The notes beneath the pieces were generated by a model. It made no database searches and was not told the origin of the DNA. It was given only the letters and a program-made list of their open reading frames with translations. A stretch of DNA of 64,000 nucleotides. Origin: an uncultured Verrucomicrobiota bacterium (GTDB lineage Bacteria > Verrucomicrobiota > Verrucomicrobiia > Limisphaerales > UBA9464). The translations under genes and the position numbers were made by a program. Position 1 is the first letter of the stretch. Each line of letters starts with the position of its first letter. The stretch lies in NCBI GenBank assembly GCA_903907995.1, contig CAIVQH010000031.1, positions 124,001-188,000 of the forward strand. Direction: 5' to 3'. Shown in pieces: positions 1 to 64,000 of the stretch.

Positions 1-2096
1 GGCACCGCCGCCGGGATCCAGATCATGCCTGCCCCTTCCAGCGGAGTTTGCCAGCGGGCATCCCAGCTGGCCCAGGTGGGGCCGCCCGGCTGATGGCACT
101 GCGTGCAGTTGGCACTGAGGTAGGAACGCACCCGCCAGTCGCGGCTCCAGCTCTCATCCCCCGCCGCAGCCAAGCGCGGCAGAAGGTTGACGGCGGCCGG
201 AGCACCCGCCACGCAGCCGGCGGCGATCAGCTGCTGGATCTGGTTGGTGGTGCCCGTGGGGCCGCTCGTAACCTGGCTGAGCTGGTCGCTGCGGAAGCCG
301 AGCGCGTAGCCGGCGGTGGAGTTGTGGCAGAGCAGGCACTCGAAGTTGCCGGGGTAACGCCAGATCTGCGTCTTGATGACGCCCGAATCCATCACGGGAA
401 TAGCCTCGGTGATCCCTGCCGGCGGCACCAGCGTCGCATCGCGACCATCCGCGTCCCAGCGATAGGTGACTGCATAGATGCCGTTGGTCGTGCGCTGGAT
501 GAGCCGCGTTTCCAGCCGGCGGGCGGTCGCGGTGTCCTGGCGGTTTGTCGGCAGGTCGAAATGCTTCACCCAAAGAGTTCCGACCGGAGCGTCCCAAGGA
601 CCGTTGGTGCGGAAACCAAATGCGGCCTCGGCGGTGGGCAGACGGAACCAACGGCGTTTGAGCGCGTAGTCGGACCAGAAGGACACATTCACCTCATAGG
701 GAGTGAGGCCATCCGCCGGGGTCAGCCTCGTCAGATCCTTGAACACGGCGGTTTGTGACAGCTTCGTCGGCGGAGGCGAGGGCCATTCCCCCAATGCAGG
801 GGTCACCGGTTGGCCGACACGCACGAGCCGGTTGATCTTTCCGGAGGTGACGTTGGCGATCAGAATCTCGTCTGTGGCAGGGTCAGAGCCCAAGGCGCTG
901 ATCCCGGGCTCAAACGCCAGCCATTGGATGCTTTGCGGCCGCGGAGCCGTTGGCCGGATCATTCCAATGGCACCATTGATGTCGGCAAAGACCCAGGAAC
1001 CGTCCAGTTCCGCATAGGCCTTGCCCCGGTAAAGGAGGCCCCCGGTGATGGCCCGCAGCGTGTTGGTATGGGGATATTCAACCAGCGGGTCGATCAGCCC
1101 GTTGGCAGGGGCCCAGAACGGCCAGTTCATGAACCCCTCGCGCCAGACCCAGCCGTAGTCGCCACCGGATAAGATATGATTGATCTCCTCGCTGGATTCC
1201 TGGCCGACATCGTTGGCGTAAATCTCGCCAGACACCGGGTCGATGCCGAATCGCCAGGGGTTCCGGAAACCGATCGCATAGAACTCGGTCCGCACCTTGG
1301 CCGGATCCAGCGATGGCCAGATCACATTCGTGCCCCCCACCACATAGTTGGTCGCACCGACAAAGGGGTTGTCGGCGGGTACCGCGTAGGTGCCGGGACT
1401 TACCGCCGGATGGGGGTTCGGCAGCAGGCTGCCGGGACGCTGATCCACATCGAGGCGGAGGATCGCGCTGTAGAAGTCGCCGTCGAGATGGTGTGTGTTC
1501 TGGTAAGCGTCATAGGCCCCGCCTCCGTCTCCCAGCGACACGTAAAGATTGCCGTCCAAACCGAAATGAAGGTCACCGGCATTGTGCGCATAATCCACGT
1601 CCGCCTGGGTGATGAGCGGCTGTTCCGATTCGGGGAGGCCGCGGTCGGGGTTCGCCGGGTCGATCGAGAAGCGCGCCAGCCGGTCACAGAACACGGCATT
1701 GGTCTGTCCGGCCGGAAGGTATCCGGTGTAAAAGACGAAAAACTGACGGTTGGTCTCCCATCCGGGGTGGAACACCAGCCCCAGCAAGCCCGCCTCCACC
1801 GTGTAGGGCCACACCCGGTCGGTCAGGTCCAGAAATACGGACAAGCTCGGCGCAGCCCGGTTGGTGAGCACGTAGATGATGCCGTGCCGGTCCGCAAAGA
1901 AGATCCGGTTGGTGTCGCCCGGCGGACTGGTGATCACCACGGGCTGCAGCCAAGGGAGCCCGGGAAACGCCTCCTGCACCGCAAAGTTGGAGGGCCGGTA
2001 ATCCGCCGGCAGATTGATGGCCGCCGGGGTCACGCGCGCGGCCAGGGCACCGGATATCACGGCCCAGAACGCGGCCAGGAGCAGCCATCCCCTCAT
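1..2096 (-). CDS. Secreted sugar-dehydrogenase propeller fused to diheme cytochrome module (3' end outside window)
   Basis: The reading frame starts at ATG 2096 and stays open to base 1, so about 698 residues are visible and the C-terminus is missing. It has a signal peptide (MRGWLLLAAFWAVISGALA). Next comes a six-bladed propeller of the glucose/sorbosone dehydrogenase type, with LLGLVFHPGW, AHNAGDLHFG and YVSLGDGGG. The second half resembles the SO2930/HNE_0200 cytochrome family (LTPADGLTPYEVNVSFWSD) and carries two heme c motifs, CLLCH at residues 587-591 and CTQCH at 664-668. Such proteins are expected to oxidise a sugar or alcohol in the periplasm and pass electrons to their own hemes; the substrate is unknown. 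The gene is divergent from the glycosyltransferase at 2219 across a 122-bp gap. Confidence 0.82.
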   Translation of the reverse strand, partial: MRGWLLLAAFWAVISGALAARVTPAAINLPADYRPSNFAVQEAFPGLPWLQPVVITSPPGDTNRIFFADRHGIIYVLTNRAAPSLSVFLDLTDRVWPYTVEAGLLGLVFHPGWETNRQFFVFYTGYLPAGQTNAVFCDRLARFSIDPANPDRGLPESEQPLITQADVDYAHNAGDLHFGLDGNLYVSLGDGGGAYDAYQNTHHLDGDFYSAILRLDVDQRPGSLLPNPHPAVSPGTYAVPADNPFVGATNYVVGGTNVIWPSLDPAKVRTEFYAIGFRNPWRFGIDPVSGEIYANDVGQESSEEINHILSGGDYGWVWREGFMNWPFWAPANGLIDPLVEYPHTNTLRAITGGLLYRGKAYAELDGSWVFADINGAIGMIRPTAPRPQSIQWLAFEPGISALGSDPATDEILIANVTSGKINRLVRVGQPVTPALGEWPSPPPTKLSQTAVFKDLTRLTPADGLTPYEVNVSFWSDYALKRRWFRLPTAEAAFGFRTNGPWDAPVGTLWVKHFDLPTNRQDTATARRLETRLIQRTTNGIYAVTYRWDADGRDATLVPPAGITEAIPVMDSGVIKTQIWRYPGNFECLLCHNSTAGYALGFRSDQLSQVTSGPTGTTNQIQQLIAAGCVAGAPAAVNLLPRLAAAGDESWSRDWRVRSYLSANCTQCHQPGGPTWASWDARWQTPLEGAGMIWIPAAV

Positions 2097-2218
2097 AATC
2101 GTTCTTAATTGTAAACGTTGCGCCACGGATTTTGCCGGCGGACGGACTGGGTCAAGGACGACGGCGGCGCACCAAGGTTGCAAACTTTTCACGTGACCGG
2201 CTGAATCCCCACCGCCGC

Positions 2219-3070
2219 ATGGATTCACTGACCGGCCCATCGCTCGCCATCGTCATTCGCACACTGAACACCGCCGACACCTTGTCAAAGGTGCTGGCGA
2301 AGCTGTCCCTGCGCCCCGGCGACGAGCTTATCGTGGTGGATTCGGGCTCCACCGACGGCACCCTGGAGCTGGCGTGCTCGGCAAAAGCCAGAATTGTGCC
2401 GATCAAAGCGGCAGATTTCACCTACGGGCGCGCCCTGAACGTGGGCTTCGCCACCGCGGAACAGGATTGGGTTCTGGCCCTCAGCGCCCACACCGTACCT
2501 CTACGGCCCGACTTTCTCGACCTTTATCGCGCCGCCATCACCGGCCGCTTCCAGCCCAACGTGGCCGCCGCCGTGGGGCCGACGCTCTCCAGCGACGTTG
2601 ACCGCACCCTGCCGGGGGGGGTTACACATTTTGAACTGGAAGATTTCACACACGGGTTCGGCTTCGGTGCGGGCAACCCCAACTCGCTGTACCGCCGCGC
2701 GCTCTGGGAGAAGCATCCGTTCGACGAGGCCCTGGGGGGAGGCGAGGATCTTGACTGGTACGTTTGGGCGCTCCGTCAGGGGCACTCCATCGCGGCGGTC
2801 CATGCCGCCGAGGTCCTCTACATCTCGCGACGGCCCTTCAGCGCCTTCTACCGCAAGGGCCGGGTGGATTTCCGGGCGGCTGCGCGGCTGATCCGGCCGC
2901 ATTCACCCAGCGCCGCCGGTCTCATCATCCGTTCCGCCAAGCTGCTGCTCTATGCCGCCCTCGGCAAAACCGACTGGCATGGCGCGAAGGGCAGCCTGGC
3001 CCATGGCCTCGGCAACTACGTCGAAGCGCGGGCCCTCCGGAAGTCCGGCTCCCGACCCGCCGGCCAATGA
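2219..3070 (+). CDS. Family 2 glycosyltransferase
   Basis: 283 residues with a GT-A fold typical of rhamnosyltransferase-like family 2 enzymes. The nucleotide-binding segment VVDSGSTDG is at 39-47. The position of the usual DXD metal motif reads LSAHTVP, a variant also seen in other envelope GT2 proteins. An acidic catalytic segment, GGGEDLDWYVW, lies near residue 176. It probably transfers a sugar onto a lipid-linked glycan at the inner membrane. I chose ATG 2219 because the conserved domain begins within 10 residues of it; an upstream in-frame ATG would add 29 non-conserved residues. The stop overlaps the next start (ATGA), so the two genes are probably translationally coupled. Confidence 0.85.
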   Translation: MDSLTGPSLAIVIRTLNTADTLSKVLAKLSLRPGDELIVVDSGSTDGTLELACSAKARIVPIKAADFTYGRALNVGFATAEQDWVLALSAHTVPLRPDFLDLYRAAITGRFQPNVAAAVGPTLSSDVDRTLPGGVTHFELEDFTHGFGFGAGNPNSLYRRALWEKHPFDEALGGGEDLDWYVWALRQGHSIAAVHAAEVLYISRRPFSAFYRKGRVDFRAAARLIRPHSPSAAGLIIRSAKLLLYAALGKTDWHGAKGSLAHGLGNYVEARALRKSGSRPAGQ

Positions 3071-4308
3071 CCCCAGCCCAGCCTCCCACCGCCTCGCCCG
3101 CGCCGGCCGAGGAGATCCGCCTGGTCGTCTTCGCCCACACGCCGCCGCCGCTGCACGGCCAAAGCCGGATGATCCAGCTGATGCTCGAAGGCTTGGCCGC
3201 GAGGCCCGGGCTGGGCATCCGCTGCTTCCACGTCAACGCCCGCGTTTCCGGCGGGCTGGCGGAGGTCGGACAGCCCGGCTTCGCCAAGGTGTTCACCCTG
3301 CTCCGTCACGCGGCGCGGGCCGTGTGGCTGCGGTTCCGGCATCGCGCCACCATCTTCTACTACGTGCCCGCGCCGCCGCGCCGCACCCCGCTCGTGCGGG
3401 ACTGGATCGTGCTGCTGCTCTGCCGGCCGTTCTTCTCCAGGATCGTCTTCCACTGGCACGCCGCCGGCCTGGCCGGCTGGCTCCAGACCGGGGCCAAACC
3501 CTGGGAGCGCCGGCTCACGCGCTGGCTTCACGGCCGGCATCGCCTGAGCATCATCCTGAGCGAGTCCAACGATCCCGCCCTGGCCGTCGAACTGGCCCCG
3601 GAACTGACCCGCATCGTCCGCCACGGGCTGCCCGATCCCTGCCCCGACCAGGTGGCGGTCCTGGCTCCCCAACGTCGGGAACGGCTTGCCCGCCGCCGCG
3701 CCGCCGTGGATCCGACGGCTTCGGAATCCCGTTTGCGCGTGCTGTTCATCAGCCTGTGTTCGCGGGAAAAGGGGTTGTTCGACACGCTCGAAGCCGTGGC
3801 GCAGCTGAACGCGCAACTTGCGGTGCAAGGCTCCGCCAACCGTGCCGAACTGGTCGTCGCCGGGGCCTTTCCGGACCCCGTCACCGAGGCCGAGTTCCAG
3901 GTCCGCATCCGGCAGGCGGACCTGCAACTGCCCGGCCCCACCGGCATGACACCCGCCGTTTCGTATGCCGGTTTCGTCACCGGAGAGGCCAAAAGCCGCC
4001 TCTACGCCAACGCCGATGTCCTGTGCTTTCCCACCGCGTATCCCGCCGAGAGCTTCGGCCTGGTCATCGTCGAGGCGCTGGCCTTCGGGCTTCCGGTCGT
4101 GGCCACCCGCTGGCGCGCGATTCCGGAGGTCCTGCCGCCGGATCATCCCACGCTCGTCGCGCCGCATGCGCCGGCCGAAGTGGCGGCCGGCCTCGCCTAC
4201 TGGCTGCACCGCCCGCCGCCGGACTCGTTGCGCGCCTGGTTTCTCGCGAACTACTCGCTGGACGGCCATCTGGTGGCGCTCGCCGCAGCGCTTCAGGCCG
4301 CCGCGTAG
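3067..4308 (+). CDS. Family 4 (GT-B) glycosyltransferase
   Basis: 413 residues. The N-terminal half begins with VVFAHTPPPLHGQSRM, the usual glycine-containing start of a GT-B acceptor domain. The C-terminal half holds the nucleotide-sugar domain: RVLFISLCSREKGLFD, then SYAGFVTGEAKSRLYANADV, then PAESFGLVIVEALAFGLPVV, which is the E-x7-E region of GT4 enzymes. The start overlaps the preceding GT2 stop by 4 nt. It is likely a cytoplasmic or membrane-associated enzyme of exopolysaccharide or O-antigen assembly. The donor sugar cannot be predicted. Confidence 0.87.
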   Translation: MTPAQPPTASPAPAEEIRLVVFAHTPPPLHGQSRMIQLMLEGLAARPGLGIRCFHVNARVSGGLAEVGQPGFAKVFTLLRHAARAVWLRFRHRATIFYYVPAPPRRTPLVRDWIVLLLCRPFFSRIVFHWHAAGLAGWLQTGAKPWERRLTRWLHGRHRLSIILSESNDPALAVELAPELTRIVRHGLPDPCPDQVAVLAPQRRERLARRRAAVDPTASESRLRVLFISLCSREKGLFDTLEAVAQLNAQLAVQGSANRAELVVAGAFPDPVTEAEFQVRIRQADLQLPGPTGMTPAVSYAGFVTGEAKSRLYANADVLCFPTAYPAESFGLVIVEALAFGLPVVATRWRAIPEVLPPDHPTLVAPHAPAEVAAGLAYWLHRPPPDSLRAWFLANYSLDGHLVALAAALQAAA

Positions 4309-4374
4309 TCGCAACGGAAGTCGGGCCGCTTTTGCCTGCCCCTTTGGCCCGGCAGCCAGTAGGATGAGTCCAAC

Positions 4375-5517
4375 GTGGCCACCGCCTCCTCCACCGTCCG
4401 CCTGCTCCTGGACCTGATCGCCCTGCCCAGCGTGAACCCGGCTTTCCTGCCCGCCGGCGACGCACGCACTGGTGAAGCCGGCGTAGCGGCCTTCCTCGGC
4501 GAATACGCGCGGCGCGGCGGGTTGGCGGTCGAATTTCAGGAGGCGGCCCCCGGCCGCTCAAACCTGCTGGCCCGCCTCACGCCTTCCGGCCCCGTAAAGC
4601 AGCGCGTGCTGCTCGCCCCGCACCTCGACACCGTCGGCCTGCCCGCGCTGGACCTTCTGCTGCGGCCCAAGATGACCAAAGGTCGAATCACCGGCCGCGG
4701 CGCCTGCGATACCAAGGGCTGCGTCGCCGCCATGCTGTCCGCCCTGCTCGCGGTGGCAAAATCGGGTACGCGGCCGACCGAAACCGAAATCATCTTTGTC
4801 GGGCTGGTGGACGAGGAAAACGGCCAGACCGGCTCCCGCCATTACGCGCAACATGGCCCCAGGGCGGCGCTGGCCATCGTCGGCGAGCCGACGCGGCTGG
4901 AGGTCGTCACCGCGCACAAGGGCGATGTCTGGCTGCAGCTCAAGACGCTGGGCCGCAGCGCCCATGGGGCCACGCCGCACCTGGGCCGCAACGCGGTTCA
5001 CGCCATGGCGCGCGTGGTCGAGGTGCTCGAAACGGATTACGCCGCCAGCCTCAAATCCCGGTCGCATCCCCTGCTCGGTTCACCCACGGTCAACGTCGGC
5101 TCCATCCGGGGCGGTACCCAGCCCAACATCGTGCCTGCCGAGTGCGTCATCTCAATCGACCGCCGCACCCTGCCTGGTGAATCCGAGGCCGGCGTCCGGC
5201 GCGAAATCACCGCGCTGTTGCGCCGCCACAAGCTCAAGGCCGAGTTCGAAAACCTGCGGCTCGCCGCGTGTCATCCGCTTGAGACCGATCCCGGACTGCC
5301 TCTGGTGCAGTCGCTCTGCCGCGCGGCGGAACGGAAGCGCACGGTGGGAGTCCACTATTTCTGCGACGCGCCTCCGCTCGCCGCCGGCGGCATTCCCAGT
5401 GTCGTGTTTGGTCCCGGCGACATTGCGCAGGCCCACACCGCCGACGAATGGATTTCCATCGCCAGCCTCGAACGCGGCACGGCGATTCTGGAAAAGTTCA
5501 TGCGCGGTCTCGCGTAA
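4375..5517 (+). CDS. M20 family metallopeptidase (ArgE/DapE-like deacylase)
   Basis: 380 residues from a GTG start, preceded by an AGGATGAG purine run. All zinc-site residues of the M20 family can be placed: H83 in APHLDT, D112 in GACDTKG, the catalytic pair E147-E148 in DEEN, E171 in GEPTRL and H354 in QAHTADEW. The dimerisation lid segment GRSAHGATPHLGRNAV is also typical. The family removes acyl groups from amino acids such as N-acetylornithine or N-succinyl-diaminopimelate, or hydrolyses dipeptides; the sequence does not settle which. It sits between glycosyltransferase genes, so a role in modifying an envelope amino sugar is possible but unproven. Confidence 0.85.
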   Translation: MATASSTVRLLLDLIALPSVNPAFLPAGDARTGEAGVAAFLGEYARRGGLAVEFQEAAPGRSNLLARLTPSGPVKQRVLLAPHLDTVGLPALDLLLRPKMTKGRITGRGACDTKGCVAAMLSALLAVAKSGTRPTETEIIFVGLVDEENGQTGSRHYAQHGPRAALAIVGEPTRLEVVTAHKGDVWLQLKTLGRSAHGATPHLGRNAVHAMARVVEVLETDYAASLKSRSHPLLGSPTVNVGSIRGGTQPNIVPAECVISIDRRTLPGESEAGVRREITALLRRHKLKAEFENLRLAACHPLETDPGLPLVQSLCRAAERKRTVGVHYFCDAPPLAAGGIPSVVFGPGDIAQAHTADEWISIASLERGTAILEKFMRGLA

Positions 5518-5603
5518 AATGGGCGATGCTCAAAGTTCCGATCGATTGACCACGTCGCCTTCCTTTTTCCTTTTGCCTTTCACCTTTTTCCCTCCGTTCT
5601 CCT

Positions 5604-6851
5604 GTGCGCGTCGCCTTTCTCACCCATGAGCCGTTTTTCCCGCCCAGCGGCGGCGGCTCGGCCGAGGCGGTCTACCTCATCGAGGAGTTCGTCCGGCGCG
5701 GGCACGACGTAAATCTCTTCTGCCCCGACTTTCCCGAATACCGGTCGGTCTCCGGCCAGTTCCACATCGCCATCCATCCGTTCACCGGCTGGGAAATGGG
5801 CCGCTACACGCGGTTCCGGAACCTGAAGTACCTCCGCTATCCCAAGGCTCTCGCGGCGCTCGTCTGCCGCACGCTCGAGGCCCAGCGGCGGATGCGCCGG
5901 GAGGAGTTCGGTTTCGACCTGATCTTTGCCCAGCACACGATCTCGGCGGTCGCCGCCGGTCAGTTGCGGGCCCGGTTGCGCGTGCCGGTCGTGCTCAACT
6001 TCCTCGATTACCTTACCGGCTTCATGGAAACGTGGCCGAGCTGGGCGATGCCGGGACCGATCGTACGCGCCCTCACGCGCTACGAACTGGGCCTGCCACG
6101 CCGCTACTCGGTGGATGGCATCCTGACCGTGTCCACTCCGCTTGCCGAACGTTTTGCGGCCACAGGATTTCCGGCGGAGCGCATCCGGGCGATTCAGTAC
6201 GGGTACGATTCGAAGCTGTTTCGTCCGGTAGCAGGGGAAGAAAGTTCGGCGCTCAAAGCTCCAAGCTCCAATCCGGTGGTCGTGATGCACGGCTCCTTTG
6301 ACGAGCATCATCTGGGAAAAATTGCGCGCGGAGCCGTCGCCCGGGTGTTCGCCCGCCGGCCGGAAGTCACGTTCCGCTTTGTGGGCCGCGAAACTCCGGC
6401 GCTGCTCCGCTTCGCGAAAGACGTGCGCGCGGCCAATTCCGGCGTGCGGCTCGACCTCACCGGCTTCGTGCCCTACGCCGAGGTCGCGCAGCATCTGGCC
6501 GGTGCGGATGTCGGCATCGTGCCTTACGAGGAATCCAACGGGACGCACTGCGCCTTTGTGGCCAAGGCGGTCGAGTACCTGGGTTGTGGCCTGCCGGTGG
6601 TGAGCACGCCGCTCGAAAATCTGCGGCGCTATTTCGCGGAGGAACCGGCCATCCGTTTTGCCAGCTTTGACGGGGCTGGCGTTGGCGACGCGATTCTGGC
6701 CTGGTTGGAGCAGCCAATTGCCAGCCGTCGCCAGCTCGGGCTGGCGGCCAGCACCCGCGTCGCCCGTGACTTGGATTGGCGCGTTGTCACAGGAAACGCG
6801 GTCGCATTTGCGGAATCGGTGGTGGAGGCGTCGGCGAGAAAGCGGTCGTGA
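5604..6851 (+). CDS. Family 4 (GT-B) glycosyltransferase
   Basis: 415 residues from a GTG start. The N-terminus MRVAFLTHEPFFPPSGGGSA is the usual GT4 beta-strand and glycine loop. The donor domain contains VVMHGSFDEHH, LTGFVPYAEVAQHLAGADVG and FVAKAVEYLGCGLPVVSTPL. It is separate from the GT4 at 3067 and only distantly similar. Its stop overlaps the GTG start of the flippase gene (GTGA), so the two are probably co-translated. A role in assembling the glycan exported by the next gene is inferred from position. Confidence 0.87.
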   Translation: MRVAFLTHEPFFPPSGGGSAEAVYLIEEFVRRGHDVNLFCPDFPEYRSVSGQFHIAIHPFTGWEMGRYTRFRNLKYLRYPKALAALVCRTLEAQRRMRREEFGFDLIFAQHTISAVAAGQLRARLRVPVVLNFLDYLTGFMETWPSWAMPGPIVRALTRYELGLPRRYSVDGILTVSTPLAERFAATGFPAERIRAIQYGYDSKLFRPVAGEESSALKAPSSNPVVVMHGSFDEHHLGKIARGAVARVFARRPEVTFRFVGRETPALLRFAKDVRAANSGVRLDLTGFVPYAEVAQHLAGADVGIVPYEESNGTHCAFVAKAVEYLGCGLPVVSTPLENLRRYFAEEPAIRFASFDGAGVGDAILAWLEQPIASRRQLGLAASTRVARDLDWRVVTGNAVAFAESVVEASARKRS

Positions 6852-8146
6852 ACGAATCGAAATCCAGCTTCATCCGTCAGGGCACGTGGTTCGCGGCCGC
6901 CTCGCTGCTGGCCGGCGTCTTCATGATGGGGGCCCAGGTCATCGGGTCCAAGATGGGCCGCGAGCAGTTCGAGATTTTCTTAACCATGTTGCGGCTGTTT
7001 CTGGTGCTGGGCATTCCGAGCGCGGGTCTGCAGATCGTCTTTGCCCAGCAGACCGCCGCCGCCATCACTCCCGAATCGCAGCGCCAGCTCGTGGCCACCC
7101 TGCGCCGGGTGATTCCCGGAATCTTCATCCTCTGGATCGGCATGCTGCTGGTTGCGATCTTCTGCCGCGAAGGGCTGGCACGCCAGTTCAAGTTCGGTGA
7201 CGGCCGGGTGCTGTGGCCGACCCTCGGGGTCGCGCTGACCTGGCTGACACTGCCGGTCTTCCGGGGTGTGCTGCAGGGGCGTCAGAATTTCGGCGCCCTC
7301 GGCTGGGTTTCCCTGCTGGATGGTGCCGGACGCATCACGGGCACGGGACTGATTGTGCTCGCCTGGCACGGAAAGGCCGCCGGCGCCATGCTGGGGGCGC
7401 TGACGGGCCAGGTGTTTTCGATGGGCGTCGCGGTATGGACTACGCGCGATGTCTGGCGTGTTGGCGGGACGGCGAAGGTGGACTGGGCGGCCTGGTTCCG
7501 TCGCGTCCTGCCGTACACGCTGGGCGCAGCCGGGCTGATCGTGCTGGCCAACTTCGACGTGATCTTCCTCAAGGCGGCCATTCCCGCGACCAAGGCGGAT
7601 GAGTTTGGTCTGGGGGAGCTTTATCTGCCGGCCTGGATGATCGGCTTTGCCCTGACCCAGATCACCGTGCCGCTCGCGATGGTGATGTTCCCCAAGATCG
7701 CCCGCAGCGCCGCCACCGGCATCAAGTCGGATGCGCTGACGCTGACGCTGGTGGGCACGGCCATCCTCGGGTTCCTGAGCTGGGTGGGCGTGCTGCTGCT
7801 GCCGAAGCTGCCGCTGCAGATCCTCTTCTTCCGCACGCCCGCGAACTGGGCCGCAGCGCCCATGGTCCCCTGGTGCGTCTTTGCGATGCTCGCCTACGCG
7901 CTGGCCAACGTGCTCGTGAACGACCAGCTCGCCCGGGCGCGCTTTGCGGTCGTGCCGTGGATTGTGGCTGCCGCAGCCGGCTATGTAATGCTGCTCGTCA
8001 TGCTCACGCCGCACCTGCTGACGATGGAACCGTTCACCGCCTATCGCGTCCTGGCCGGGGTGATCGGCGGGGCGAACCTGCTCCTGCTGGGGGTGGCTGT
8101 GTGGTTAAGCTGGGGACGGAAGCGGAACGCCACGCCACGCCCGTAA
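6848..8146 (+). CDS. Polysaccharide flippase-like membrane protein (MOP superfamily, Wzx-like)
   Basis: 432 residues, almost entirely hydrophobic, with about 12 predicted transmembrane segments (for example TWFAAASLLAGVFMMGAQVI near the start and AAAAGYVMLLVMLTPHLL near the end). The N-terminal SSFIRQGTWFAAASLL resembles other flippases that move lipid-linked glycans across the inner membrane. I chose GTG 6848 because it overlaps the upstream stop and lies just before the first membrane helix; an upstream ATG would add a basic tail with no membrane-protein character. It closes the polysaccharide block. No Wzy polymerase or chain-length regulator was found in the window. Confidence 0.8.
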   Translation: MNESKSSFIRQGTWFAAASLLAGVFMMGAQVIGSKMGREQFEIFLTMLRLFLVLGIPSAGLQIVFAQQTAAAITPESQRQLVATLRRVIPGIFILWIGMLLVAIFCREGLARQFKFGDGRVLWPTLGVALTWLTLPVFRGVLQGRQNFGALGWVSLLDGAGRITGTGLIVLAWHGKAAGAMLGALTGQVFSMGVAVWTTRDVWRVGGTAKVDWAAWFRRVLPYTLGAAGLIVLANFDVIFLKAAIPATKADEFGLGELYLPAWMIGFALTQITVPLAMVMFPKIARSAATGIKSDALTLTLVGTAILGFLSWVGVLLLPKLPLQILFFRTPANWAAAPMVPWCVFAMLAYALANVLVNDQLARARFAVVPWIVAAAAGYVMLLVMLTPHLLTMEPFTAYRVLAGVIGGANLLLLGVAVWLSWGRKRNATPRP

Positions 8147-8236
8147 TTTCGGGCATTTTGTTCCATATGGAAAATGCGCCAGGGCCGGTTGACTCTGTTT
8201 GACCAGGAGGGTTGGAAGCGTGCCCGCTCCGGGGGA

Positions 8237-8595
8237 ATGGAACTCACAGCGGAACGATAACTGCGGATTGCCAACTGCCTGCCGCGCCGCTGGACAATGT
8301 GAGCCTGACCAACCTGCGGTTGCTCAACGCCTGCCGTATGTTCCGGAGAACGGCTGCAAATGGCGCGGGCTGCCGCCGCACTTCGGCAATTGGCACCCCC
8401 ATTTACACGCGGATGAACCGCTGGAGCAAAGCCGGGGTGACGGACCGCGGCTTTGCCCGGCCGCAGCCGGAACAGATCCTGCCGCCGCGCCTCGAACGGG
8501 TGTGCCGGGACAGCACGGTCGTCAAAGTCCATCCCGCCGGCACCGGCGCCCTAAAAAAGCCGGGACGCAAGCCCTCGGCCACCGAACTTGATCGC
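8237..8595 (+). pseudogene. IS5-family transposase remnant
   Basis: Decayed N-terminal half of an IS5/IS427-type DDE transposase. The expected start MELTAE is at 8237, but an in-frame TAA follows at 8258. Recognisable pieces then alternate between two frames: NVSLTNLRLLNA, GCKWRGLPPHFGNWH (8352-8396), IYTRMNRWSKAGVTDRGF, and DSTVVKVHPAGTGALKK, which holds the first catalytic Asp. At least one frameshift lies at about 8397. The C-terminal catalytic half is absent and no terminal inverted repeats were found. The flanks (8147-8236 and 8596-8743) show nothing else except the probable hisD upstream region. Confidence 0.8.
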
Positions 8596-8743
8596 CCGCG
8601 AAAGGTGCTCCACCCAATTCATGCATTGATTTCTGCGCGGCTGCTTTCGAGCCAGCTCCCCGCCTGACCCTCGGTAATTCTGCCGCCCGCAGCTGCGGAC
8701 GGCGTTTTGACTTCGGGGCCGTTCTCCCTACCCTGCGGGGGCA

Positions 8744-10039
<1,296 letters not shown>

Positions 10040-10157
10040 AACCGTGGCGCGTGGCGCGCACGGCAGCCTCGCGGGAAAAGCGCTGCGACAGTTACCGACT
10101 GCGGTTCAATCCTCAGGGTGGACGGACGCCGCTGTTTCTTCCTATCTTGCTGGCTGC

Positions 10158-11054
10158 GTGGCTTCTACTCCGCCTACGGGACCGCTCATTCCGGACCATC
10201 TCGCCCGTCCTTTGGGACGCGGCGCATGCGATCTGGCGGCGTTGATCGGTCAGTTCGTCGCCCCGGCTCCGGACGCCCCAGGGGCCAATCCCAATGTCCG
10301 CCGCAGCCTCGACCACTTCGCGCGGCTGCCCGAGCTGGGCCCACGTCTGCGCCGGCTGCCCGGCTCGCCGTCGGTGCTGATCCAAGGCTACAGCGATCCG
10401 GGAAACGCCGTGGCCTTGACCCAGTTTCTTGCCGGTCATATCGCGGGGCGCCCGCGCCTTCAGGTGGTTGATCTCTACGACCTGCCGGCCGTCTATGGGC
10501 TGCTGGGATTTCCCGCGCCTGAGTTTGAGTACCGGCTGGCCGATGCCAGCCAGCTGCAGGACTGCTACCCGGACGATTCGGTGGATGTGCTGGTGCAGGA
10601 CTTCCTGCTGAACTGCACGCCCTCCGCCCTGCACGCCCCGATCCTGCAGGAAGCCGCCCGCATTCTCTCGGTGCAGGGCGTTGCGCTCATCAGCTTCAGC
10701 GACCAGGCCGGAGTCGGCCCGCGCCCGACCATGGATGCCACCGAGTTTCAGCGGCGCTCCGGAGTTCCCTGGTGTCCCGGCGCGTACAACCTCGCGGACA
10801 TGTTTCCGCCCGGGACATTTCCCGCCTCCACACTGGATGACCTGGCCGGCCAGGTCGTGCTCGATCCCGCGACGGGAACCTCCACGCTGATCACGGGGGT
10901 GGGCCGGTTCGAATTCTTCCGCGACGCCGAAGTGATGCTGCAGCTCTTCCGGGAAGCCGGGCTGGTGAACCTGGCGATGGACCGGAGCGAAGGCGTGGAC
11001 TCGCATGGCCTGAACTGCCGGCGGTATCGTTGCCTGCTGGCGAAATCAGCCTGA
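10158..11054 (+). CDS. SAM-dependent methyltransferase-like protein
   Basis: 298 residues from GTG 10158. An in-frame GTG at 10044 would add 38 residues of poor quality, so the start is uncertain. The central part looks like a class I methyltransferase: LQVVDLYDLPAVYG as the first strand, RLADASQL as the acidic second motif, then PDDSVDVLVQDFLLNCTP and EAARILSVQGVALISF. The glycine-rich motif I is weak, so SAM binding is probable rather than certain. It lies 4 nt upstream of the peptide synthetase and is probably co-transcribed with it. A tailoring role (methylating the peptide product or a precursor) is inferred from position only. Confidence 0.65.
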   Translation: MASTPPTGPLIPDHLARPLGRGACDLAALIGQFVAPAPDAPGANPNVRRSLDHFARLPELGPRLRRLPGSPSVLIQGYSDPGNAVALTQFLAGHIAGRPRLQVVDLYDLPAVYGLLGFPAPEFEYRLADASQLQDCYPDDSVDVLVQDFLLNCTPSALHAPILQEAARILSVQGVALISFSDQAGVGPRPTMDATEFQRRSGVPWCPGAYNLADMFPPGTFPASTLDDLAGQVVLDPATGTSTLITGVGRFEFFRDAEVMLQLFREAGLVNLAMDRSEGVDSHGLNCRRYRCLLAKSA

Positions 11055-11058
11055 ACCG

Positions 11059-14000
11059 GTGCAGGATGAGCCCGACCCCTCCGTGAACCTGCCACACATC
11101 AAGGCTTCTGGAACTTCCGCCGGGCCGGAAGTCCTGCCGCTGCTGCCCATGCAGCAATGGATGTGGCGGTCGCAGATGGTCCACAACCGCGCCGACCTCG
11201 GCCTGATGCAGGTGGTGGTGGCCTTGCGCGAGGCCGTGGACCTGGCCCGGCTGCGCGCGGCGTGGGCGAGTGTGGTCGCCCAGCATCCGATCCTGCGGAC
11301 CCGCCTGGTCTGGGAAAGCGACGTGGACCCGGGACAATTGGTCGAGCCGCAGGTGGAAGTTCCCTGGACGGCGCTTGATTGGCGGGCACTCACGACGGAG
11401 GCGACCGCGGAAGTTCCGGACCAGCGCTGGGAAACGTTGCTTCGGGAAGACCGGCAGCGAGGACTCGATCTGCGTGTCGCCCCGCTGCTGCGCTTCACCT
11501 GCGTGACGTTGGATGAAACGGAAACCCGGCTGCTCTGGACGTTTCATCACATCCTGCTCGATGGCAGCTCAATCCCGCTCGTCCTGGAGGACGCCTTCGC
11601 CGCGTATCAGGCGTTGCGGGAAGGCCGGGCCGTGCCGGCCCCGGAACGCCCCGCGTTCGCGCAGTTCGTCCGCTGGCATCAGGCCTGGTGGGAGGCGCAC
11701 CACGCGCCAGCCGAAGTGTTCTGGCGGAATTATCTCCGGGGCCTGACCGAACCGACCACGCTCACGGTGGAAACCACTGCCGCCGATCCGGCGGACGACG
11801 CCGCGGCGGAACAGGCCGGTTTTGCTCTGTCGCCGGAAGAAACCGCCCGGCTCCAGCAGACGGCGGCAGCGCTGGGGATCACGACGAGCACCTTCCTGCT
11901 GGCGGCGTGGGGACTGCTGCTGCGGCATTACGCAGGGAAGGACGACGTCATTTTCGGCACGGTCGGCGCCGGACGCGGCGACACGTTTCCGGGGGCGGAC
12001 CGCGCCGTCGGCCTTTTCATCACGAACGTCCCCATCCGGTTCAGCTTCGCCGGCACGGCCACCGTGCGCACGGTGCTGCGCGAATTGCGCGCGCTCCACC
12101 TGGCGGTGCGGCAGTTCGAGCACACGCCGTTGCACCTGCGCTCCCGCTGGAGCGAGCTGCCAGCCGGCGCTCCGCTGGTCGGGTCGGTGATCGTCTTTGA
12201 CCGGGATAGCATCGCCGGGCGCATGGCGCAAAAATGCGGCGCTCCCGGACGGACTTTCGAACTGCGGCAACAGCCCGACCAGGGGCTGCTGCTCGCGGTC
12301 ACCGGCGGCGAACGGCTCACCGGCGACGTGGTGTTCGAGGCGGCGCGCTATCCCCGCGAAATCATGCGCCGGCTGGCCGGGCAGCTGGCCCACCTGTTGC
12401 GAGAACTGCCGGTGTCACTGGATCTGCCCCTGCAAGACGTGCCGATCCTGCCGCCGGAGGAGTGGGCGGAGCTGGTGCGCTTCGGGCAGGGACCGGAATC
12501 GTCCGCCGGCTCGGAGCGCCGGTTGCAGGAGTGGTTCGAACTCCAGGCCCGGAAGCGGCCGGAAGCCGTCGCGATCCAGAGGCCAGACACTGCCACCACC
12601 TACGGCCAGCTCGAAACCGCCGCCAACCGGCTGGGACATTATCTCCAGCGGCTGGGTGCGGCCCCGGACCGGATCATTGCCATCATTCTGCCCCGCAGCG
12701 CCGAGCTGGTGACGGCGGCCATCGGCGTGCTCAAGAGCGGTGCCGCCTACCTGCCGCTGGACCCGGAACTGCCGCCCGCCCGGCTCGCCGCCATGGTGGA
12801 AGCCGCGGGTCCGCTGGCGGTCATTACCGGGCCCGGCTGCACGCTTTCCCGCACTGCGGGTTGCGACCGCTGGGTCGATTGCGTGGCCGACCGTGCGGAG
12901 ATCCATGCCTGCCCCGATACCTGCCCTGAGGCATCGACCGCCGGCTCGCATCTGGCCTACGCCATCTTTACCTCCGGCACCACCGGCACGCCGAAACTGG
13001 TCGGCGTCGAACACCGCAACATCTCCAACCTGCTCGCCTATGCCGCGACTGAGCTGTTTGATCCGGCGGACTGGGCCTGGGTTCCTTTCACCGACGCGGT
13101 GTCGGCCGATTCCTGCGTGCACCAGATTTTCCTGACGCTGGGACTGGGCGGACGGCTGGTGCCGCTGCCGGAATTGGGAGCGGTCGCCGCGTCGCCTTTC
13201 CTGCCGCAGTTCACCTGGTTCAGCGCGACGCCGATCTCGTTTCAATGGGTGTTCGACACCTTCGGCCTGCCGCCCTCGGCCCGGGTGCTCGGCGTCGGGG
13301 CGGAAGCCACCCCGCCCGCCCTGCTCGCCCGCCTGCGCGCCCAGCCGGGCATCCGGGAACTGTATAATTTTTACGGCCCCACCGAGGCGACCATCTACTC
13401 CACGATTTCCCGGCTGTTCGAACTGGCGGACCAGGCCGCCGTCATGCCCGGCCCGGCCCGCCACGTGGGCCGGATCATCGGCCGCCCGGTGGCCGGCACC
13501 CGCTGCCATGTGCTCGACGCGCGCGGACAGCCCGCCCCCGTGGGTGTTCCGGGCGAACTGGTGATCGCGGGCATCGGTGTGGCCCGGGGCTACCTGAACG
13601 ACCCCGCGCTCACCCTCGACCGCTTCATCGCGGAACCGGGCAACCCCTCCGGTCGCGCCTATCGCACTGGCGACCTGGCCCGCTGGCATCCCGACGGGCA
13701 GCTGGAGTTTCTGGGGCGGCGCGACTCGCAGATCAAGATCCACGGCGTGCGCGTCGAGCTGGAGGAAATCGAGGCGCACCTGCTCGCCTTTCCGCAGGTC
13801 GCCCAGGCGGTCGTGAATGCGGTGCCTGCCCCGGACGGCGACCGCCGGCTGGTGGCGTATGTCGTCATGCCTCCGGCGGCATTCCAGCCCGGCCAGATCC
13901 GCCGCTTCCTCCGGACACGCCTGGCCAACACGGTGGTGCCAGCAACGTTAGTGCGGCTGGATGCCCTGCCGCTTACGCTCACGGGCAAGATCGACCGCCA

Positions 14001-15162
14001 ACGCCTCCCGCATCCAAGCTTTACTGAGGAAGCGGGCCCGGCGATCGCCGAGACGGAGACGGAGCGCCGATTGGTCGCCATCTGGGCCCAGGTGCTGCGC
14101 CGGTCCGACGTCGGTGTGGAGGATGATTTCTTCGCCGCCGGCGGCGATTCGTTGCAGGCGGCGGTGCTGACGCTCTCCATCGAGGCCGACTTTGCGATCA
14201 GGCTCTCCGCTGCGGACCTCGTTGAATGCCCCAGCCCGCGCGAACTGGCCGCCCGCATTGACCGGAACCGCCAGGCCGCCAACGCGACGTCTTCGCGGCA
14301 CAGTCAGCGACGTGAAGGCAGTTTTGTCCCGCTTCAGGCCGGTCGTACCGGGCGCCCGATCATTGTCCTGCCCGGCGGGGTCGGGGAAAATGAGCGCCCG
14401 GAATTTTACCGGCCCATTTTCCAGGAACTGTCCGACCACCCGGCCTATTGCTTCCTGCCACCGGTGCTCGACCACCGGAACCTTCCCGCCCGCAATCTGC
14501 ACCTCCTGATCGACGAGGCGTTGCGCGCACTCGCCGAGGCCCGGGTGGAGATCGAGCGGGGTGTCATCATCTGGGGGCACTGCGTCGGGGGCATTCTGGG
14601 ATTGGAAATGGCCCGTCGCCTGATGCGGGACGGAACCGCCCCCGTGCCCGTGGCCATCCTGGACCCGCTGCCGCCCACGGGGCGGTTGACCGCCGTTCGT
14701 CGCGCGATGGCTTCCACCCGGCTCGGAGTGCAACTGCGCTACCACCGCAACATGCTGCGTGAGGGCGATTGGTCGGCCCGTGCGACGTATGCCCGGGGCG
14801 TGCTGGCCCGGACCTTCCGGCGCGCCCTGCCCCGGCCGGCGGAACCGGTCGGAGCCGCCCGCTCAGCGAGGATTCCACCGGCCGAGGTGGACCGCCATTT
14901 CCAGGATCTGGTCACCTACCCGCGCACCCTGGCGGCCCATCGCTCCCTGCCGCATGCCGGCCCGTTGCTCCTCACCGCAAACCACAGGGAAGCCACCCCG
15001 CAACTGGAGCGCGCCTGGCGGCAACTGGCACACGGCCCGTTCCGCTTCGATCCGGTGCCGGGCACGCACACCACGGTCGTGGCGACGCAGGCCGCCGCCA
15101 TCGGCCAGAGCCTGCACCGCTGGCTGGCGGAGATCGCTCCGGATAACCAGCGCTTGGCATGA
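11059..15162 (+). CDS. Single-module nonribosomal peptide synthetase, C-A-T-TE with cysteine-type thioesterase
   Basis: 1,367 residues in four domains. The condensation domain (about 25-450) has the active HHxxxDG motif, H163-H164 to D168-G169. The adenylation domain (about 485-985) has FTSGTTGTPK at 637-646, NFYGPTEAT, YRTGDL, GRRDSQIKIHG and the catalytic lysine K977 in LTGKIDR. The carrier domain has its phosphopantetheine serine, S1031, in GGDSLQ. The C-terminal alpha/beta-hydrolase thioesterase (about 1090-1360) has nucleophile motif GHCVGG with C1175 where serine is usual, probable D1202 and H1337. The region matching the start of the specificity pocket reads DSCVH and retains the Asp that binds an alpha-amino group; the substrate is not predictable. 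The GTG start is weakly supported (GTG 11092 is an alternative). It probably makes a small peptide, amide or strained-ring product. Confidence 0.92.
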   Translation: MQDEPDPSVNLPHIKASGTSAGPEVLPLLPMQQWMWRSQMVHNRADLGLMQVVVALREAVDLARLRAAWASVVAQHPILRTRLVWESDVDPGQLVEPQVEVPWTALDWRALTTEATAEVPDQRWETLLREDRQRGLDLRVAPLLRFTCVTLDETETRLLWTFHHILLDGSSIPLVLEDAFAAYQALREGRAVPAPERPAFAQFVRWHQAWWEAHHAPAEVFWRNYLRGLTEPTTLTVETTAADPADDAAAEQAGFALSPEETARLQQTAAALGITTSTFLLAAWGLLLRHYAGKDDVIFGTVGAGRGDTFPGADRAVGLFITNVPIRFSFAGTATVRTVLRELRALHLAVRQFEHTPLHLRSRWSELPAGAPLVGSVIVFDRDSIAGRMAQKCGAPGRTFELRQQPDQGLLLAVTGGERLTGDVVFEAARYPREIMRRLAGQLAHLLRELPVSLDLPLQDVPILPPEEWAELVRFGQGPESSAGSERRLQEWFELQARKRPEAVAIQRPDTATTYGQLETAANRLGHYLQRLGAAPDRIIAIILPRSAELVTAAIGVLKSGAAYLPLDPELPPARLAAMVEAAGPLAVITGPGCTLSRTAGCDRWVDCVADRAEIHACPDTCPEASTAGSHLAYAIFTSGTTGTPKLVGVEHRNISNLLAYAATELFDPADWAWVPFTDAVSADSCVHQIFLTLGLGGRLVPLPELGAVAASPFLPQFTWFSATPISFQWVFDTFGLPPSARVLGVGAEATPPALLARLRAQPGIRELYNFYGPTEATIYSTISRLFELADQAAVMPGPARHVGRIIGRPVAGTRCHVLDARGQPAPVGVPGELVIAGIGVARGYLNDPALTLDRFIAEPGNPSGRAYRTGDLARWHPDGQLEFLGRRDSQIKIHGVRVELEEIEAHLLAFPQVAQAVVNAVPAPDGDRRLVAYVVMPPAAFQPGQIRRFLRTRLANTVVPATLVRLDALPLTLTGKIDRQRLPHPSFTEEAGPAIAETETERRLVAIWAQVLRRSDVGVEDDFFAAGGDSLQAAVLTLSIEADFAIRLSAADLVECPSPRELAARIDRNRQAANATSSRHSQRREGSFVPLQAGRTGRPIIVLPGGVGENERPEFYRPIFQELSDHPAYCFLPPVLDHRNLPARNLHLLIDEALRALAEARVEIERGVIIWGHCVGGILGLEMARRLMRDGTAPVPVAILDPLPPTGRLTAVRRAMASTRLGVQLRYHRNMLREGDWSARATYARGVLARTFRRALPRPAEPVGAARSARIPPAEVDRHFQDLVTYPRTLAAHRSLPHAGPLLLTANHREATPQLERAWRQLAHGPFRFDPVPGTHTTVVATQAAAIGQSLHRWLAEIAPDNQRLA

Positions 15163-15194
15163 GCGCCCGGGTGGCCGCCAGGCCCATCGGGACA

Positions 15195-15273
15195 GCATCC
15201 TAATCGTAATCTTAATCGATCTCGCCTTGCCTGCCTTGGATTACGATCACGATGAAGATTAGGATTAAGATGC
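15195..15273. repeat. Imperfect inverted repeat between NRPS and hisC
   Basis: Two 24-nt arms, 15195-15218 and 15250-15273, are inverted copies differing at a few positions. Both are built from the AT-rich word CTAATCNTAATCTT, which contrasts with the GC-rich surroundings. They could fold as a long hairpin in the 166-bp gap. It may attenuate transcription from the NRPS into hisC, or simply be a dispersed palindromic element. Confidence 0.6.
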
Positions 15274-15328
15274 GGGCCATGCCGCCGGCTCGACTTCAGC
15301 CACGCGGGCCTGCGAGACTGCGGCCCAC

Positions 15329-16456
15329 ATGGCCGCACCAAAGCCGAAGCAGTTGATCCGCCCGCTCGTCCACTCGTTGCACGCCTACGTGCCCGGCGAG
15401 CAGCCGAAGATTCGCGGGCTCATCAAGCTCAACACGAACGAGAATCCCTATCCGCCCTCGCCCAAGGTGCTCGCGGCGACCAAGGCGGCGGTGGACGGCC
15501 GGCTGCGGCTCTACCCCAATCCCACCGCACAGGCGTTGCGTGAGCGGCTCGCACGGCTGCACGGCTGCGGTCCGGAAAACATCATCATCGGCAACGGCTC
15601 CGACGAACTGCTGGCGCTCGCGGTGCGGACCTTCACCGAGCCTGCTACGCCCGCCAGCGCAACCACAGGGCGGGCTTCCGGCTCCACGGTGCAGTACTTC
15701 CATCCCAGCTATTCGCTCTATCCGGTGCTCGCCGAGATCCACGGCGCCACCACCCACGCGGTGCCGTTGCGGACCGATTTCACGCTGCCCTCGGTGCCCG
15801 AGCTGAAGCGCGGGAAGCAGTGGGACTTCCAGGCCGCCCTCTCATTGGTCACCACGCCCAATGCCCCGAGCGGTCGCGGCTTTGCCACCGCCGAACTGGA
15901 CACCCTTTGCGCCGCCATGCGCGGCGTGGTTGTGCTCGACGAGGCGTACGTGGACTTCGCCGCCGAAAACGCACTCGCCCTCGCGCTGAAGCATCCCCAC
16001 GTGCTCATCTCACGGACCTTTTCCAAGGCCTACTCGCTGTGCTTCCAGCGCGTGGGCTATTTTGTGGGCCATCCCGAGCTGATCGCCGCGCTCGACAAGG
16101 TGCGCGACAGCTACAACGTGAACGGCCTCGGCCAGGTCGCGGCCCTCGCGACGCTGGGCGATCTGCCGTATTATCGCCGGAATTTCCGCCGCATCATCGC
16201 CACGCGCGAACGCCTCCGCCGGGAGCTGACGGGGCTCGGCTTCGAGGTGCTGCCGAGCCAGACGAACTTCCTGCTCACCAGGCCGCCCGGGCCGCCCGCC
16301 AAGGAATGGCTGCAACGGCTGCGCGACCGGAAGATTCTCGTGCGCTGGTTCAGCGCGCCCGAGGTGAACGCGTATCTCCGCATCACCATCGGCAGTGACG
16401 CCGAGGCCGATGCGCTGCTAAAAGCGGTGTCGGCGATCCTGCATCGCCGGCGCTGA
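15329..16456 (+). CDS. hisC: Histidinol-phosphate aminotransferase
   Basis: 375 residues, a normal length for this fold-type I PLP enzyme, which converts imidazole-acetol phosphate and glutamate to histidinol phosphate. Visible features are LNTNENPYPPSP near the N-terminus, GNGSDELL, VVLDEAYVDFA with the PLP-ring Asp, and the Schiff-base lysine K233 in SRTFSKAYSLC. The C-terminal arginine region LRITIGSDAEAD is present. A short Ala/Thr/Gly-rich insertion follows residue 107. It lies 166 bp downstream of the peptide synthetase. Besides histidine synthesis, it could also supply an amino-acid-derived building block, but nothing in the sequence requires that. Confidence 0.95.
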   Translation: MAAPKPKQLIRPLVHSLHAYVPGEQPKIRGLIKLNTNENPYPPSPKVLAATKAAVDGRLRLYPNPTAQALRERLARLHGCGPENIIIGNGSDELLALAVRTFTEPATPASATTGRASGSTVQYFHPSYSLYPVLAEIHGATTHAVPLRTDFTLPSVPELKRGKQWDFQAALSLVTTPNAPSGRGFATAELDTLCAAMRGVVVLDEAYVDFAAENALALALKHPHVLISRTFSKAYSLCFQRVGYFVGHPELIAALDKVRDSYNVNGLGQVAALATLGDLPYYRRNFRRIIATRERLRRELTGLGFEVLPSQTNFLLTRPPGPPAKEWLQRLRDRKILVRWFSAPEVNAYLRITIGSDAEADALLKAVSAILHRRR

Positions 16457-16599
16457 CCTGACCGATGTGATCGGCTTCATGCTTCTGTTTCCGTGTACCT
16501 TGCCCATCACGATCCGCCGCGGATGACTCAGCGCGCCCGGCATCCCATCGCAGGCGGAGCACAGCTTGCCGCCCGGCCCGCCATCGCGTTCACTCGGCA

Positions 16600-17517
16600 A
16601 TGCCTTTGAGCCGCTCCACCAACCGGAGTTGTCAGTCGCTGCCGAAGCGGTGGCGGCTACTGGGCTTGGGCATCGCGGCTGTGCTGCTGGTGGTGGACTG
16701 GTTTTTGCCGCCCCTGCCCACGCCGCGCTTTTTGGAACGCTGGCCCGACGCCGGCACCGGCTTCACTCCGTGGAAACCGCTGCTCGCGGGGGTTGACCAT
16801 GCCCGCGCCAACTTCAGCTCGCCCCGGCCGATGAAGTGCCACGTCGTGCGGATCGACCTGGCCGACACCAATGTCAGCCTCCTTGCGCGACCGCCCGCCC
16901 CCGCCGCACCGTTCGAGACCGACGGCGAATACGTGAGCTCCTTCGTCCGCTCGCAGGCAGTACAGGTGGCGATCAACACCACGCCCTTTGCCCCGGACCG
17001 CGTGGTGCCCGGCCGGCCGGTGGATTTGCAGGGACTCGCGGTGTCACAGGGACAGCGGTTTTCCGAGGCCGCCGGCAACTTGGATTCGCTGGTGATCACC
17101 CGTGACAACCAGGCCCGCCTCGTTCCGGCTGGCGGCAAAACCGCCGATGCCTGGAACGGTGCCGGCGGCTTTCTGATCACCCTGCGTCACGGGCAGAATG
17201 TTGCCGAGAAGCTGCAGCCCGAGCCGGCCACCGTCGTCGGCCTCTCCGCCGACGGGCGCCGGATGTTCTGGCTCGTGGTGGATGGCCGGCAACCCGGCTA
17301 CAGCGAAGGCGCCACACCGGCCGAAACGGCGGAAATGCTCCTGAGTCTGGGAGCGACCGAGGCGTTGAACATGGATGGCGGCGGCTCGAGCACGCTGGCC
17401 TGCGCTGGCGGTTGGAAAGGCGTGCGCGTGCTGAACCGGCCCTACCACTGGGTGTGGAGCGGACTGGAGCGGCCGGTCGGTGCCGCGCTCGGAGTGCGTT
17501 CCCAACCGCCCCGTTAG
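16600..17517 (+). CDS. Phosphodiester glycosidase family protein (NAGPA/DUF2233-like)
   Basis: 305 residues. An N-terminal membrane anchor or signal segment (LLGLGIAAVLLVVDWFLPPL, 21-40) follows a basic stretch. The C-terminal two thirds match the NAGPA domain, whose human founder uncovers mannose 6-phosphate and whose bacterial members act on exported phosphoglycosides. Diagnostic parts are VQVAINTTPFAP, GAGGFLITLRHG and the loop LNMDGGGSST near residue 265. It is probably extracytoplasmic. A link with envelope glycan turnover is inferred. Confidence 0.8.
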   Translation: MPLSRSTNRSCQSLPKRWRLLGLGIAAVLLVVDWFLPPLPTPRFLERWPDAGTGFTPWKPLLAGVDHARANFSSPRPMKCHVVRIDLADTNVSLLARPPAPAAPFETDGEYVSSFVRSQAVQVAINTTPFAPDRVVPGRPVDLQGLAVSQGQRFSEAAGNLDSLVITRDNQARLVPAGGKTADAWNGAGGFLITLRHGQNVAEKLQPEPATVVGLSADGRRMFWLVVDGRQPGYSEGATPAETAEMLLSLGATEALNMDGGGSSTLACAGGWKGVRVLNRPYHWVWSGLERPVGAALGVRSQPPR

Positions 17518-17641
17518 GCGTTCGCTCCCGTGGTGGCGATCGGATTTGAAGCGGAAGGGTTCCGTTTGCCAGCCGCAACAGATGAGCTGGTGGACGGTGA
17601 ACCCGATGAGGGACTTGAGTCGCCCGCCACACTTCTCCCGC

Positions 17642-18472
17642 TCACGGCTCCAAGTCGGCGCGCTCCAGTGCCGTGAGGATCAGGTTGAAGGCGTCGTGGA
17701 GCTGGCTGAAATCGCGGAGATCGACGGTGAAACGGCCGTCGCGGTTGTTGCGGGACACCACGTGGCCGTCGGAGAAGAGGATGTCGGCGAACTGCTGGCG
17801 GTGGTGTGTGCGCGGCTTGACGTTGAAGACCTCCAGGTCGGGTGGGCTGAGAAGCTGGCTGTCGATGGCGAGCGCGCGGATGGGCTGGCCGTTGCGGTTG
17901 TCGCCGAGGTTGTCGAGGAGGATGTGGTCGGGCGTAGTGTTGGTGGCAAGATTGTCGAAGAGCTGGGTGTTGCCCGCGTGACGGTAGTAGTAGCTGCACT
18001 GCGCCTGGTAGGTGCCGACCTTGGCCAGCTCGGCGGCCGCATCGAGCTTCTGGTCGCTGCCGGGGCAGAAGAGCACCCGCGACGTGTCCGCAAGCTGCCG
18101 GCGCAGCAGCAGGCCCAATCCCACCGGCGCGCCGCCTTGCAAGGAAAGGAGGCTCGTGGGCGAACCGGTCGCCGGATAGAAGCTCGCCGGGCTCGTGAAA
18201 GGCGGGGCCTTGGGGCCGTAGGGAATCCGACCGTCGCTGTCGCCGGCGTAGCTGTGGATTGCGATGCCCATCTGGCGCAGGTTCGAGAGGCAGGCGGCGC
18301 GCTCACCGGCACCCTTGGCGGAAGCCAGCGCCGGCAGGAGCAGCGCCGCCAGGATGGCAATGACCGCGATGACCACCAGCAGCTCAATAAGCGTGAAGCC
18401 ATCCGCCCGGCCACGGGCCGGAACTCGGAAGCGGCGACGCACCGGCGAAGCGGTGCAGGCTGACCCAAACAT
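17642..18472 (-). CDS. Type II secretion/type IV pilin-like pseudopilin
   Basis: 276 residues. The prepilin leader ends at G25, followed by [20 protein letters not shown], with the conserved glutamate at +5 (E30) needed for methylation and assembly. The C-terminal globular part has an SDGHVV motif near the end, common to verrucomicrobial and planctomycetal pseudopilins. The start ATG 18472 gives a leader of plausible length; upstream in-frame ATGs extend into a repeat element and are less likely. After processing by a prepilin peptidase it should assemble into a short pseudopilus. A decayed copy of its last 30 codons occurs at 29079. Confidence 0.85.
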
Positions 18473-18539
18473 GCTCAACGCCAACAGCATCGCTGCCGTC
18501 GCGCGGACACACAACAAATTGAAAAAGGTGGCAGGTAAT

Positions 18540-18830
18540 GGGGGCATCTTTTCATCGTGGCCAGCGGCTGATGTCGGAGGGAAGCTGGCCGATGGTGAAT
18601 GCGGGCCGTTCTCCCTCGCCTTATTCCTCTCCCGCTGGGAGAGGAAACAACCCGGAACACCGCCGGCTGATTGGAAGATCCTTCGGCCAATCCCGCGCGT
18701 GCCTCCGCCGAGCGACGGACGACGATTCTCCCTCTCCCAGTGGGAGAGGGCCGGGGTGAGGGTGAACGGCCACCCGATTCCGCCCAGACTCCCAATGCCC
18801 AAGGCCAACCACGGTGGAAAGATGCACCCC
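18540..18830 (+). repeat. MITE-like element family R1, copy 1
   Basis: A 291-bp palindromic element that begins GGGGCATCTTTTCATCGTGG and ends with its imperfect complement. Inside these ends a second pair of arms, with core CCTCTCCC..GGGAGAGG, faces inward at about 18602-18650 and 18730-18775. A homologous copy in inverse orientation is at 43279-43566. No transposase gene is present, so it looks non-autonomous. It fills most of the gap upstream of the pseudopilin at 18472. Confidence 0.8.
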
Positions 18831-18900
18831 GCGTAATGGGTGAGGCGTGACGAGGATAGCGAAAGCAACCACAGAACGACGAGCCGCGCGCGGCCCTTCG

Positions 18901-19866
18901 TCAGGGCACGGGGCTGGCCAGCACGCGGAAGCTCACGCTGGCACTGGGAGAGGCGGGTCCGCGCACGATGAGGGACAGCGCCTGATCGGTGCCGGCCTGG
19001 GCCGCACCGTTGTCCACCCACGTCCGCAAATCTTCGGAGGACTGTACCTGATAACTGAAGCCGTTCACCGAGGTCCAGGAGAGGAGTACGTCCGCGCCAG
19101 CGGGAGTGATCGTCAGGACCGGTGGCGGGAGGTCCATGAGCCGGACGTTATCCACATCCCAGTAGCCGCCCTGCATGTCAGGGCTGACCGTCGAGAGAAA
19201 GAGTACGCCGAGGTACTGGCCGGCCCATGCGTCGGTGGCCTTCACCGGGGGTATGCGTAGCTTGAAGTAGGTGAGGTTGGTCCGGATCGGCACGCCGTTG
19301 TCGTCGGTGGGAAACGTGGCGTGCGTGTACACGACATTGGTCGTACCGACGTTGACCATGTTCGTGGCCGCATCGCGGAAATACAGGGAAGCCGCGAAGC
19401 TCACGCCTTCCAGCATGTTGCCGCCGCCCCCCACCACGCCGAAGGACAGCTCGTAGGCATGGTCCACCGTGTAACGGGCGGCGAAGGCGTGCGTCGGCGG
19501 CTTGTTCCGCCAGTCCACCGTGTCGTGGTCCTGAAACCAGCCGGTGGCCGGCACGGCGAAGAGGTAGGCGGCCTGCACGCCGTCCAGGTTGCCGATATAG
19601 TCGGCGGCGGTCGGGGCGGTGTTGACGAAGATCCCGGTGAGATCGTCCCACGTGAACCCGCCGCCCTCGGCATAGTCGGCGGGCTTCGGGGTTTCCTGCC
19701 ACGCGTCGATGAAGGTGCTGACGTAGGGCGTGGCCGGCGACTCAAAGGAGCCGTTGGGAATGGAAATGGGGATGGGCTGCGCGTACGCAGCCAGCATCCC
19801 CAGGAGAGCGGACAACCACAGGGTCGCGACGGAATTCCAGCGCCGGTTCAAGGGAAAGTCGGGCAA
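18901..19866 (-). CDS. Secreted protein of unknown function, paralogue of the PEP-CTERM protein upstream
   Basis: 321 residues with a signal peptide ([15 protein letters not shown]). The body begins IPNGSFESP and continues with [19 protein letters not shown] and [14 protein letters not shown]. It aligns along its length with the protein at 19894-20676, so the two are tandem paralogues. The C-terminal 80 residues ([20 protein letters not shown] to [10 protein letters not shown]) form a separate beta-sandwich-like module that resembles the C-termini of the proteins at 32318 and 53600. No enzyme motif is seen. A carbohydrate-binding or surface role is possible. Confidence 0.7.
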
Positions 19867-19893
19867 AGGGGCGAAGATCCGTCGCCACCCGGT

Positions 19894-20676
19894 TCAGCGC
19901 GACTGCCGGCTGCGGCGCCAGAGCGCGCCACCCAGCAGGGTGAGGCCGGCGATCACCGCGTAGCTTTCCGGCTCGGGCACGGCGTTGAGCTGCAGGTTGT
20001 CGGCCTCCCAGTAGGCGAGCCCCGAGCTGGCGCTGAAGGTGACGCCTTCCAGGTCCACGCGGATGGGCTTGCCGACCGCCGGCGAGCCGGCCGGGATCGC
20101 GGCGACCCTGACGGTGATAGGCTGCAGCGAGGTGACGGTGTTGTAATCGGCGGTAGCCGTCACGAAAGTGGAAGCGAGTGTGTTCCACGCCGTGCCGTCA
20201 AAATACTGGAGACCGGCCTGGAACTGTGTGCCCGCCGCGAGCGACCCGCCGCCGCGCAGCCCGAAGGTGAGCGTGTAGGACATCCCGGCGGAGAAGCTGG
20301 TGGAAAGCGTCTGGGTGATGCCAGCGCCGGGGAAGGCGAAGATGTAGGCCACCTGGTTGCCGTCGGCGTTCGTGAGATGGCGCGGGTCGGGGGCGGGCGC
20401 GTTCGGGAAAATGCCGGCGACGCTGTCCCACGTGACGAAGAACGTGCCCGGATCGAAGTAGCCGGGCTGCGGCGTCTTGTCCCAGGAGGTGATGACCGTG
20501 CTCACGCCCGTGGGCGATCCGGAGGCGTCCGGCAGCTCAAACGAGGGGTTGGCGATGCCGATGAGTTGGGCCTGGGCCGAGCTGGCCAGGCCCAGCAGGC
20601 CGGCGGCGGCGGTGGTCAGGATGGCGGTGCGGTAGAGCCCGGAGGGCGAGGGGGCGAAACGATGCAGGGAGCGCAT
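19894..20676 (-). CDS. PEP-CTERM sorting-domain protein
   Basis: 260 residues. A signal peptide (TAILTTAAAGLLGLASSAQA) is followed by a body starting NPSFELPDASGSPTGVS. The C-terminus is a complete PEP-CTERM tail: the VPEPESYA motif, a hydrophobic stretch (VIAGLTLLGGAL) and basic residues WRRSRQSR. Such tails are recognised by exosortase, which removes them during transfer to the cell surface, usually in exopolysaccharide-producing bacteria. No exosortase gene is visible here. I chose ATG 20676 because it begins just before the signal peptide; more upstream in-frame ATGs encode low-quality sequence. Confidence 0.85.
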   Translation of the reverse strand: MRSLHRFAPSPSGLYRTAILTTAAAGLLGLASSAQAQLIGIANPSFELPDASGSPTGVSTVITSWDKTPQPGYFDPGTFFVTWDSVAGIFPNAPAPDPRHLTNADGNQVAYIFAFPGAGITQTLSTSFSAGMSYTLTFGLRGGGSLAAGTQFQAGLQYFDGTAWNTLASTFVTATADYNTVTSLQPITVRVAAIPAGSPAVGKPIRVDLEGVTFSASSGLAYWEADNLQLNAVPEPESYAVIAGLTLLGGALWRRSRQSR

Positions 20677-20896
20677 GTGGTTATGGTGATGATGGTGTGC
20701 GTATGTGCGGGCCGCAACCTCGGCAGGCTCCGCTTTTTCGTCAAGGTCTTGAGGACGGAATTTGAACGGGGCGGATTCGACAACATTGCTGAAGTCATCG
20801 GCTTGCGAGACGAAACTAGGATCAACCGAGCCATTGTTGGAGTGCGTTGCGGCATGGTTGACGCCCTCCAACAAAGGTGCCGACCATGGAAGCGCG

Positions 20897-21292
20897 ATGG
20901 AGATGAAGCTTGCCGCCGCCAAACGACTGCTCCGCCATCATCGTGACTCTCAACAGGACACGACCTGGCAGCCCGCTTCACGGGAATTTTTGGACAGCCA
21001 GATTGAAGCTGCGGTGTCACGGATGACGCCTCCGCAGAGCCGGCTGTGGCAGAGCATCCAAGTCCCGCCGCAAAAATGGGCGCAGCATCCTTACGGGGAT
21101 CTGGGCGGCGGATTCTGGGTGGTGGCCCTGATGGGACAGACTGTTGTCTGGTACAACGACCTCGAAGATGGCTTCAATTATTCCGCCTTTACGAAGTACG
21201 GGACTATCGATGCGTACTGGTGCGATCAGGATCGACTCGAATGGACGATCCAAAGGCTCCTGAACGTCGTCACAACTGGGGCCGAGGCGTGA
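20897..21292 (+). CDS. Hypothetical protein with aromatic-rich C-terminal half
   Basis: 131 residues from ATG 20897, which has GGAAG about 7 nt upstream. I do not recognise the family. It appears soluble and acidic. The C-terminal half is rich in aromatic residues and seems constrained: HPYGDLGGGFWVVALMG, WYNDLEDGFN, then YWCDQDRLEW. No signal peptide or membrane segment is evident. It is flanked by a PEP-CTERM gene on the other strand and converges on a pseudopilin gene. A small immunity or regulatory protein is one possibility, but there is no direct support. Confidence 0.6.
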   Translation: MEMKLAAAKRLLRHHRDSQQDTTWQPASREFLDSQIEAAVSRMTPPQSRLWQSIQVPPQKWAQHPYGDLGGGFWVVALMGQTVVWYNDLEDGFNYSAFTKYGTIDAYWCDQDRLEWTIQRLLNVVTTGAEA

Positions 21293-21351
21293 CCCTGAGC
21301 CAGTGGGCCTGATGGCACGGCCTGCCGTTTGGAAAAAGGCCTCGATGAGGG

Positions 21352-22131
21352 CTAATCTCCGTTCCAGAGATAGTCGTATCCGGCGGGCGGATTGTAATCC
21401 ATGGAAAACGAGGCTTGGCGTGACGCGGCCTTGGCCTCGTTCCAATATATGCTTATATAGCTGACATGGCCATCCACAAAGCTGACCACGTTTTTGGCAT
21501 CGTTAAATGTCAGCCATCCGGCAAGTTCGTTTGGAACACGCCTCGGTTGATGCCATGAGTACGGAAAAAAGGCGGGCATTTCAGCGACCAAGATTGTCCG
21601 TGCCGGATTTTGCACATTGCTGATCGCTTTCCCCTTAAGGCCGGGCGCGTTTGTGGCCGTGGTAAGCGCTCCGGCGTTCGACCAATAGCTCGAGAAATCG
21701 GAACTCGCCTGGTTATGGAAGCTTCGCGCCGCATAATAGGTGTGGTTTGTTTTTGAAGGAAAATGATAATAGAATCTGTCGGCTGGGCAGGCAAACAAGG
21801 TATCCGCAGGCGATGAAGCGCCCTTCAGGCCGACATAGTTCTTCATCAGCTCCTTGTAGCCTGTCCAATAGCCAAAAGGGGTGCTGGGCGAGTTTGTGAC
21901 TCCGGGCGGAAAATCGGCATGGTCGTCCCAATAAAGGCGCATGCCGAGGCTGATCTGCCGCAGATTGTTCAGGCACACCGTTCGTCGGGCTTGTGCTTTG
22001 GCTTTGGACAACGCGGGAAACAGCAGCGCGGCAAGGATTGCGATGATGGCAATGACCACCAGGAGCTCAATCAAGGTGAACGCCCGACTTCGGTTGGCGT
22101 GTCGCATTGCGGGCATGGCTGAGATGTTCAT
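21352..22131 (-). CDS. Type II secretion/type IV pilin-like pseudopilin
   Basis: 259 residues. The leader ends at A17 and is followed by [20 protein letters not shown] with Glu at +5 (E22). The body has the conserved sequence [20 protein letters not shown] and, near the C-terminus, [16 protein letters not shown], the DGHV motif shared with the pseudopilins at 17642 and 22164. It is most similar to the latter (both contain YSWHQP and end in NPP.GY.Y.W.GD), so the two are tandem duplicates. Local codon use is more AT-rich than in the flanking genes. In-frame ATGs at codons 6 and 9 are alternative starts. Confidence 0.85.
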
Positions 22132-22163
22132 CTGGTGAGGCAGGATGACCTGACACTAAAAAC

Positions 22164-22904
22164 CTAGTCTCCGGTCCATTGGTAGCCGTATCCCTCCGGC
22201 GGATTGTATGCCCACGCGTGCTTTTGACCGTCGAAATACAGGTTGAGATAGCTGATGTGGCCGTCCACGAAGCAAAGCACGTCCTTCGCATCGGCAAACC
22301 GCGCATTGTCCTTCGAAAATGGGCGTTTCGGCTGATGCCAGGAATAGGGCGAGAACGCCGGGACTTCCGCCACCAGGACCGTCTTCGCCGGATGCGGGAT
22401 GCTCTCCAGCCTCTGCCCGGCGATCCCGTAATGATTTGTAACCGTGTCTGCCGTGTTCGTTCTGGATGGGCTGGTAAACTGCCCCGCGTTGTATGCGTAG
22501 CTGGTGAATGCGTGATCGGACTGTTCGTGCATTGGCCGCGACACGTATCCTCGCCCACCCCCGCTCATGTCATAAAAGAACTTGTCGGCGGGACACGCGA
22601 AAACCCCGTCGTGCGGTGAAGAAGCCCCGTTAATCCCGACGTCCTTGTTGATGAGCTGCCGGTAAGCCGTCCAACTGACAAAGGGAGAATTGGCCGAATT
22701 TGTGTTCCCGGGTGAGCCGTTGCTCTGCTCGTCCAGATACACATGGATGCCCAGGTTGATCTGACGCAGATTGCCGATGCAAACGGTGCGCTGCGCCTTG
22801 GCCTTCGCGGCGCTCATTGCGGGAAGCAACAGCGCCGCAAGAATCGCGAGGATGGCAATGACCACCACCAGCTCGATCGTGGTAAACGCGCGTTTTGAAT
22901 TCAT
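22164..22904 (-). CDS. Type II secretion/type IV pilin-like pseudopilin
   Basis: 246 residues. The short leader MNSKRA is followed by [20 protein letters not shown]; the usual Leu at +3 is replaced by Thr, but Glu at +5 is kept. The body has [31 protein letters not shown] and [16 protein letters not shown]. It is a tandem paralogue of the gene at 21352. An ATG one codon upstream (22907) is equally in frame; 22904 gives the better spacing from the AGGG ribosome-binding run. It is expected to be an inner-membrane pseudopilin subunit. Confidence 0.85.
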
Positions 22905-23059
22905 CATCGCCCTGGTGGGCAAATCTCTGCCCAGCCAATTCGACCGTGGTCGTCCGGTTTCGTTCCGGATTTCCCCATTCCACCTACATTCCGGCCACCT
23001 TTCCTCGAAGGAGGTTCGCACAATCTGACTGGTCGTCGGATGAATTCGTTCTTTCCGCC

Positions 23060-24250
23060 ATGGTTGACCCCGCCGTACGACAGACCGCTCAATCATCGGC
23101 GGTGACTTCATTCGAAAAGGTAAAACGAAACTACGAGCGGCTCCCGTATCCGGGGGCCGATCCCCGCATCGTGGAGGGCAAGGGCGGTTCGCTGCCGCCG
23201 CTGCGGTGGACGCAGGGGCTGGGCCGGCCGGGTCAGCCCAAACCGGAGCGCGTTCTCGTGGCGGGCTGCGGCACGGGGGCCGAGGCGTTTGTGATCCGCC
23301 GGCACCTGCCCAAGGCTGAAATCGTGGCGGTGGATTTCAGCCCGCGTTCCATCGCGGTCGCCCATCGGTTGCAGCGCGCGGCGAAGCTGGCACGGCCCAT
23401 CACCTTCGCGGTGGCCGACCTGACCGATCCGGAACTGCCGGCGAAGCTCGGGGACGGCTTTGACCTCATCACCTGCCACGGCGTGCTCAGCTACATTCCG
23501 GAGCCTGCAAAGGCGCTGGAGAACTTCGCCGCCGTGCTGCGTCCGGGTGGTGCCCTGTACCTGGGCGTGAACGGCGAGTCGCATCCCGCGCTGCGCCTGC
23601 GGGCGTGGCTCGCCGGCTTCGGCCTCGACGTTGAGACCCTTTCCGAGGAACGCCGGCTCCGGGAAGTGCTCAAGATTTGGGACGCGCTGCATGACGATGA
23701 TCTGCAAGGATTCGCCAGCATGTCGCCCAGCTATCTGGCCAGCGATGTCTGCGGGTCGCACTTCAACAACTGGCCGCTAGCCCGGTGGCGCACGCTGGCC
23801 AACCAGAGCGGCTGGGAGCTCGCCGGTTCGTGGCTGCTGCCGCTGGCGCTGCGGCTCCTAATGACTGACGACACCCATCGGTCATTGTTCCCTGCCGGCC
23901 TGGGCGAACTGGCCGAACGGCTCGATCAGGCGCGCCCCGCCGGCTTTCACAAGCTTCTCCTGCGACGTGCGGAACCGCCTGTCCGCACTTCGGAACAGGC
24001 TCTGCGCTGGACGGGCATCTACTCGCCGCGCTTCCTGAAGCCGACGGCAGCAGGGCGCATTCCGGTTGTGCTCCACTCGTCCCTCTTCAACCTGAGCCAG
24101 GACTGGTCGCTGACTTCGCGTCAGGCCGAGGCGCTGCGCGAACTCGTTGCCGCCGGCGTGACCCCGAAAGGCTGGCTGACTAAATGGGGCCGGAGCGAAG
24201 CGGCGCGGCGCATTCTCTGGCTGTGGGCCGGTTTTGGGGCCGTGGCCTGA
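23060..24250 (+). CDS. Class I SAM-dependent methyltransferase
   Basis: 396 residues. The N-terminal half is a standard SAM-binding Rossmann domain: motif [14 protein letters not shown], motif [13 protein letters not shown], then FAVADLTDP and [16 protein letters not shown], followed by [13 protein letters not shown]. The C-terminal 200 residues are not recognised but contain a segment (about 250-330) rich in Leu and Arg. The start ATG 23060 is placed just before the conserved region. The methyl acceptor is unknown. It is divergent from the pseudopilin at 22164. Confidence 0.85.
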
Positions 24251-24265
24251 GGCGCGGAGGAGAGA

Positions 24266-24370
24266 AGTAATCAGTGAACAGTGAAGCAGTAATCAGTGGG
24301 GCAGAGCGGGTACGAAGGCGGATTGCCATCTCTGTTTACTGATTACTGACCTACTGTTTACTGATCACTG
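24266..24370. repeat. AGTAATCAGT repeat family R5, copy A
   Basis: An inverted repeat built from the word CAGTAATCAGT and variants. The left arm is 24266-24300 and the right arm about 24332-24370, with a GC-richer spacer between them. Related clusters are at 38117-38163, 38797-38912 and, as a fragment, 27929-27950. The right arm carries the TGA stop of the PIG-L gene at 24365. Confidence 0.75.
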
Positions 24371-26293
24371 AAAATCCGCCCGTCCCCAGTCCTCGGGCCG
24401 CCCCTGCACGCCGGAGCGCGGGGCCCAGGCAAGGCGGGTCTTGTTGATGTTCTCGCCGGGCGCGGCGTCAGCCTTGTCACCGTCGTAGATCAGCACGTTC
24501 AGGCCGAGGCGGCGCGCGTCCTTGGTCGGTTTGAAGCCGATTTCCACGAAGGGAATGGAGGCGCGGAGCGCGTAGCCGTCGCGGGTTTTCCAGGAGGCCA
24601 GGCGGGTTCCCGGGGCCGTCTCCTCCACCGGGCCGGGCCGGGCGTCCGCGTCGCGGGCGGCACGGACCTTGCCGGTCGAATCAAACGGCACGATGCCCAG
24701 CTTGTAGCAGCCGAACGTGTGCTGCGCGCCCACCTTCGGATCGAGGCAGAGCTCCACGGAATCGCTGCGCCAGTGTCCCTTGATGTCGTTCGGGGCGAGG
24801 TTGCTGACCACGACATCGTCCTTCACACGCACCTCGACAAAGAGCGTCGCGCCATCGTGCGCCAGCCGGAATTCCCCGCTGCAATCGGCCGCGCTGGCCG
24901 CCTGTCCCTGCCACGTGTTCGTGAAGGCGATGGCCTGCGCCGGCAAAGCGGCCCACGCGGCGTCCGCATCATCGGCGTTGATCGGCAGCCCGTTGTCGAT
25001 GCGCCGGACTCCCGTCATCGGCACCGGATGCAGCCGGGCCGAGGCCTTCAGTTCCTGGCCATTGACGGTTGTCACGGCGGTCAGTTCGCCGTCGGCGGGA
25101 TGCCCGGGCGGCGGCGTGACCAGCACGCGGAGCTGATTGGTGCGGCGGGGCGAAAAGCGGATGGTGGCCTCCTCAAAGTTCAGCTTCCAGCCGGGAGGGG
25201 CGGCGTATTTCACCGTGGTGCTCACGCCGTTCGTGCTGGGATTCACGGCATAGACAAACACGTCGCTGACCTCGCCCGCGACCACCGGCACATCGGTCGC
25301 GAACGTTTCCGCGACATGCTCCACCTGGTGCGCCCGCACCCAGCGCTGATACAGGTCCACGGCGGGACGCGGCACAAAGTGGAACTCGAACCCGCGCTCC
25401 ACCTTGCCATCGCCCGCTGCCAGCAAGCGCTCCGGGGTCTCGCCTGTCACCGGCAGGCCGCGCAGCAGGTCGGTCTCGTCGGTGGCATACGGCACGACGC
25501 TCTTCACCAGCGTGAAGCTCGGCGGACGGGAAGGGCCGGCGAAATTCGCGAAGCCCCCGAACCCCTGTGAACGGTGATTCGCGGACGCCAGTCGGGCGAT
25601 CTGGGCGGGTGTGCGGCCATCGGCCAGCGGGGTGTTCACGTCCAGCGTCGCACCAGTGCCGGCGGGGCCGCCGTAGTAGATCTTGCGTGTCTGCCAGGCC
25701 CGCAGCCCCTCTTTCGTGAGCTGTTCGGGAAACCAGGTGGGATCGCCGGCGAGGTCATACGCCTCGAGGGCCAGCATGCCGGCGGCTTGGTGGTGGCCAT
25801 GCTGTCCGGGCACGGGCGCGGGGTTCATGGTCACGATCACCTCGGGGCGCAGCGCCCGGATGATCCGCACGAGTTCGCGCAGTGTTTCGCGATGGCCCCA
25901 CTTCTCCATCGTGACGTTGAGATTCTCGGTGTAGCCGAAATCCGTCCGGTCGAGGAAGTAGTGGTGGCGCACGCCCAGCTTGTTCAGGCAGTCCAGCAGC
26001 TCCTGCTCGCGCAGCACGCCGAGCGCGTCGCCCGCCTGCGTGCCGACCATGTTGCCGCCGCCCTCGCCGCGGGTGCAGTACACCGCCGTCACCGTCTTAT
26101 GCTGGCCCAATGCGTAGCGGGCGAGCGTGGACGCGCAGCCGGTCTCGTCGTCGGGATGCGCGAAGATGCCGAGGATGTCGGTCTTCAGGAGGTCCTCCCC
26201 CTGTTTCGGCGGGCTGGCCGGGGCCTCGGCGCGCAGTGTCGCCGTGAGGCACAGGAGCGCGGCGAGCAGGGCGGGAAGACGGATGGCGTTCAC
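24365..26293 (-). CDS. Secreted PIG-L family deacetylase with C-terminal CBM9-like domain
   Basis: 642 residues. A signal peptide (LPALLAALLCLTATLRAEA) precedes a PIG-L/LmbE deacetylase domain with the zinc motif AHPDDE at 45-50 and the distal histidines in PGQHGHHQAAG. The family removes acetyl groups from N-acetylglucosamine-type sugars. The middle part (about 350-450) resembles a NEW3-type beta-sandwich (TVKYAAPPGWKLNFEEATI). The last 200 residues resemble a family 9 carbohydrate-binding domain (HWRSDSVELCLDP). The combination suggests an extracytoplasmic glycan deacetylase. The stop codon lies inside a dispersed repeat. Confidence 0.85.
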   Translation of the reverse strand: MNAIRLPALLAALLCLTATLRAEAPASPPKQGEDLLKTDILGIFAHPDDETGCASTLARYALGQHKTVTAVYCTRGEGGGNMVGTQAGDALGVLREQELLDCLNKLGVRHHYFLDRTDFGYTENLNVTMEKWGHRETLRELVRIIRALRPEVIVTMNPAPVPGQHGHHQAAGMLALEAYDLAGDPTWFPEQLTKEGLRAWQTRKIYYGGPAGTGATLDVNTPLADGRTPAQIARLASANHRSQGFGGFANFAGPSRPPSFTLVKSVVPYATDETDLLRGLPVTGETPERLLAAGDGKVERGFEFHFVPRPAVDLYQRWVRAHQVEHVAETFATDVPVVAGEVSDVFVYAVNPSTNGVSTTVKYAAPPGWKLNFEEATIRFSPRRTNQLRVLVTPPPGHPADGELTAVTTVNGQELKASARLHPVPMTGVRRIDNGLPINADDADAAWAALPAQAIAFTNTWQGQAASAADCSGEFRLAHDGATLFVEVRVKDDVVVSNLAPNDIKGHWRSDSVELCLDPKVGAQHTFGCYKLGIVPFDSTGKVRAARDADARPGPVEETAPGTRLASWKTRDGYALRASIPFVEIGFKPTKDARRLGLNVLIYDGDKADAAPGENINKTRLAWAPRSGVQGRPEDWGRADFQ

Positions 26294-26321
26294 GCGGATC
26301 AGTGAACCGCGTCCGCCCCCG

Positions 26322-27797
<1,476 letters not shown>

Positions 27798-27860
27798 GGC
27801 GGTAAGCTACCGTGCCTTCAGACGGAGACAACGGGGGAAATGTTCGGGCAGATGCTGGGG

Positions 27861-27890
27861 GATTTACGAATTCCGATTTACGATTTACGA
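27861..27890. repeat. GATTTACGA short direct repeats
   Basis: Three near-identical copies of GATTTACGA within 30 bp in the 202-bp gap between the divergent DUF1501 and alcohol dehydrogenase genes. They are AT-rich against a GC-rich background. They may be regulatory, or a trace of a dispersed repeat; a fragment of repeat family R5 lies just downstream at 27929-27950. Confidence 0.5.
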
Positions 27891-27999
27891 GCAGGCGTGC
27901 TCAGGACCGCGGTATGGCGTTCCACCGATTACTGATTCACTGGCTTCGTCCGTGGCTTGGCGGTTCACTCGCCGCGTGACCGAATCCATCCCGTCCACC

Positions 28000-29046
28000 A
28001 TGAGCGCCGTCGTCTATCGCGGCGTGGATGATCTGCGCGTCGAAACCGTGCCCGTGCCCCGCATTGCCAGCGGCGACATCCTGGTGCGGGTCGCGGCCTG
28101 TGGTGTGTGCCCGACGGACATCAAGAAGATCCACTACGGCACCGTGCCGCCGCCGCGCATCTTCGGCCACGAGACGGCCGGCACCATCGTGAAGGTGGGC
28201 GCGAAGGTGCGCGGCTTCCGCCTGGGTGACCGGGTGGGCCTGCACCACCACGTACCGTGTCTGAAGTGCCATTTCTGCCGGCACCGGGCCTTCGCGCAAT
28301 GCGAGACCTACAAGCGCACGGGCATCACCGCCGGCTTCGAACCTTCCGGCGGCGGCTACGCCGAATACGTGCGCGTGCTGCCATTCTGCCTGCCCGGCGT
28401 GGTGAAGATCCCGGCGAAGAACTCCTTCCTCGAAGGCGCGCTGCTCGAACCCGTGAACACCGTGCTCAAGGCGGTGAAAATGATGCCGCTGCTGGCGGGC
28501 GACACGGTGCTCGTGGTCGGGCAGGGGCCCATCGGCCTGATGTTCACCCGGCTGCTGAAGCTGGCGGGGATGAACGTCATCGCCACGGACCTGCTGCCGA
28601 ACCGCTTGGTGCTGGCGAAGAAGTTCGGCGCGTGGCGCACTGCCAACGCGGCCAGCCCGACCTTGGTAGAGGAACTTAAAAAGCTCACACGCGGCCGGGG
28701 CGTGGATGCCGCCGTCATTGCCGTGCCGAGCGACGCGGCCTTGAAGCAGGCGCAGGAAGCCCTGCGTGGTGGTGGCACGACCCTGCTCTTCGCGCACACC
28801 GTCCGGGGCAAGGAGACGCCGTTGGATCTCGCCAAGGTGTGCGTGGACGAAAAGGTCCTCATCGGCAGCTACTCGTCGGATTTCACGCTGCAACGCGAGG
28901 TCGCGCGGCTGGTGTTCACGCGGAAGTTCGATGTGCGCCCGCTCATTACTCACACGTTCCCGCTGGAGGAGACCGCCGCCGCCGTCGCGCTGGCCGCGAA
29001 GCCGACACCCGAGTCGCTGAAGGTGATCGTGACGCAGCCTGCATAG
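28000..29046 (+). CDS. Zinc-dependent medium-chain alcohol dehydrogenase
   Basis: 348 residues of the MDR superfamily. Catalytic zinc residues are C37 in CGVCPTD and the His-Glu pair in FGHETAG. The structural zinc lobe is CLKCHFCRHRAFAQC with four cysteines. The NAD(P)-binding motif VVGQGPIGLMF is present. It resembles sorbitol/threonine dehydrogenase-type enzymes, oxidising a sugar alcohol or related polyol; the substrate is unknown. I chose ATG 28000. An in-frame GTG at 27976 would add eight residues. Confidence 0.9.
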   Translation: MSAVVYRGVDDLRVETVPVPRIASGDILVRVAACGVCPTDIKKIHYGTVPPPRIFGHETAGTIVKVGAKVRGFRLGDRVGLHHHVPCLKCHFCRHRAFAQCETYKRTGITAGFEPSGGGYAEYVRVLPFCLPGVVKIPAKNSFLEGALLEPVNTVLKAVKMMPLLAGDTVLVVGQGPIGLMFTRLLKLAGMNVIATDLLPNRLVLAKKFGAWRTANAASPTLVEELKKLTRGRGVDAAVIAVPSDAALKQAQEALRGGGTTLLFAHTVRGKETPLDLAKVCVDEKVLIGSYSSDFTLQREVARLVFTRKFDVRPLITHTFPLEETAAAVALAAKPTPESLKVIVTQPA

Positions 29047-29078
29047 GACGGTTTCATCCGGCCTCGCGGCGCGTGGGC

Positions 29079-29202
29079 ATGGCGAACTGCCACTCGGTGC
29101 GCAACCACCGCGACGCCCGCTGCACCGCGGATCTCGGCGACTCCAGCCAGCTTCACGAAGCCTTCAACCTGATCCTCACTAGGCAGTCCAGCCGGCCCTG
29201 AA
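29079..29202 (+). pseudogene. Decayed C-terminal fragment of a pseudopilin gene
   Basis: When translated, this stretch gives HSVRNHRDARCTADLGDSSQ then LHEAFNLILT. That matches the end of the pseudopilin at 17642-18472 ([20 protein letters not shown] then [10 protein letters not shown]). The nucleotide match is also plain over about 90 bp. No leader, pilin helix or start remains, so it is a relic of another pseudopilin copy. It lies on the opposite strand to, and overlaps, the last codons of the membrane-protein gene at 29179. Confidence 0.7.
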
Positions 29203-29658
29203 GAAGCCCATACTGGCCATGCCGCAGAACATGTTGTAGATGAAGACTGACTGAATGTAGGCGGCGAGCAGCAGGAACCCGAGGTCCACAATCCGCACGG
29301 ATTGCCCACTTTCGTAGCGGCCGGAGAGGGCCAGAAGAGTCAGTCCAATTCCGACAAAGGGATACCAGGGCCCGGTCGGGAAATACCATTCGAGGAACAG
29401 CGCCGCGAGCAGGCACACCACCACCCGCACCGCTTCCCGGCTCCGGCCTGCCCGGAAGTCCAGCGCGGCCAGCACCCCAATGCCCAGCAGGAGCAACCAG
29501 CCCGGCTGCACGGACCAGCCAAGTCCGAAGCGGATCAGACCGGACCGAAGTAGCCAGACGTAGAGACATGCCAGCGCCGGTCCGCTCGCCAGCCAAAGGC
29601 CCTGCCCGAGAACACCTCGCGTCTTTGGTCTCGTGATTGTCGCGGCAAACGTATTCAT
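29179..29658 (-). CDS. Small integral membrane protein of unknown function
   Basis: 159 residues with about five predicted membrane helices (for example GQGLWLASGPALACLYVWLL, QPGWLLLLGIGVLAAL and VRVVVCLLAALFLEWYFPTG). I do not recognise the family. ATG 29658 sits just before the first helix and is preceded by GGGAAGG. The gene is divergent from the cobalamin-type binding protein at 29779, with 120 bp between them. Its 3' end runs into the pseudopilin relic, so part of the C-terminus could derive from that junction. Confidence 0.65.
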   Translation of the reverse strand: MNTFAATITRPKTRGVLGQGLWLASGPALACLYVWLLRSGLIRFGLGWSVQPGWLLLLGIGVLAALDFRAGRSREAVRVVVCLLAALFLEWYFPTGPWYPFVGIGLTLLALSGRYESGQSVRIVDLGFLLLAAYIQSVFIYNMFCGMASMGFFRAGWTA

Positions 29659-29778
29659 GCCTTCCCCCGTCCTGGCTTGGCTTGCTCCTCGGGCGAGTTC
29701 GCAGTTGCAGTGCCAACGTCGCGGCCGCCGTTCGGGCTTTTCCTTCGCCGCCGAGTTTGCCTTCCTACGCGCCGACAC

Positions 29779-30723
29779 ATGAGCACTCCGGCCCGCATTG
29801 TCTCCCTGCTGCCCGCCGCCACCGAAATGGTCTGCGCGCTCGGGGCCGGCCAACAACTGGTCGGCCGCAGCCATGAATGCGATTTCCCGGAGGAAGTCGC
29901 GCGCGTGCCGGCGGTCACTTCGGCCCGCATTGATTCCGGGCAGCCCAGTGGCGCCATCGAAGCCGCCGTGCAGGCGCAGCGGGCCGCCGGCCAGTCGCTC
30001 TACCAGGTGGATGCCGCGAAGCTCCGCGAGCTGCGGCCCGACCTCATCGTCACGCAGGCCCAGTGCGATGTGTGCGCCGTGAGTCCCGCCGACGTGGAAC
30101 TGGCGCTCACGGGCTGGCCCGGGCCGCGCCCCGAAGTGCTCACGCTGGCGCCGACGCGCCTTGCCGACCTCTGGACCGACCTGCGCCGGCTCGGGATCGC
30201 CCTGGGCCTGCCCGACGAGGGCCGCGCCGCCATCGCCCCGCTCAAGGCCCGCGTCGTCGCCATCATCGAGCGGGTGGCCCTGCTCCCGAAGCATCCCGGC
30301 GTGGCCTGCCTGGAATGGCTCGACCCGCTGATGGGTGCGGGCAACTGGATTCCCGAATTGGTGGCGCTGGCCGGCGGTCATCCGCTTTTTGGCGAGCCGG
30401 GCCAGCACTCCGACTGGATCACCTGGGAAAACCTCGTCCTGCAAAACCCGACCGTGATCGTGGCCCTGCCCTGCGGGTTTGACCTCGCCCGCACCCGTCG
30501 CGAACTCGCCCCGCTCGCCACCCGTCCCGAGTGGCCCACGCTCCGCGCCGTGAAGACCCGCCGCGTGTACATCGCCGACGGCAACGCCTACTTCAACCGC
30601 CCCGGCCCCCGCCTCGTGGATTCCCTCGAACTCCTCGCCGAACTGCTCCACCCCGAGCTTTTTCCGCAGCCCAAGTATCGCGGTACCGGCTGGGAAGCGT
30701 GGCCGGCCAATGCGGACGCTTGA
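29779..30723 (+). CDS. BtuF-like cobalamin/iron-siderophore substrate-binding family protein
   Basis: 314 residues of the TroA/BtuF-like fold: RIVSLLPAATEMVCALGAG at the N-terminus, LRELRPDLIVTQAQCDVCAV, then GVACLEWLDPLMGAGNW and VYIADGNAYFNRPGPRL. These are typical of the cobalamin-binding protein group. The protein starts directly at the domain with no signal peptide, so it may be cytoplasmic, as often seen for this subgroup. No permease or ATPase gene is adjacent. Its relation to the convergent PepSY pair is only a suggestion of metal or corrinoid handling. Confidence 0.8.
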   Translation: MSTPARIVSLLPAATEMVCALGAGQQLVGRSHECDFPEEVARVPAVTSARIDSGQPSGAIEAAVQAQRAAGQSLYQVDAAKLRELRPDLIVTQAQCDVCAVSPADVELALTGWPGPRPEVLTLAPTRLADLWTDLRRLGIALGLPDEGRAAIAPLKARVVAIIERVALLPKHPGVACLEWLDPLMGAGNWIPELVALAGGHPLFGEPGQHSDWITWENLVLQNPTVIVALPCGFDLARTRRELAPLATRPEWPTLRAVKTRRVYIADGNAYFNRPGPRLVDSLELLAELLHPELFPQPKYRGTGWEAWPANADA

Positions 30724-30838
30724 GCCGGGATGGGCCGGCGATATCACCCAGAAGAAGCTGGGCGGTCAGTACCGTCGAAAAACCGATCCGGACAGACCAG
30801 CCGTGAACAGCCCACAGCTGTGACGTCGCCACTGAAAT

Positions 30839-31531
30839 CTAATAGAGCCAGCGAAGGCCAAGGCAGAACAGGCCGCAGATGGCTGTGCCCAAGCCGAGCA
30901 CGAGCGCGCCGGGCAAGCGTTTCGCCGGCAGTTCCCACCACATGTAAAGGCTGCCCAGCACCATGACGATCAGGCCGAAGGCCACCGCGTCCATCGAATA
31001 GGCCCATACGTAGGTGAGCCACCAGTCGCGGGTCTGGCGGGGATCATCGAGCTGCACGCCGGTGAACACGTGGAGCACCTTGGCCACGCCCCACAGGTTC
31101 ACCGTTACGTGGCGCAGGTTCACGTGGTTGCTGGCCAGGTCGGCCTTGATGAAATAGTAATAGCCTGGCCGTCGGACCTGGAAATCAAACTGGGCCGGGT
31201 TCGTCCGGGTGGTCGTCCACAGGATGTCACCCTCGATGCCGAGCTGCCGCATGATCGCCTGGGCCTGCGCGAGGTCGCCCTGCACCTCGGGCCCCAGCGC
31301 GGTGATCGTGTGCTCCTCATTCGCGTCGGCGCGGTTGGTCCAGGATTCCGGGAATTTCCAGCCCGGATGATTCAGGATCAGGCCGGTAAAGGCGAACAGC
31401 CAAAGGAACAGGACCAGAAAGAGGCCGGAGTAGTAATGCAGCCGGCGGTTCCAGCGCTCCAGCCTGAGCCCTAGTCGGGAAGTTCGCGGCGGGTCGGCGG
31501 CAGGGGTGGTGGGTTCAGTGGCTGAGGGCAT
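30839..31531 (-). CDS. PepSY-associated membrane protein
   Basis: 230 residues with a long N-terminal cytoplasmic arm, a first membrane helix (YYSGLFLVLFLWLFAFTGLI), a central extracytoplasmic PepSY-like region (ALGPEVQGDLAQAQAIMRQL) and C-terminal helices (AVAFGLIVMVLGSLYMWWEL and VLGLGTAICGLFCLGL). The arrangement matches PepSY-associated TM proteins, which are linked to iron or heme reduction and TonB-dependent uptake. The start overlaps the end of the upstream gene by 17 bp, so the two are co-expressed. Confidence 0.78.
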   Translation of the reverse strand: MPSATEPTTPAADPPRTSRLGLRLERWNRRLHYYSGLFLVLFLWLFAFTGLILNHPGWKFPESWTNRADANEEHTITALGPEVQGDLAQAQAIMRQLGIEGDILWTTTRTNPAQFDFQVRRPGYYYFIKADLASNHVNLRHVTVNLWGVAKVLHVFTGVQLDDPRQTRDWWLTYVWAYSMDAVAFGLIVMVLGSLYMWWELPAKRLPGALVLGLGTAICGLFCLGLRWLY

Positions 31532-32144
31532 AGGCCAGTCCGAAAAATGAGAGCGCCCCCGCTCCGAGGAGGATGAACCCCACCCGGCGCTCCGCCTTCA
31601 GCACGTACCAGAGGTAGATGCCGCTGACAGAGATGAACAAAACGAGGTAGGCCGTGGCATCGGACAGCCAGCGCCACGCCTTCATATAGACCCAGTTCAT
31701 CTGCGCTTCTCCGTGGTGCGGACCGGGAGTCTTATGCAGGTCCACCAGCGCGGCGGCAAATCCCCGTTCGCGGGTGGCGATGGTCGCCTCATCGCGGGCG
31801 AGGCTGAGGGTGACCGTCGTCTCGCGGCCCGGGATGGCCACGGGGATGATGAGCTCATCCTCCTTGACGAGGTGCCGGATGTAGCCGATCTCGCCGGGCA
31901 CGCCCGCCTTCGCCAGGACCGGTTTCAATGCCTCGATGAGATTGATGCCCGAAAGGGTCTGCATTCCGACAGGCAGCGGCCCCACCGAGACCACCCGGCT
32001 GCTGGACGCATTCGGCGCGAGCTTCGGCAGCCACGCGTGGACGAGGAAAAAGACGCTGACGGCAAAGACGAGCACGAAGGGGCTGCTGAACAGCCCCAGG
32101 TACAGGTGCAGGTCACGGATGACCCAGTAAAATTGCCGTTTCAT
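31515..32144 (-). CDS. PepSY-associated membrane protein
   Basis: 209 residues, the first gene of a two-gene operon. The N-terminal helix is preceded by VIRDLHLYLGLFSSPFVLVF, the usual start of PepSY_TM proteins (arginine, histidine and aromatic residues before the helix). The extracytoplasmic part is about 40-155. Two C-terminal helices follow (TAYLVLFISVSGIYLWYVL and VGFILLGAGALSFFGLAY). With the next gene it appears to form a split version of a PepSY_TM reductase-like protein. No ferric uptake regulator box was recognised upstream. Confidence 0.78.
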   Translation of the reverse strand: MKRQFYWVIRDLHLYLGLFSSPFVLVFAVSVFFLVHAWLPKLAPNASSSRVVSVGPLPVGMQTLSGINLIEALKPVLAKAGVPGEIGYIRHLVKEDELIIPVAIPGRETTVTLSLARDEATIATRERGFAAALVDLHKTPGPHHGEAQMNWVYMKAWRWLSDATAYLVLFISVSGIYLWYVLKAERRVGFILLGAGALSFFGLAYALSH

Positions 32145-32317
32145 TCAACGCGGCCTCTTCAGGAGGCGAAACCCGGCCGGCTCGCGGCTGCGAGAACAGT
32201 CCGCCGGCCAAGCGGGTCGCAAGGTGATGCTCCATGGCGTTCCATGGCGCAGCCCCTGTCAAGGATCGCTTCCGCCGAGGGGAGCTTGGATCAGCCGTAA
32301 CTCAGGCACACGCCTGC

Positions 32318-35300
32318 TTAGCGCGGGCGAAGCCGGAAGAAGTGTGCGTCGTCCGTAGGATCTATCTCATAGGTGGATTGCCCTGCCGCCGTCACGATTC
32401 CGGTGGTGACGGGTTCCCATCCCGTGTCTGGGCCGAGCGTGGACCGCTGTTCCAGCACGAAGTCGCCATCCGGCCAGGCCAATACGGGCTGCCCGTTCGG
32501 CGAGGTGATGGCGAGGGTGGGCGGGCCGGATACCTCGATCACGGCGGTGGCGCTGAGGGCGGTTCCCACCTCGTTTTTAGCCACGACGGTGTACCGGGCG
32601 GCATCACCGGCAACCACCGGATCCAGCGAGAGCACGGGACCACTGGCGTCAGGAATGGCGGCACCGTCCTTGAGCCACTGATACTCAATGGGCGGCTCGC
32701 CGACGGCCAGGCACGTAAGCCGCAGCTGCCCGCCCGATTGGACCAGCTGCGCCGCCGGATCGGCCACGAAGTAAGGCCGACCCGGGCTCTCGATTTCCCG
32801 CCCACTGACAGCAAAGATTCCCGTGGGCTGGCCCACCTTGGGCGCCCGAAAGGTGATGGCCGCCAGCTGTTTGTCCGCCAGCCCCAGTGCCGCCAGATCC
32901 ACGTCGGTCTGGTAGAGGCAAAGGCCGTAGGTGGCTTCGCCTTGCGGATAAGTGAAAGTGACCTTGTTGGTGGTGACTGAAAGGGCATCGGCAAAGGCTT
33001 CCGACAATCCGCCCAAGGCGGTGACCGATCGGGAAAAGATCCCTCCCCACCAATCCGGACAGTTCAATGGAATGGCGTCACTGCTGCCACCATCGGTGAA
33101 TTGCAGCACGAAATAGCCGGGCGGTCCGTCGCTGGTGCTGAAGGTGCTGCCCGCCAACAGGGCAAGCCGGGAGTAGGATGCCGGCTGGGCCAGCCGCAAG
33201 GTGGCCGTCTGGTTTGTGAAGTCCTTGGCTTTCAGCCAAAGACAGTTGGGGCCGGCGTAGGGCTGCAGTTCAAACACCACATTCGTGTCCTTGGCGCTCG
33301 CGAGCCGGCGGGAGGGCGGCAGCCCATCCCCGCGGCCCCGGAAGCCCGTCTCAAACCAGGCGTGATAGGGTTTGGGAGAATCATCGAAGCCCACATCAGC
33401 CTGGGGATGGGGGCCATTTTCCATGATCACGTCATGGCTCCAGCCGGTGAGTTCGACGGGAAGCAGCGCAGGCATGGCCGGAAAGGTGGAAAGCGTGGTC
33501 GCACGGCTGTTGGTGAGCAACCCTCCCGCCCCGGAAATCTTCACCGAGTAATCCGCCCAAGTCCGGAAATCATAGGCGCTGATCTGGAAAGGTGAGGAAT
33601 TGCTGATGGTCAGGCTCGCCTGGGTTGCTCCAAGTCGGACGGCCGTCGGAATTCCCAGCCTCGTTTGCAGCCACGAATAGGTGGCCGGCGCAAAGCCAAC
33701 GTCAGGAGCCTGCAAGGTCACGTCACTTCCAAAGAGAACGGCTCGGTCCTCGGGGAAGGTGGCTTCAGCGAGGCGTCTCACCGTAAGGCTGGCCGTCGCG
33801 CTGGTCTGCGTGCCCAGGGGGTTGGACACGGTTACGGCGTAGCCGCCGTTCGCGGCGGCGGTCACCCCCCTCAGCATCAGGGTGGCATTGGTAGCTCCCT
33901 CAATGCGCTGGGTATCCCGCCGCCACTGATAACCGAGCGGCCCCGTGCCGAGGGCTGCCACCCGGAAACGAACCTCATCCCCGGTACGGACTTCTTGGGC
34001 GGCCGGCTGGAGTGTGATCATGGGCGGAGCATCCAGCAGCTTCAGGATGGCGGGCGCCCGGCTCGTGTAGGTGCCGTAAGGGCTGCTCACAGCCAGGTTG
34101 TACGCCCCCGCATCTTCCGGCCGCAGCCGGGTGAAACTCAGGGTGGAGTTGGTCGCGCGGGCCAAGGGCACTCCCGCATGCAACCACTGATAGCTGAGCG
34201 GCCCGGACCCGCTGGGAAAGCTGAAGAACACCGTGTCATCTCCCAGAAATGCAGACTGATTGGTAAACGCCTGAAGCTTCAGGGGATTGACGAACACCGT
34301 GAGGTTGGCCGGCGGCGCACTGGTGATGGTGGCGTAGGGAGTGGACACGACCAACGCATAGCTGCCCGCCTGGGACGGCGTGGCTTGCGGCAGCGTCAGA
34401 AAATAATTGGTCTGACCATCGAGGGGGTCTCCGTTGAACAACCACTGATAGGACCGCGGCATTGCACCGTCGATGACCGCTGTAAACACCAGTTTTGAAC
34501 CGGCGGCGACCCTGGGAGTTGTCCCACCGAGGAAAGACACTGTCGGCGACGGTGTCTGCACGCTCAGGTGCGCCGGGCTGGCGCTGGAATCGGAGCCGAG
34601 CGCATTCGCGACCAGCACCCCGTAGTCCCCCGCATCGTTGGGGGTGATCCCCCGCAGGGTCAGGGCGGCATTGGTGGCCCCGGGGAGGTTGGTGCTGTTG
34701 AACTGCCACTGGTAGGAGAACGGCGGCGTACCCCGAGACAGACACGTTGAAGGTATAGTCGTAGCCGGCAGTGATGTTGTTTGTTCCCACCGGGTCGCTG
34801 AGAATGGTGGCGCCCAGGTAGGGCGTTCCTATCCGGATGGTGGAATTGTCCGTATCGGCGACGTAGAGGGTGCCCTGGTTGTCCACGGCGATGCCCGTGG
34901 GATTCCGAAACTGGGCGTAGCGGCCGACCCCGTCGGCCAGGCCTCCGCCGAACCCCACGCCACCGCCCATCATGGAGCCGCCCACATCCGGCAGCCACCG
35001 CCGGATGGAATCGAGATCGGAGTCCGTCAGAAAAAGCCCTCCACGCGTGTCAGTGGTCAGGCTCGTAAGCACGACCATTTGTCTTCCAAAGTTCTCAAAG
35101 TAAGTGCCCCGAACGCCGGCCAGATAGTCGTAAACTTCATAGGTATCATCGTTGATGATGTAAAACCCGCCATCCCGAGCCACAGCAAGGGCATGGAGGC
35201 CATACCACGGGCTGTTTATGTTGATAATCGACAGGCTGCCATCCGGTGCATATTTGCGGATCGCCTTTCTTTCCTCATCACCGGCGTAAAGGCTGTCATC

Positions 35301-36698
35301 CGGCCCGACGGCCAGGGCGGTCACTCCGGCGAGGCCGGAATAGCCAATGACCACGCCCTCCGGCGTGATCCGGCGGATTTCGTTGTTGCCGGTGTCCGCG
35401 ACATAGACATAGCCACGGCTGTCCACGGCCAGGCAGGCGGGCTTCGAAAAAAGGGCCTCCGATCCGGTTCCATCAGCCAGTCCAGACACTCCGGCCATGC
35501 CCGCCAGCGTGCTGACCCTGCCCATCGGGTCGATTTTCCGGATGGTGTGGTTCAGCGTGTCCGCCACAAACACGTTGCGGCTGGCATCCACGGCCAGGCC
35601 GGACGGATGATTGAAGCGTGCCTCGCTGCCCTGGCCATCACGGCTGCCCACATTTCTCCCCGGACCGAACACCGTGCTGATGACTCCATCCGCGATCTGC
35701 CGGATGCCACCGGTGGTATTGACATAGAGCTGATGCTGTTGTCCCACGACCAATGCGCCGGGTTCGGCCAGCGTGCCCGTGGCCACCGGGCCATCCTGCC
35801 GGCCGGAGAGATTGGGCTGCCCGGCCAGGAGGATCAGGGTGGGCGAAGGTTTCAGGAGAACCTTGAAGATGATCTGCTGGCTCGCACACGACACGTACAG
35901 GGTGTCATTGCCATCCAGCGCCAGGCCGGAGGCACCGCTGATGGCGAGCCCTCCGGCGGCGGTGGTCTGGCCTTTGAAAACCACGGTCGCCTTTCCCCGC
36001 GGCGTAATCTTGTAAATGACCGGGATGGAAGGTGAATACTCGACCTCCAACACATCGGCGACGTAGAGGTTCCCCTCGTCATCCACCGCCAAGCCGCCGG
36101 GATGGGTGAAAACCACCGGCGTCCCGTCGCCCTCCAGCGTGGCCTGGACCGCCTGGAACCGCCTCTGGGCATCCACCCGGAAAACCCCGGTAAGATACTG
36201 CAAGGTGAGATAAAGAGTGCCGTCGCGGGTACAAGCCAGCAGCTGCGGACTGTTCGGCAATTGGGGGTAGTCCGAATCCGGCGAGAAAGTCATCGTCGAA
36301 ACGCGGCCTGCCCCGTCCACGACACGGATGAGCTGGTTGGAGAAATCGGCGACATAAAGGAGGCCGCCGGCATCCATGGCCAGATTTTTGGGAAAGTTGA
36401 ACAGCGCTCCGGTTCCCTGCCCATCCCATTTCCCCATGCGCCCCAGGGTGGAGCCGGCCAGAGATGTGATCACCCCGTTTGTGGAATACCGCTGAACACC
36501 ACAGAAATCGCAGGCATAGAGATTGCCTTCCGCATCGATCGCCAGGCCAAACGGGCCCGTTCCATCGATATCCGGCACCCCGGCCAACGTTTTGAACAGG
36601 TAATTCGGCGCCCCTGCCTTCAGTGTGACGGGTCCGGTCAGGAACGTCAGGCATAGCAGCGACAAAAGGTTCCAGGCGCGGGTAATCGGGAACTTCAT
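32318..36698 (-). pseudogene. Giant secreted NHL-repeat/Ig-like protein, frameshifted
   Basis: Two overlapping frames make one protein of about 1,460 residues. From ATG 36698 there is a signal peptide (LLSLLCLTFLTGPVTLKAGA), then many NHL blades of the form GLAVDASRNVFVADTLNHTI (36540-34840). At about 34735 the frame breaks in FNVSVSG next to a run of four cytosines. The continuation in the other frame is TPPFSYQWQFNS, which is what an Ig-like domain requires. Several Ig-like repeats (YQWLFNGDPLDG, YQWLHAGVPLA, YQWLKDGAAIP) follow to 32318, and it ends HFFRLRPR. It may be a true mutation, a programmed shift or a sequencing error. It is likely a surface protein. Confidence 0.8.
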
Positions 36699-36737
36699 GG
36701 GACGACGTTGACGGTATTGGGACTGAAACGGACCCGC

Positions 36738-36762
36738 TCTGATCTGATCTGATCTGATCTGA
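36738..36762. repeat. TCTGA pentanucleotide tandem repeat (5 copies)
   Basis: Five uninterrupted copies of TCTGA lie 40 bp upstream of the start of the frameshifted NHL/Ig-like gene. Simple repeats in such a position can change length by slippage and alter promoter spacing. The rest of the gap up to the XRE operon (36763-36984) shows no gene. Confidence 0.7.
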
Positions 36763-36984
36763 CGGAAGGCGGATTTGCCGGCACCGGGTATCATGCCACG
36801 GATGCCGCCTCCTGATGCCCCGAGCGTCCGCAAAGGAAGGCCCGCCCTTCAAGGCACATCTTCAGCACCCGGTCGGTCGGGCGCCTCATTCTTCATCCCC
36901 GCTGAGGGTGCCCATCAGGCCAATACGGTACTTCAGCTCGCCGAATCCATTGGACGAAAGCGGCTGCAAGGAGCTCACCAGTCG

Positions 36985-37022
36985 TGTAAAGCACGCTTGA
37001 CACATGGAAAGGATGCTTTACA
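36985..37022 (+). promoter_or_regulatory. Probable autoregulated promoter/operator of the membrane protein-XRE pair
   Basis: Inverted repeat TGTAAAGCA (36985-36993) and TGCTTTACA (37014-37022), with a consensus -35 box TTGACA at 36997-37002 inside it and a possible -10 (TACAGT, 37019-37024) sixteen bases later. A repressor bound to the two half-sites would cover the promoter. The downstream XRE protein is the natural candidate. Transcription would begin only a few bases from GTG 37031, implying a leaderless or nearly leaderless message. Confidence 0.6.
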
Positions 37023-37030
37023 GTGCTCCC

Positions 37031-37402
37031 GTGAAATGGAAATCGAAGTTTTCGGTGCGGATGATCGGCGGGCTCACGGGCTACGCGCTGGGATTGGTGG
37101 TGCTCAACCACTTTGACGCCGCCCAGCCACCGCACCGGTATTGGCTGGTCATCTTCCCCCTGTTGCCCCTGATCTACGTGGTGAACACGATCGTCCGCCA
37201 CACCTCCGAACTGGATGAGATGTGGCGCAAGATCGTGACCGAGGCGATGGCCTTCTCGGGACTGGCCACCGGGTTCACCTGCTTCACCTACCTGTTCCTT
37301 CGCGACATGGGCGCGCCGGAGTTCCGCCCCGAATGGGCCTTCTACCTCATGTTCGCCTACTACGGGGTCGGCGGCTACTTCTCGCGCCGGAGGTATCAGT
37401 GA
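37031..37402 (+). CDS. Small integral membrane protein in operon with XRE regulator
   Basis: 123 residues with four predicted membrane helices (MIGGLTGYALGLVVL, YWLVIFPLLPLIYVV, AMAFSGLATGFTCFTYLFL and FYLMFAYYGVGGYF). The family is common next to tiny XRE regulators but its function is unknown. I prefer GTG 37031 (VKWKSKFSV) because the predicted promoter overlaps the upstream ATG at 37004; the ATG would add nine residues. The stop overlaps the XRE start (GTGA). Confidence 0.7.
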   Translation: MKWKSKFSVRMIGGLTGYALGLVVLNHFDAAQPPHRYWLVIFPLLPLIYVVNTIVRHTSELDEMWRKIVTEAMAFSGLATGFTCFTYLFLRDMGAPEFRPEWAFYLMFAYYGVGGYFSRRRYQ

Positions 37403-37596
37403 AAAACCGCGTGCGCGACCTGCGGACGGCCAAGGAGTGGTCCCAGGCCGACCTGGCCGACCGCCTCGAAGTCTCGCGCCAGACCGTGAACGCGATCGAG
37501 ACGGGCCGCTACGACCCCAGCCTGCCCCTCGCCTTTAAGCTAGCCCGCCTCTTCAAGCAGCCCATCGGGGCCATTTTCGAGGATGAAGCGGAGTGA
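37399..37596 (+). CDS. Small XRE-family transcriptional regulator (YozG/Cro-like)
   Basis: 65 residues, a single helix-turn-helix domain: VRDLRTAKEWSQADLADRLE then VSRQTVNAIETGRYDPSLPL. This is the compact XRE type often encoded beside a small membrane protein. The GTG start overlaps the upstream stop. It is likely a repressor of its own operon through the palindrome at 36985-37022. The membrane partner may modulate its activity, but that is inference. Confidence 0.85.
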   Translation: MKNRVRDLRTAKEWSQADLADRLEVSRQTVNAIETGRYDPSLPLAFKLARLFKQPIGAIFEDEAE

Positions 37597-37666
37597 GGAG
37601 GTACGGCAAGGCGCGTGATCACGTTCGCAACTCCGCTCTATAGAAGCCGTTTGGCGGGTCATGCTT

Positions 37667-38110
37667 TCACCCGCCCGCCGCACGGCGGGTGCGCCAGTGG
37701 GTGCGGAAGTGGTCCACGGCGTCGGCGCGGATGCGGATGCGGCGGGGGCCATTGTATTCCACGAGATCCTCAGGCAGCGCCTCGGTGCCGATCTTGCGCC
37801 GGATCGCTTCGGGGCCGAGGCCGAAGATCACGCCGAACTGCTTCGGGGTCAGCCATGCCTGCGGCTTGCCGGCGCGCACAAGGTAGTCCTCCCCCCGACG
37901 CTCGATCACGGCGGGGAAGCTCAGCGGGAGCGCCGGCAGCATGGGTTGCAGGTCCGCCGGTGAAGCCGGTGCCTTTCTGGAGGGCGGCAGCGACGCCGAC
38001 GGTGTCGGCGCCCGCTTGGGCAGTGGCGAAGCAGGTGCCGGCTGGGCCATCTGGAGGGCGACCGCAGGATGAAGCGCCAGGGCACGGAGGCGTGGGGAAA
38101 GGGTGTTCAT
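37667..38110 (-). CDS. Hypothetical protein with C-terminal helix-turn-helix-like domain
   Basis: 147 residues. The first 60 are Pro/Ala-rich and probably disordered. The C-terminal part AWLTPKQFGVIFGLGPEAIR then IRIRADAVDHFRTHW resembles the MerR-like/excisionase-type helix-turn-helix found in small DNA-binding proteins of mobile elements. It is the last gene of a leftward group (39102 to 37667) that faces the regulator at 39375. Function unknown. Confidence 0.6.
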   Translation of the reverse strand: MNTLSPRLRALALHPAVALQMAQPAPASPLPKRAPTPSASLPPSRKAPASPADLQPMLPALPLSFPAVIERRGEDYLVRAGKPQAWLTPKQFGVIFGLGPEAIRRKIGTEALPEDLVEYNGPRRIRIRADAVDHFRTHWRTRRAAGG

Positions 38111-38116
38111 AGACGG

Positions 38117-38163
38117 GCGAGTAATCAGTGAGGCTGTGATCAGTAATCAGTAACCAGTGATCA
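38117..38163. repeat. AGTAATCAGT repeat family R5, copy C
   Basis: A cluster of GTAATCAGT and CAGTGATCAG words in the 64-bp gap between the genes at 38110 and 38175. It appears to be a single arm of the inverted repeat seen at 24266 and 38797. Confidence 0.65.
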
Positions 38164-38174
38164 GAGAGACGCGG

Positions 38175-38402
38175 TCAGTGCGTGGGCACCTCGGCCCAGG
38201 CGGTGAGCCAGGTGATGGGGTATTCCTTGGCGGCTCCGGCGGGGTTGGCGAGCTGGAAGACCGGTCGCCCCGGGTGCAGCGCGCCGACGTGTGCGACGGG
38301 CACGTGGTAGCCGCCGTCGTCCTTGGCAACGGGGAAGTTGAAGAGCAGCACGACGCGCCGGTTGGGCGGCAGCGAGGCGGGCGGATTCCACGGGGCATTC
38401 AT
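38175..38402 (-). CDS. Small hypothetical protein
   Basis: 75 residues. It has a proline-rich start (MNAPWNPPASLPPNRRV) and a compact beta-rich body (VLLFNFPVAKDDGGYHV and KEYPITWLTAWAEVP) that vaguely resembles phage or plasmid DUF551-type small proteins. The ATG overlaps the stop of the preceding gene by 4 nt (ATGA), indicating translational coupling. No function can be assigned. Confidence 0.6.
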   Translation of the reverse strand: MNAPWNPPASLPPNRRVVLLFNFPVAKDDGGYHVPVAHVGALHPGRPVFQLANPAGAAKEYPITWLTAWAEVPTH

Positions 38403-38773
38403 GCGGGCACCTCCGGCACGAGATCGGTCGGAGCGGCGACGGTGACACTGACACCGGCCGCAGCGGCGGCGGATTTCGCGAGTCGCGGTTCCTTCCAATC
38501 GGCGACGTGGTAGCGGTGGAAGACCTTGGCGGAGTAGGCGACGTGTTTCTGCGCGAACTGGTCCACGACGACGACGCAGCGGCCATCGGGCAGCGTGATC
38601 GCCTCGCCCAGCGGCGGGTGGAGAAGCAGCGCGGCGTTCAGCTCGGCCTCGGCGCGCTGGTAGAGTTCGCGGGCGCGCGCCCCGAGGCGCAGGTGGCGCG
38701 CGAGCGAGCGTGCAAGCCGGCGGTTCGCGGCGCGGGTGGTTCGGGCGGTTCGGCGGGAGGGGGTCAGTTTCAT
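38399..38773 (-). CDS. Small hypothetical basic protein
   Basis: 124 residues. The N-terminal 45 residues are very basic and helical (RRTARTTRAANRRLARSLAR), as in nucleic-acid-binding proteins. The C-terminal part has GEAITLPDGRCVVVVDQFAQ, a small beta segment. It overlaps the gene at 38175 by 4 nt. It belongs to the leftward group of small genes controlled from the 39103-39252 region. The family is not recognised. Confidence 0.6.
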   Translation of the reverse strand: MKLTPSRRTARTTRAANRRLARSLARHLRLGARARELYQRAEAELNAALLLHPPLGEAITLPDGRCVVVVDQFAQKHVAYSAKVFHRYHVADWKEPRLAKSAAAAAGVSVTVAAPTDLVPEVPA

Positions 38774-38796
38774 GGTGTTATCGTGAGTTTTGAGGA

Positions 38797-38912
38797 AGTG
38801 ATCAGTAATCAGTAATCAGTGAGCCAGTGATCAGTGGGGGCGTATGGAAGGTGGCAAACATATCGATTGGTGGGTCTGTTTACTGATCACTGTTTCACTG
38901 ACTCACTGACCT
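38797..38912. repeat. AGTAATCAGT repeat family R5, copy B
   Basis: Inverted repeat with left arm at 38797-38838 (CAGTAATCAG words) and right arm at about 38878-38912. The right arm encodes the end (VSESVKQ) and TGA stop of the gene at 38887-39102. Same family as 24266-24370. Confidence 0.75.
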
Positions 38913-39102
38913 CCGGAAATTCGCGCTGGGCGAGCAGGTGGCGGTCGAGCGTGGCCAGCACGGTGAGCACGGCCGCGCGGCGCTCGTTGGAGCGCGGCAG
39001 AGTCTCGGCCAGGCCGGTCAACAGCGCGCGGCGTTCGGCGACGGAGTCGGGCAGCGTGCCGACAACGTGGTCGGCCAGCCGGTTGTAGGTGTCGGGAGTC
39101 AT
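38887..39102 (-). CDS. Small hypothetical protein
   Basis: 71 residues, helical and charged (TYNRLADHVVGTLPDSVAER then RRAAVLTVLATLDRHLL). ATG 39102 is the first start after the operator region that separates it from the regulator at 39375. The last seven codons and the stop come from a dispersed repeat. It is the promoter-proximal gene of the leftward small-gene group. Function unknown. Confidence 0.55.
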   Translation of the reverse strand: MTPDTYNRLADHVVGTLPDSVAERRALLTGLAETLPRSNERRAAVLTVLATLDRHLLAQREFPEVSESVKQ

Positions 39103-39252
39103 GAACGGTGCCGGTGCGGTGCGGATGGAAGCATTTGGCAAGGCGTTACCCGGTTCCGGCGCAAGTGCCGCGCAAGATCCGCCACTCCGCGAAGCCCAGG
39201 CCGACCGGCGGTCCGGCACAGAACTTCGCAGGTCAACTTAGCGGCAACATTC

Positions 39253-39350
39253 ATTGCGTGATGCAATAGTTACATTGCTATAAGCAATTTCGCAAGTCGT
39301 TTTGTTGCGTGATACAACTTTTTTCTCCTTGAAAGATTGCGCTATGCAAC
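39253..39350. promoter_or_regulatory. Four 15-bp palindromic operator-like sites
   Basis: Four near-perfect palindromes of the form RTTGC-N5-GCAAY lie in this AT-rich gap: ATTGCGTGATGCAAT (39253-39267), ATTGCTATAAGCAAT (39274-39288), GTTGCGTGATACAAC (39304-39318) and ATTGCGCTATGCAAC (39336-39350). Start-to-start distances are 21, 30 and 32 bp, close to whole helical turns. They separate the leftward small-gene group from the rightward HTH gene, whose product is the likely ligand. Confidence 0.7.
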
Positions 39351-39374
39351 CGGATGGCCTAAAAGGTTGTCGCC

Positions 39375-40079
39375 GTGGACGAACTTAATCAGGAATTTTT
39401 GCGGCTGCTCTCCTCCTCGGGCTGGAAAAAGGCCCGGGCCGCCGCCGAGCTGCACGTGGACCCCAGCGCGGTCACCCGCTATGTCAATGGCGAGGCCCGA
39501 CCGAGCCTCACCGTGCTGCGCCTCTTCGCCGAGATCATCGGCGAGCGCCTGCTCGTCGGCAGCGCCGATGATGTGCCCACCGCGCTGCGCGACGGCCCAC
39601 GCCACCTGGAGGCGTGGGAGCGCGACCTGCTGGACCGCCTGCGCCGCATCGAGCCGGCCAAGCGCCGCCCAGCCATCGAGGCCCTCGGGCAATTCCTCGA
39701 CGCTTACGCCTCCTTCCCCTCCGTAGATCATCCGCGCTACGCACCGGCCAACTCCCTGATCCTAAACGACGCCCCTCTGCCCCCGACTACGCCACCCGCG
39801 CCGGTGCCTGCACCCGCTCCCGCCGTGGGCACCTCGCCGGCACGTGGGCGCGGCGGACGGCAGCGGGTCAGTTCCGCCAAGCCACCGCTTTCGAGCGAAG
39901 GCATGGAAGCGCACGCCCTGCTGGGGGCGGTGGTGGCGGGCCAGCATCCCGGCGGAGGGCCCCCTCCAGCACCCACAACTGCTTCGCCCAGCGGTAGTAA
40001 ACGCGAGCCAGGGCGGCGAGTTCGTCCGGCGTCTTCCCCCGGGTCGCGCCCTGCAACGCCGGCTCCACCTGCACCCTGA
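39375..40079 (+). CDS. XRE-like helix-turn-helix regulator
   Basis: 234 residues from a GTG start. Residues 5-60 form a Cro/C1-type helix-turn-helix: FLRLLSSSGWKKARAAAELH then VDPSAVTRYVNGEARPSLTV. The middle region (ERDLLDRLRRIEPAKRRPAI) is helical. The last 90 residues are Pro/Ala/Ser-rich and overlap a better-looking gene on the other strand, so part of this tail may be little more than a long open frame. It is expected to bind the four palindromes just upstream and control both its own gene and the leftward small genes. Confidence 0.72.
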   Translation: MDELNQEFLRLLSSSGWKKARAAAELHVDPSAVTRYVNGEARPSLTVLRLFAEIIGERLLVGSADDVPTALRDGPRHLEAWERDLLDRLRRIEPAKRRPAIEALGQFLDAYASFPSVDHPRYAPANSLILNDAPLPPTTPPAPVPAPAPAVGTSPARGRGGRQRVSSAKPPLSSEGMEAHALLGAVVAGQHPGGGPPPAPTTASPSGSKREPGRRVRPASSPGSRPATPAPPAP

Positions 40080-40119
40080 ATTCAAGCGGAAGCTGTCTGG
40101 GATCAAAAGCCTTCTTCAT
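39868..40119 (-). CDS. Small hypothetical protein, antisense to the tail of the HTH gene
   Basis: 83 residues. The first 55 look like a real protein: MKKAFDPRQLPLEFRVQVEP then TPDELAALARVYYRWAKQLW. The rest is a proline-rich tail. It overlaps the 3' part of the rightward regulator gene by 212 bp on the opposite strand. Either the two really overlap, or one is not expressed in full. No family is recognised. Confidence 0.5.
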   Translation of the reverse strand: MKKAFDPRQLPLEFRVQVEPALQGATRGKTPDELAALARVYYRWAKQLWVLEGALRRDAGPPPPPPAGRALPCLRSKAVAWRN

Positions 40120-40356
40120 TCTGGAGCCAAGCCTACCGGCGGGGTGCGAGCAATTTGTGAATAACTTGGACGCGAGAAACCTCTGACCCCGTCTCTAGTA
40201 AGAATTTCATCGCAAAGCTTGGCCGAACGTCAAGCACTTGGTCTTGATCCAAGGTAGGCATCAACACGCTGTACGCCCTCGCAGGAAATGCGCCGGGAAG
40301 TAATTGGGAGTGGAATATGGGTTCGATGCACATAACAATGGCTCGTCGACCAAAAC

Positions 40357-41835
40357 ATGCGCGTCCTCCAACTTGATCTAACCAACGTTCGCCAATTTGC
40401 GCGGAAGACGCTGCATTTCAACCCAGGTTTTAATCTGCTCGTAGGCGAAAACGGCGCCGGTAAAAGCACAGCTCTCCGCTCGTTAATGACTGCATTAGGA
40501 AATGCTGAGAATTTCACCGCGCCTGATCGACTCTCTGACGAAGACATCCGGAACGGTACAGGAGGTCTCCATGTGGGAGTTACATTCGAATCTGAAAAGC
40601 TGACAAGTACAGCCGAGATTCACCGCAAATGGCGTGGAAGAAATACGCGAAAAGGTAGTGCGCCAAAGGCACAGATTATCTGGTTCGGAGCCAACGAAGC
40701 GGTCGCAAAGCCGCTACGCGGACAAAAGTTCCGATCTTATCGATCAAGAACCAATAGAAAACAACAGCAGTCGGATGATCGATTTCTGGAACGAGAGGAA
40801 TTCTTGTACCGCGAGATATTCATGATGCCGCCAAGTGAGCATGATCATATCGAATTCGGTGACAGTACATACGTTCGCTTTTTTGTCAGCAAGATCCTCT
40901 CTAAGTTTTCAGATAAGTTCAGGCTTTTTGGTTGGAGATTTGTTCCATACGATTGCACGGTACATGCGCCAGACATAGTCACGAGAGAGCCTCTGAAGGC
41001 CGCCGCGTTTCGACGCAGTGTTCAGTTCGAGACTATGCGCCTACTAGAAACCTACGGATGGGATAAACGGGACTTTCGTGGTTGGGGCGAGCGCCGGAGC
41101 GCTCTGTTTGACGTAACTGGTCAACAGCTTGATAACGAAAAGTCAGCGATATCGCTCCCTGAGTTGCCTTCTATATTTTCAGAAGTTAAGGAACAATTAG
41201 GAATTCACCACGAACTGGTTCAAAGTGCCACAGTTGAACTTAAGCTGGCACCTCGCATTTCTGTAGACGGCCCGGATGGCACCCTTCTTTTAAGCCAGCT
41301 TTCTGATGGCGAGAAACGAATCTTTTCAATGATTGTAGATATTGCGCGACAATTAAGTCGTCGAGAACGTGGTTGGCGCGACATAGGAAATGCTCCGGGA
41401 ATAGTGGTGATAGATGAAATCGACTGCCACCTGCATCCCAAGTGGCAGCGCATGATCGTCAAGGCACTCGAGGACCTGTTTAAGGGCTGCCAGTTCATAG
41501 TAACTACCCACTCGCCATTTATTGTTCAAGCGATACCAGAGCGAAATGTAATTCAACTTAGTGGTAGCATTCTCGGCGATTTTAATAATCGTGGAATTGA
41601 AGAAATCGCCTTCAAGGTGATGGGCATTGAAGATCGAATGGTAAGCGCTCGGTATCTGGATATGCTTGATGCCGCGAGGAATTACTTCAGACTTCTTGAA
41701 GAAGCTCCCAATGCGGAAAAGAGCGATTTGATTGCTTTAAAGGCAAAACTTGATGGGCTGACGCAACCCTATGCTGACGACCCCGCTTATCAGGCCTTTT
41801 TGGAAATGAATCGCCGCGCAGCCTTCAAGGAATGA
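40357..41835 (+). CDS. ptuA: Septu-like ATPase (PtuA type)
   Basis: 492 residues. It is an ABC/SMC-like AAA ATPase with Walker A GENGAGKST at 30-38, signature LSDGEK at 315-320, Walker B IVVIDEID at 349-356 and the H-loop histidine H385 in TTHSPF. This layout is that of AAA_21/RecF-like ATPases in defence systems. The next gene, overlapping by 4 nt, encodes an HNH nuclease. ATPase plus HNH is the composition of Septu (PtuA-PtuB), which in known examples assembles into a complex that degrades nucleic acid after phage infection. The gene is distinctly AT-richer than the flanking genes, which suggests lateral transfer. Alternatives are other ATPase-nuclease pairs (Gabija-like or RloAB-like). Confidence 0.8.
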   Translation: MRVLQLDLTNVRQFARKTLHFNPGFNLLVGENGAGKSTALRSLMTALGNAENFTAPDRLSDEDIRNGTGGLHVGVTFESEKLTSTAEIHRKWRGRNTRKGSAPKAQIIWFGANEAVAKPLRGQKFRSYRSRTNRKQQQSDDRFLEREEFLYREIFMMPPSEHDHIEFGDSTYVRFFVSKILSKFSDKFRLFGWRFVPYDCTVHAPDIVTREPLKAAAFRRSVQFETMRLLETYGWDKRDFRGWGERRSALFDVTGQQLDNEKSAISLPELPSIFSEVKEQLGIHHELVQSATVELKLAPRISVDGPDGTLLLSQLSDGEKRIFSMIVDIARQLSRRERGWRDIGNAPGIVVIDEIDCHLHPKWQRMIVKALEDLFKGCQFIVTTHSPFIVQAIPERNVIQLSGSILGDFNNRGIEEIAFKVMGIEDRMVSARYLDMLDAARNYFRLLEEAPNAEKSDLIALKAKLDGLTQPYADDPAYQAFLEMNRRAAFKE

Positions 41836-42539
41836 AACCGGTCAACAAAGGGCGATCAATTTTAGGCCTCAATGTTCATGGTGAGGCCAAGCCAGATTTA
41901 TTGGAACGACTCGGTGAGTTTTGTTCGTATTGCGAATGCCCTGGGGCTGCGCAACAATTGCACGTAGAGCATATTTATGCACAGGCTAAGACTGCCCATC
42001 CTAATCTGTCCAAAGCTTGGCGGAATTTCCTGATCGCTTGCGGCACTTGCAACACCTATAAATCAAAACACCTCGGTAATGACAGGCAGCGTAAACTATT
42101 AAAAAAGTTTCTATGGCCCCATTTGGATAACACATTTCGCGCATTTAAATATTTTCCCGATGGAAGGGTCGAGATTCCTGCCGGATTAAAACCTGAGATT
42201 CGGACATTAGCCGAATCGACTCGTGAAATGGTCGGTTTATTAAAGAGTCCAGCTGTAACTACTGATTACGCAGGAACTAGTATTGCTTTTGACGGTTTGC
42301 AAAAGCGTAAAAAAGCATGGGGGATCGCACAAAGAGCACGAACTGCATACTTGGAAAACCAAACTCCTGGCCAGTTGGAGTCCTTGCTGGATAACGCAAA
42401 TCAAACCGGATACTTTAGTATATGGATGGAAATCTTTCAGGATCTACCTCCGGTTCGGCGTGAACTCATTCGCACGTTCAAAGCGGATTCGTTTTGTTTT
42501 GATCAAAATACTCAGCCATCCACCAAAGGCCGACTGTAG
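41832..42539 (+). CDS. ptuB: Septu-like HNH endonuclease (PtuB type)
   Basis: 235 residues with an N-terminal HNH domain: a zinc knuckle C31-x2-C34, the histidines H44 and H47 in LHVEHIYAQ, N65 in KAWRNFLIAC, and the second knuckle C70-x2-C73 followed by N74 (CGTCNTYKSK). This is a complete ββα-metal nuclease core. The ATG overlaps the ATPase stop, indicating strict co-translation. The C-terminal 130 residues are unassigned and probably contact the ATPase. It shares the low-GC, atypical codon use of its partner. Confidence 0.8.
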   Translation: MKPVNKGRSILGLNVHGEAKPDLLERLGEFCSYCECPGAAQQLHVEHIYAQAKTAHPNLSKAWRNFLIACGTCNTYKSKHLGNDRQRKLLKKFLWPHLDNTFRAFKYFPDGRVEIPAGLKPEIRTLAESTREMVGLLKSPAVTTDYAGTSIAFDGLQKRKKAWGIAQRARTAYLENQTPGQLESLLDNANQTGYFSIWMEIFQDLPPVRRELIRTFKADSFCFDQNTQPSTKGRL

Positions 42540-42630
42540 GCGTTCACCTAACGCCAATGCTGGCCGCGCTCACTGGCCTTCCCTATTTCGGGCAGAACTG
42601 GACCTCTTCTCACGACTCCCAGCCTCCCAC

Positions 42631-43194
42631 TCACGTCCCGGTCGGGACCCAGATGCGCTGCGGCGCGACTTCGACCGAGCGGGTGCCGTCGTCCACCCAG
42701 ATGGAGCCGTCCTGGACGGTGATCTGGAGCGCCATGGTGCGTTGCGCGAGCGCCGCGAGCGCCTGGCTATGGTCGGCGGGGATCTGCCACACGGTGAGGT
42801 TCCGCAGGCGGGTCAGCCGCGGCTCCAGTTCGCGCCACCAGATCGGGGTACTGGCGGCGAAGCTGTACACCGTGAGCCGGTCCACCCGCGCGGAGGTCCG
42901 CAGCAGGCGCTTTTCGTCGGGCTGGCCGACCTCGATCCAGTGCGCAACGCGGCCGGTTGGGTCCTTCTGCCAGAGGGCGGGCTCGTCGGGCTCCCACATG
43001 TCCTTGGCCAGCTCCAGCGGGGACTCGTCGCGGCCGGCGGGGGCGTTCAGGGCGAAGGCCAGCAGGCGCACGAGGAGGCGCTCGTCGGTCTCCGAGGGGT
43101 GCCGCGCGATGGTCACGGCGTGGTCGGCGTAAACATTGCGGTCCAGGTCGGAGAACTGGACGCGCGCTTTGTAGATGGTCGCTTTGAGGGCCAT
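42631..43194 (-). CDS. yaeQ: YaeQ family protein
   Basis: 187 residues. The N-terminus MALKATIYKARVQFSDLDRN and the motif TIARHPSETDERLLVRLLAF are diagnostic of YaeQ, as is WIEVGQPDEKRL. YaeQ has a PD-(D/E)XK nuclease-like fold but its biological role is unclear; the enterobacterial protein was described as a suppressor of rfaH loss. ATG 43194 starts at the conserved MALKATI. It converges on the HNH nuclease gene. Confidence 0.92.
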   Translation of the reverse strand: MALKATIYKARVQFSDLDRNVYADHAVTIARHPSETDERLLVRLLAFALNAPAGRDESPLELAKDMWEPDEPALWQKDPTGRVAHWIEVGQPDEKRLLRTSARVDRLTVYSFAASTPIWWRELEPRLTRLRNLTVWQIPADHSQALAALAQRTMALQITVQDGSIWVDDGTRSVEVAPQRIWVPTGT

Positions 43195-43278
43195 GAGATC
43201 GGTTTCGGAGCGTACCCTACCACGTCGCGCTGGAAGAGGGGCAACAAACCGTTGCGGGTCATCCGACCCGATGTCTCT

Positions 43279-43566
43279 GGACGCATTCTTGCCGTGGTGA
43301 TCATCGGGCATGGGGAGCGCGGGCGGAGTAGGGTGGCCGTTCTCCCTCACCTTAATCCTCTCCCGCTGGGAGAGGAAACAGCCGGGAATGCCGCTGACTG
43401 ACTGAAAGATTTTCCGGCCAATCCCGTGCGTGCCTTCGCCGACCGGCGGGCGACAATTCTCCCTCTCCCGGCGGGAGATGGCCGGGGTGAGGGGGAACGG
43501 CCCGCGTTCACTGGGGGCAACTTTCCCTCCAAAGTCAGCGGCTGACCTCCGTGAAATAATGCACCC
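43279..43566 (-). repeat. MITE-like element family R1, copy 2 (inverse orientation)
   Basis: A 288-bp element homologous along its length to 18540-18830 but inverted. Its ends (GGACGCATTCTTGCCGTGG and the complement of TTTCACGG..) and its inner CCTCTCCC..GGGAGAGG arms align with those of copy 1. It fills the 500-bp gap between yaeQ and the secreted protein at 43695; no gene was seen in the rest of that gap. Confidence 0.8.
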
Positions 43567-43694
43567 GATGTCACGCCGCCTCCCGCTTTCGAATTGATCC
43601 GGCGCGACCGGCGTCCTATTCGTCTCTGGCCACGGCGGCAACGGCCGGCGTGGGGAAGGCCAGGACTGTTCCCATCGCCATCTGTCGCCCTGCC

Positions 43695-44507
43695 ATGAAG
43701 CCCCTGCAAGCCCCTAGCGCCTTGCTCACCCAGCCCGGAAGCTCCGGCCGGCCCTCCTCCAGCGCGCGCGTGCTGCTGGCGCTGGCGCTGGGCTTATTGG
43801 CAACGGGCGGAGCCCTCCGCGCACAGGATTCCATCGGCCTCTTCGGCGGGTCGAGCCTGCCCGCCAGCACCGGCGTGCCCATGGCCGAGGATCTCTCCAG
43901 CATCGGCCTTTTTCGCGGCGGAGCTTCCCTCTCCGAGCTGTCGTTCGCGCCGGCAGCGCCACCCATCTATCCCATCCCCACCGAGCTGCGCCAATATAAT
44001 GGCGTGAGTTATAATCTCGGCGCGCGACGGGTGTATGACCGGCACGCGGGCGACATCGGGGAGATCAATCCGCAGCAGTTCCCCGCCCGGCCGCTGCCCG
44101 AATGGGAGCTGATCGCGGGCGAGGCCAAGTTTGAGGCCGAAGGCCTGCTCGTGCTCACGGATGACGCCGGCTTCCCCCGCTTCGCGCTGCGCAATGCGCC
44201 CGACCGGCTGCGCCAGGGCGGCACCGTGGCCGACTACGCGGTACCCACCGGTGAGAGCCTGCAATTTCCCGCCGATTCGCCGGTCGCCCCGGGACAGTCG
44301 GCACCGGTGTACGACTACGGGACGCCCATCCTGCCGCCCGTGCCCGGCTCGCCCGAGGCCAAGGCCGTCGCCGACGCCAAGGCCGCCATCACCCGCGAAC
44401 GCCAGGCCAAGCTGGACGCCGCCGTCGCCAAGTTTCGCGCGGAACTCGCCCAGCGCGACGCCGAGGCCGAAGCCGAACAGGCCGCCCACCTGCGGCCGAC
44501 GGACTGA
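43695..44507 (+). CDS. Secreted hypothetical protein with coiled-coil C-terminus
   Basis: 270 residues. It has a signal peptide (VLLALALGLLATGGALRAQ), then a repeated phrase SIGLFGG and SIGLFRG about 30 residues apart. A compact middle region follows (IPTELRQYNGVSYNLGARRV and GEINPQQFPARPLPEWELIA). The last 55 residues are Ala/Glu/Lys/Arg-rich and predicted coiled coil (AITRERQAKLDAAVAKFRAE). No family is recognised. It is immediately followed by a glycosyltransferase relic. Confidence 0.7.
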   Translation: MKPLQAPSALLTQPGSSGRPSSSARVLLALALGLLATGGALRAQDSIGLFGGSSLPASTGVPMAEDLSSIGLFRGGASLSELSFAPAAPPIYPIPTELRQYNGVSYNLGARRVYDRHAGDIGEINPQQFPARPLPEWELIAGEAKFEAEGLLVLTDDAGFPRFALRNAPDRLRQGGTVADYAVPTGESLQFPADSPVAPGQSAPVYDYGTPILPPVPGSPEAKAVADAKAAITRERQAKLDAAVAKFRAELAQRDAEAEAEQAAHLRPTD

Positions 44508-44519
44508 GCGAAGGTCCGA

Positions 44520-45278
44520 GTCCCGGGGCGACCTCCTCCTCTTCACCGATGCCGACACGGCGCACGAGCCCGGCGCGGTCGCGGCGGCGGTGGCGCGCGC
44601 GCGCGCGGTGCGGGCCGACCTGCTCACGGCGTGGCCGTTCCAGGTGATGGGCACGTTGGGCGAGCGGTTGGTCATCCCGGTGATCTACCTCGTCGGGTTC
44701 GTCTTTTGCGCGCACTGGCTGGTGGCGCTGCTGCAGCGCTTTCCCCGCCTCGCGCGGAGGCTGGGGTCGGCCTCACGCGGGGCCTCGGCGCGGCCAACGG
44801 CCAGTTCCTGCTGTTCACCCGCGCGGCCTACGACCGGATTGGCGGCCACGAATCGGTGCGCGCCGAGATCGCGGAGGATGTGGCGCTGGGCCGCGAGATC
44901 ACGGCGCGGATGCCCGAGGGGATGCGCCTGTGTGTGTGCGAGGCGGTGGAGTTTTCGCGGGTGCGGATGTACCGCTCCTTCGCGGAGGTGTGGGCGGGGT
45001 TTGCAAAAAACCTGCGCGGGGTGTTTGGCCGGGAGGGGTGGCTGTTCTGGGTGTTCCTGCTGGGTCTCTGGGTCTTCTTGCTGGCTCCGACAGTGCATTG
45101 GCTGTGGCGGCCGGCGGCGTGGCCGCAGGCGGTGGCGGTCCTTGGCCTGCGGGCGCTGGTGACGTGGCGCTTCCGGACGGGCTGGGTGGGCGTGCTGCTG
45201 CACCCGCTCGCGATCGGGCTAGTGATCGCCGTCGCGCTGCGAAGCTGGTGGCTCACGCGCGGCCCGGGCGTGGAATAG
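44520..45278 (+). pseudogene. Glycosyltransferase family 2 remnant
   Basis: The N-terminal domain is missing. It begins with RGDLLLFTDADTAHEPGAVA, the DXD segment of a GT2 enzyme, and continues WPFQVMGTLGERLVIPVIYL to RFPRLARRLG. At about 44750-44790 the frame shifts, after which GAANGQFLLFTRAAYDRIGG, ESVRAEIAEDVALGREITAR and two or three membrane helices (EGWLFWVFLLGLWVFLLAP) follow to 45278. These are the acceptor and membrane parts of a processive-type glycosyltransferase. The 5' truncation plus frameshift make it non-functional. Confidence 0.75.
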
Positions 45279-45397
45279 AAGGGGCGGGTGTACCGGAGCA
45301 ACCTGTAAGAGAGCGTGTAGAGAGGCGGTGCACGAGCCCCGTCCCGGGCTCCTTTCCAAATGCGGCTGCCGCCTTTTGAATCCCAAAGGGACTCCAG

Positions 45398-45778
45398 CAT
45401 TCAGCCCGGGGTTGGCGTGAAACGCCTACCCCGGGACACGTCCCGGAAACTCGTCCAACCCCAACGGGGTGGCATCAATCGCGTAAGTTTGGGGGGCATA
45501 TGATACCAGTTCCCTGAAAGAAACGGTACATTGGTAGGGATGGCGCGCTGCGCCGACCCCGTCGCCGAGCGCAGCGTCAGGCGACGGAACGAGCGCCCAC
45601 GGCGTCCGCGCGTTTCCGCCGCCCCTTCAGGGCGGGGACGGCGCAGCGCACCGTCCCTACCCATTGGCCCGATTATTATCGGGAAATGGTATGATACAAC
45701 CCTTTCAGGGTTTATGTGTTCGGCATGCCAAGACCCAGCGTAGGCGATAGCATCGCCAACGCTGGGCTGAATGATGCC
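45398..45778. repeat. Outer palindromic element interrupted by element R2
   Basis: The left arm (GCATTCAGCCCGGGGTTGGC, 45398-45435) and right arm (45734-45778, the inverted form with CATTCAGCCCAGCGTTGGCG) are imperfect inverted copies. The R2 element lies between them, so it appears to have inserted into an older palindrome. The whole gap 45279-45899 holds only these repeats and the terminator of the next gene. Confidence 0.6.
45499..45697 (+). repeat. MITE-like element family R2, copy 1
   Basis: A 199-bp palindrome. The left end TATGATACCAGTTCCC mirrors the right end (GGGAAATGGTATGATAC). The inner arms share the core GGCGCGCTGCGCC on the left and GGCGCAGCGCACC on the right. A truncated inverse copy is at 56687-56826. 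No coding sequence is present. Confidence 0.75.
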
Positions 45779-45828
45779 ATCCCATCAGGATGGGGAATGG
45801 CGGAGGGTGGGTGAAGGCGCGGTTTCCT

Positions 45829-45862
45829 AAAACAAAAAGGCCCGTGGTTTGCACCACGGGCC
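45829..45862 (-). terminator. Intrinsic terminator of the ThuA/cytochrome gene
   Basis: A perfect 10-bp stem (GGCCCGTGGT, 45839-45848, pairing with 45853-45862) with a 4-nt loop, followed on the minus strand by TTTTTGTTTT (45838-45829). It lies 38 bp beyond the stop of the leftward gene at 45900, the classic rho-independent form. Confidence 0.9.
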
Positions 45863-45899
45863 GATGGAAAATGACCGTTCCGAAAATCGGTCGGCTAGC

Positions 45900-48800
45900 T
45901 TACTGGCCGACCAGCTCGTCCTTCTTGGCGGTCCAGTAGATCGCGTTTTTCAGGAGCTGCTGATAGGCGGGGAGGCTGTGCGCGATGCCGTCGTGGCCGA
46001 GGGTGATGCCCACGATGCGGGTCTTCGGGTGCTGCACGATGAAGACCTGCGGGTAGGTCTTGTTCTTCGTGTCCGAGTGCGCGGTGGCAAGCACCTGGAT
46101 GGGCGTGCCCTGCGCGTCGGGCTCGAAGTAATAGAGCTCGTCGCTGATGAGGAACTTCGCAGGCACGCCTTTCATCACCGGGCTCGAAGGCTCAGTGACG
46201 GTGACCTCGAATTCGCCGTACTTGTTGTGGCCGCGCGCGCCGCCGCCGGCGAGCTCGCGGTTATAGCCGGCCCAGTCGGCCCAGTTGTACCAGAGGCCGG
46301 GGTGCAGCAGCACGAGCCCCTTGCCAGCGGCGGCGTGGGCCTCGATGGCTGTGCGGACGGCGGGATCGGGGAAGGCCTTGTTGGCGCTGATGAGCAGCAC
46401 GTCGGCCTGCTTCACGGAATCGACGCTCACATCCTGCGGCTCGAGGTAGTTCGCGGAGATCTTGCCGGTGCCGTTGAGCAGCGCGACGTCGGCGAGGTTG
46501 AACCAGCGGTTGTAATCGTGCGAGGCGCCGCCGCCGATCAGCAGCACCTTGAGGCCGCCGCCCCACTTCAGGGCCGGGCGTTCGTCGGTGGTGGTCGTGG
46601 ACGTGGTAGAGGCAGGCGCATTGCCGGCCGGAGCGCCGGTCTCCGCGGTGATCGCGAAGAAGACGGGCGCGAGCTGGTTGTCGTAGCTCTCCAGTGTCAT
46701 CGTCTCGATGACGGCGGGGTTGTTCACCGCCTTGGTGAACCAGCGCACCTGGCCCTGCTTCACAAACTGCGGCAGTCCCTTGGAGCCGGGCACGTCGATC
46801 TGGCCGACGTAGTCCGCGAACTCCTGGCCGTTGTGCAGCACGATCTCCTGCGTCGGGCCACCGGCGAAGTGCAGCGTGACCTTGGCGGCGGGCACCTTGG
46901 TGTCGTTCACGTACGGGTAACCCCAGCCGGCGACGCCGCCGAGGAAGTGCAGCCTGCCGGCGGCGAGGCCGACCTTGACCTCGACCTGCTGCGGCAGCGT
47001 CCGGCGCGACCAGGAGTCACGGGCGCCGCCCTTGAGCACGATCACGTTGGCCACGGCCTTCAGCGGGCTGACGACGTCGAACGGGATGTCCTCGACGCGC
47101 TTCAGGTTGTAACTGCGGAACTGGACGGTCTCGTCCAGGTTGTCGGCGCTCTGGAAGAGGCCGCGGCTGTTGTTCGCGGTGAAGGCGCGGGTGAGGTCGA
47201 GCGTGCGGAAGCGGCCCTCGTCGGCGCAGATGAAGGCGAGCAGGTCGCGCAGGCCCTCGCCCCCGAGCTGCTCGAAACCCTCGGGCATGAGCGAGCGGCC
47301 CGAGCTGGCGCGCGACTTGATGTCGGCGGTGCGGAGCGTGTAGTCGCCAGTGGCGTTGCGCAGCACGACCTCCTGCGCGTTCTCGCGGTCGATGATGCCG
47401 TCGTAGGTCTGGTCGTCCTTGGTCTCGATGGTGGTGGAGATGAAGTTCGGCTCGACCTGGCGGTTCGGGTCCACGATGTGGACGAGCAGGTCCGCCGGGC
47501 CGTGCGCGCCCATGCCGGTGAGGTTCGGCGCGAGGTTGCGGCCCTCGGTCTTGAACGCGTGGCAGACGGCGCAGTTCGCGGTGAAGATCTTGTGGCCGTT
47601 CTCCACGTTGCCGGGCTTCACAACTTCCGGCGTGAGCTTCGCGAGGAGGTCGTCCTTCTGCTTCGCCTCGGGGCCCTTGAGGCCGTCGATGACCGCGTTG
47701 GCGCGCCTGGCAACCGCGAGGTCGGGATGCGTGCGGAGGCGGTGCTGGCGGGCCGGCCCGAGCTTCATCAAGTCCACCTGCTTGGATTCGAGAACATCGA
47801 GCAGGGCGTTGGCACTCTCGGCGCGCTTCACGAGCTGGCCGAAGGCGGGTTCAACGAGTTCCGGGGGCAGCTTGGCAAAGACGGCGACGAGCGCGGTCGC
47901 GGTGTCGGCACCGGCACCGAGCGCGTCGATCACGCGCTTCTGCAGCGCCACGCTGCTGTTGCCGCCGAGCAGGGCGGAGACGGCGGGGAGTATCGAGGCG
48001 TCGAGCTTGCGGACGCCGATGAGGTTGACGGCGATCTGGCCGCGGACGTCATCGCTCAGCGAGGTGTCGGCGAGCTGGGCCTCGGCCTTCGTGACGGCGG
48101 GCTTCACGTCGGCGGCGAGCTTGCCGTCGGTGTCCCACTTCGCCACGAGCGGCAGCACCGCGCCGGCGGTGCGGTCGGAGGCGAGCAGCGACTTGAGCGA
48201 CGTGGCGAGCACAGGCTCCCAGGCCGGGGCGGCACCCTTGAAGTTCGCGGTGAAGCTGTCGAGCGCGACCTGCTTGAGGCCGTTCGCCGCGGCGGGCGCG
48301 GCGGCGACGAGCGCGATGAACCGCCCTGCCTTCGCGCCGTCGGCCTGGTTGGCCGCAAGGCGGGCAAGGTGCGGGACGAAGCCGGCGAGGAAGGCCGGGT
48401 CCTTCGCCTCGAAGGCGGCCAGCAGGTAAAGCTGCGGGTTCTTGGCGGCGGCCCCGACGGCGGCGGATTCAAACCACTGGTCCTTGAGCGTCGGCCATAC
48501 GGCGACCACGGCATCGGCGGTCTCGCGGGTGGCGGGCAGGCTGCCGAGCGCGATGAGCGCGTCGATCTTGGCGCGGCCGTCGGCGTCGTGGAGCAGGGCC
48601 TCGAGGGCCTGGCGGTTCGCCGCCGGAGCGTCGGTGCGCTCGGCGGAGAGGTGCGCGGCGTTCTTGCGGACACCGCTGTCGGTGTCCTTGAGCGCGGCAA
48701 ACAGCAGCGCGTCATCCAGCTTGCCGAGGTTGTTCAGCGCATAGAGCGATTGGATGCGGGAATACTTCGTCGGGCCGCTCTTCATCTCCTTCGTGAGCGC

Positions 48801-50996
48801 GGAAACGGCGGCGGCGGGCTGCGTCTCATTGAGCAGGCGGTTCGCCGTGGTGCGGACCCAGCCGTTCGGATGCTCGAGCATCTTGACGAGGCCGGCGGGG
48901 TCATTCGTGTCGAGCTTGAAGGGCGGCAGCGCCTTTGCCTCCTTGTGCTGGATGCGCCAGAGCCGGGTGAAGTGGTGGTCGCGGTCGGGCCGCGTCGCGG
49001 CGTTGCGCGCACCGTGGGCCGGGCCGCGCGTGTCGTTGTGCGTGGCGATCTGGTTGTAGAAGTCCACGAGGTAGATCGCGCCATCGGGGCCGACGCGGCT
49101 GTGGATCGGGCGGAACCAGTAGTCGGTGCTCGCGAGAAACTCGGTCTGCTTGCGGCCGTCTTCCTTGCGGCCCTGATAGGTCGCGCCTTTCGGGTCGAGG
49201 AACTCGTGGTGGTATAGCTGCCGGGTGGCCTCGCCCATGAAGAACGAATAGCGGTCATCCGGCTCCCATTTGCCCGGCCACGCGCCGCCATCATAGATGC
49301 ACGCGCCCGCCGCCGCCGTCCAGGCGCCGACCCAGTCGATCTGCACGTAGGGCTGCCGCTTCTCCTCAAAGGCGGGGTAGATTTTGTTCTCCTCGATGAT
49401 GTTGAGGTAGGACTTCATGCCGCCGACCTGTCCGCGGGTCAGATACTTCTCCGGGATGACCACGTGGTTGATCGGCTCGCCGCAGGTCGCCGTGGTGAAA
49501 ACAATCTCACCGTCGGGCGCGACCTCGCAGCCCCAGGTGTTGCAGTTGCCGGCGGCGACCTGCTCGATCATCGACCCGTCGGGACGGAAGCGATAGACGC
49601 CCGAGGCGAAGTCGCCGAAGTCCTTCTTGCCGTCGCCGGACTTCAGGTGGCCACGCGTGTAGCCGACTGTGCCGTAAATCCAGCCGTCCGGTCCCCAGCG
49701 GAAATTGTTGATCACCGCGTGCGTGTCGAACGTGCCCCAGCCGGTGTAGAGCACCTCGATCTTGTCCGCCTTGCCGTCGTGGTCGGTGTCGCGGATCCAG
49801 AGGATGTCGGGCGCCTGCGCGACGATCACGCCGTCCTTGTAGAACACGAGCGAAGTGGGGAGCTGCAGGCCGTCGGCGAAGACCGTCTTCTTGTCCATCA
49901 CGCCGTCGCCATCGGTGTCTTCGAGGATGGAGACGCGGTCCTTGGGCTTGCGCGGCTGCTTACCGCCGACCGGGAAGTTCACGGGGTCCTGCGCGCGGTT
50001 CCAAAAGGCCTTGAAGTCGTTTTTGTTCACGTCGAGACCGCCGGGGTACTCGGGTGTCTCGATGACCCAGAGACGGCCCTGCGGGTCCCAGTCGAGCGAC
50101 ATGATCTTCTCGGCGACGCGCTCGTCGGCGGCGATGGTGACCTTGAATTCGGGGTGCAACTGGAACGTCTTGACCTCCTCGCTCGCGGGCTTCGGTCCGC
50201 CGACGGGATAGGTCAGCGAGGCCAGCTCCTCCGGCTTGCAGAACTCATCGGTGTTGGGGCGCTTGCCGGCCCAGGCGATGCCGCGCATGAGGATCGCGCG
50301 GTAGGTCGGCGAGTTGAACACGTCAAACTCATGGCCCGGGATGCTCACGAAGCAACGGTAGGGCGTGGTGCCGCCGTCCCACGTCTTCTCGTAGGTCCAG
50401 AGCTGCGGCCAGATGTTGAAGACGTCCACGAAGCTCTGCGCGAGCACATGCACGTCGGGCGACATGTCGAGCACGTTGTACACCTCGTCCTTCCAGTCGA
50501 AGTTGGACACGCCCTTGGTGATCGGGTGCTCCTGATCGACGAAGTAGATGCCCACCTCGCCCTCGTGCCACTCCGTCTTCTTCTCGCCGTCCCAGCGCCA
50601 TGAACCGCCCTGGACCTTCTTGGCCCAGTCGTTCTGGTCGCCGGCGACGACGCCGTCGTGGAGGACCACGAGGCCGCCGCCGCGCCGGAGGTACTTCTCA
50701 AAGCGCGCGCGGTCGTCGCCCACGATCTTCATGCCGTCCGCCGCGTAGATGATCACCACGTCGGTGGCATCGAGCTGGGCGGCGGTGGGGAATTCCATCG
50801 AGCCGTCGGCCTTCATACCCCGCTCGTTGAGGAGCTTCGTCCATTCCGCGAGGAAACGCGGATGGTCGTGCTGGTTGGGGCCGTGGGTCTTGACGCCCGC
50901 GCGGATGAACACCCGCAGCGGGTCGGCCGCCTGGAGGACGGTCGAGACAAACAGCGTCGCGAGACACGCGACGACGAGACGGAGACGATGGCTCAT
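45900..50996 (-). CDS. Giant ThuA / PVC-type dehydrogenase / HEAT-like / cytochrome c / ThuA protein
   Basis: 1,698 residues, secreted (LRLVVACLATLFVSTVLQAA). Order of domains: ThuA-like (about 25-250, TDVVIIYAADGMKIVGDDRA and GGGLVVLHDGV); a membrane-bound-dehydrogenase-type propeller of the PVC group (about 295-715, LEDTDGDGVMDKKTVFADGL, RFRPDGSMIEQVAAG); an alpha-helical HEAT-like region (about 730-1110); a heme c domain with CAVCH at 1142-1146 (NLAPNLTGMGAHGPADLLVH follows); a beta-rich linker; and a second ThuA domain from about 1480 (VLLIGGGASHDYNRWFN). ThuA-like proteins act in disaccharide metabolism. The protein may oxidise a sugar in the periplasm. I chose ATG 50996, directly before the signal peptide. 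Confidence 0.9.
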   Translation of the reverse strand: MSHRLRLVVACLATLFVSTVLQAADPLRVFIRAGVKTHGPNQHDHPRFLAEWTKLLNERGMKADGSMEFPTAAQLDATDVVIIYAADGMKIVGDDRARFEKYLRRGGGLVVLHDGVVAGDQNDWAKKVQGGSWRWDGEKKTEWHEGEVGIYFVDQEHPITKGVSNFDWKDEVYNVLDMSPDVHVLAQSFVDVFNIWPQLWTYEKTWDGGTTPYRCFVSIPGHEFDVFNSPTYRAILMRGIAWAGKRPNTDEFCKPEELASLTYPVGGPKPASEEVKTFQLHPEFKVTIAADERVAEKIMSLDWDPQGRLWVIETPEYPGGLDVNKNDFKAFWNRAQDPVNFPVGGKQPRKPKDRVSILEDTDGDGVMDKKTVFADGLQLPTSLVFYKDGVIVAQAPDILWIRDTDHDGKADKIEVLYTGWGTFDTHAVINNFRWGPDGWIYGTVGYTRGHLKSGDGKKDFGDFASGVYRFRPDGSMIEQVAAGNCNTWGCEVAPDGEIVFTTATCGEPINHVVIPEKYLTRGQVGGMKSYLNIIEENKIYPAFEEKRQPYVQIDWVGAWTAAAGACIYDGGAWPGKWEPDDRYSFFMGEATRQLYHHEFLDPKGATYQGRKEDGRKQTEFLASTDYWFRPIHSRVGPDGAIYLVDFYNQIATHNDTRGPAHGARNAATRPDRDHHFTRLWRIQHKEAKALPPFKLDTNDPAGLVKMLEHPNGWVRTTANRLLNETQPAAAVSALTKEMKSGPTKYSRIQSLYALNNLGKLDDALLFAALKDTDSGVRKNAAHLSAERTDAPAANRQALEALLHDADGRAKIDALIALGSLPATRETADAVVAVWPTLKDQWFESAAVGAAAKNPQLYLLAAFEAKDPAFLAGFVPHLARLAANQADGAKAGRFIALVAAAPAAANGLKQVALDSFTANFKGAAPAWEPVLATSLKSLLASDRTAGAVLPLVAKWDTDGKLAADVKPAVTKAEAQLADTSLSDDVRGQIAVNLIGVRKLDASILPAVSALLGGNSSVALQKRVIDALGAGADTATALVAVFAKLPPELVEPAFGQLVKRAESANALLDVLESKQVDLMKLGPARQHRLRTHPDLAVARRANAVIDGLKGPEAKQKDDLLAKLTPEVVKPGNVENGHKIFTANCAVCHAFKTEGRNLAPNLTGMGAHGPADLLVHIVDPNRQVEPNFISTTIETKDDQTYDGIIDRENAQEVVLRNATGDYTLRTADIKSRASSGRSLMPEGFEQLGGEGLRDLLAFICADEGRFRTLDLTRAFTANNSRGLFQSADNLDETVQFRSYNLKRVEDIPFDVVSPLKAVANVIVLKGGARDSWSRRTLPQQVEVKVGLAAGRLHFLGGVAGWGYPYVNDTKVPAAKVTLHFAGGPTQEIVLHNGQEFADYVGQIDVPGSKGLPQFVKQGQVRWFTKAVNNPAVIETMTLESYDNQLAPVFFAITAETGAPAGNAPASTTSTTTTDERPALKWGGGLKVLLIGGGASHDYNRWFNLADVALLNGTGKISANYLEPQDVSVDSVKQADVLLISANKAFPDPAVRTAIEAHAAAGKGLVLLHPGLWYNWADWAGYNRELAGGGARGHNKYGEFEVTVTEPSSPVMKGVPAKFLISDELYYFEPDAQGTPIQVLATAHSDTKNKTYPQVFIVQHPKTRIVGITLGHDGIAHSLPAYQQLLKNAIYWTAKKDELVGQ

Positions 50997-51271
50997 AATG
51001 ATGGCAGGTGCGCTGACAGTATCCGACGGCAAGGCAGCGTCCATGAGTTTGCGCGCCCGGGGCGTGAGCTATTTCACAGCCCCCGGGGCGGACGCGGCTC
51101 GCGGACGCCATTCACGACGTTCCGTCGCAGGGAAAGCTTCATCAGCGTGGCGCGAAACCGCGCAATCACCATGCGCCGGAGGCACGCGGCGATGCGGGAG
51201 ATGCACCTTTGCCTTGGACCTCCCGTTCGTGACCGGTCTTTTCGGGGCCGGACATCCCAAGGACGTGCCGG

Positions 51272-51415
51272 AGTCGCGCCAGCGTCTTGGACTGCGCGAG
51301 CCCTCTCGCGCTTTTCGGCTGCCGGATCGGTTATCCAAGCGCCGAATCACTCCCCCTTTGTCGTTGGCCCCGACCAAAGCGGCAGAGGGCTGCCGCGGTC
51401 CGAAACCTCGCGGAC
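51272..51415. repeat. RAYT-associated palindrome family R3, left copy
   Basis: A 144-bp element. Both halves are inverted copies of each other: the left arm contains TTGGACTGCGCGAGCCCTCT, and the right arm is the complement of a near-identical string. Each arm is itself a small hairpin (GCGCGAG/CTCGCGC and GCGGCAG/CTGCCGC). It is 12 bp from the transposase stop. The remaining gap 50997-51271 shows no gene. Confidence 0.85.
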
Positions 51416-51427
51416 TTCGGTTCCGGC

Positions 51428-51997
51428 TCACCAGTCGAGGGACGGCTCGAACCCGTCCGACACAACAACTTTGTCGGTCTTGAACCGGTAGATGCTCTTC
51501 ACCTGTGCGGGTGAGGCGGTGCGCTCGAACCATGCCGCCGAACCCCACGGGTACTGGTTCGCCACCGGTACAAGACCGTGTTTCACCGGGTTCTGGTGCA
51601 CGTAATTCAGCCGGGCGAGATAGGAGCGCTGATGGGTGAGCCGCGTGTCCCGGTAGTTGAACCACACCCGCCGTTCCGGCGCCTTGTCGAGACGGTTGAG
51701 CCAGCCGGACGTCTTGACGTGAAGAATCTTCAACATCGCCGTCAAACTGGTGGCTTCCGTGGCCTCCGGTGGGGAATGGGCGACAAAGTGATAATGATTG
51801 GAGAAGACAGACCAGGCCTCCAATCGCCAGCCGAAGTCGCGGGCAACCGTGAGCAATCCCCGGTGCAGCACGCGAAGCCGGGCCGGACCCCGGAAATGCT
51901 GGACGTGATCCAGCGTGCTGGCGGTGACGAAGAAAGTGCCACCCTCCGCCAGCAAATGAGTGGGCGCATGCGGCCATGGAGTGGATGGCTCGGACAT
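51428..51997 (-). CDS. REP-associated tyrosine transposase (RAYT, IS200-like Y1)
   Basis: 189 residues, normal for a RAYT. The HUH metal motif H68-Y-H70 is in VFSNHYHFVAH, and the catalytic tyrosine is Y132 in RLNYVHQNPVKHGL, followed by YPWGSAAWF. RAYTs cut and rejoin single-stranded REP palindromes but are usually single-copy chromosomal genes. ATG 51997 is preferred; a TTG two codons upstream is possible. Two nearly identical palindromes in direct orientation flank the gene at 51272-51415 and 52068-52212 and are its likely substrates. Confidence 0.9.
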   Translation of the reverse strand: MSEPSTPWPHAPTHLLAEGGTFFVTASTLDHVQHFRGPARLRVLHRGLLTVARDFGWRLEAWSVFSNHYHFVAHSPPEATEATSLTAMLKILHVKTSGWLNRLDKAPERRVWFNYRDTRLTHQRSYLARLNYVHQNPVKHGLVPVANQYPWGSAAWFERTASPAQVKSIYRFKTDKVVVSDGFEPSLDW

Positions 51998-52067
51998 CGC
52001 CAAGGCTAGGAATGCGGGGAGAAGCGACGCAAGATTACAATGCCCGCGCTTTCACCGGGGCCACCGT

Positions 52068-52212
52068 AGTCGCGCCAGCGTCTTGGACTGCGCGAGCCCT
52101 CTCGCGCTTTTCGGCTGCCGGATCGGTTATCCAAGCGCTGAATCGCTCCCCCTTTTGTCGTTGGCCCCGACCAAAGCGGCAGAGGGCTGCCGCAGTCCAA
52201 AACCTCGCGGAC
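52068..52212. repeat. RAYT-associated palindrome family R3, right copy
   Basis: A 145-bp copy of 51272-51415 in the same orientation, differing by about seven substitutions and one extra T. It lies 70 bp upstream of the transposase start and about 90 bp before the beta-lactamase-like gene. The rest of the gap 51998-52304 shows no gene. Confidence 0.85.
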
Positions 52213-52304
52213 ATCGTCCACCGCCCAGCAACCTCGCATCCAAAACTCCGCCTATCCCTACCCGCCATTGCCGTCCTGCCCCCGTCCGTTCATCCTGCCC
52301 GCCA

Positions 52305-53582
52305 ATGCTTCCACGCGCCGTGCTCCGCCGTTACCTGCCGCTGGCCGTGCTGGCCGCTGCGCTCCTGCTGGGCTCGTGCCGGACGACGCGGAACGGGCCG
52401 CCAGCGGCTGCGCGCCCGGTCACGGCGTCCGTGGCCCGGGTCTTTGCCACCAACAAGCTGGCCGAGCTCGATGCGGCCATCTTCGCCGCCATCGCCAGCA
52501 ACAAGACGCCCGGCGGCGTGCTCTGGCTCGAACGCAACGGCACCGCGTACCACCGCGCCTACGGCGAGCGCGCCGTGGAACCCGAGCACGAGCCGATGAC
52601 CGAGGACACCATCTTCGACGCCGCCTCGCTCACCAAGGTGATCGCCACCGCGCCCTCCGTGATGCTGCTGGCCGAGCGCGGCAAGCTGGACGTCGAGGCG
52701 CCCGTCAGCCGCTACCTGCCGGACTTCGCGACCAACGGCAAGGCGGCCATCACCCTGCGCCAGCTGCTCACGCACACCTCCGGGCTGCCCCCCGGCCTGT
52801 CGCGCGCCGACAACTGGCTGGGCTACGACGAGGCCATCCGCCGCGCCTGCGCCGAGCGGCTCGCCGACGCGCCCGGCAGCAAGTTCCGCTATTCCGACAT
52901 CAATTTCATCGTGCTCGGCGAAGTCGTCCACCGGGTGAGCGGCCTCTACATCGACCAGTTCAGCGAACAGGAGATTTTTAAGCCGTTGGGCATGGTGGAT
53001 ACCGCCTTCCGCCCCTTCGACCCGGCGAACAACTGCCCCTGCTCCCAGGAGGAAAACGAACGCATCGCGCCCACCGAACGGGAGGGCGACGGCATCCTGC
53101 GCGGCATGGTGCATGATCCGACCTCACGCCGGATGGGCGGCATCGCGGGCCACGCGGGGCTCTTCACGACCGCCAAGGATCTCGCCCGCTATTCCCGCAT
53201 GATGCTGAACCGGGGCGAACTCGGTGGCCGGCGCATCCTCCGCCCCGACACCGTGGAGCGCATGATCAGCGTGCAATCCCCGCCCGGCCTGCCGCGCCGG
53301 GGATTTGGCTGGGACATTGATTCGCCCTACGCCGGACCGCGCGGGGCGCACTTCCCGATTGGCAGCTACGGCCACACCGGCTGGACCGGCGGCAGCCTGT
53401 GGATCGACCCCTTCTCCGACACCTTCGTGATCTTCCTCTCGAACCGGAACCACCCCACCGAAGACGGCAACGTTATCGGCCTCCGTCGCCAGATCGGCAC
53501 GCTCGCGGCCGAGGCGGTCATTGGCTTCGACTTCAACCACGTGCCCGGAGCCCTGCTGGCGGAGCCGGCGGCAAAGCACTGA
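52305..53582 (+). CDS. Beta-lactamase-like serine hydrolase lipoprotein
   Basis: 425 residues. It has a lipoprotein signal (LAVLAAALLLGSC, lipidated C25). The penicillin-binding/class C beta-lactamase fold shows the active-site S108-x-x-K111 in AASLTKV, Y196 in RYSDINF (Asp in place of the usual Asn) and HTGWTG in place of KTG. Other typical parts are LLTHTSGLPPGL and GGIAGHAGLFTTAKDLARYS. Such proteins may be esterases, D-aminopeptidases or peptidoglycan-active enzymes rather than true beta-lactamases. ATG 52305 begins at the signal peptide. Confidence 0.88.
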   Translation: MLPRAVLRRYLPLAVLAAALLLGSCRTTRNGPPAAARPVTASVARVFATNKLAELDAAIFAAIASNKTPGGVLWLERNGTAYHRAYGERAVEPEHEPMTEDTIFDAASLTKVIATAPSVMLLAERGKLDVEAPVSRYLPDFATNGKAAITLRQLLTHTSGLPPGLSRADNWLGYDEAIRRACAERLADAPGSKFRYSDINFIVLGEVVHRVSGLYIDQFSEQEIFKPLGMVDTAFRPFDPANNCPCSQEENERIAPTEREGDGILRGMVHDPTSRRMGGIAGHAGLFTTAKDLARYSRMMLNRGELGGRRILRPDTVERMISVQSPPGLPRRGFGWDIDSPYAGPRGAHFPIGSYGHTGWTGGSLWIDPFSDTFVIFLSNRNHPTEDGNVIGLRRQIGTLAAEAVIGFDFNHVPGALLAEPAAKH

Positions 53583-53599
53583 GAGGAATCTACTTAGCC

Positions 53600-56377
53600 T
53601 CAGGGTTCGATGACGCGGAAGAAGCGGCGGGGCAGCAACGGGGGCGGAGGTGGCAGGCTGAGCTGGAGGCCGGAGCCGTCGCCGATGAAGTTCGTGTAGG
53701 GGGTCCAGCCGCCGGCGGTCAGGTCGTCGGCATACTCGACCGAGTAGGCGCGGCCGTTGATGGTGTTGAAACCGAACTGGAACTGGCCGGCAACGACGGC
53801 GGGCGGAAGGATCTGCACGGGCACGGGACCGGTCACGACGAGGGTCGCGCCGGAGAGGCCGTAGCTGAGGGTGAAGCCGGCCGGGAGGGTCACGCTGCTG
53901 AAGGTGCCAACCCGCCGGTTGGCCGTGAGGAACGGGAAGGTGGCGCCGGGCGGGGGCGCGTAACCATCCTGGATGACCACCTCGAGCGCGCCGTCGAGCG
54001 TGGCCGTGCCGCCCGCCTGCACCCGGCCGAATTCCCCGGCCGCGGCGTTGGTGCCCACGACCGGCACGACCAGCCGGCCGGCGGCGGATTGCGTGAAGTG
54101 GAACGGGGCGAAGCGGCCGAGGGGCGCGGACGTCACGGGGATGCCGGCGGGGCGCGCGCCGGACCGTGAATTCGGGGGCCGGGCCGGGCCCGGAGGATCG
54201 CCCAGGGTGAGCTTGCCGGCGTTCGCCGCGTCGCCGCTGACCGGCAGTTCGCCCACCTGCCAGTCGTCCTCGTTGGTCACGGTGCCGCTGACCACAATCT
54301 TGCCGTTGCCGCGCAGCTTTCCGCCGATGCTCGTCGGCTGCTCGAGATTGAGCGTGCCCGATTCGAGGCTGATTACCTGGGCCGTCTCCCCGGAGCCATC
54401 CAGGGCGGCCAGGTCGAGGATGCCGGCCTGTGCGCGGATCAGGCCGAGGTTCCGCAGGCGAAACCCGATGCGGCTGGTGCTGTCGTCGGATTTGATGACC
54501 ACGCCGTCGGTCTCATTGGTGAAGACCGGGTGGACCCCGGTGGAGGCGTCGGTCAGGCCGGCAGGTGCGGCGAAGTTGAACGTGCCATGGTTGTCGATGG
54601 CCACCCCATCGCCGGCGAGGATGGAGCTCGTCTCATTGCCCCCGGCGTTGTGGACCAGCGTCACGGTGCCGCGGTTCACCAGCGGCCCGCCGGTGAGCGG
54701 TTTGTAGTCGGGACCCTGGACGGTGAGCGAGGCCCCGGCGTCCACGGCCACCGCGGCAGTCAGGCCGTTGGAAATCGCCAGCGAACCGCCCGTCCAGAGG
54801 AAATTGCCCCGGACAACTTCCAAGGTCCCGATTCCCTGAATCTTGCCGGCGGACTGCTGGACCGTGCTGTTCTGAACGGTGATGCCGGCCCCGCCGGTCA
54901 GGTCAAAGATCGCACCGTTCAGGAGAATCGTGGAATCCCGGGTTCGCAGACTGGCACCGGCGGACGGGACGGAGAAATGGCCGCCCCGGTACTGGACCTG
55001 GGCCGACCCAATACCGCCGCTGAGGGTGTCTCCGAGGCTGCCGCCCGCATCGAAGATGAGAGTGCCCTGCGGCGCCTTTACGTGGCCCGAGTCGTTATAA
55101 AAGGGCACCTTGACGAAGAAGATTTCGTTCGTGCCGACGGTCGAGATGAACTCGGCGCCGCCCTGGTTCAGGATGGAGGCGTGGTCGTAGCCGGGAGTTC
55201 CGGAGGAAAGCGGTGCGATGGCGGAGCCGACAAGGGCGCTGAAGTGGGAATTGGCAGTGTCGTTCACGATCTGAGCCCCGTAACCCATGCTCAGGGGCTG
55301 GCGGGCATTCAGGAGGAGGGTGTTGTGATTGGTGAGGATGGTGCTGAAAAGGTTTGGTGCGGCGTTGCCGTGGCAGGCGACGACGCCATCGTTCACGATG
55401 ATGCCCGGGTTGTCTGGTCCCGGACCTTGGATCGTGCCGCCGTACCATGAGAGCGCACCCAGGAACTCGATGGTCAGCGTGCCCTGTTCGTTCCAGCCGG
55501 CCCCGCCCTGGTCGTCCCCAAGCTGCAAAGTGTCCGCGACCGTGACCGCGCCATCCGCCAAGTTGTTGGCGGAGCGCAGCAGGATGATCCCCGAACCGGT
55601 CAGCCGTGCGCCGTCATGGAAGGCCGTGGGGGCATTGATGTCGATGCGGCCATTCTTGTCCGCGTTGAAGGTGCCGCTACAGGCCACCAGCGCGCTGGTG
55701 GTGATCTGCAGCGTCCTCCCGGCCGGCGCCGATACGGTGCCGCCGGCCGTGGTGGTGAACCGGGCTTTCTCGTTGCCGCCGCTGATCAATGAATTGCCGG
55801 CAGTAAACAGTTTGCCGTTCACCAACTGGCCTCCGTTGTTCAGCCCGAAATTCAGGGTGGCCTGGTCGGCCATTGTGAAGGTGCCGTTGTTCTGGAGCGT
55901 GACGGGCGCGCTGTACTGCAGCACGGCGCCCCCGTTGACGATCACCGTGCCATTGTTGGTCAGCGGGCAGGCCAGGAACGACTGGTTGAAGGAGGGCGGA
56001 AACGGGTCCACGTGCATGAGCCCGCCGACCGTCACCGCCCCGCCGCCGCCGGCGAGCGTGGAGACCTGCAGGTCCAGCTCACCGGTCACCAACAGGTCCT
56101 TCCCGACCCTGAGCTGGGCGCCGTTGGCGAGCGTGAGGGAATTCAGGCTCACCTTGGTGTCGAGGAAGGCGGCCGAGCCGCTGCCGACGATGCTGACGTC
56201 GTCGCCATCCTGCGGGGGGCCGGATGGGTTCCAGTTCGCGGCGACGGACCACGAGCCCGGGAACGGGGCCGAGTCGCTCCACTGGTAGCTCTTGGCCCCG
56301 GCCTGGCCGAGGGTCAGCAGCAGGGTGAACAGAGCCCCAATCCAGGTGGCGGCGCGGATCGTCGGGGAAGAGTGCAT
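53600..56377 (-). CDS. Secreted beta-helix/autotransporter-like surface protein
   Basis: 925 residues. A signal peptide (WIGALFTLLLTLGQAGA) is followed by SYQWSDSAPFPGSWSVAANW then NPSGPPQDGDDVSIVG, the usual opening of verrucomicrobial autotransporter-repeat proteins. The body consists of irregular beta-strand repeats (TNNGTVIVNGGAVLQYSAPV, LQNNGTFTMADQATLNFG). The end (FGFNTINGRAYSVEYADDLT to RRFFRVIEP) resembles the terminal module of the proteins at 18901 and 32318. No catalytic motif is seen. Probably an adhesin or matrix protein on the cell surface. Confidence 0.78.
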   Translation of the reverse strand: MHSSPTIRAATWIGALFTLLLTLGQAGAKSYQWSDSAPFPGSWSVAANWNPSGPPQDGDDVSIVGSGSAAFLDTKVSLNSLTLANGAQLRVGKDLLVTGELDLQVSTLAGGGGAVTVGGLMHVDPFPPSFNQSFLACPLTNNGTVIVNGGAVLQYSAPVTLQNNGTFTMADQATLNFGLNNGGQLVNGKLFTAGNSLISGGNEKARFTTTAGGTVSAPAGRTLQITTSALVACSGTFNADKNGRIDINAPTAFHDGARLTGSGIILLRSANNLADGAVTVADTLQLGDDQGGAGWNEQGTLTIEFLGALSWYGGTIQGPGPDNPGIIVNDGVVACHGNAAPNLFSTILTNHNTLLLNARQPLSMGYGAQIVNDTANSHFSALVGSAIAPLSSGTPGYDHASILNQGGAEFISTVGTNEIFFVKVPFYNDSGHVKAPQGTLIFDAGGSLGDTLSGGIGSAQVQYRGGHFSVPSAGASLRTRDSTILLNGAIFDLTGGAGITVQNSTVQQSAGKIQGIGTLEVVRGNFLWTGGSLAISNGLTAAVAVDAGASLTVQGPDYKPLTGGPLVNRGTVTLVHNAGGNETSSILAGDGVAIDNHGTFNFAAPAGLTDASTGVHPVFTNETDGVVIKSDDSTSRIGFRLRNLGLIRAQAGILDLAALDGSGETAQVISLESGTLNLEQPTSIGGKLRGNGKIVVSGTVTNEDDWQVGELPVSGDAANAGKLTLGDPPGPARPPNSRSGARPAGIPVTSAPLGRFAPFHFTQSAAGRLVVPVVGTNAAAGEFGRVQAGGTATLDGALEVVIQDGYAPPPGATFPFLTANRRVGTFSSVTLPAGFTLSYGLSGATLVVTGPVPVQILPPAVVAGQFQFGFNTINGRAYSVEYADDLTAGGWTPYTNFIGDGSGLQLSLPPPPPLLPRRFFRVIEP

Positions 56378-56514
56378 GTGCAGGGAAATCGCCGGGCAAA
56401 CCGTCTCGACAACCGGCAACAGGCGTGGCCCCGGCCGATGCTGCCACTTCTAGGAGCGTCAGGATGGATTGTCGAGGCGAAAGGGGGGATGCCTACCGCA
56501 GGCCGAACATCGTG

Positions 56515-56686
56515 CTATTTCGGCAATGCCGGGTGCTGATTTCCTCGGCGGAGAGTGCGCGGTCGTAGAGGCGGAAATCGGCGAAGCGGGCGGCCAGGAA
56601 CTCGTCGCCGGCGTAGTGGGGGTTGCCGCCCAGTGCGCAGTCCTGGGTGCGGGTGTTGCTGAATTCGGGCGCGGCGCATGAGCCGG
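56515..56686 (-). pseudogene. Duplicated 3' fragment of the GH127/LamG gene
   Basis: These 172 bp are almost identical to 58130-58300, the end of the gene at 58125-60914. Translated they give GSCAAPEFSNTRTQDCALGG, NPHYAGDEFLAARFADFRLY and DRALSAEEI. There is no start or upstream domain. It joins directly onto repeat element R2 at 56687. Confidence 0.85.
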
Positions 56687-56826
56687 CCCCGCCCGGTAGG
56701 GGCGGCAGAGGGCGTGCGGAAACCGTAGGCATTCCTTCCATCGCGTGACGCTGCGCTCGGCGACGGGGACGGCGCAGCGCGCCCGTCACTACCCAGTCGT
56801 CCGATTCTCATCGGGGAATGGTATCA
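56687..56826 (-). repeat. MITE-like element family R2, copy 2 (truncated, inverse)
   Basis: Inverse copy of 45499-45697, complete at its right end (GGGGAATGGTATCA) and truncated at the left at a CCCGCCC run that joins the duplicated LamG fragment. The terminal TGATACCA word supplies the stop codon of the propeller gene at 56824. Confidence 0.75.
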
Positions 56827-58086
56827 GTTCTCCGCGATGCAGTAGAGGTGTCCGTCGGTGCGGAGGAAAATCTGGCCGTCGGAAATGGCGGGCGTCGCGT
56901 TGCTCGGCTCGCCCAGGTCGTTCATGGCCAGAACTTCAAGCTTATCCGGATCGGGCCGGAACACGGTGGTGACGCCTCTCCGGCTCGTGACATACAGCCG
57001 CCCGGCGGCGCTCACGACCGAACCCCAGCTTTCTCCGCCGTCGAGCCGCTCGGTCCACCGAACTTTTCCGGTCGAGCATTCCATGCATTGGGCCGTCCCC
57101 GGTCCGGCGTTGACGATGTAGAGGAATCCATCCACGGCCACACCCGAGCCGATCCGCTGGGGCTGACGCCCCAGCCACAGCCGGTTGGAAGCGGTCACGT
57201 CGCCGGCGCCGCCGAGCTTGAAACCAATCGTGGGGCCGTTTCCCCAGCCCGTGAACGCGACGCCGATGTCGCCGGAGATTACGGGCGAAGCATAGATCAG
57301 ATCCACTTTGGGTTCCGCCAATCCCCCGACGAACCAGAGCCTGGCACCAGTCTTCGGATCGCAGGCGACGACCTGCGTGAGCAAGCTGCAAAGGATCTGC
57401 TCCTGGCCGCCAACCCGGGCGACGATGGGCGTACACCACGAGCCCCAGTTTCCTTTGAGGAGGGTTTTCGGACCGCCGGGTTCGTCATATTGCCAGAGCA
57501 GTTTGCCCGTCTTCAGGTCCAGCGCGGCCAGAAAGGCCCGGTCGCCCGGACCGAAGTTCAGGATGACCTTCCCCCGATGGATAATCGGGGAGGAGCCGTA
57601 GCCCCATTCATTGCGCACTTCACCGAGGTCCTTTTTCCAAATTTCCCTGCCATCGAAGTCGTAGCAAAAGACCCCGGCGGAGCCGTGCCAGACCACCACG
57701 TGCTTGCCATCGGCGACGGGAGTTGACCCGCAGTAGGGATTGGACTGATGCGTCGGTTCAACGAGGGGAAACACAACGGTCCGCACCCAGAGCTGTCGGC
57801 CCGTCCGCCGGTCGAAGCAGTACAGGTTCCGCTTCCGGCCCGAATCTTCCGCACAGGTGACGAAGACGCGCCCGTGCGAAACGATGGGGCTGCTGTTACC
57901 CGGACCCGGGAGGGTCGCCTGCCAGCGGACGTTATTCGTCGGCCCCCAATGGAGCGGCGCCTTGGACTCCTCAGCGACACCATTCCCGAGCGGCCCGCGG
58001 AACTGCGGCCAATCGCCGGCCCGCACGGTCAGGGACAGCAGCAGGGCAAGCGCCGCGGCAGTATGAAAATATATTCGGCGGTTCAT
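56824..58086 (-). CDS. Secreted PQQ-like beta-propeller protein
   Basis: 420 residues. A signal peptide (IYFHTAAALALLLSLTVRA) precedes the characteristic opening DWPQFRGPLGNGVAEE, then propeller blades such as RNLYCFDRRTGRQLW, LAALDLKTGKLLWQYDEPGG and QCMECSTGKVRWTERL. These are PQQ-type (YVTN/BamB-like) repeats common in PVC bacteria and often do not bind PQQ. ATG 58086 starts at the signal peptide; in-frame codons upstream at 58104 and 58116 are less likely. The stop codon lies in a MITE-like element. It lies 39 bp downstream of the GH127 gene on the same strand, a likely operon. Confidence 0.85.
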   Translation of the reverse strand: MNRRIYFHTAAALALLLSLTVRAGDWPQFRGPLGNGVAEESKAPLHWGPTNNVRWQATLPGPGNSSPIVSHGRVFVTCAEDSGRKRNLYCFDRRTGRQLWVRTVVFPLVEPTHQSNPYCGSTPVADGKHVVVWHGSAGVFCYDFDGREIWKKDLGEVRNEWGYGSSPIIHRGKVILNFGPGDRAFLAALDLKTGKLLWQYDEPGGPKTLLKGNWGSWCTPIVARVGGQEQILCSLLTQVVACDPKTGARLWFVGGLAEPKVDLIYASPVISGDIGVAFTGWGNGPTIGFKLGGAGDVTASNRLWLGRQPQRIGSGVAVDGFLYIVNAGPGTAQCMECSTGKVRWTERLDGGESWGSVVSAAGRLYVTSRRGVTTVFRPDPDKLEVLAMNDLGEPSNATPAISDGQIFLRTDGHLYCIAEN

Positions 58087-58124
58087 GTTCAGGGCGAGGC
58101 TCATTCCGATTCCCAACGCCGTTT

Positions 58125-60914
58125 CTATTTCGGCAATGCTGGGTGCCGGATCTCCTCGGCGGAGAGTGCGCGGTCGTAGAGGCGGAAATCGGCGAAGCGG
58201 GCGGCCAGGAATTCGTCGCCGGCGTAGTGGGGGTTGCCGCCCAGCGCGCAGTTTTGGGCGCGGGTGTTGCTGAACTCGGGGGCGGCGCAGGAGCCGGCCG
58301 GTTCGCCGTCGAGGTAGAGCGTCAGGCGGGTTCCCTGTTTGACAGCGGCCACGGTGTGCCAGGCGCCGGCCGAGAGCGGGACGCCCGGCGTGGAATAGCC
58401 GGCGCCCGCCTCAATACGCGCGAAGAGCCGGCCGTGGTCCAGCACCAGCCGGAGCGGGTCATCCATGCTGGCGGTCCAGGCACTGAAGAGCTGGGCGACC
58501 TTTTGCGACGGGACTTCGGGGAGGCGCACCCGCAGGCTCACCGAGAAATCGCCCTCGGGCCACGCGGGCACGGCGTACACGAGCATCTGGTCGTGACCGT
58601 TGACTTCCGTGCCTTCGGCGTCGCGCCGGGCAAACTTCGCGGAGGTAATTTCGCCAAAGGCGGGCGGCTCCCCTTCCCGCAGTGAGTGCGCGATGATCTC
58701 CCCGGCCGGTCCGCGACGGGGCTCGGCCGGGGTATCGGCAGGCGGCCGGAAATTGTCCACGGTGAAGCGGGCCGGAGGCACCTCGGCGATGGTCTCGCCC
58801 CCTTCGCCCAGCGTCACCACCCGCCACCACACCCGGTTAGGAGACCGACCTGACCGTGTGATCAGGGTACGGGTATCCCAGACGCAGCGGGTGCCAGTCA
58901 CATTGGTGACCCAGACGGCGCCTCCCGCGAAAGTAGCGTTCGTGCCCAGCTCCAGCCGGTAACGGATTTCGGGCGCGCCCGAACCGCGCCAGCGGAAGAG
59001 CACCGGACCCGCTGGAACCCAGGCGGCATCGGGCGGGTTCTGCGTGAAGGCCGGCGGCGGCGGGGCCTGCCCGACCGGCAGCCAGGAGCGGTAATGGGTG
59101 CCGGAACTGCCGGCATTCGCAAAATCAACCAGCCGCAGCGTGGTGCCGGCAACTGTCGGGACCTCCACCGTGAGCCACGGGGCCGGCACCAGCGATCCAT
59201 CCGCCGTGGGCGTGGCCGGATGGATGACGTGCGCGGTCGGCAGCTGCGCCAGGTCGATGGCCGGCAGGGTCGCTTCATCCATCGTATTATACGCCGGGTC
59301 AAACGCCAGCAGCACCGGCCCCCGGTAGAGAGAGACTTTTCCCGCCGCCTCATTGGCCCCGGCGACGAAGCGTAGCGGCAGGCTGAAGTCCAATTCGAGC
59401 CGGTCCCCGGTGGACCAACGCCGGTTCAGCTCAAAATATTCGCCGGCTACTACGCCCTCCAACGGACGGCCATTCAGCCGGACGCGGGCATCCTGCGCCC
59501 AGGCGGGAATGCGCACGCGCAATGGAAAGGCGTGCGACGGGGCGGTCGTGAACCGCAGTTCCGTGTGTCCGTCGCGCCACGCCTCGCCCGTCGCCGTGAG
59601 GCTCACCGGCGCGCCGTCGGGCAGGCTGCCAGCGAAGCGCCCCGAGCCAAGCCAGTTCACGACCAGGCCATCCGGAGCTGACATCACGGCCCACTCGCTC
59701 AACATGCCCAGCACGCGGGGACCGTTCACGGAGCAGCAGTTGAGTTCCGGCGTGCCGGCCCGGGCCTGGAACACGATGGTGTGCGCGCTGGCCTCGCGGA
59801 CGCCGTCCATCGGCGTGTTGTAGGTCCACCAGCGTCCGCTGGGATGCTGCGCGCCCAGCCCGGCGTTGAGCGTGGCCAGTTCGAGGTCGTCAGCGGCACG
59901 GGCGTCCCCGGTGAGCTTGAGATAGTCCTCGGTCAGCGCCATCCACGCGACCGTGCAGCAGGTCTCGATGGGGGAGGCGGCGTAGGGGTTGCCGGTGGCC
60001 TGTTCCCCAGAGCTGAAGCCGCCGGTGTTGCGCCGGTCCCAGCGGCGGATGCTGCGCCAGTGATGCACGAAGGCGTCGCGATACTTCGCCTCGCCAGTCG
60101 CGCGCCACAGCTCCAGCAGGCCCTGCAGGTCGTGGAGGCTTTCCCAGCGCGGCCGCGGCGAGCGGTAGAACTCGCGTCCATCGAGGCCCGCCCGCAGGTA
60201 ATCGCCGGCGCGTTCCCAGTCGTGCTCCACTTCGTGAGCCATCCGCAGGTAGCGCTCCTCGCCGGTCACCCGGTAGAGCCGGGTCATGCCGGTGAGAATC
60301 GCCATGTTCATCTCCGGGTCGCCGGCGTCGAACACACGCTTTCCCGTGTCGAGATAGGTTTTACAAATCAGATCGGCCGCGCGTCGCGCCGCGTTCAGGG
60401 CGGCGACATCACCGGACTGCTCATGCCACATCATCAGCGCAAGCAGTGCGTGGTAATGACCCCAGAGATCCCAGTGTCCGAGCAGACGTTCCTTTTGGGG
60501 GAAAGGGCCGAGATAGCCATCCTCGGCCTGGGTCGCGATGAACCCAGCCACCACGTTGGACACCTGCTGGCGCAGGCGCGGATCATCCGACAGGCGCAGC
60601 GCCTGCACGCCGGAGATGAGGTATTTGCCGACAAATTCGCCCGCCCACGGCACCAACTGCGGCACCGGCTCGCGGTCGCGCTGGCGGAACATCGCGAGCA
60701 TCCCCGGATTGGCCTGCGGCGCGCGCAGGAGCCAGCCCTCGAGATTTGCGTGGATGCGCTCGCCGACAGGGCCGCCCAGTTCGAACTGCACCCGGGGCAG
60801 CGTGTCGAAGGCGAGCGCCGAATTCGTGTCCGCTCCCCGCAGGACCGAGGCCAGCACCACAAAAGCCAATGTCTGCAGGATCTGCCCAAGGAGACGATGG
60901 ATGCGTAAGCACAT
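58125..60914 (-). CDS. GH127-type beta-L-arabinofuranosidase with C-terminal LamG domain
   Basis: 929 residues with a signal peptide (ILQTLAFVVLASVLRGA). The DUF1680/GH127 catalytic region has the zinc and nucleophile residues of that family: E317 and C319 in IETCCTVAW, and C393-C394 in ELNCCSVNGPR, spaced much as in the Bifidobacterium enzyme HypBA1 (E338, C340, C417, C418). The middle (about 610-720) is a beta-sandwich. The last 200 residues form a LamG/concanavalin-like domain (VKQGTRLTLYLDGEPAG, FADFRLYDRALSAEEI). It probably removes arabinofuranose or a similar sugar from plant or algal glycans outside the cytoplasm. Confidence 0.88.
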   Translation of the reverse strand: MCLRIHRLLGQILQTLAFVVLASVLRGADTNSALAFDTLPRVQFELGGPVGERIHANLEGWLLRAPQANPGMLAMFRQRDREPVPQLVPWAGEFVGKYLISGVQALRLSDDPRLRQQVSNVVAGFIATQAEDGYLGPFPQKERLLGHWDLWGHYHALLALMMWHEQSGDVAALNAARRAADLICKTYLDTGKRVFDAGDPEMNMAILTGMTRLYRVTGEERYLRMAHEVEHDWERAGDYLRAGLDGREFYRSPRPRWESLHDLQGLLELWRATGEAKYRDAFVHHWRSIRRWDRRNTGGFSSGEQATGNPYAASPIETCCTVAWMALTEDYLKLTGDARAADDLELATLNAGLGAQHPSGRWWTYNTPMDGVREASAHTIVFQARAGTPELNCCSVNGPRVLGMLSEWAVMSAPDGLVVNWLGSGRFAGSLPDGAPVSLTATGEAWRDGHTELRFTTAPSHAFPLRVRIPAWAQDARVRLNGRPLEGVVAGEYFELNRRWSTGDRLELDFSLPLRFVAGANEAAGKVSLYRGPVLLAFDPAYNTMDEATLPAIDLAQLPTAHVIHPATPTADGSLVPAPWLTVEVPTVAGTTLRLVDFANAGSSGTHYRSWLPVGQAPPPPAFTQNPPDAAWVPAGPVLFRWRGSGAPEIRYRLELGTNATFAGGAVWVTNVTGTRCVWDTRTLITRSGRSPNRVWWRVVTLGEGGETIAEVPPARFTVDNFRPPADTPAEPRRGPAGEIIAHSLREGEPPAFGEITSAKFARRDAEGTEVNGHDQMLVYAVPAWPEGDFSVSLRVRLPEVPSQKVAQLFSAWTASMDDPLRLVLDHGRLFARIEAGAGYSTPGVPLSAGAWHTVAAVKQGTRLTLYLDGEPAGSCAAPEFSNTRAQNCALGGNPHYAGDEFLAARFADFRLYDRALSAEEIRHPALPK

Positions 60915-61061
60915 GGCGGGTGAACGGCTGGGCCAAAATGCTTCTCCAGCCGAGGGCTGAAAAACAGATAATTATCCGCCCGGAGAAGGTTCCGGCGCCT
61001 CCATTCATTGTGGTCAGCCGCCCCAATTTCAAGATGCCCCTCCATCACGGAGCGATGGCAA

Positions 61062-61239
61062 CCATTAGCCGGGGGTTGAGTCAGCGATACCCCCGGAAAA
61101 GGAGACCCATGGGTTTCGATCCCGGAGGGATCGCAGCGGCGACCGCTTTACAACGATGCTGCGACCGCTCCCGCGGTCGAACGCATGCCATCTGTGACCC
61201 GGGGTGTCGTCGCGGTGCTCCTCAACCCCCGGCTAATGG
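61062..61239. repeat. Inverted-repeat element R4
   Basis: Perfect 19-bp terminal arms, CCATTAGCCGGGGGTTGAG at 61062-61080 and its complement at 61221-61239, with further imperfect pairing inside. No second copy was noticed in the window. It lies in the 508-bp gap 60915-61422 between divergent genes; no coding sequence was seen in the rest of that gap. Confidence 0.65.
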
Positions 61240-61422
61240 CTGGCAAGCCTCTGGCTTGCGGAAGCTGGGTACGACTATTGCGCCACCTCACCGCGTGTGA
61301 ACGTTCGGGAACCGGCCAGAGGCAGCCAGGACGAAGGGACGCGACCTCGGAGAAGCCGCTGGTCCCACTGCCCTCAGCAGAATCCCTGTCGGTTTTTCGG
61401 GTGGCCGGTTACCAATGCATGA

Positions 61423-62994
61423 GTGAACCGCCTTACCGATCAGGAACTGTTGCGCGACTACGCCGAGCACCGGCTGGAGCCGGCATTCGCGGAACTGGTG
61501 AGGCGGCATGTGGATCTCGTCAATTCCGTCGCGCTGCGGATGGTCCGGGACGCGCATCTAGCCGAGGACGTGACGCAGGCCGTGTTCGTGACCCTGGCCA
61601 CCCAGGCACGCACACTGGCCGGCGTGACCGTCCTGGAAGGCTGGCTGCACGGCACGGCCAGAAATGTTGCGGCCAACGTTGTGCGGGCCGAAGTCAGACG
61701 CCGTGCCCGCGAACAGGAGGCCGCCCTTATGAACGAAACGCCTTCAACGGCGCTGGACGTGGACTGGGAGCTTGTCGCCCCCCATCTCGACGAGGCCCTG
61801 GGGGAGCTGGGCGGACCGGAGCGGGATGCGCTGCTGCTCCGCTATTTCAAAAACCAGGATTTCCGAGCCGTGGGCGCGACCCTTGGTATCACCGATGATG
61901 CCGCCCAAAAGCGGGTAAGCCGGGCGGTGGAACGGTTGCGGGAATGCTTTGTCCGGCGGGGAGTCACCGTCGGTGCCGGCGGTCTCGCCGGCGTCATCTC
62001 GGCCAATGCCGTACAGGTCGCACCGGCAGGGATGGCAGTGGCCGTTTCGGCCGCCGCGCTCGGAAATGCGGCCAGCGCCTCGACCCTCCTGGCAACCACC
62101 GGAACGATCGCCATGTCCACACTGCAGAAGACGCTTCTCGCCGCCGCCGTCACCCTGTTCGCCGGGGTGGCGCTGTATGAGACCCGCCAAGCCGGGCAAC
62201 TGGCTGACCAAGTGCGGGCCTCGCGGCAGCTGGACTCGCGGCTGACGGATCAGGTGCGGCAATTGCAGGGCGACCTCGCCGCCGCCGGCAACCAGGTGGC
62301 CGGTCTCACCGCCAAAATGGCCGCCGAGGGCGGAAACACCGCCGAACTGCTGAAGGTACGGGGTGAGGTCGGCACCCTGCGGGCACGGCTCAGGGAGGCC
62401 GAATCGGCGGCGGCACTTCCGCCCCAGCCGCCCCTCGCCAGCGCCAGTGCGTATTTTGAACGGGCGGGGCAGCATGAATTGAATCATGAGTACGAGGCCC
62501 AGCTGGCGGATCTCAACCGGGCCATCGAATTGGACCCCAAGATGGCCGAAGCCTATCTCAGACGGGGTGCTCTTTATGCCTATAACCTGCCGCGTGAACG
62601 CGGAGGCCAGGAACGAGCGCTGACCGACTTCAAACGCTGCTGCGAATTGAAACCCAATGATGAGGAAGCGCACTGGTGTCAGGCCACGGCGTACGAGCAG
62701 CTCGGACGTTACGGCGAGTCCATCCAGGAGTGGACGACGCTGATCGAGGGAGACATTGATTATTCGATCAACGTGGAGGGAAAATCCAAGGTGCTGGCCC
62801 GGGTGCATCTCAGCCGTGGCCGGGTCTATCAATACATGCAGGATCATGCCAAAGCCGTCGCCGACCTCACCGCAGCCCTGGAGCTGGACCCGTCACTGGA
62901 AGGACTCCACACCCTGCGCGGGAGAAGTTACGAGGCATTGGGCGAAACCGAAAAGGCACGGCAGGACTTTGCAGCCGAGCCGAAGCGACCCTAG
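61423..62994 (+). CDS. ECF sigma factor fused to membrane segment and TPR tail
   Basis: 523 residues from a GTG start. Residues 1-185 are a sigma-70 ECF factor: region 2 (LVRRHVDLVNSVALRMVRDA, EDVTQAVFVTLA) and region 4 (LRYFKNQDFRAVGATLGITD, AQKRVSRAVERLRE). At M231 begins STLQKTLLAAAVTLFAGVAL, a membrane helix, followed by a coiled coil (QLADQVRASRQL to LRARLREAES) and TPR repeats (EYEAQLADLNRAIELDPKMA, HAKAVADLTAALELDPSLE). A sigma factor with a membrane-anchored extracytoplasmic sensor needs no separate anti-sigma. The downstream gene is a copy of this tail. Confidence 0.9.
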   Translation: MNRLTDQELLRDYAEHRLEPAFAELVRRHVDLVNSVALRMVRDAHLAEDVTQAVFVTLATQARTLAGVTVLEGWLHGTARNVAANVVRAEVRRRAREQEAALMNETPSTALDVDWELVAPHLDEALGELGGPERDALLLRYFKNQDFRAVGATLGITDDAAQKRVSRAVERLRECFVRRGVTVGAGGLAGVISANAVQVAPAGMAVAVSAAALGNAASASTLLATTGTIAMSTLQKTLLAAAVTLFAGVALYETRQAGQLADQVRASRQLDSRLTDQVRQLQGDLAAAGNQVAGLTAKMAAEGGNTAELLKVRGEVGTLRARLREAESAAALPPQPPLASASAYFERAGQHELNHEYEAQLADLNRAIELDPKMAEAYLRRGALYAYNLPRERGGQERALTDFKRCCELKPNDEEAHWCQATAYEQLGRYGESIQEWTTLIEGDIDYSINVEGKSKVLARVHLSRGRVYQYMQDHAKAVADLTAALELDPSLEGLHTLRGRSYEALGETEKARQDFAAEPKRP

Positions 62995-63027
62995 CACCGC
63001 CCGGGACCGACTTTATCCGCCATTGCC

Positions 63028-63909
63028 ATGACCCGACTGCAAAAGACGCTCCTCGCGATCACCGTGGCCCTGCTGGCGGGATTGGGCCTGTATCAGGCGC
63101 ACCAAGCGGCACAGCTAAGTGACCAGGCGCGCGCGTCCCGTCAGCGGACGATGCTGCTGGGCGAGGAAATCCAGCGATTGCAGGGTGATCTGGCCGCAGC
63201 CAGCAACCATTTGGCGAGTCTCACCGCCAAAGCCGCCGGCGAGGCCGGGACTGCCGCCGAACTGCTGAGGCTGCGGGGTGAGGTGGACACGCTGCGGCTC
63301 CGGCTCACGGAGGCCGAACAGTCGGCGGGCCCCTTGCGCCAGCCGCCGCTGGCCAGCGCCCGCGCCTACTATGGCCGGGCCGGAACGCACTCGATGAATC
63401 ATGATTACGAGGCCGAACTGGCGGATCTGAACCGGGCCATTGAACTGGATCCGCAGATGGCCGAGGCGTATTTCATGCGGGGATGCCTTTATGATTCCAA
63501 TCTTCCCGAACGGCGGGGCGGAGCGGAAAAGGCCCTCGCCGACTACACGAGCTGCCTGGAACTTACCCCGCACGATGTCAGTGCGCTCGGGAACCGGGCC
63601 TACGTATTGGAACGTCTGCAACGGTATGATGAGGCAATTCAGGGTTGGACGGACTCGCTCCGGGACGACACCGACTTTTCGCACTATGGCGGCGACAAGG
63701 CCAACGACCGGGCCAGGATGCATGTCAGCCGGGGGAAGCTTTACAACCAGAAGCGGGACTATGCGAACGCGGTCGCCGACTTCACGGCGGCCCTGCAACT
63801 GGATCCGGCCCTGGAAGAGGCCCATCGCCTGCGGGGGAAGAGTTACGAGGCAATGGGGGACACGGAGAAGGCACAGCAGGATTTCGCGATCGAGCCGAAA
63901 CGGCCGTAG
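63028..63909 (+). CDS. Membrane-anchored TPR protein, duplicate of the sigma factor tail
   Basis: 293 residues. It aligns from its first methionine (MTRLQKTLLAITVALLAGLG) with residues 231-523 of the upstream sigma factor protein: the same membrane helix, coiled coil (LRLRGEVDTLRLRLTEAEQS) and TPRs (DYEAELADLNRAIELDPQMA, YANAVADFTAALQLDPALE), ending identically in EPKRP. Both segments are exactly 882 bp. It lacks any sigma domain, so it may compete with or bind the sigma factor through the TPRs. It lies 33 bp downstream and is likely co-transcribed. Confidence 0.87.
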   Translation: MTRLQKTLLAITVALLAGLGLYQAHQAAQLSDQARASRQRTMLLGEEIQRLQGDLAAASNHLASLTAKAAGEAGTAAELLRLRGEVDTLRLRLTEAEQSAGPLRQPPLASARAYYGRAGTHSMNHDYEAELADLNRAIELDPQMAEAYFMRGCLYDSNLPERRGGAEKALADYTSCLELTPHDVSALGNRAYVLERLQRYDEAIQGWTDSLRDDTDFSHYGGDKANDRARMHVSRGKLYNQKRDYANAVADFTAALQLDPALEEAHRLRGKSYEAMGDTEKAQQDFAIEPKRP

Positions 63910-64000
63910 GCCTCGGAGTGTGCAGAAGCGGGAGCGGGGTGGCCAATCCAGGCGCTGAAGCGGTTCAGCCCCGGTCAACGCGCGGCGGGGGCAACTCCTT

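Follow-up and report, generated by a model that had tools for sequence, protein, structure and literature searches.

A cysteine-nucleophile thioesterase in a single-module NRPS encoded between hisD and hisC in an uncultured Verrucomicrobiota bacterium

The locus between hisD and hisC

The window, i.e. the whole 64,000-nucleotide stretch of DNA that was analysed, carries a methyltransferase-like gene and a gene for a single-module NRPS, which together form a two-gene cassette (10044-15162) inside the histidine operon. The same arrangement is found around L021, the locus of the orthologous NRPS in a second genome. The features of the region are as follows.

8744..10039, + strand: hisD, histidinol dehydrogenase, the left border of the cassette (Pfam and NCBIfam)
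10044..11054, + strand: methyltransferase-like gene (Methyltransf_31 and Methyltransf_11, below cut-offs)
11059..15162, + strand: single-module NRPS, C-A-PCP-TE, 1367 aa from a GTG at 11059 (ORF and Pfam)
11131..12474, + strand: condensation (C) domain, residues 25-472 (Pfam PF00668, 240.5 bits; HHILLDG motif at H164 intact)
12535..13989, + strand: adenylation (A) domain, residues 493-977 (Pfam PF00501 and PF13193)
14065..14259, + strand: peptidyl carrier (PCP) domain, residues 1003-1067 (Pfam PF00550)
14356..15123, + strand: thioesterase (TE) domain, residues 1100-1355 (Pfam PF00975; hhalign against Ser-type TEs, 99.3%)
14581..14583, + strand: nucleophile C1175 in GHCVGG (sequence and profile alignment)
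14662..14664, + strand: D1202, the position-I acid at Cys+27 (sequence and alignments)
15067..15069, + strand: H1337, the catalytic His in PGTHTT (sequence and alignments)
15329..16456, + strand: hisC, histidinol-phosphate transaminase, the right border of the cassette (NCBIfam hisC, over cut-off)

Residue numbers are counted from the GTG at 11059; an in-frame GTG at 11083, suggested by the orthologue, is perhaps the true start, and would lower them all by 8. The initial annotation of this DNA described a single-module enzyme with a cysteine nucleophile, and this is borne out by the C-A-PCP-TE order of the Pfam matches and by the triad columns considered below. Within the A domain, the AMP-binding match spans residues 493-846 and the AMP-binding_C match residues 903-977, with D684 and K977 intact, as is the phosphopantetheine Ser of the PCP (S1031 in GGDSLQ). 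The TE, which is C-terminal to the PCP, only weakly exceeds the PF00975 family cut-off (30.8 bits against 26.4), and hence is a divergent member of that family. As it is fused to a PCP, scores above this cut-off and has its triad in homologous columns, it can be classed as an embedded type I NRPS TE.

A scan of genome contigs identified just one relative, the orthologue L021 (6836-10900), whose NRPS is 85% identical to that of the window; a search of the PLSDB plasmids with the TE gave no match at E 1e-5. L021 aside, the nearest relatives of the C-A region within the order are 37-38% identical. The order also contains five open frames of 1100-1163 aa (L131, L132, L133, L134 and L138) that are 36-37% identical to the window over C-A. 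Their A codes are near-identical (DAWVLGHVVK or DAWLLGHVVK), and they constitute a recurrent single-module family.

The methyltransferase-like gene encodes up to 336 aa and ends 4 bp before the NRPS ORF. It is 88% identical in L021, where the frame opens only past the match to residue 4 of the window's protein, such that the start codon is uncertain. The protein is present in two of 293 genomes of the order, the window's own included, and its AlphaFold2 model, from a two-row alignment, has a mean pLDDT of 35.3. In all five of the other congeners in which hisD was found (G001, G002, G005, G006 and G007), the cassette is absent from between hisD and hisC, and the matches to these two genes are 20-36 bases apart; hisD was not found in G004. 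This spacing implies either an insertion in the ancestor of the two species or a loss elsewhere. The presence of the two-gene cassette at the hisD/hisC site is a new and specific finding. The G+C content of the cassette genes is 0.67-0.69, against 0.67-0.70 in the flanks, while at third positions it is 0.77 in the methyltransferase-like gene and 0.83 in the NRPS, against 0.90 and 0.86 in the flanks. An inverted repeat of AATC-rich units (15197-15265) lies between the NRPS and hisC, and was considered as a possible mark of insertion; its 17-base core has 13 copies in the genome at no more than one mismatch, and none in the reversed control. Scans of 8500-16600 for promoter- and terminator-like sequences found no more than in shuffled sequence.

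The catalytic triad and characterised cysteine thioesterases

The window TE and its orthologue were aligned, profile against profile, with 15 Ser-type embedded TEs. At a probability of 99.3%, the alignment places C1175 opposite the catalytic Ser, D1202 opposite the Asp and H1337, at Cys+162, opposite the His. A phmmer search aligned the regions around the nucleophile and the His weakly to the TE structures of Vlm2 and PikA4, with E-values of 2e-5 to 4e-5 for the sequence and 0.006 to 1.2 for single stretches. The nucleophile elbow is assigned by homology, because the AlphaFold2 model of the TE, built from a two-row alignment of the window and L021, has a mean pLDDT of 35.0 and is unusable. The initial annotation had the ORF, the domain order and the residue numbers correct in naming C1175 of GHCVGG as the nucleophile alongside D1202 and H1337. 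In a 22-row alignment of Cys-type TEs, every row has the Cys, and some rows differ in the Asp and His columns.

All three triad residues are retained in L021, the sole close orthologue found, in which the TE is 81-82% identical, and the Asp and His codons differ between the two genomes by silent changes. The TE has a dN/dS ratio of 0.24 and the NRPS as a whole one of 0.23, against 0.054 for hisD. The conservation of the triad through silent changes, at a dN/dS of 0.23-0.24, reflects neither chance nor decay, and the gene is evolving under purifying selection. It is thus extremely unlikely that the TE is a vestige that has lost its release catalysis, as might be suspected from its weak Pfam score and the long branch on which it lies, given that every triad residue is kept and the dN/dS of the domain is 0.24. 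An artefact or frameshift is separately ruled out by the ORF being open in both genomes with a dN/dS of 0.23, and a random substitution to Cys in one genome by its retention in L021.

Cys-type TEs are a known family, of which ObiF, SulM, BulbE and AB3403 have described chemistry or structure. The ObiF1 TE (obafluorin, PDB 6n8e) resembles that of the window, going by its published description, in its Cys nucleophile and C-A-PCP-TE context. Its triad is given as Cys1146, Asp1254 and His1284, and Gly1173 occupies the place of the Asp of EntF-like TEs (PMC6668435). The SulM TE (sulfazecin), also with a Cys nucleophile, is described as having Cys2818, Asp2926 and His2956, and the catalytic Asp of both enzymes is termed position II (PMC11298585); from these published residue numbers, it lies at Cys+108 in each. 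By contrast, the window TE has its Asp at position I (Cys+27), which is Gly in ObiF, and an Ala at His-30, the position-II spacing, which is Asp in ObiF and SulM. As reported, moving the Asp of ObiF to position I (G1173D/D1254A) left the enzyme less active than D1254A alone (PMC6668435). The Gln-Cys-Asn motif of SulM is His-Cys-Val in the window, and SulM is further described as having a positively charged pocket and as the third module of a longer line (PMC11298585). ObiF is described with an A domain for a beta-hydroxy substrate (PMC6668435) and with a fused MbtH-like domain, which the window NRPS does not have. The link to ObiF drawn in the initial annotation is therefore contradicted by the position of D1202; the Ala at the position-II spacing and the lack of both the QCN motif and the MbtH-like domain also speak against it. 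The nearest acid after the position-II spacing, E1311, is four residues further on and is kept in L021; it may play a part, although with D1202 in place it is not needed.

The ten specificity columns of the window A domain read DSHAGGFIYK, and are identical in L021/L126. Across other NRPSs of the order, these columns read DFWQIGMVHK, DAFLLGGTFK and DVQLIAHVVK among others, presumably Thr-, Val- and Pro-like codes respectively, and the familiarity of these indicates that the columns have been read correctly. To our knowledge, DSHAGGFIYK corresponds to no established code, be it for Ser, Thr or another beta-hydroxy residue, or for Dap, which weakens the case for ring closure through a beta-hydroxyl. 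A search of the genome for MbtH also gave no match. Release of a strained ring in the manner of ObiF and SulM, in which the Cys thioester would be attacked by the substrate's own beta-hydroxyl or modified beta-amine to form a beta-lactone or beta-lactam, consequently seems very improbable: the Cys nucleophile and C-A-PCP-TE module of the published ObiF, and a conserved acid four residues past the position-II spacing, are consistent with it, but the Asp at position I, the Ala at the position-II spacing, the want of Gly at Cys+27, the missing motif and MbtH partner and an A code not known for Ser, Thr or Dap all oppose it. ObiF-like chemistry was rejected on the position of the Asp.

A Cys nucleophile with a position-I Asp is described in AB3403 (ABBFA_003403, PDB 4zxh/4zxi), a termination module of Acinetobacter baumannii, which PMC11298585 presents as the only other Cys-TE among structurally characterised TEs. 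It has the same C-A-PCP-TE organisation and Cys as the window, with a GGWCFGG motif rather than WGHCVGG, and its pathway is called uncharacterised (PMC11298585, PMC8150014); counted in the alignment with the Cys-type profile, its Asp is at Cys+27, as in the window. The best PDB match of a Cys-type profile including the window TE was AB3403 (E 2.2e-47), whereas a search with the window TE alone did not retrieve it at E up to 1, implying that the tie runs through the family profile.

A reaction is described for BulbE-TE (bulbiferamide, Microbulbifer), with a triad of Cys961/Asp988/His1097 in which the catalytic Asp is after beta-6; it acylates an indole nitrogen, macrocyclising a peptide, and in its Cys-to-Ser mutant the macrocycle is reported to be undetectable and the hydrolysis product increased (PMC11536411). 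Comparing published residue numbers, the order Cys/Asp(+27)/His is common to BulbE-TE and the window, while the Cys-to-His spacing is +136 in the former. By analogy, the Cys thioester in the window TE might be captured by an amine, giving an amide, lactam, diketopiperazine or N-acyl product. The shared triad and the behaviour of the Ser mutant speak for this reading, which has a fair if less than even chance; against it must be set the difference in Cys-to-His spacing and the absence from the cassette of anything naming an amine or a cyclisable side chain. The initial annotation suggested that the enzyme releases a strained ring or transfers the acyl chain to an amine; the first option is not supported, given the position of the Asp, while the second stands as a possibility through the published likeness to BulbE-TE.

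Cysteine and serine nucleophiles in Verrucomicrobiota

The nucleophiles of embedded TEs were compared across the phylum using loci from 58 genomes (the window's own included) and from PF00975 matches in 387 genomes of the phylum, plus further stretches. In total 103 TE loci were collected (L004-L021 and L032-L116, including L021), of which 82 were kept; adding the window TE, read from L001, gave 83 rows, among which L064 and L065 are identical. The 21 loci dropped were two duplicates, L004 (of the gene in L021) and L051 (of that in L015); L059, truncated at the end of its contig; the free-standing type II-like TEs L032, L034-L038 and L041; L033 and L108, which share one embedded Ser-type TE next to a free-standing one and were removed along with the latter; and the partial or Gly-nucleophile matches L085, L089, L095, L101, L103, L104, L106, L111 and L116.

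In this sample, which was drawn from the stronger matches listed in one phylum and is not a census, Cys is the nucleophile in 43 of 83 embedded TEs and Ser in 40; without the window and L021, Cys accounts for 41 of 81. The two sources give similar proportions, with eight Cys and eight Ser rows from the 58-genome set and 33 Cys and 32 Ser rows from the 387-genome set, in addition to the window and L021. The sampling of the 387 genomes covered listed matches, with only a minority of those in frames shorter than 600 aa and without the weakest embedded ones. The nucleophiles of the dropped loci are predominantly Ser (16, against three Cys, in L004, L059 and L116, and two Gly, in L101 and L104), so their inclusion would shift the ratio towards Ser. 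The premise of the initial annotation that Cys-type TEs are confined to a few pathways consequently fails in this phylum, where Cys is common. A literature search, with most subscription papers outside its scope, returned no title on the frequency of Cys-TEs in Verrucomicrobia, which does not prove that there is none.

The 43 Cys rows have Asp (25), Glu (12), Asn (4) or Gly (2) at position I, i.e. an acid in 37, and His (37) or Pro (6) in the His column, with an acid at position I and His together in 31. Among the 40 Ser rows, position I is Asp in 37 and the His is present throughout. The 41 Cys-type rows other than the window and L021 (e.g. L010, L011, L073 and L107) have their Cys in the same column as the window TE, with Asp or Glu at position I in 35. 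L021 apart, 20 other Cys-type rows were aligned with the window TE, at identities of only 13-24%, and the A codes read beside some of the Cys-type TEs differ from that of the window.

Several of these TEs depart from the usual pattern. Those at L102 and L110 (G304:C207) are neighbouring Cys-type TEs with Gly at position I, as in ObiF; in the 22-row alignment, no Asp is evident at position II of L102. A supported group of Cys-type TEs (L010, L042, L017, L009, L066 and L097) has Pro in the usual His column, and may use another His or be non-canonical. In L101 (GYGFGG) and L104 (GFGFGA), both partial matches, embedded TE-like domains have Gly in the nucleophile column, which suggests that there is no covalent catalysis in these.

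Mapping the Cys/Ser label onto a tree of the 83 TEs requires five changes, against 28 on average in shuffles, indicating that the nucleophile is inherited in blocks. The stem of the window/L021 pair on this tree is 2.05 long. The tree, whose bootstrap had not converged, does not place this pair in any Cys block or elsewhere; its join with L019 was flagged by the program as a possible long-branch artefact, and the letter composition of the window TE as unlike the rest of the alignment. These data bear on a substantial possibility, if short of an even chance, that the Cys is a habit of lineage among the embedded TEs of the phylum, in which case the window TE would carry out plain hydrolysis and C1175S would be about as good an enzyme. 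The near-equal split of 43 Cys and 40 Ser, inherited in blocks, is what commends this explanation; however, such blocks could equally track the type of product, the window branch belongs to none of them, and replacing Cys with Ser is reported to have altered the outcome in both ObiF and BulbE (PMC6668435, PMC11536411). The same frequency counts against amine capture, in that if 43 of 83 TEs have Cys, then Cys alone would point to demanding chemistry only if that chemistry were just as widespread.

Possible partners and a model for product release

Few potential partners for the NRPS can be found in the genome. Matches to the condensation family occur only in this NRPS and at C60, and there are five matches to carrier domains: besides this PCP, C60 has two, and the others are in frames of 109 and 125 aa, hence there is no second carrier within the window. 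A Pfam scan of 20 window ORFs (ten near the NRPS and ten large ones elsewhere) found no other NRPS or PKS part. The other NRPS of the genome (G000:C60:20845-26361; L015, L022 and L024) has a pair of adjacent matches to the condensation family, two to carriers and an in-frame TGA near the start of its Ser-type TE. The TGA could mean that the TE is a gene of its own, that the gene has decayed or that the sequence contains an error. The single phosphopantetheinyl transferase match in the genome (G000:C23:130439-130714; L124) lies in a 148-aa frame, the size of AcpS. No second, Sfp-type match was found in this 95.67% complete genome, so the priming of the PCP is not assured.

The explanation that best accounts for these observations, and probably the correct one, is that the domain is the off-loading TE of a one-module NRPS, with a Cys nucleophile in an otherwise canonical EntF/AB3403-like position-I triad. 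The C, A and PCP motifs are intact, the triad columns are shared with Ser-type TEs and the Asp is at Cys+27, whereas the pLDDT of 35 of the TE model and the lack of a donor gene beside the NRPS count against it. As the TE is 13-24% identical to other Cys rows and sits on a long, unplaced branch, analogy is a weak guide to its function. For such an off-loading TE we infer a sequence of steps in which the A domain would load one amino acid onto the PCP and the C domain would join it to an acyl or aminoacyl donor encoded outside the cassette. Given that the other carriers are only at C60 and in two small free-standing frames, acyl-ACP is one candidate for this donor. The product would then move from the PCP to C1175 by transthioesterification, as predicted from the family, and H1337, held by D1202, would activate water or an amine to release it. 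Hydrolysis and amine capture are about equally likely as the outcome, and the methyltransferase-like protein encoded beside the NRPS probably serves to modify the substrate or the product.

An unlikely but further-reaching proposal is that the cassette represents a minimal two-gene pathway within the histidine operon, making a small amide, lactam or methylated acyl-amino acid through capture of the Cys thioester by an amine. Were this true, the triad of Cys and position-I Asp would gain a second demonstrated reaction, and it would hint that the many Cys-type TEs of Verrucomicrobiota form amides.

The frequency of Cys in the phylum is a more useful result than the special chemistry proposed for this enzyme. 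A Cys in a TE is frequently taken as a sign of difficult chemistry, the formation of strained rings for example. With around half of the sampled embedded TEs having Cys, mostly with the acid in the ordinary position, Cys alone is a poor guide to beta-lactones, and the position of the Asp and the A code serve better for that purpose. As the module is small and tractable, identifying its reaction would be a test of what the common Cys/position-I arrangement does.
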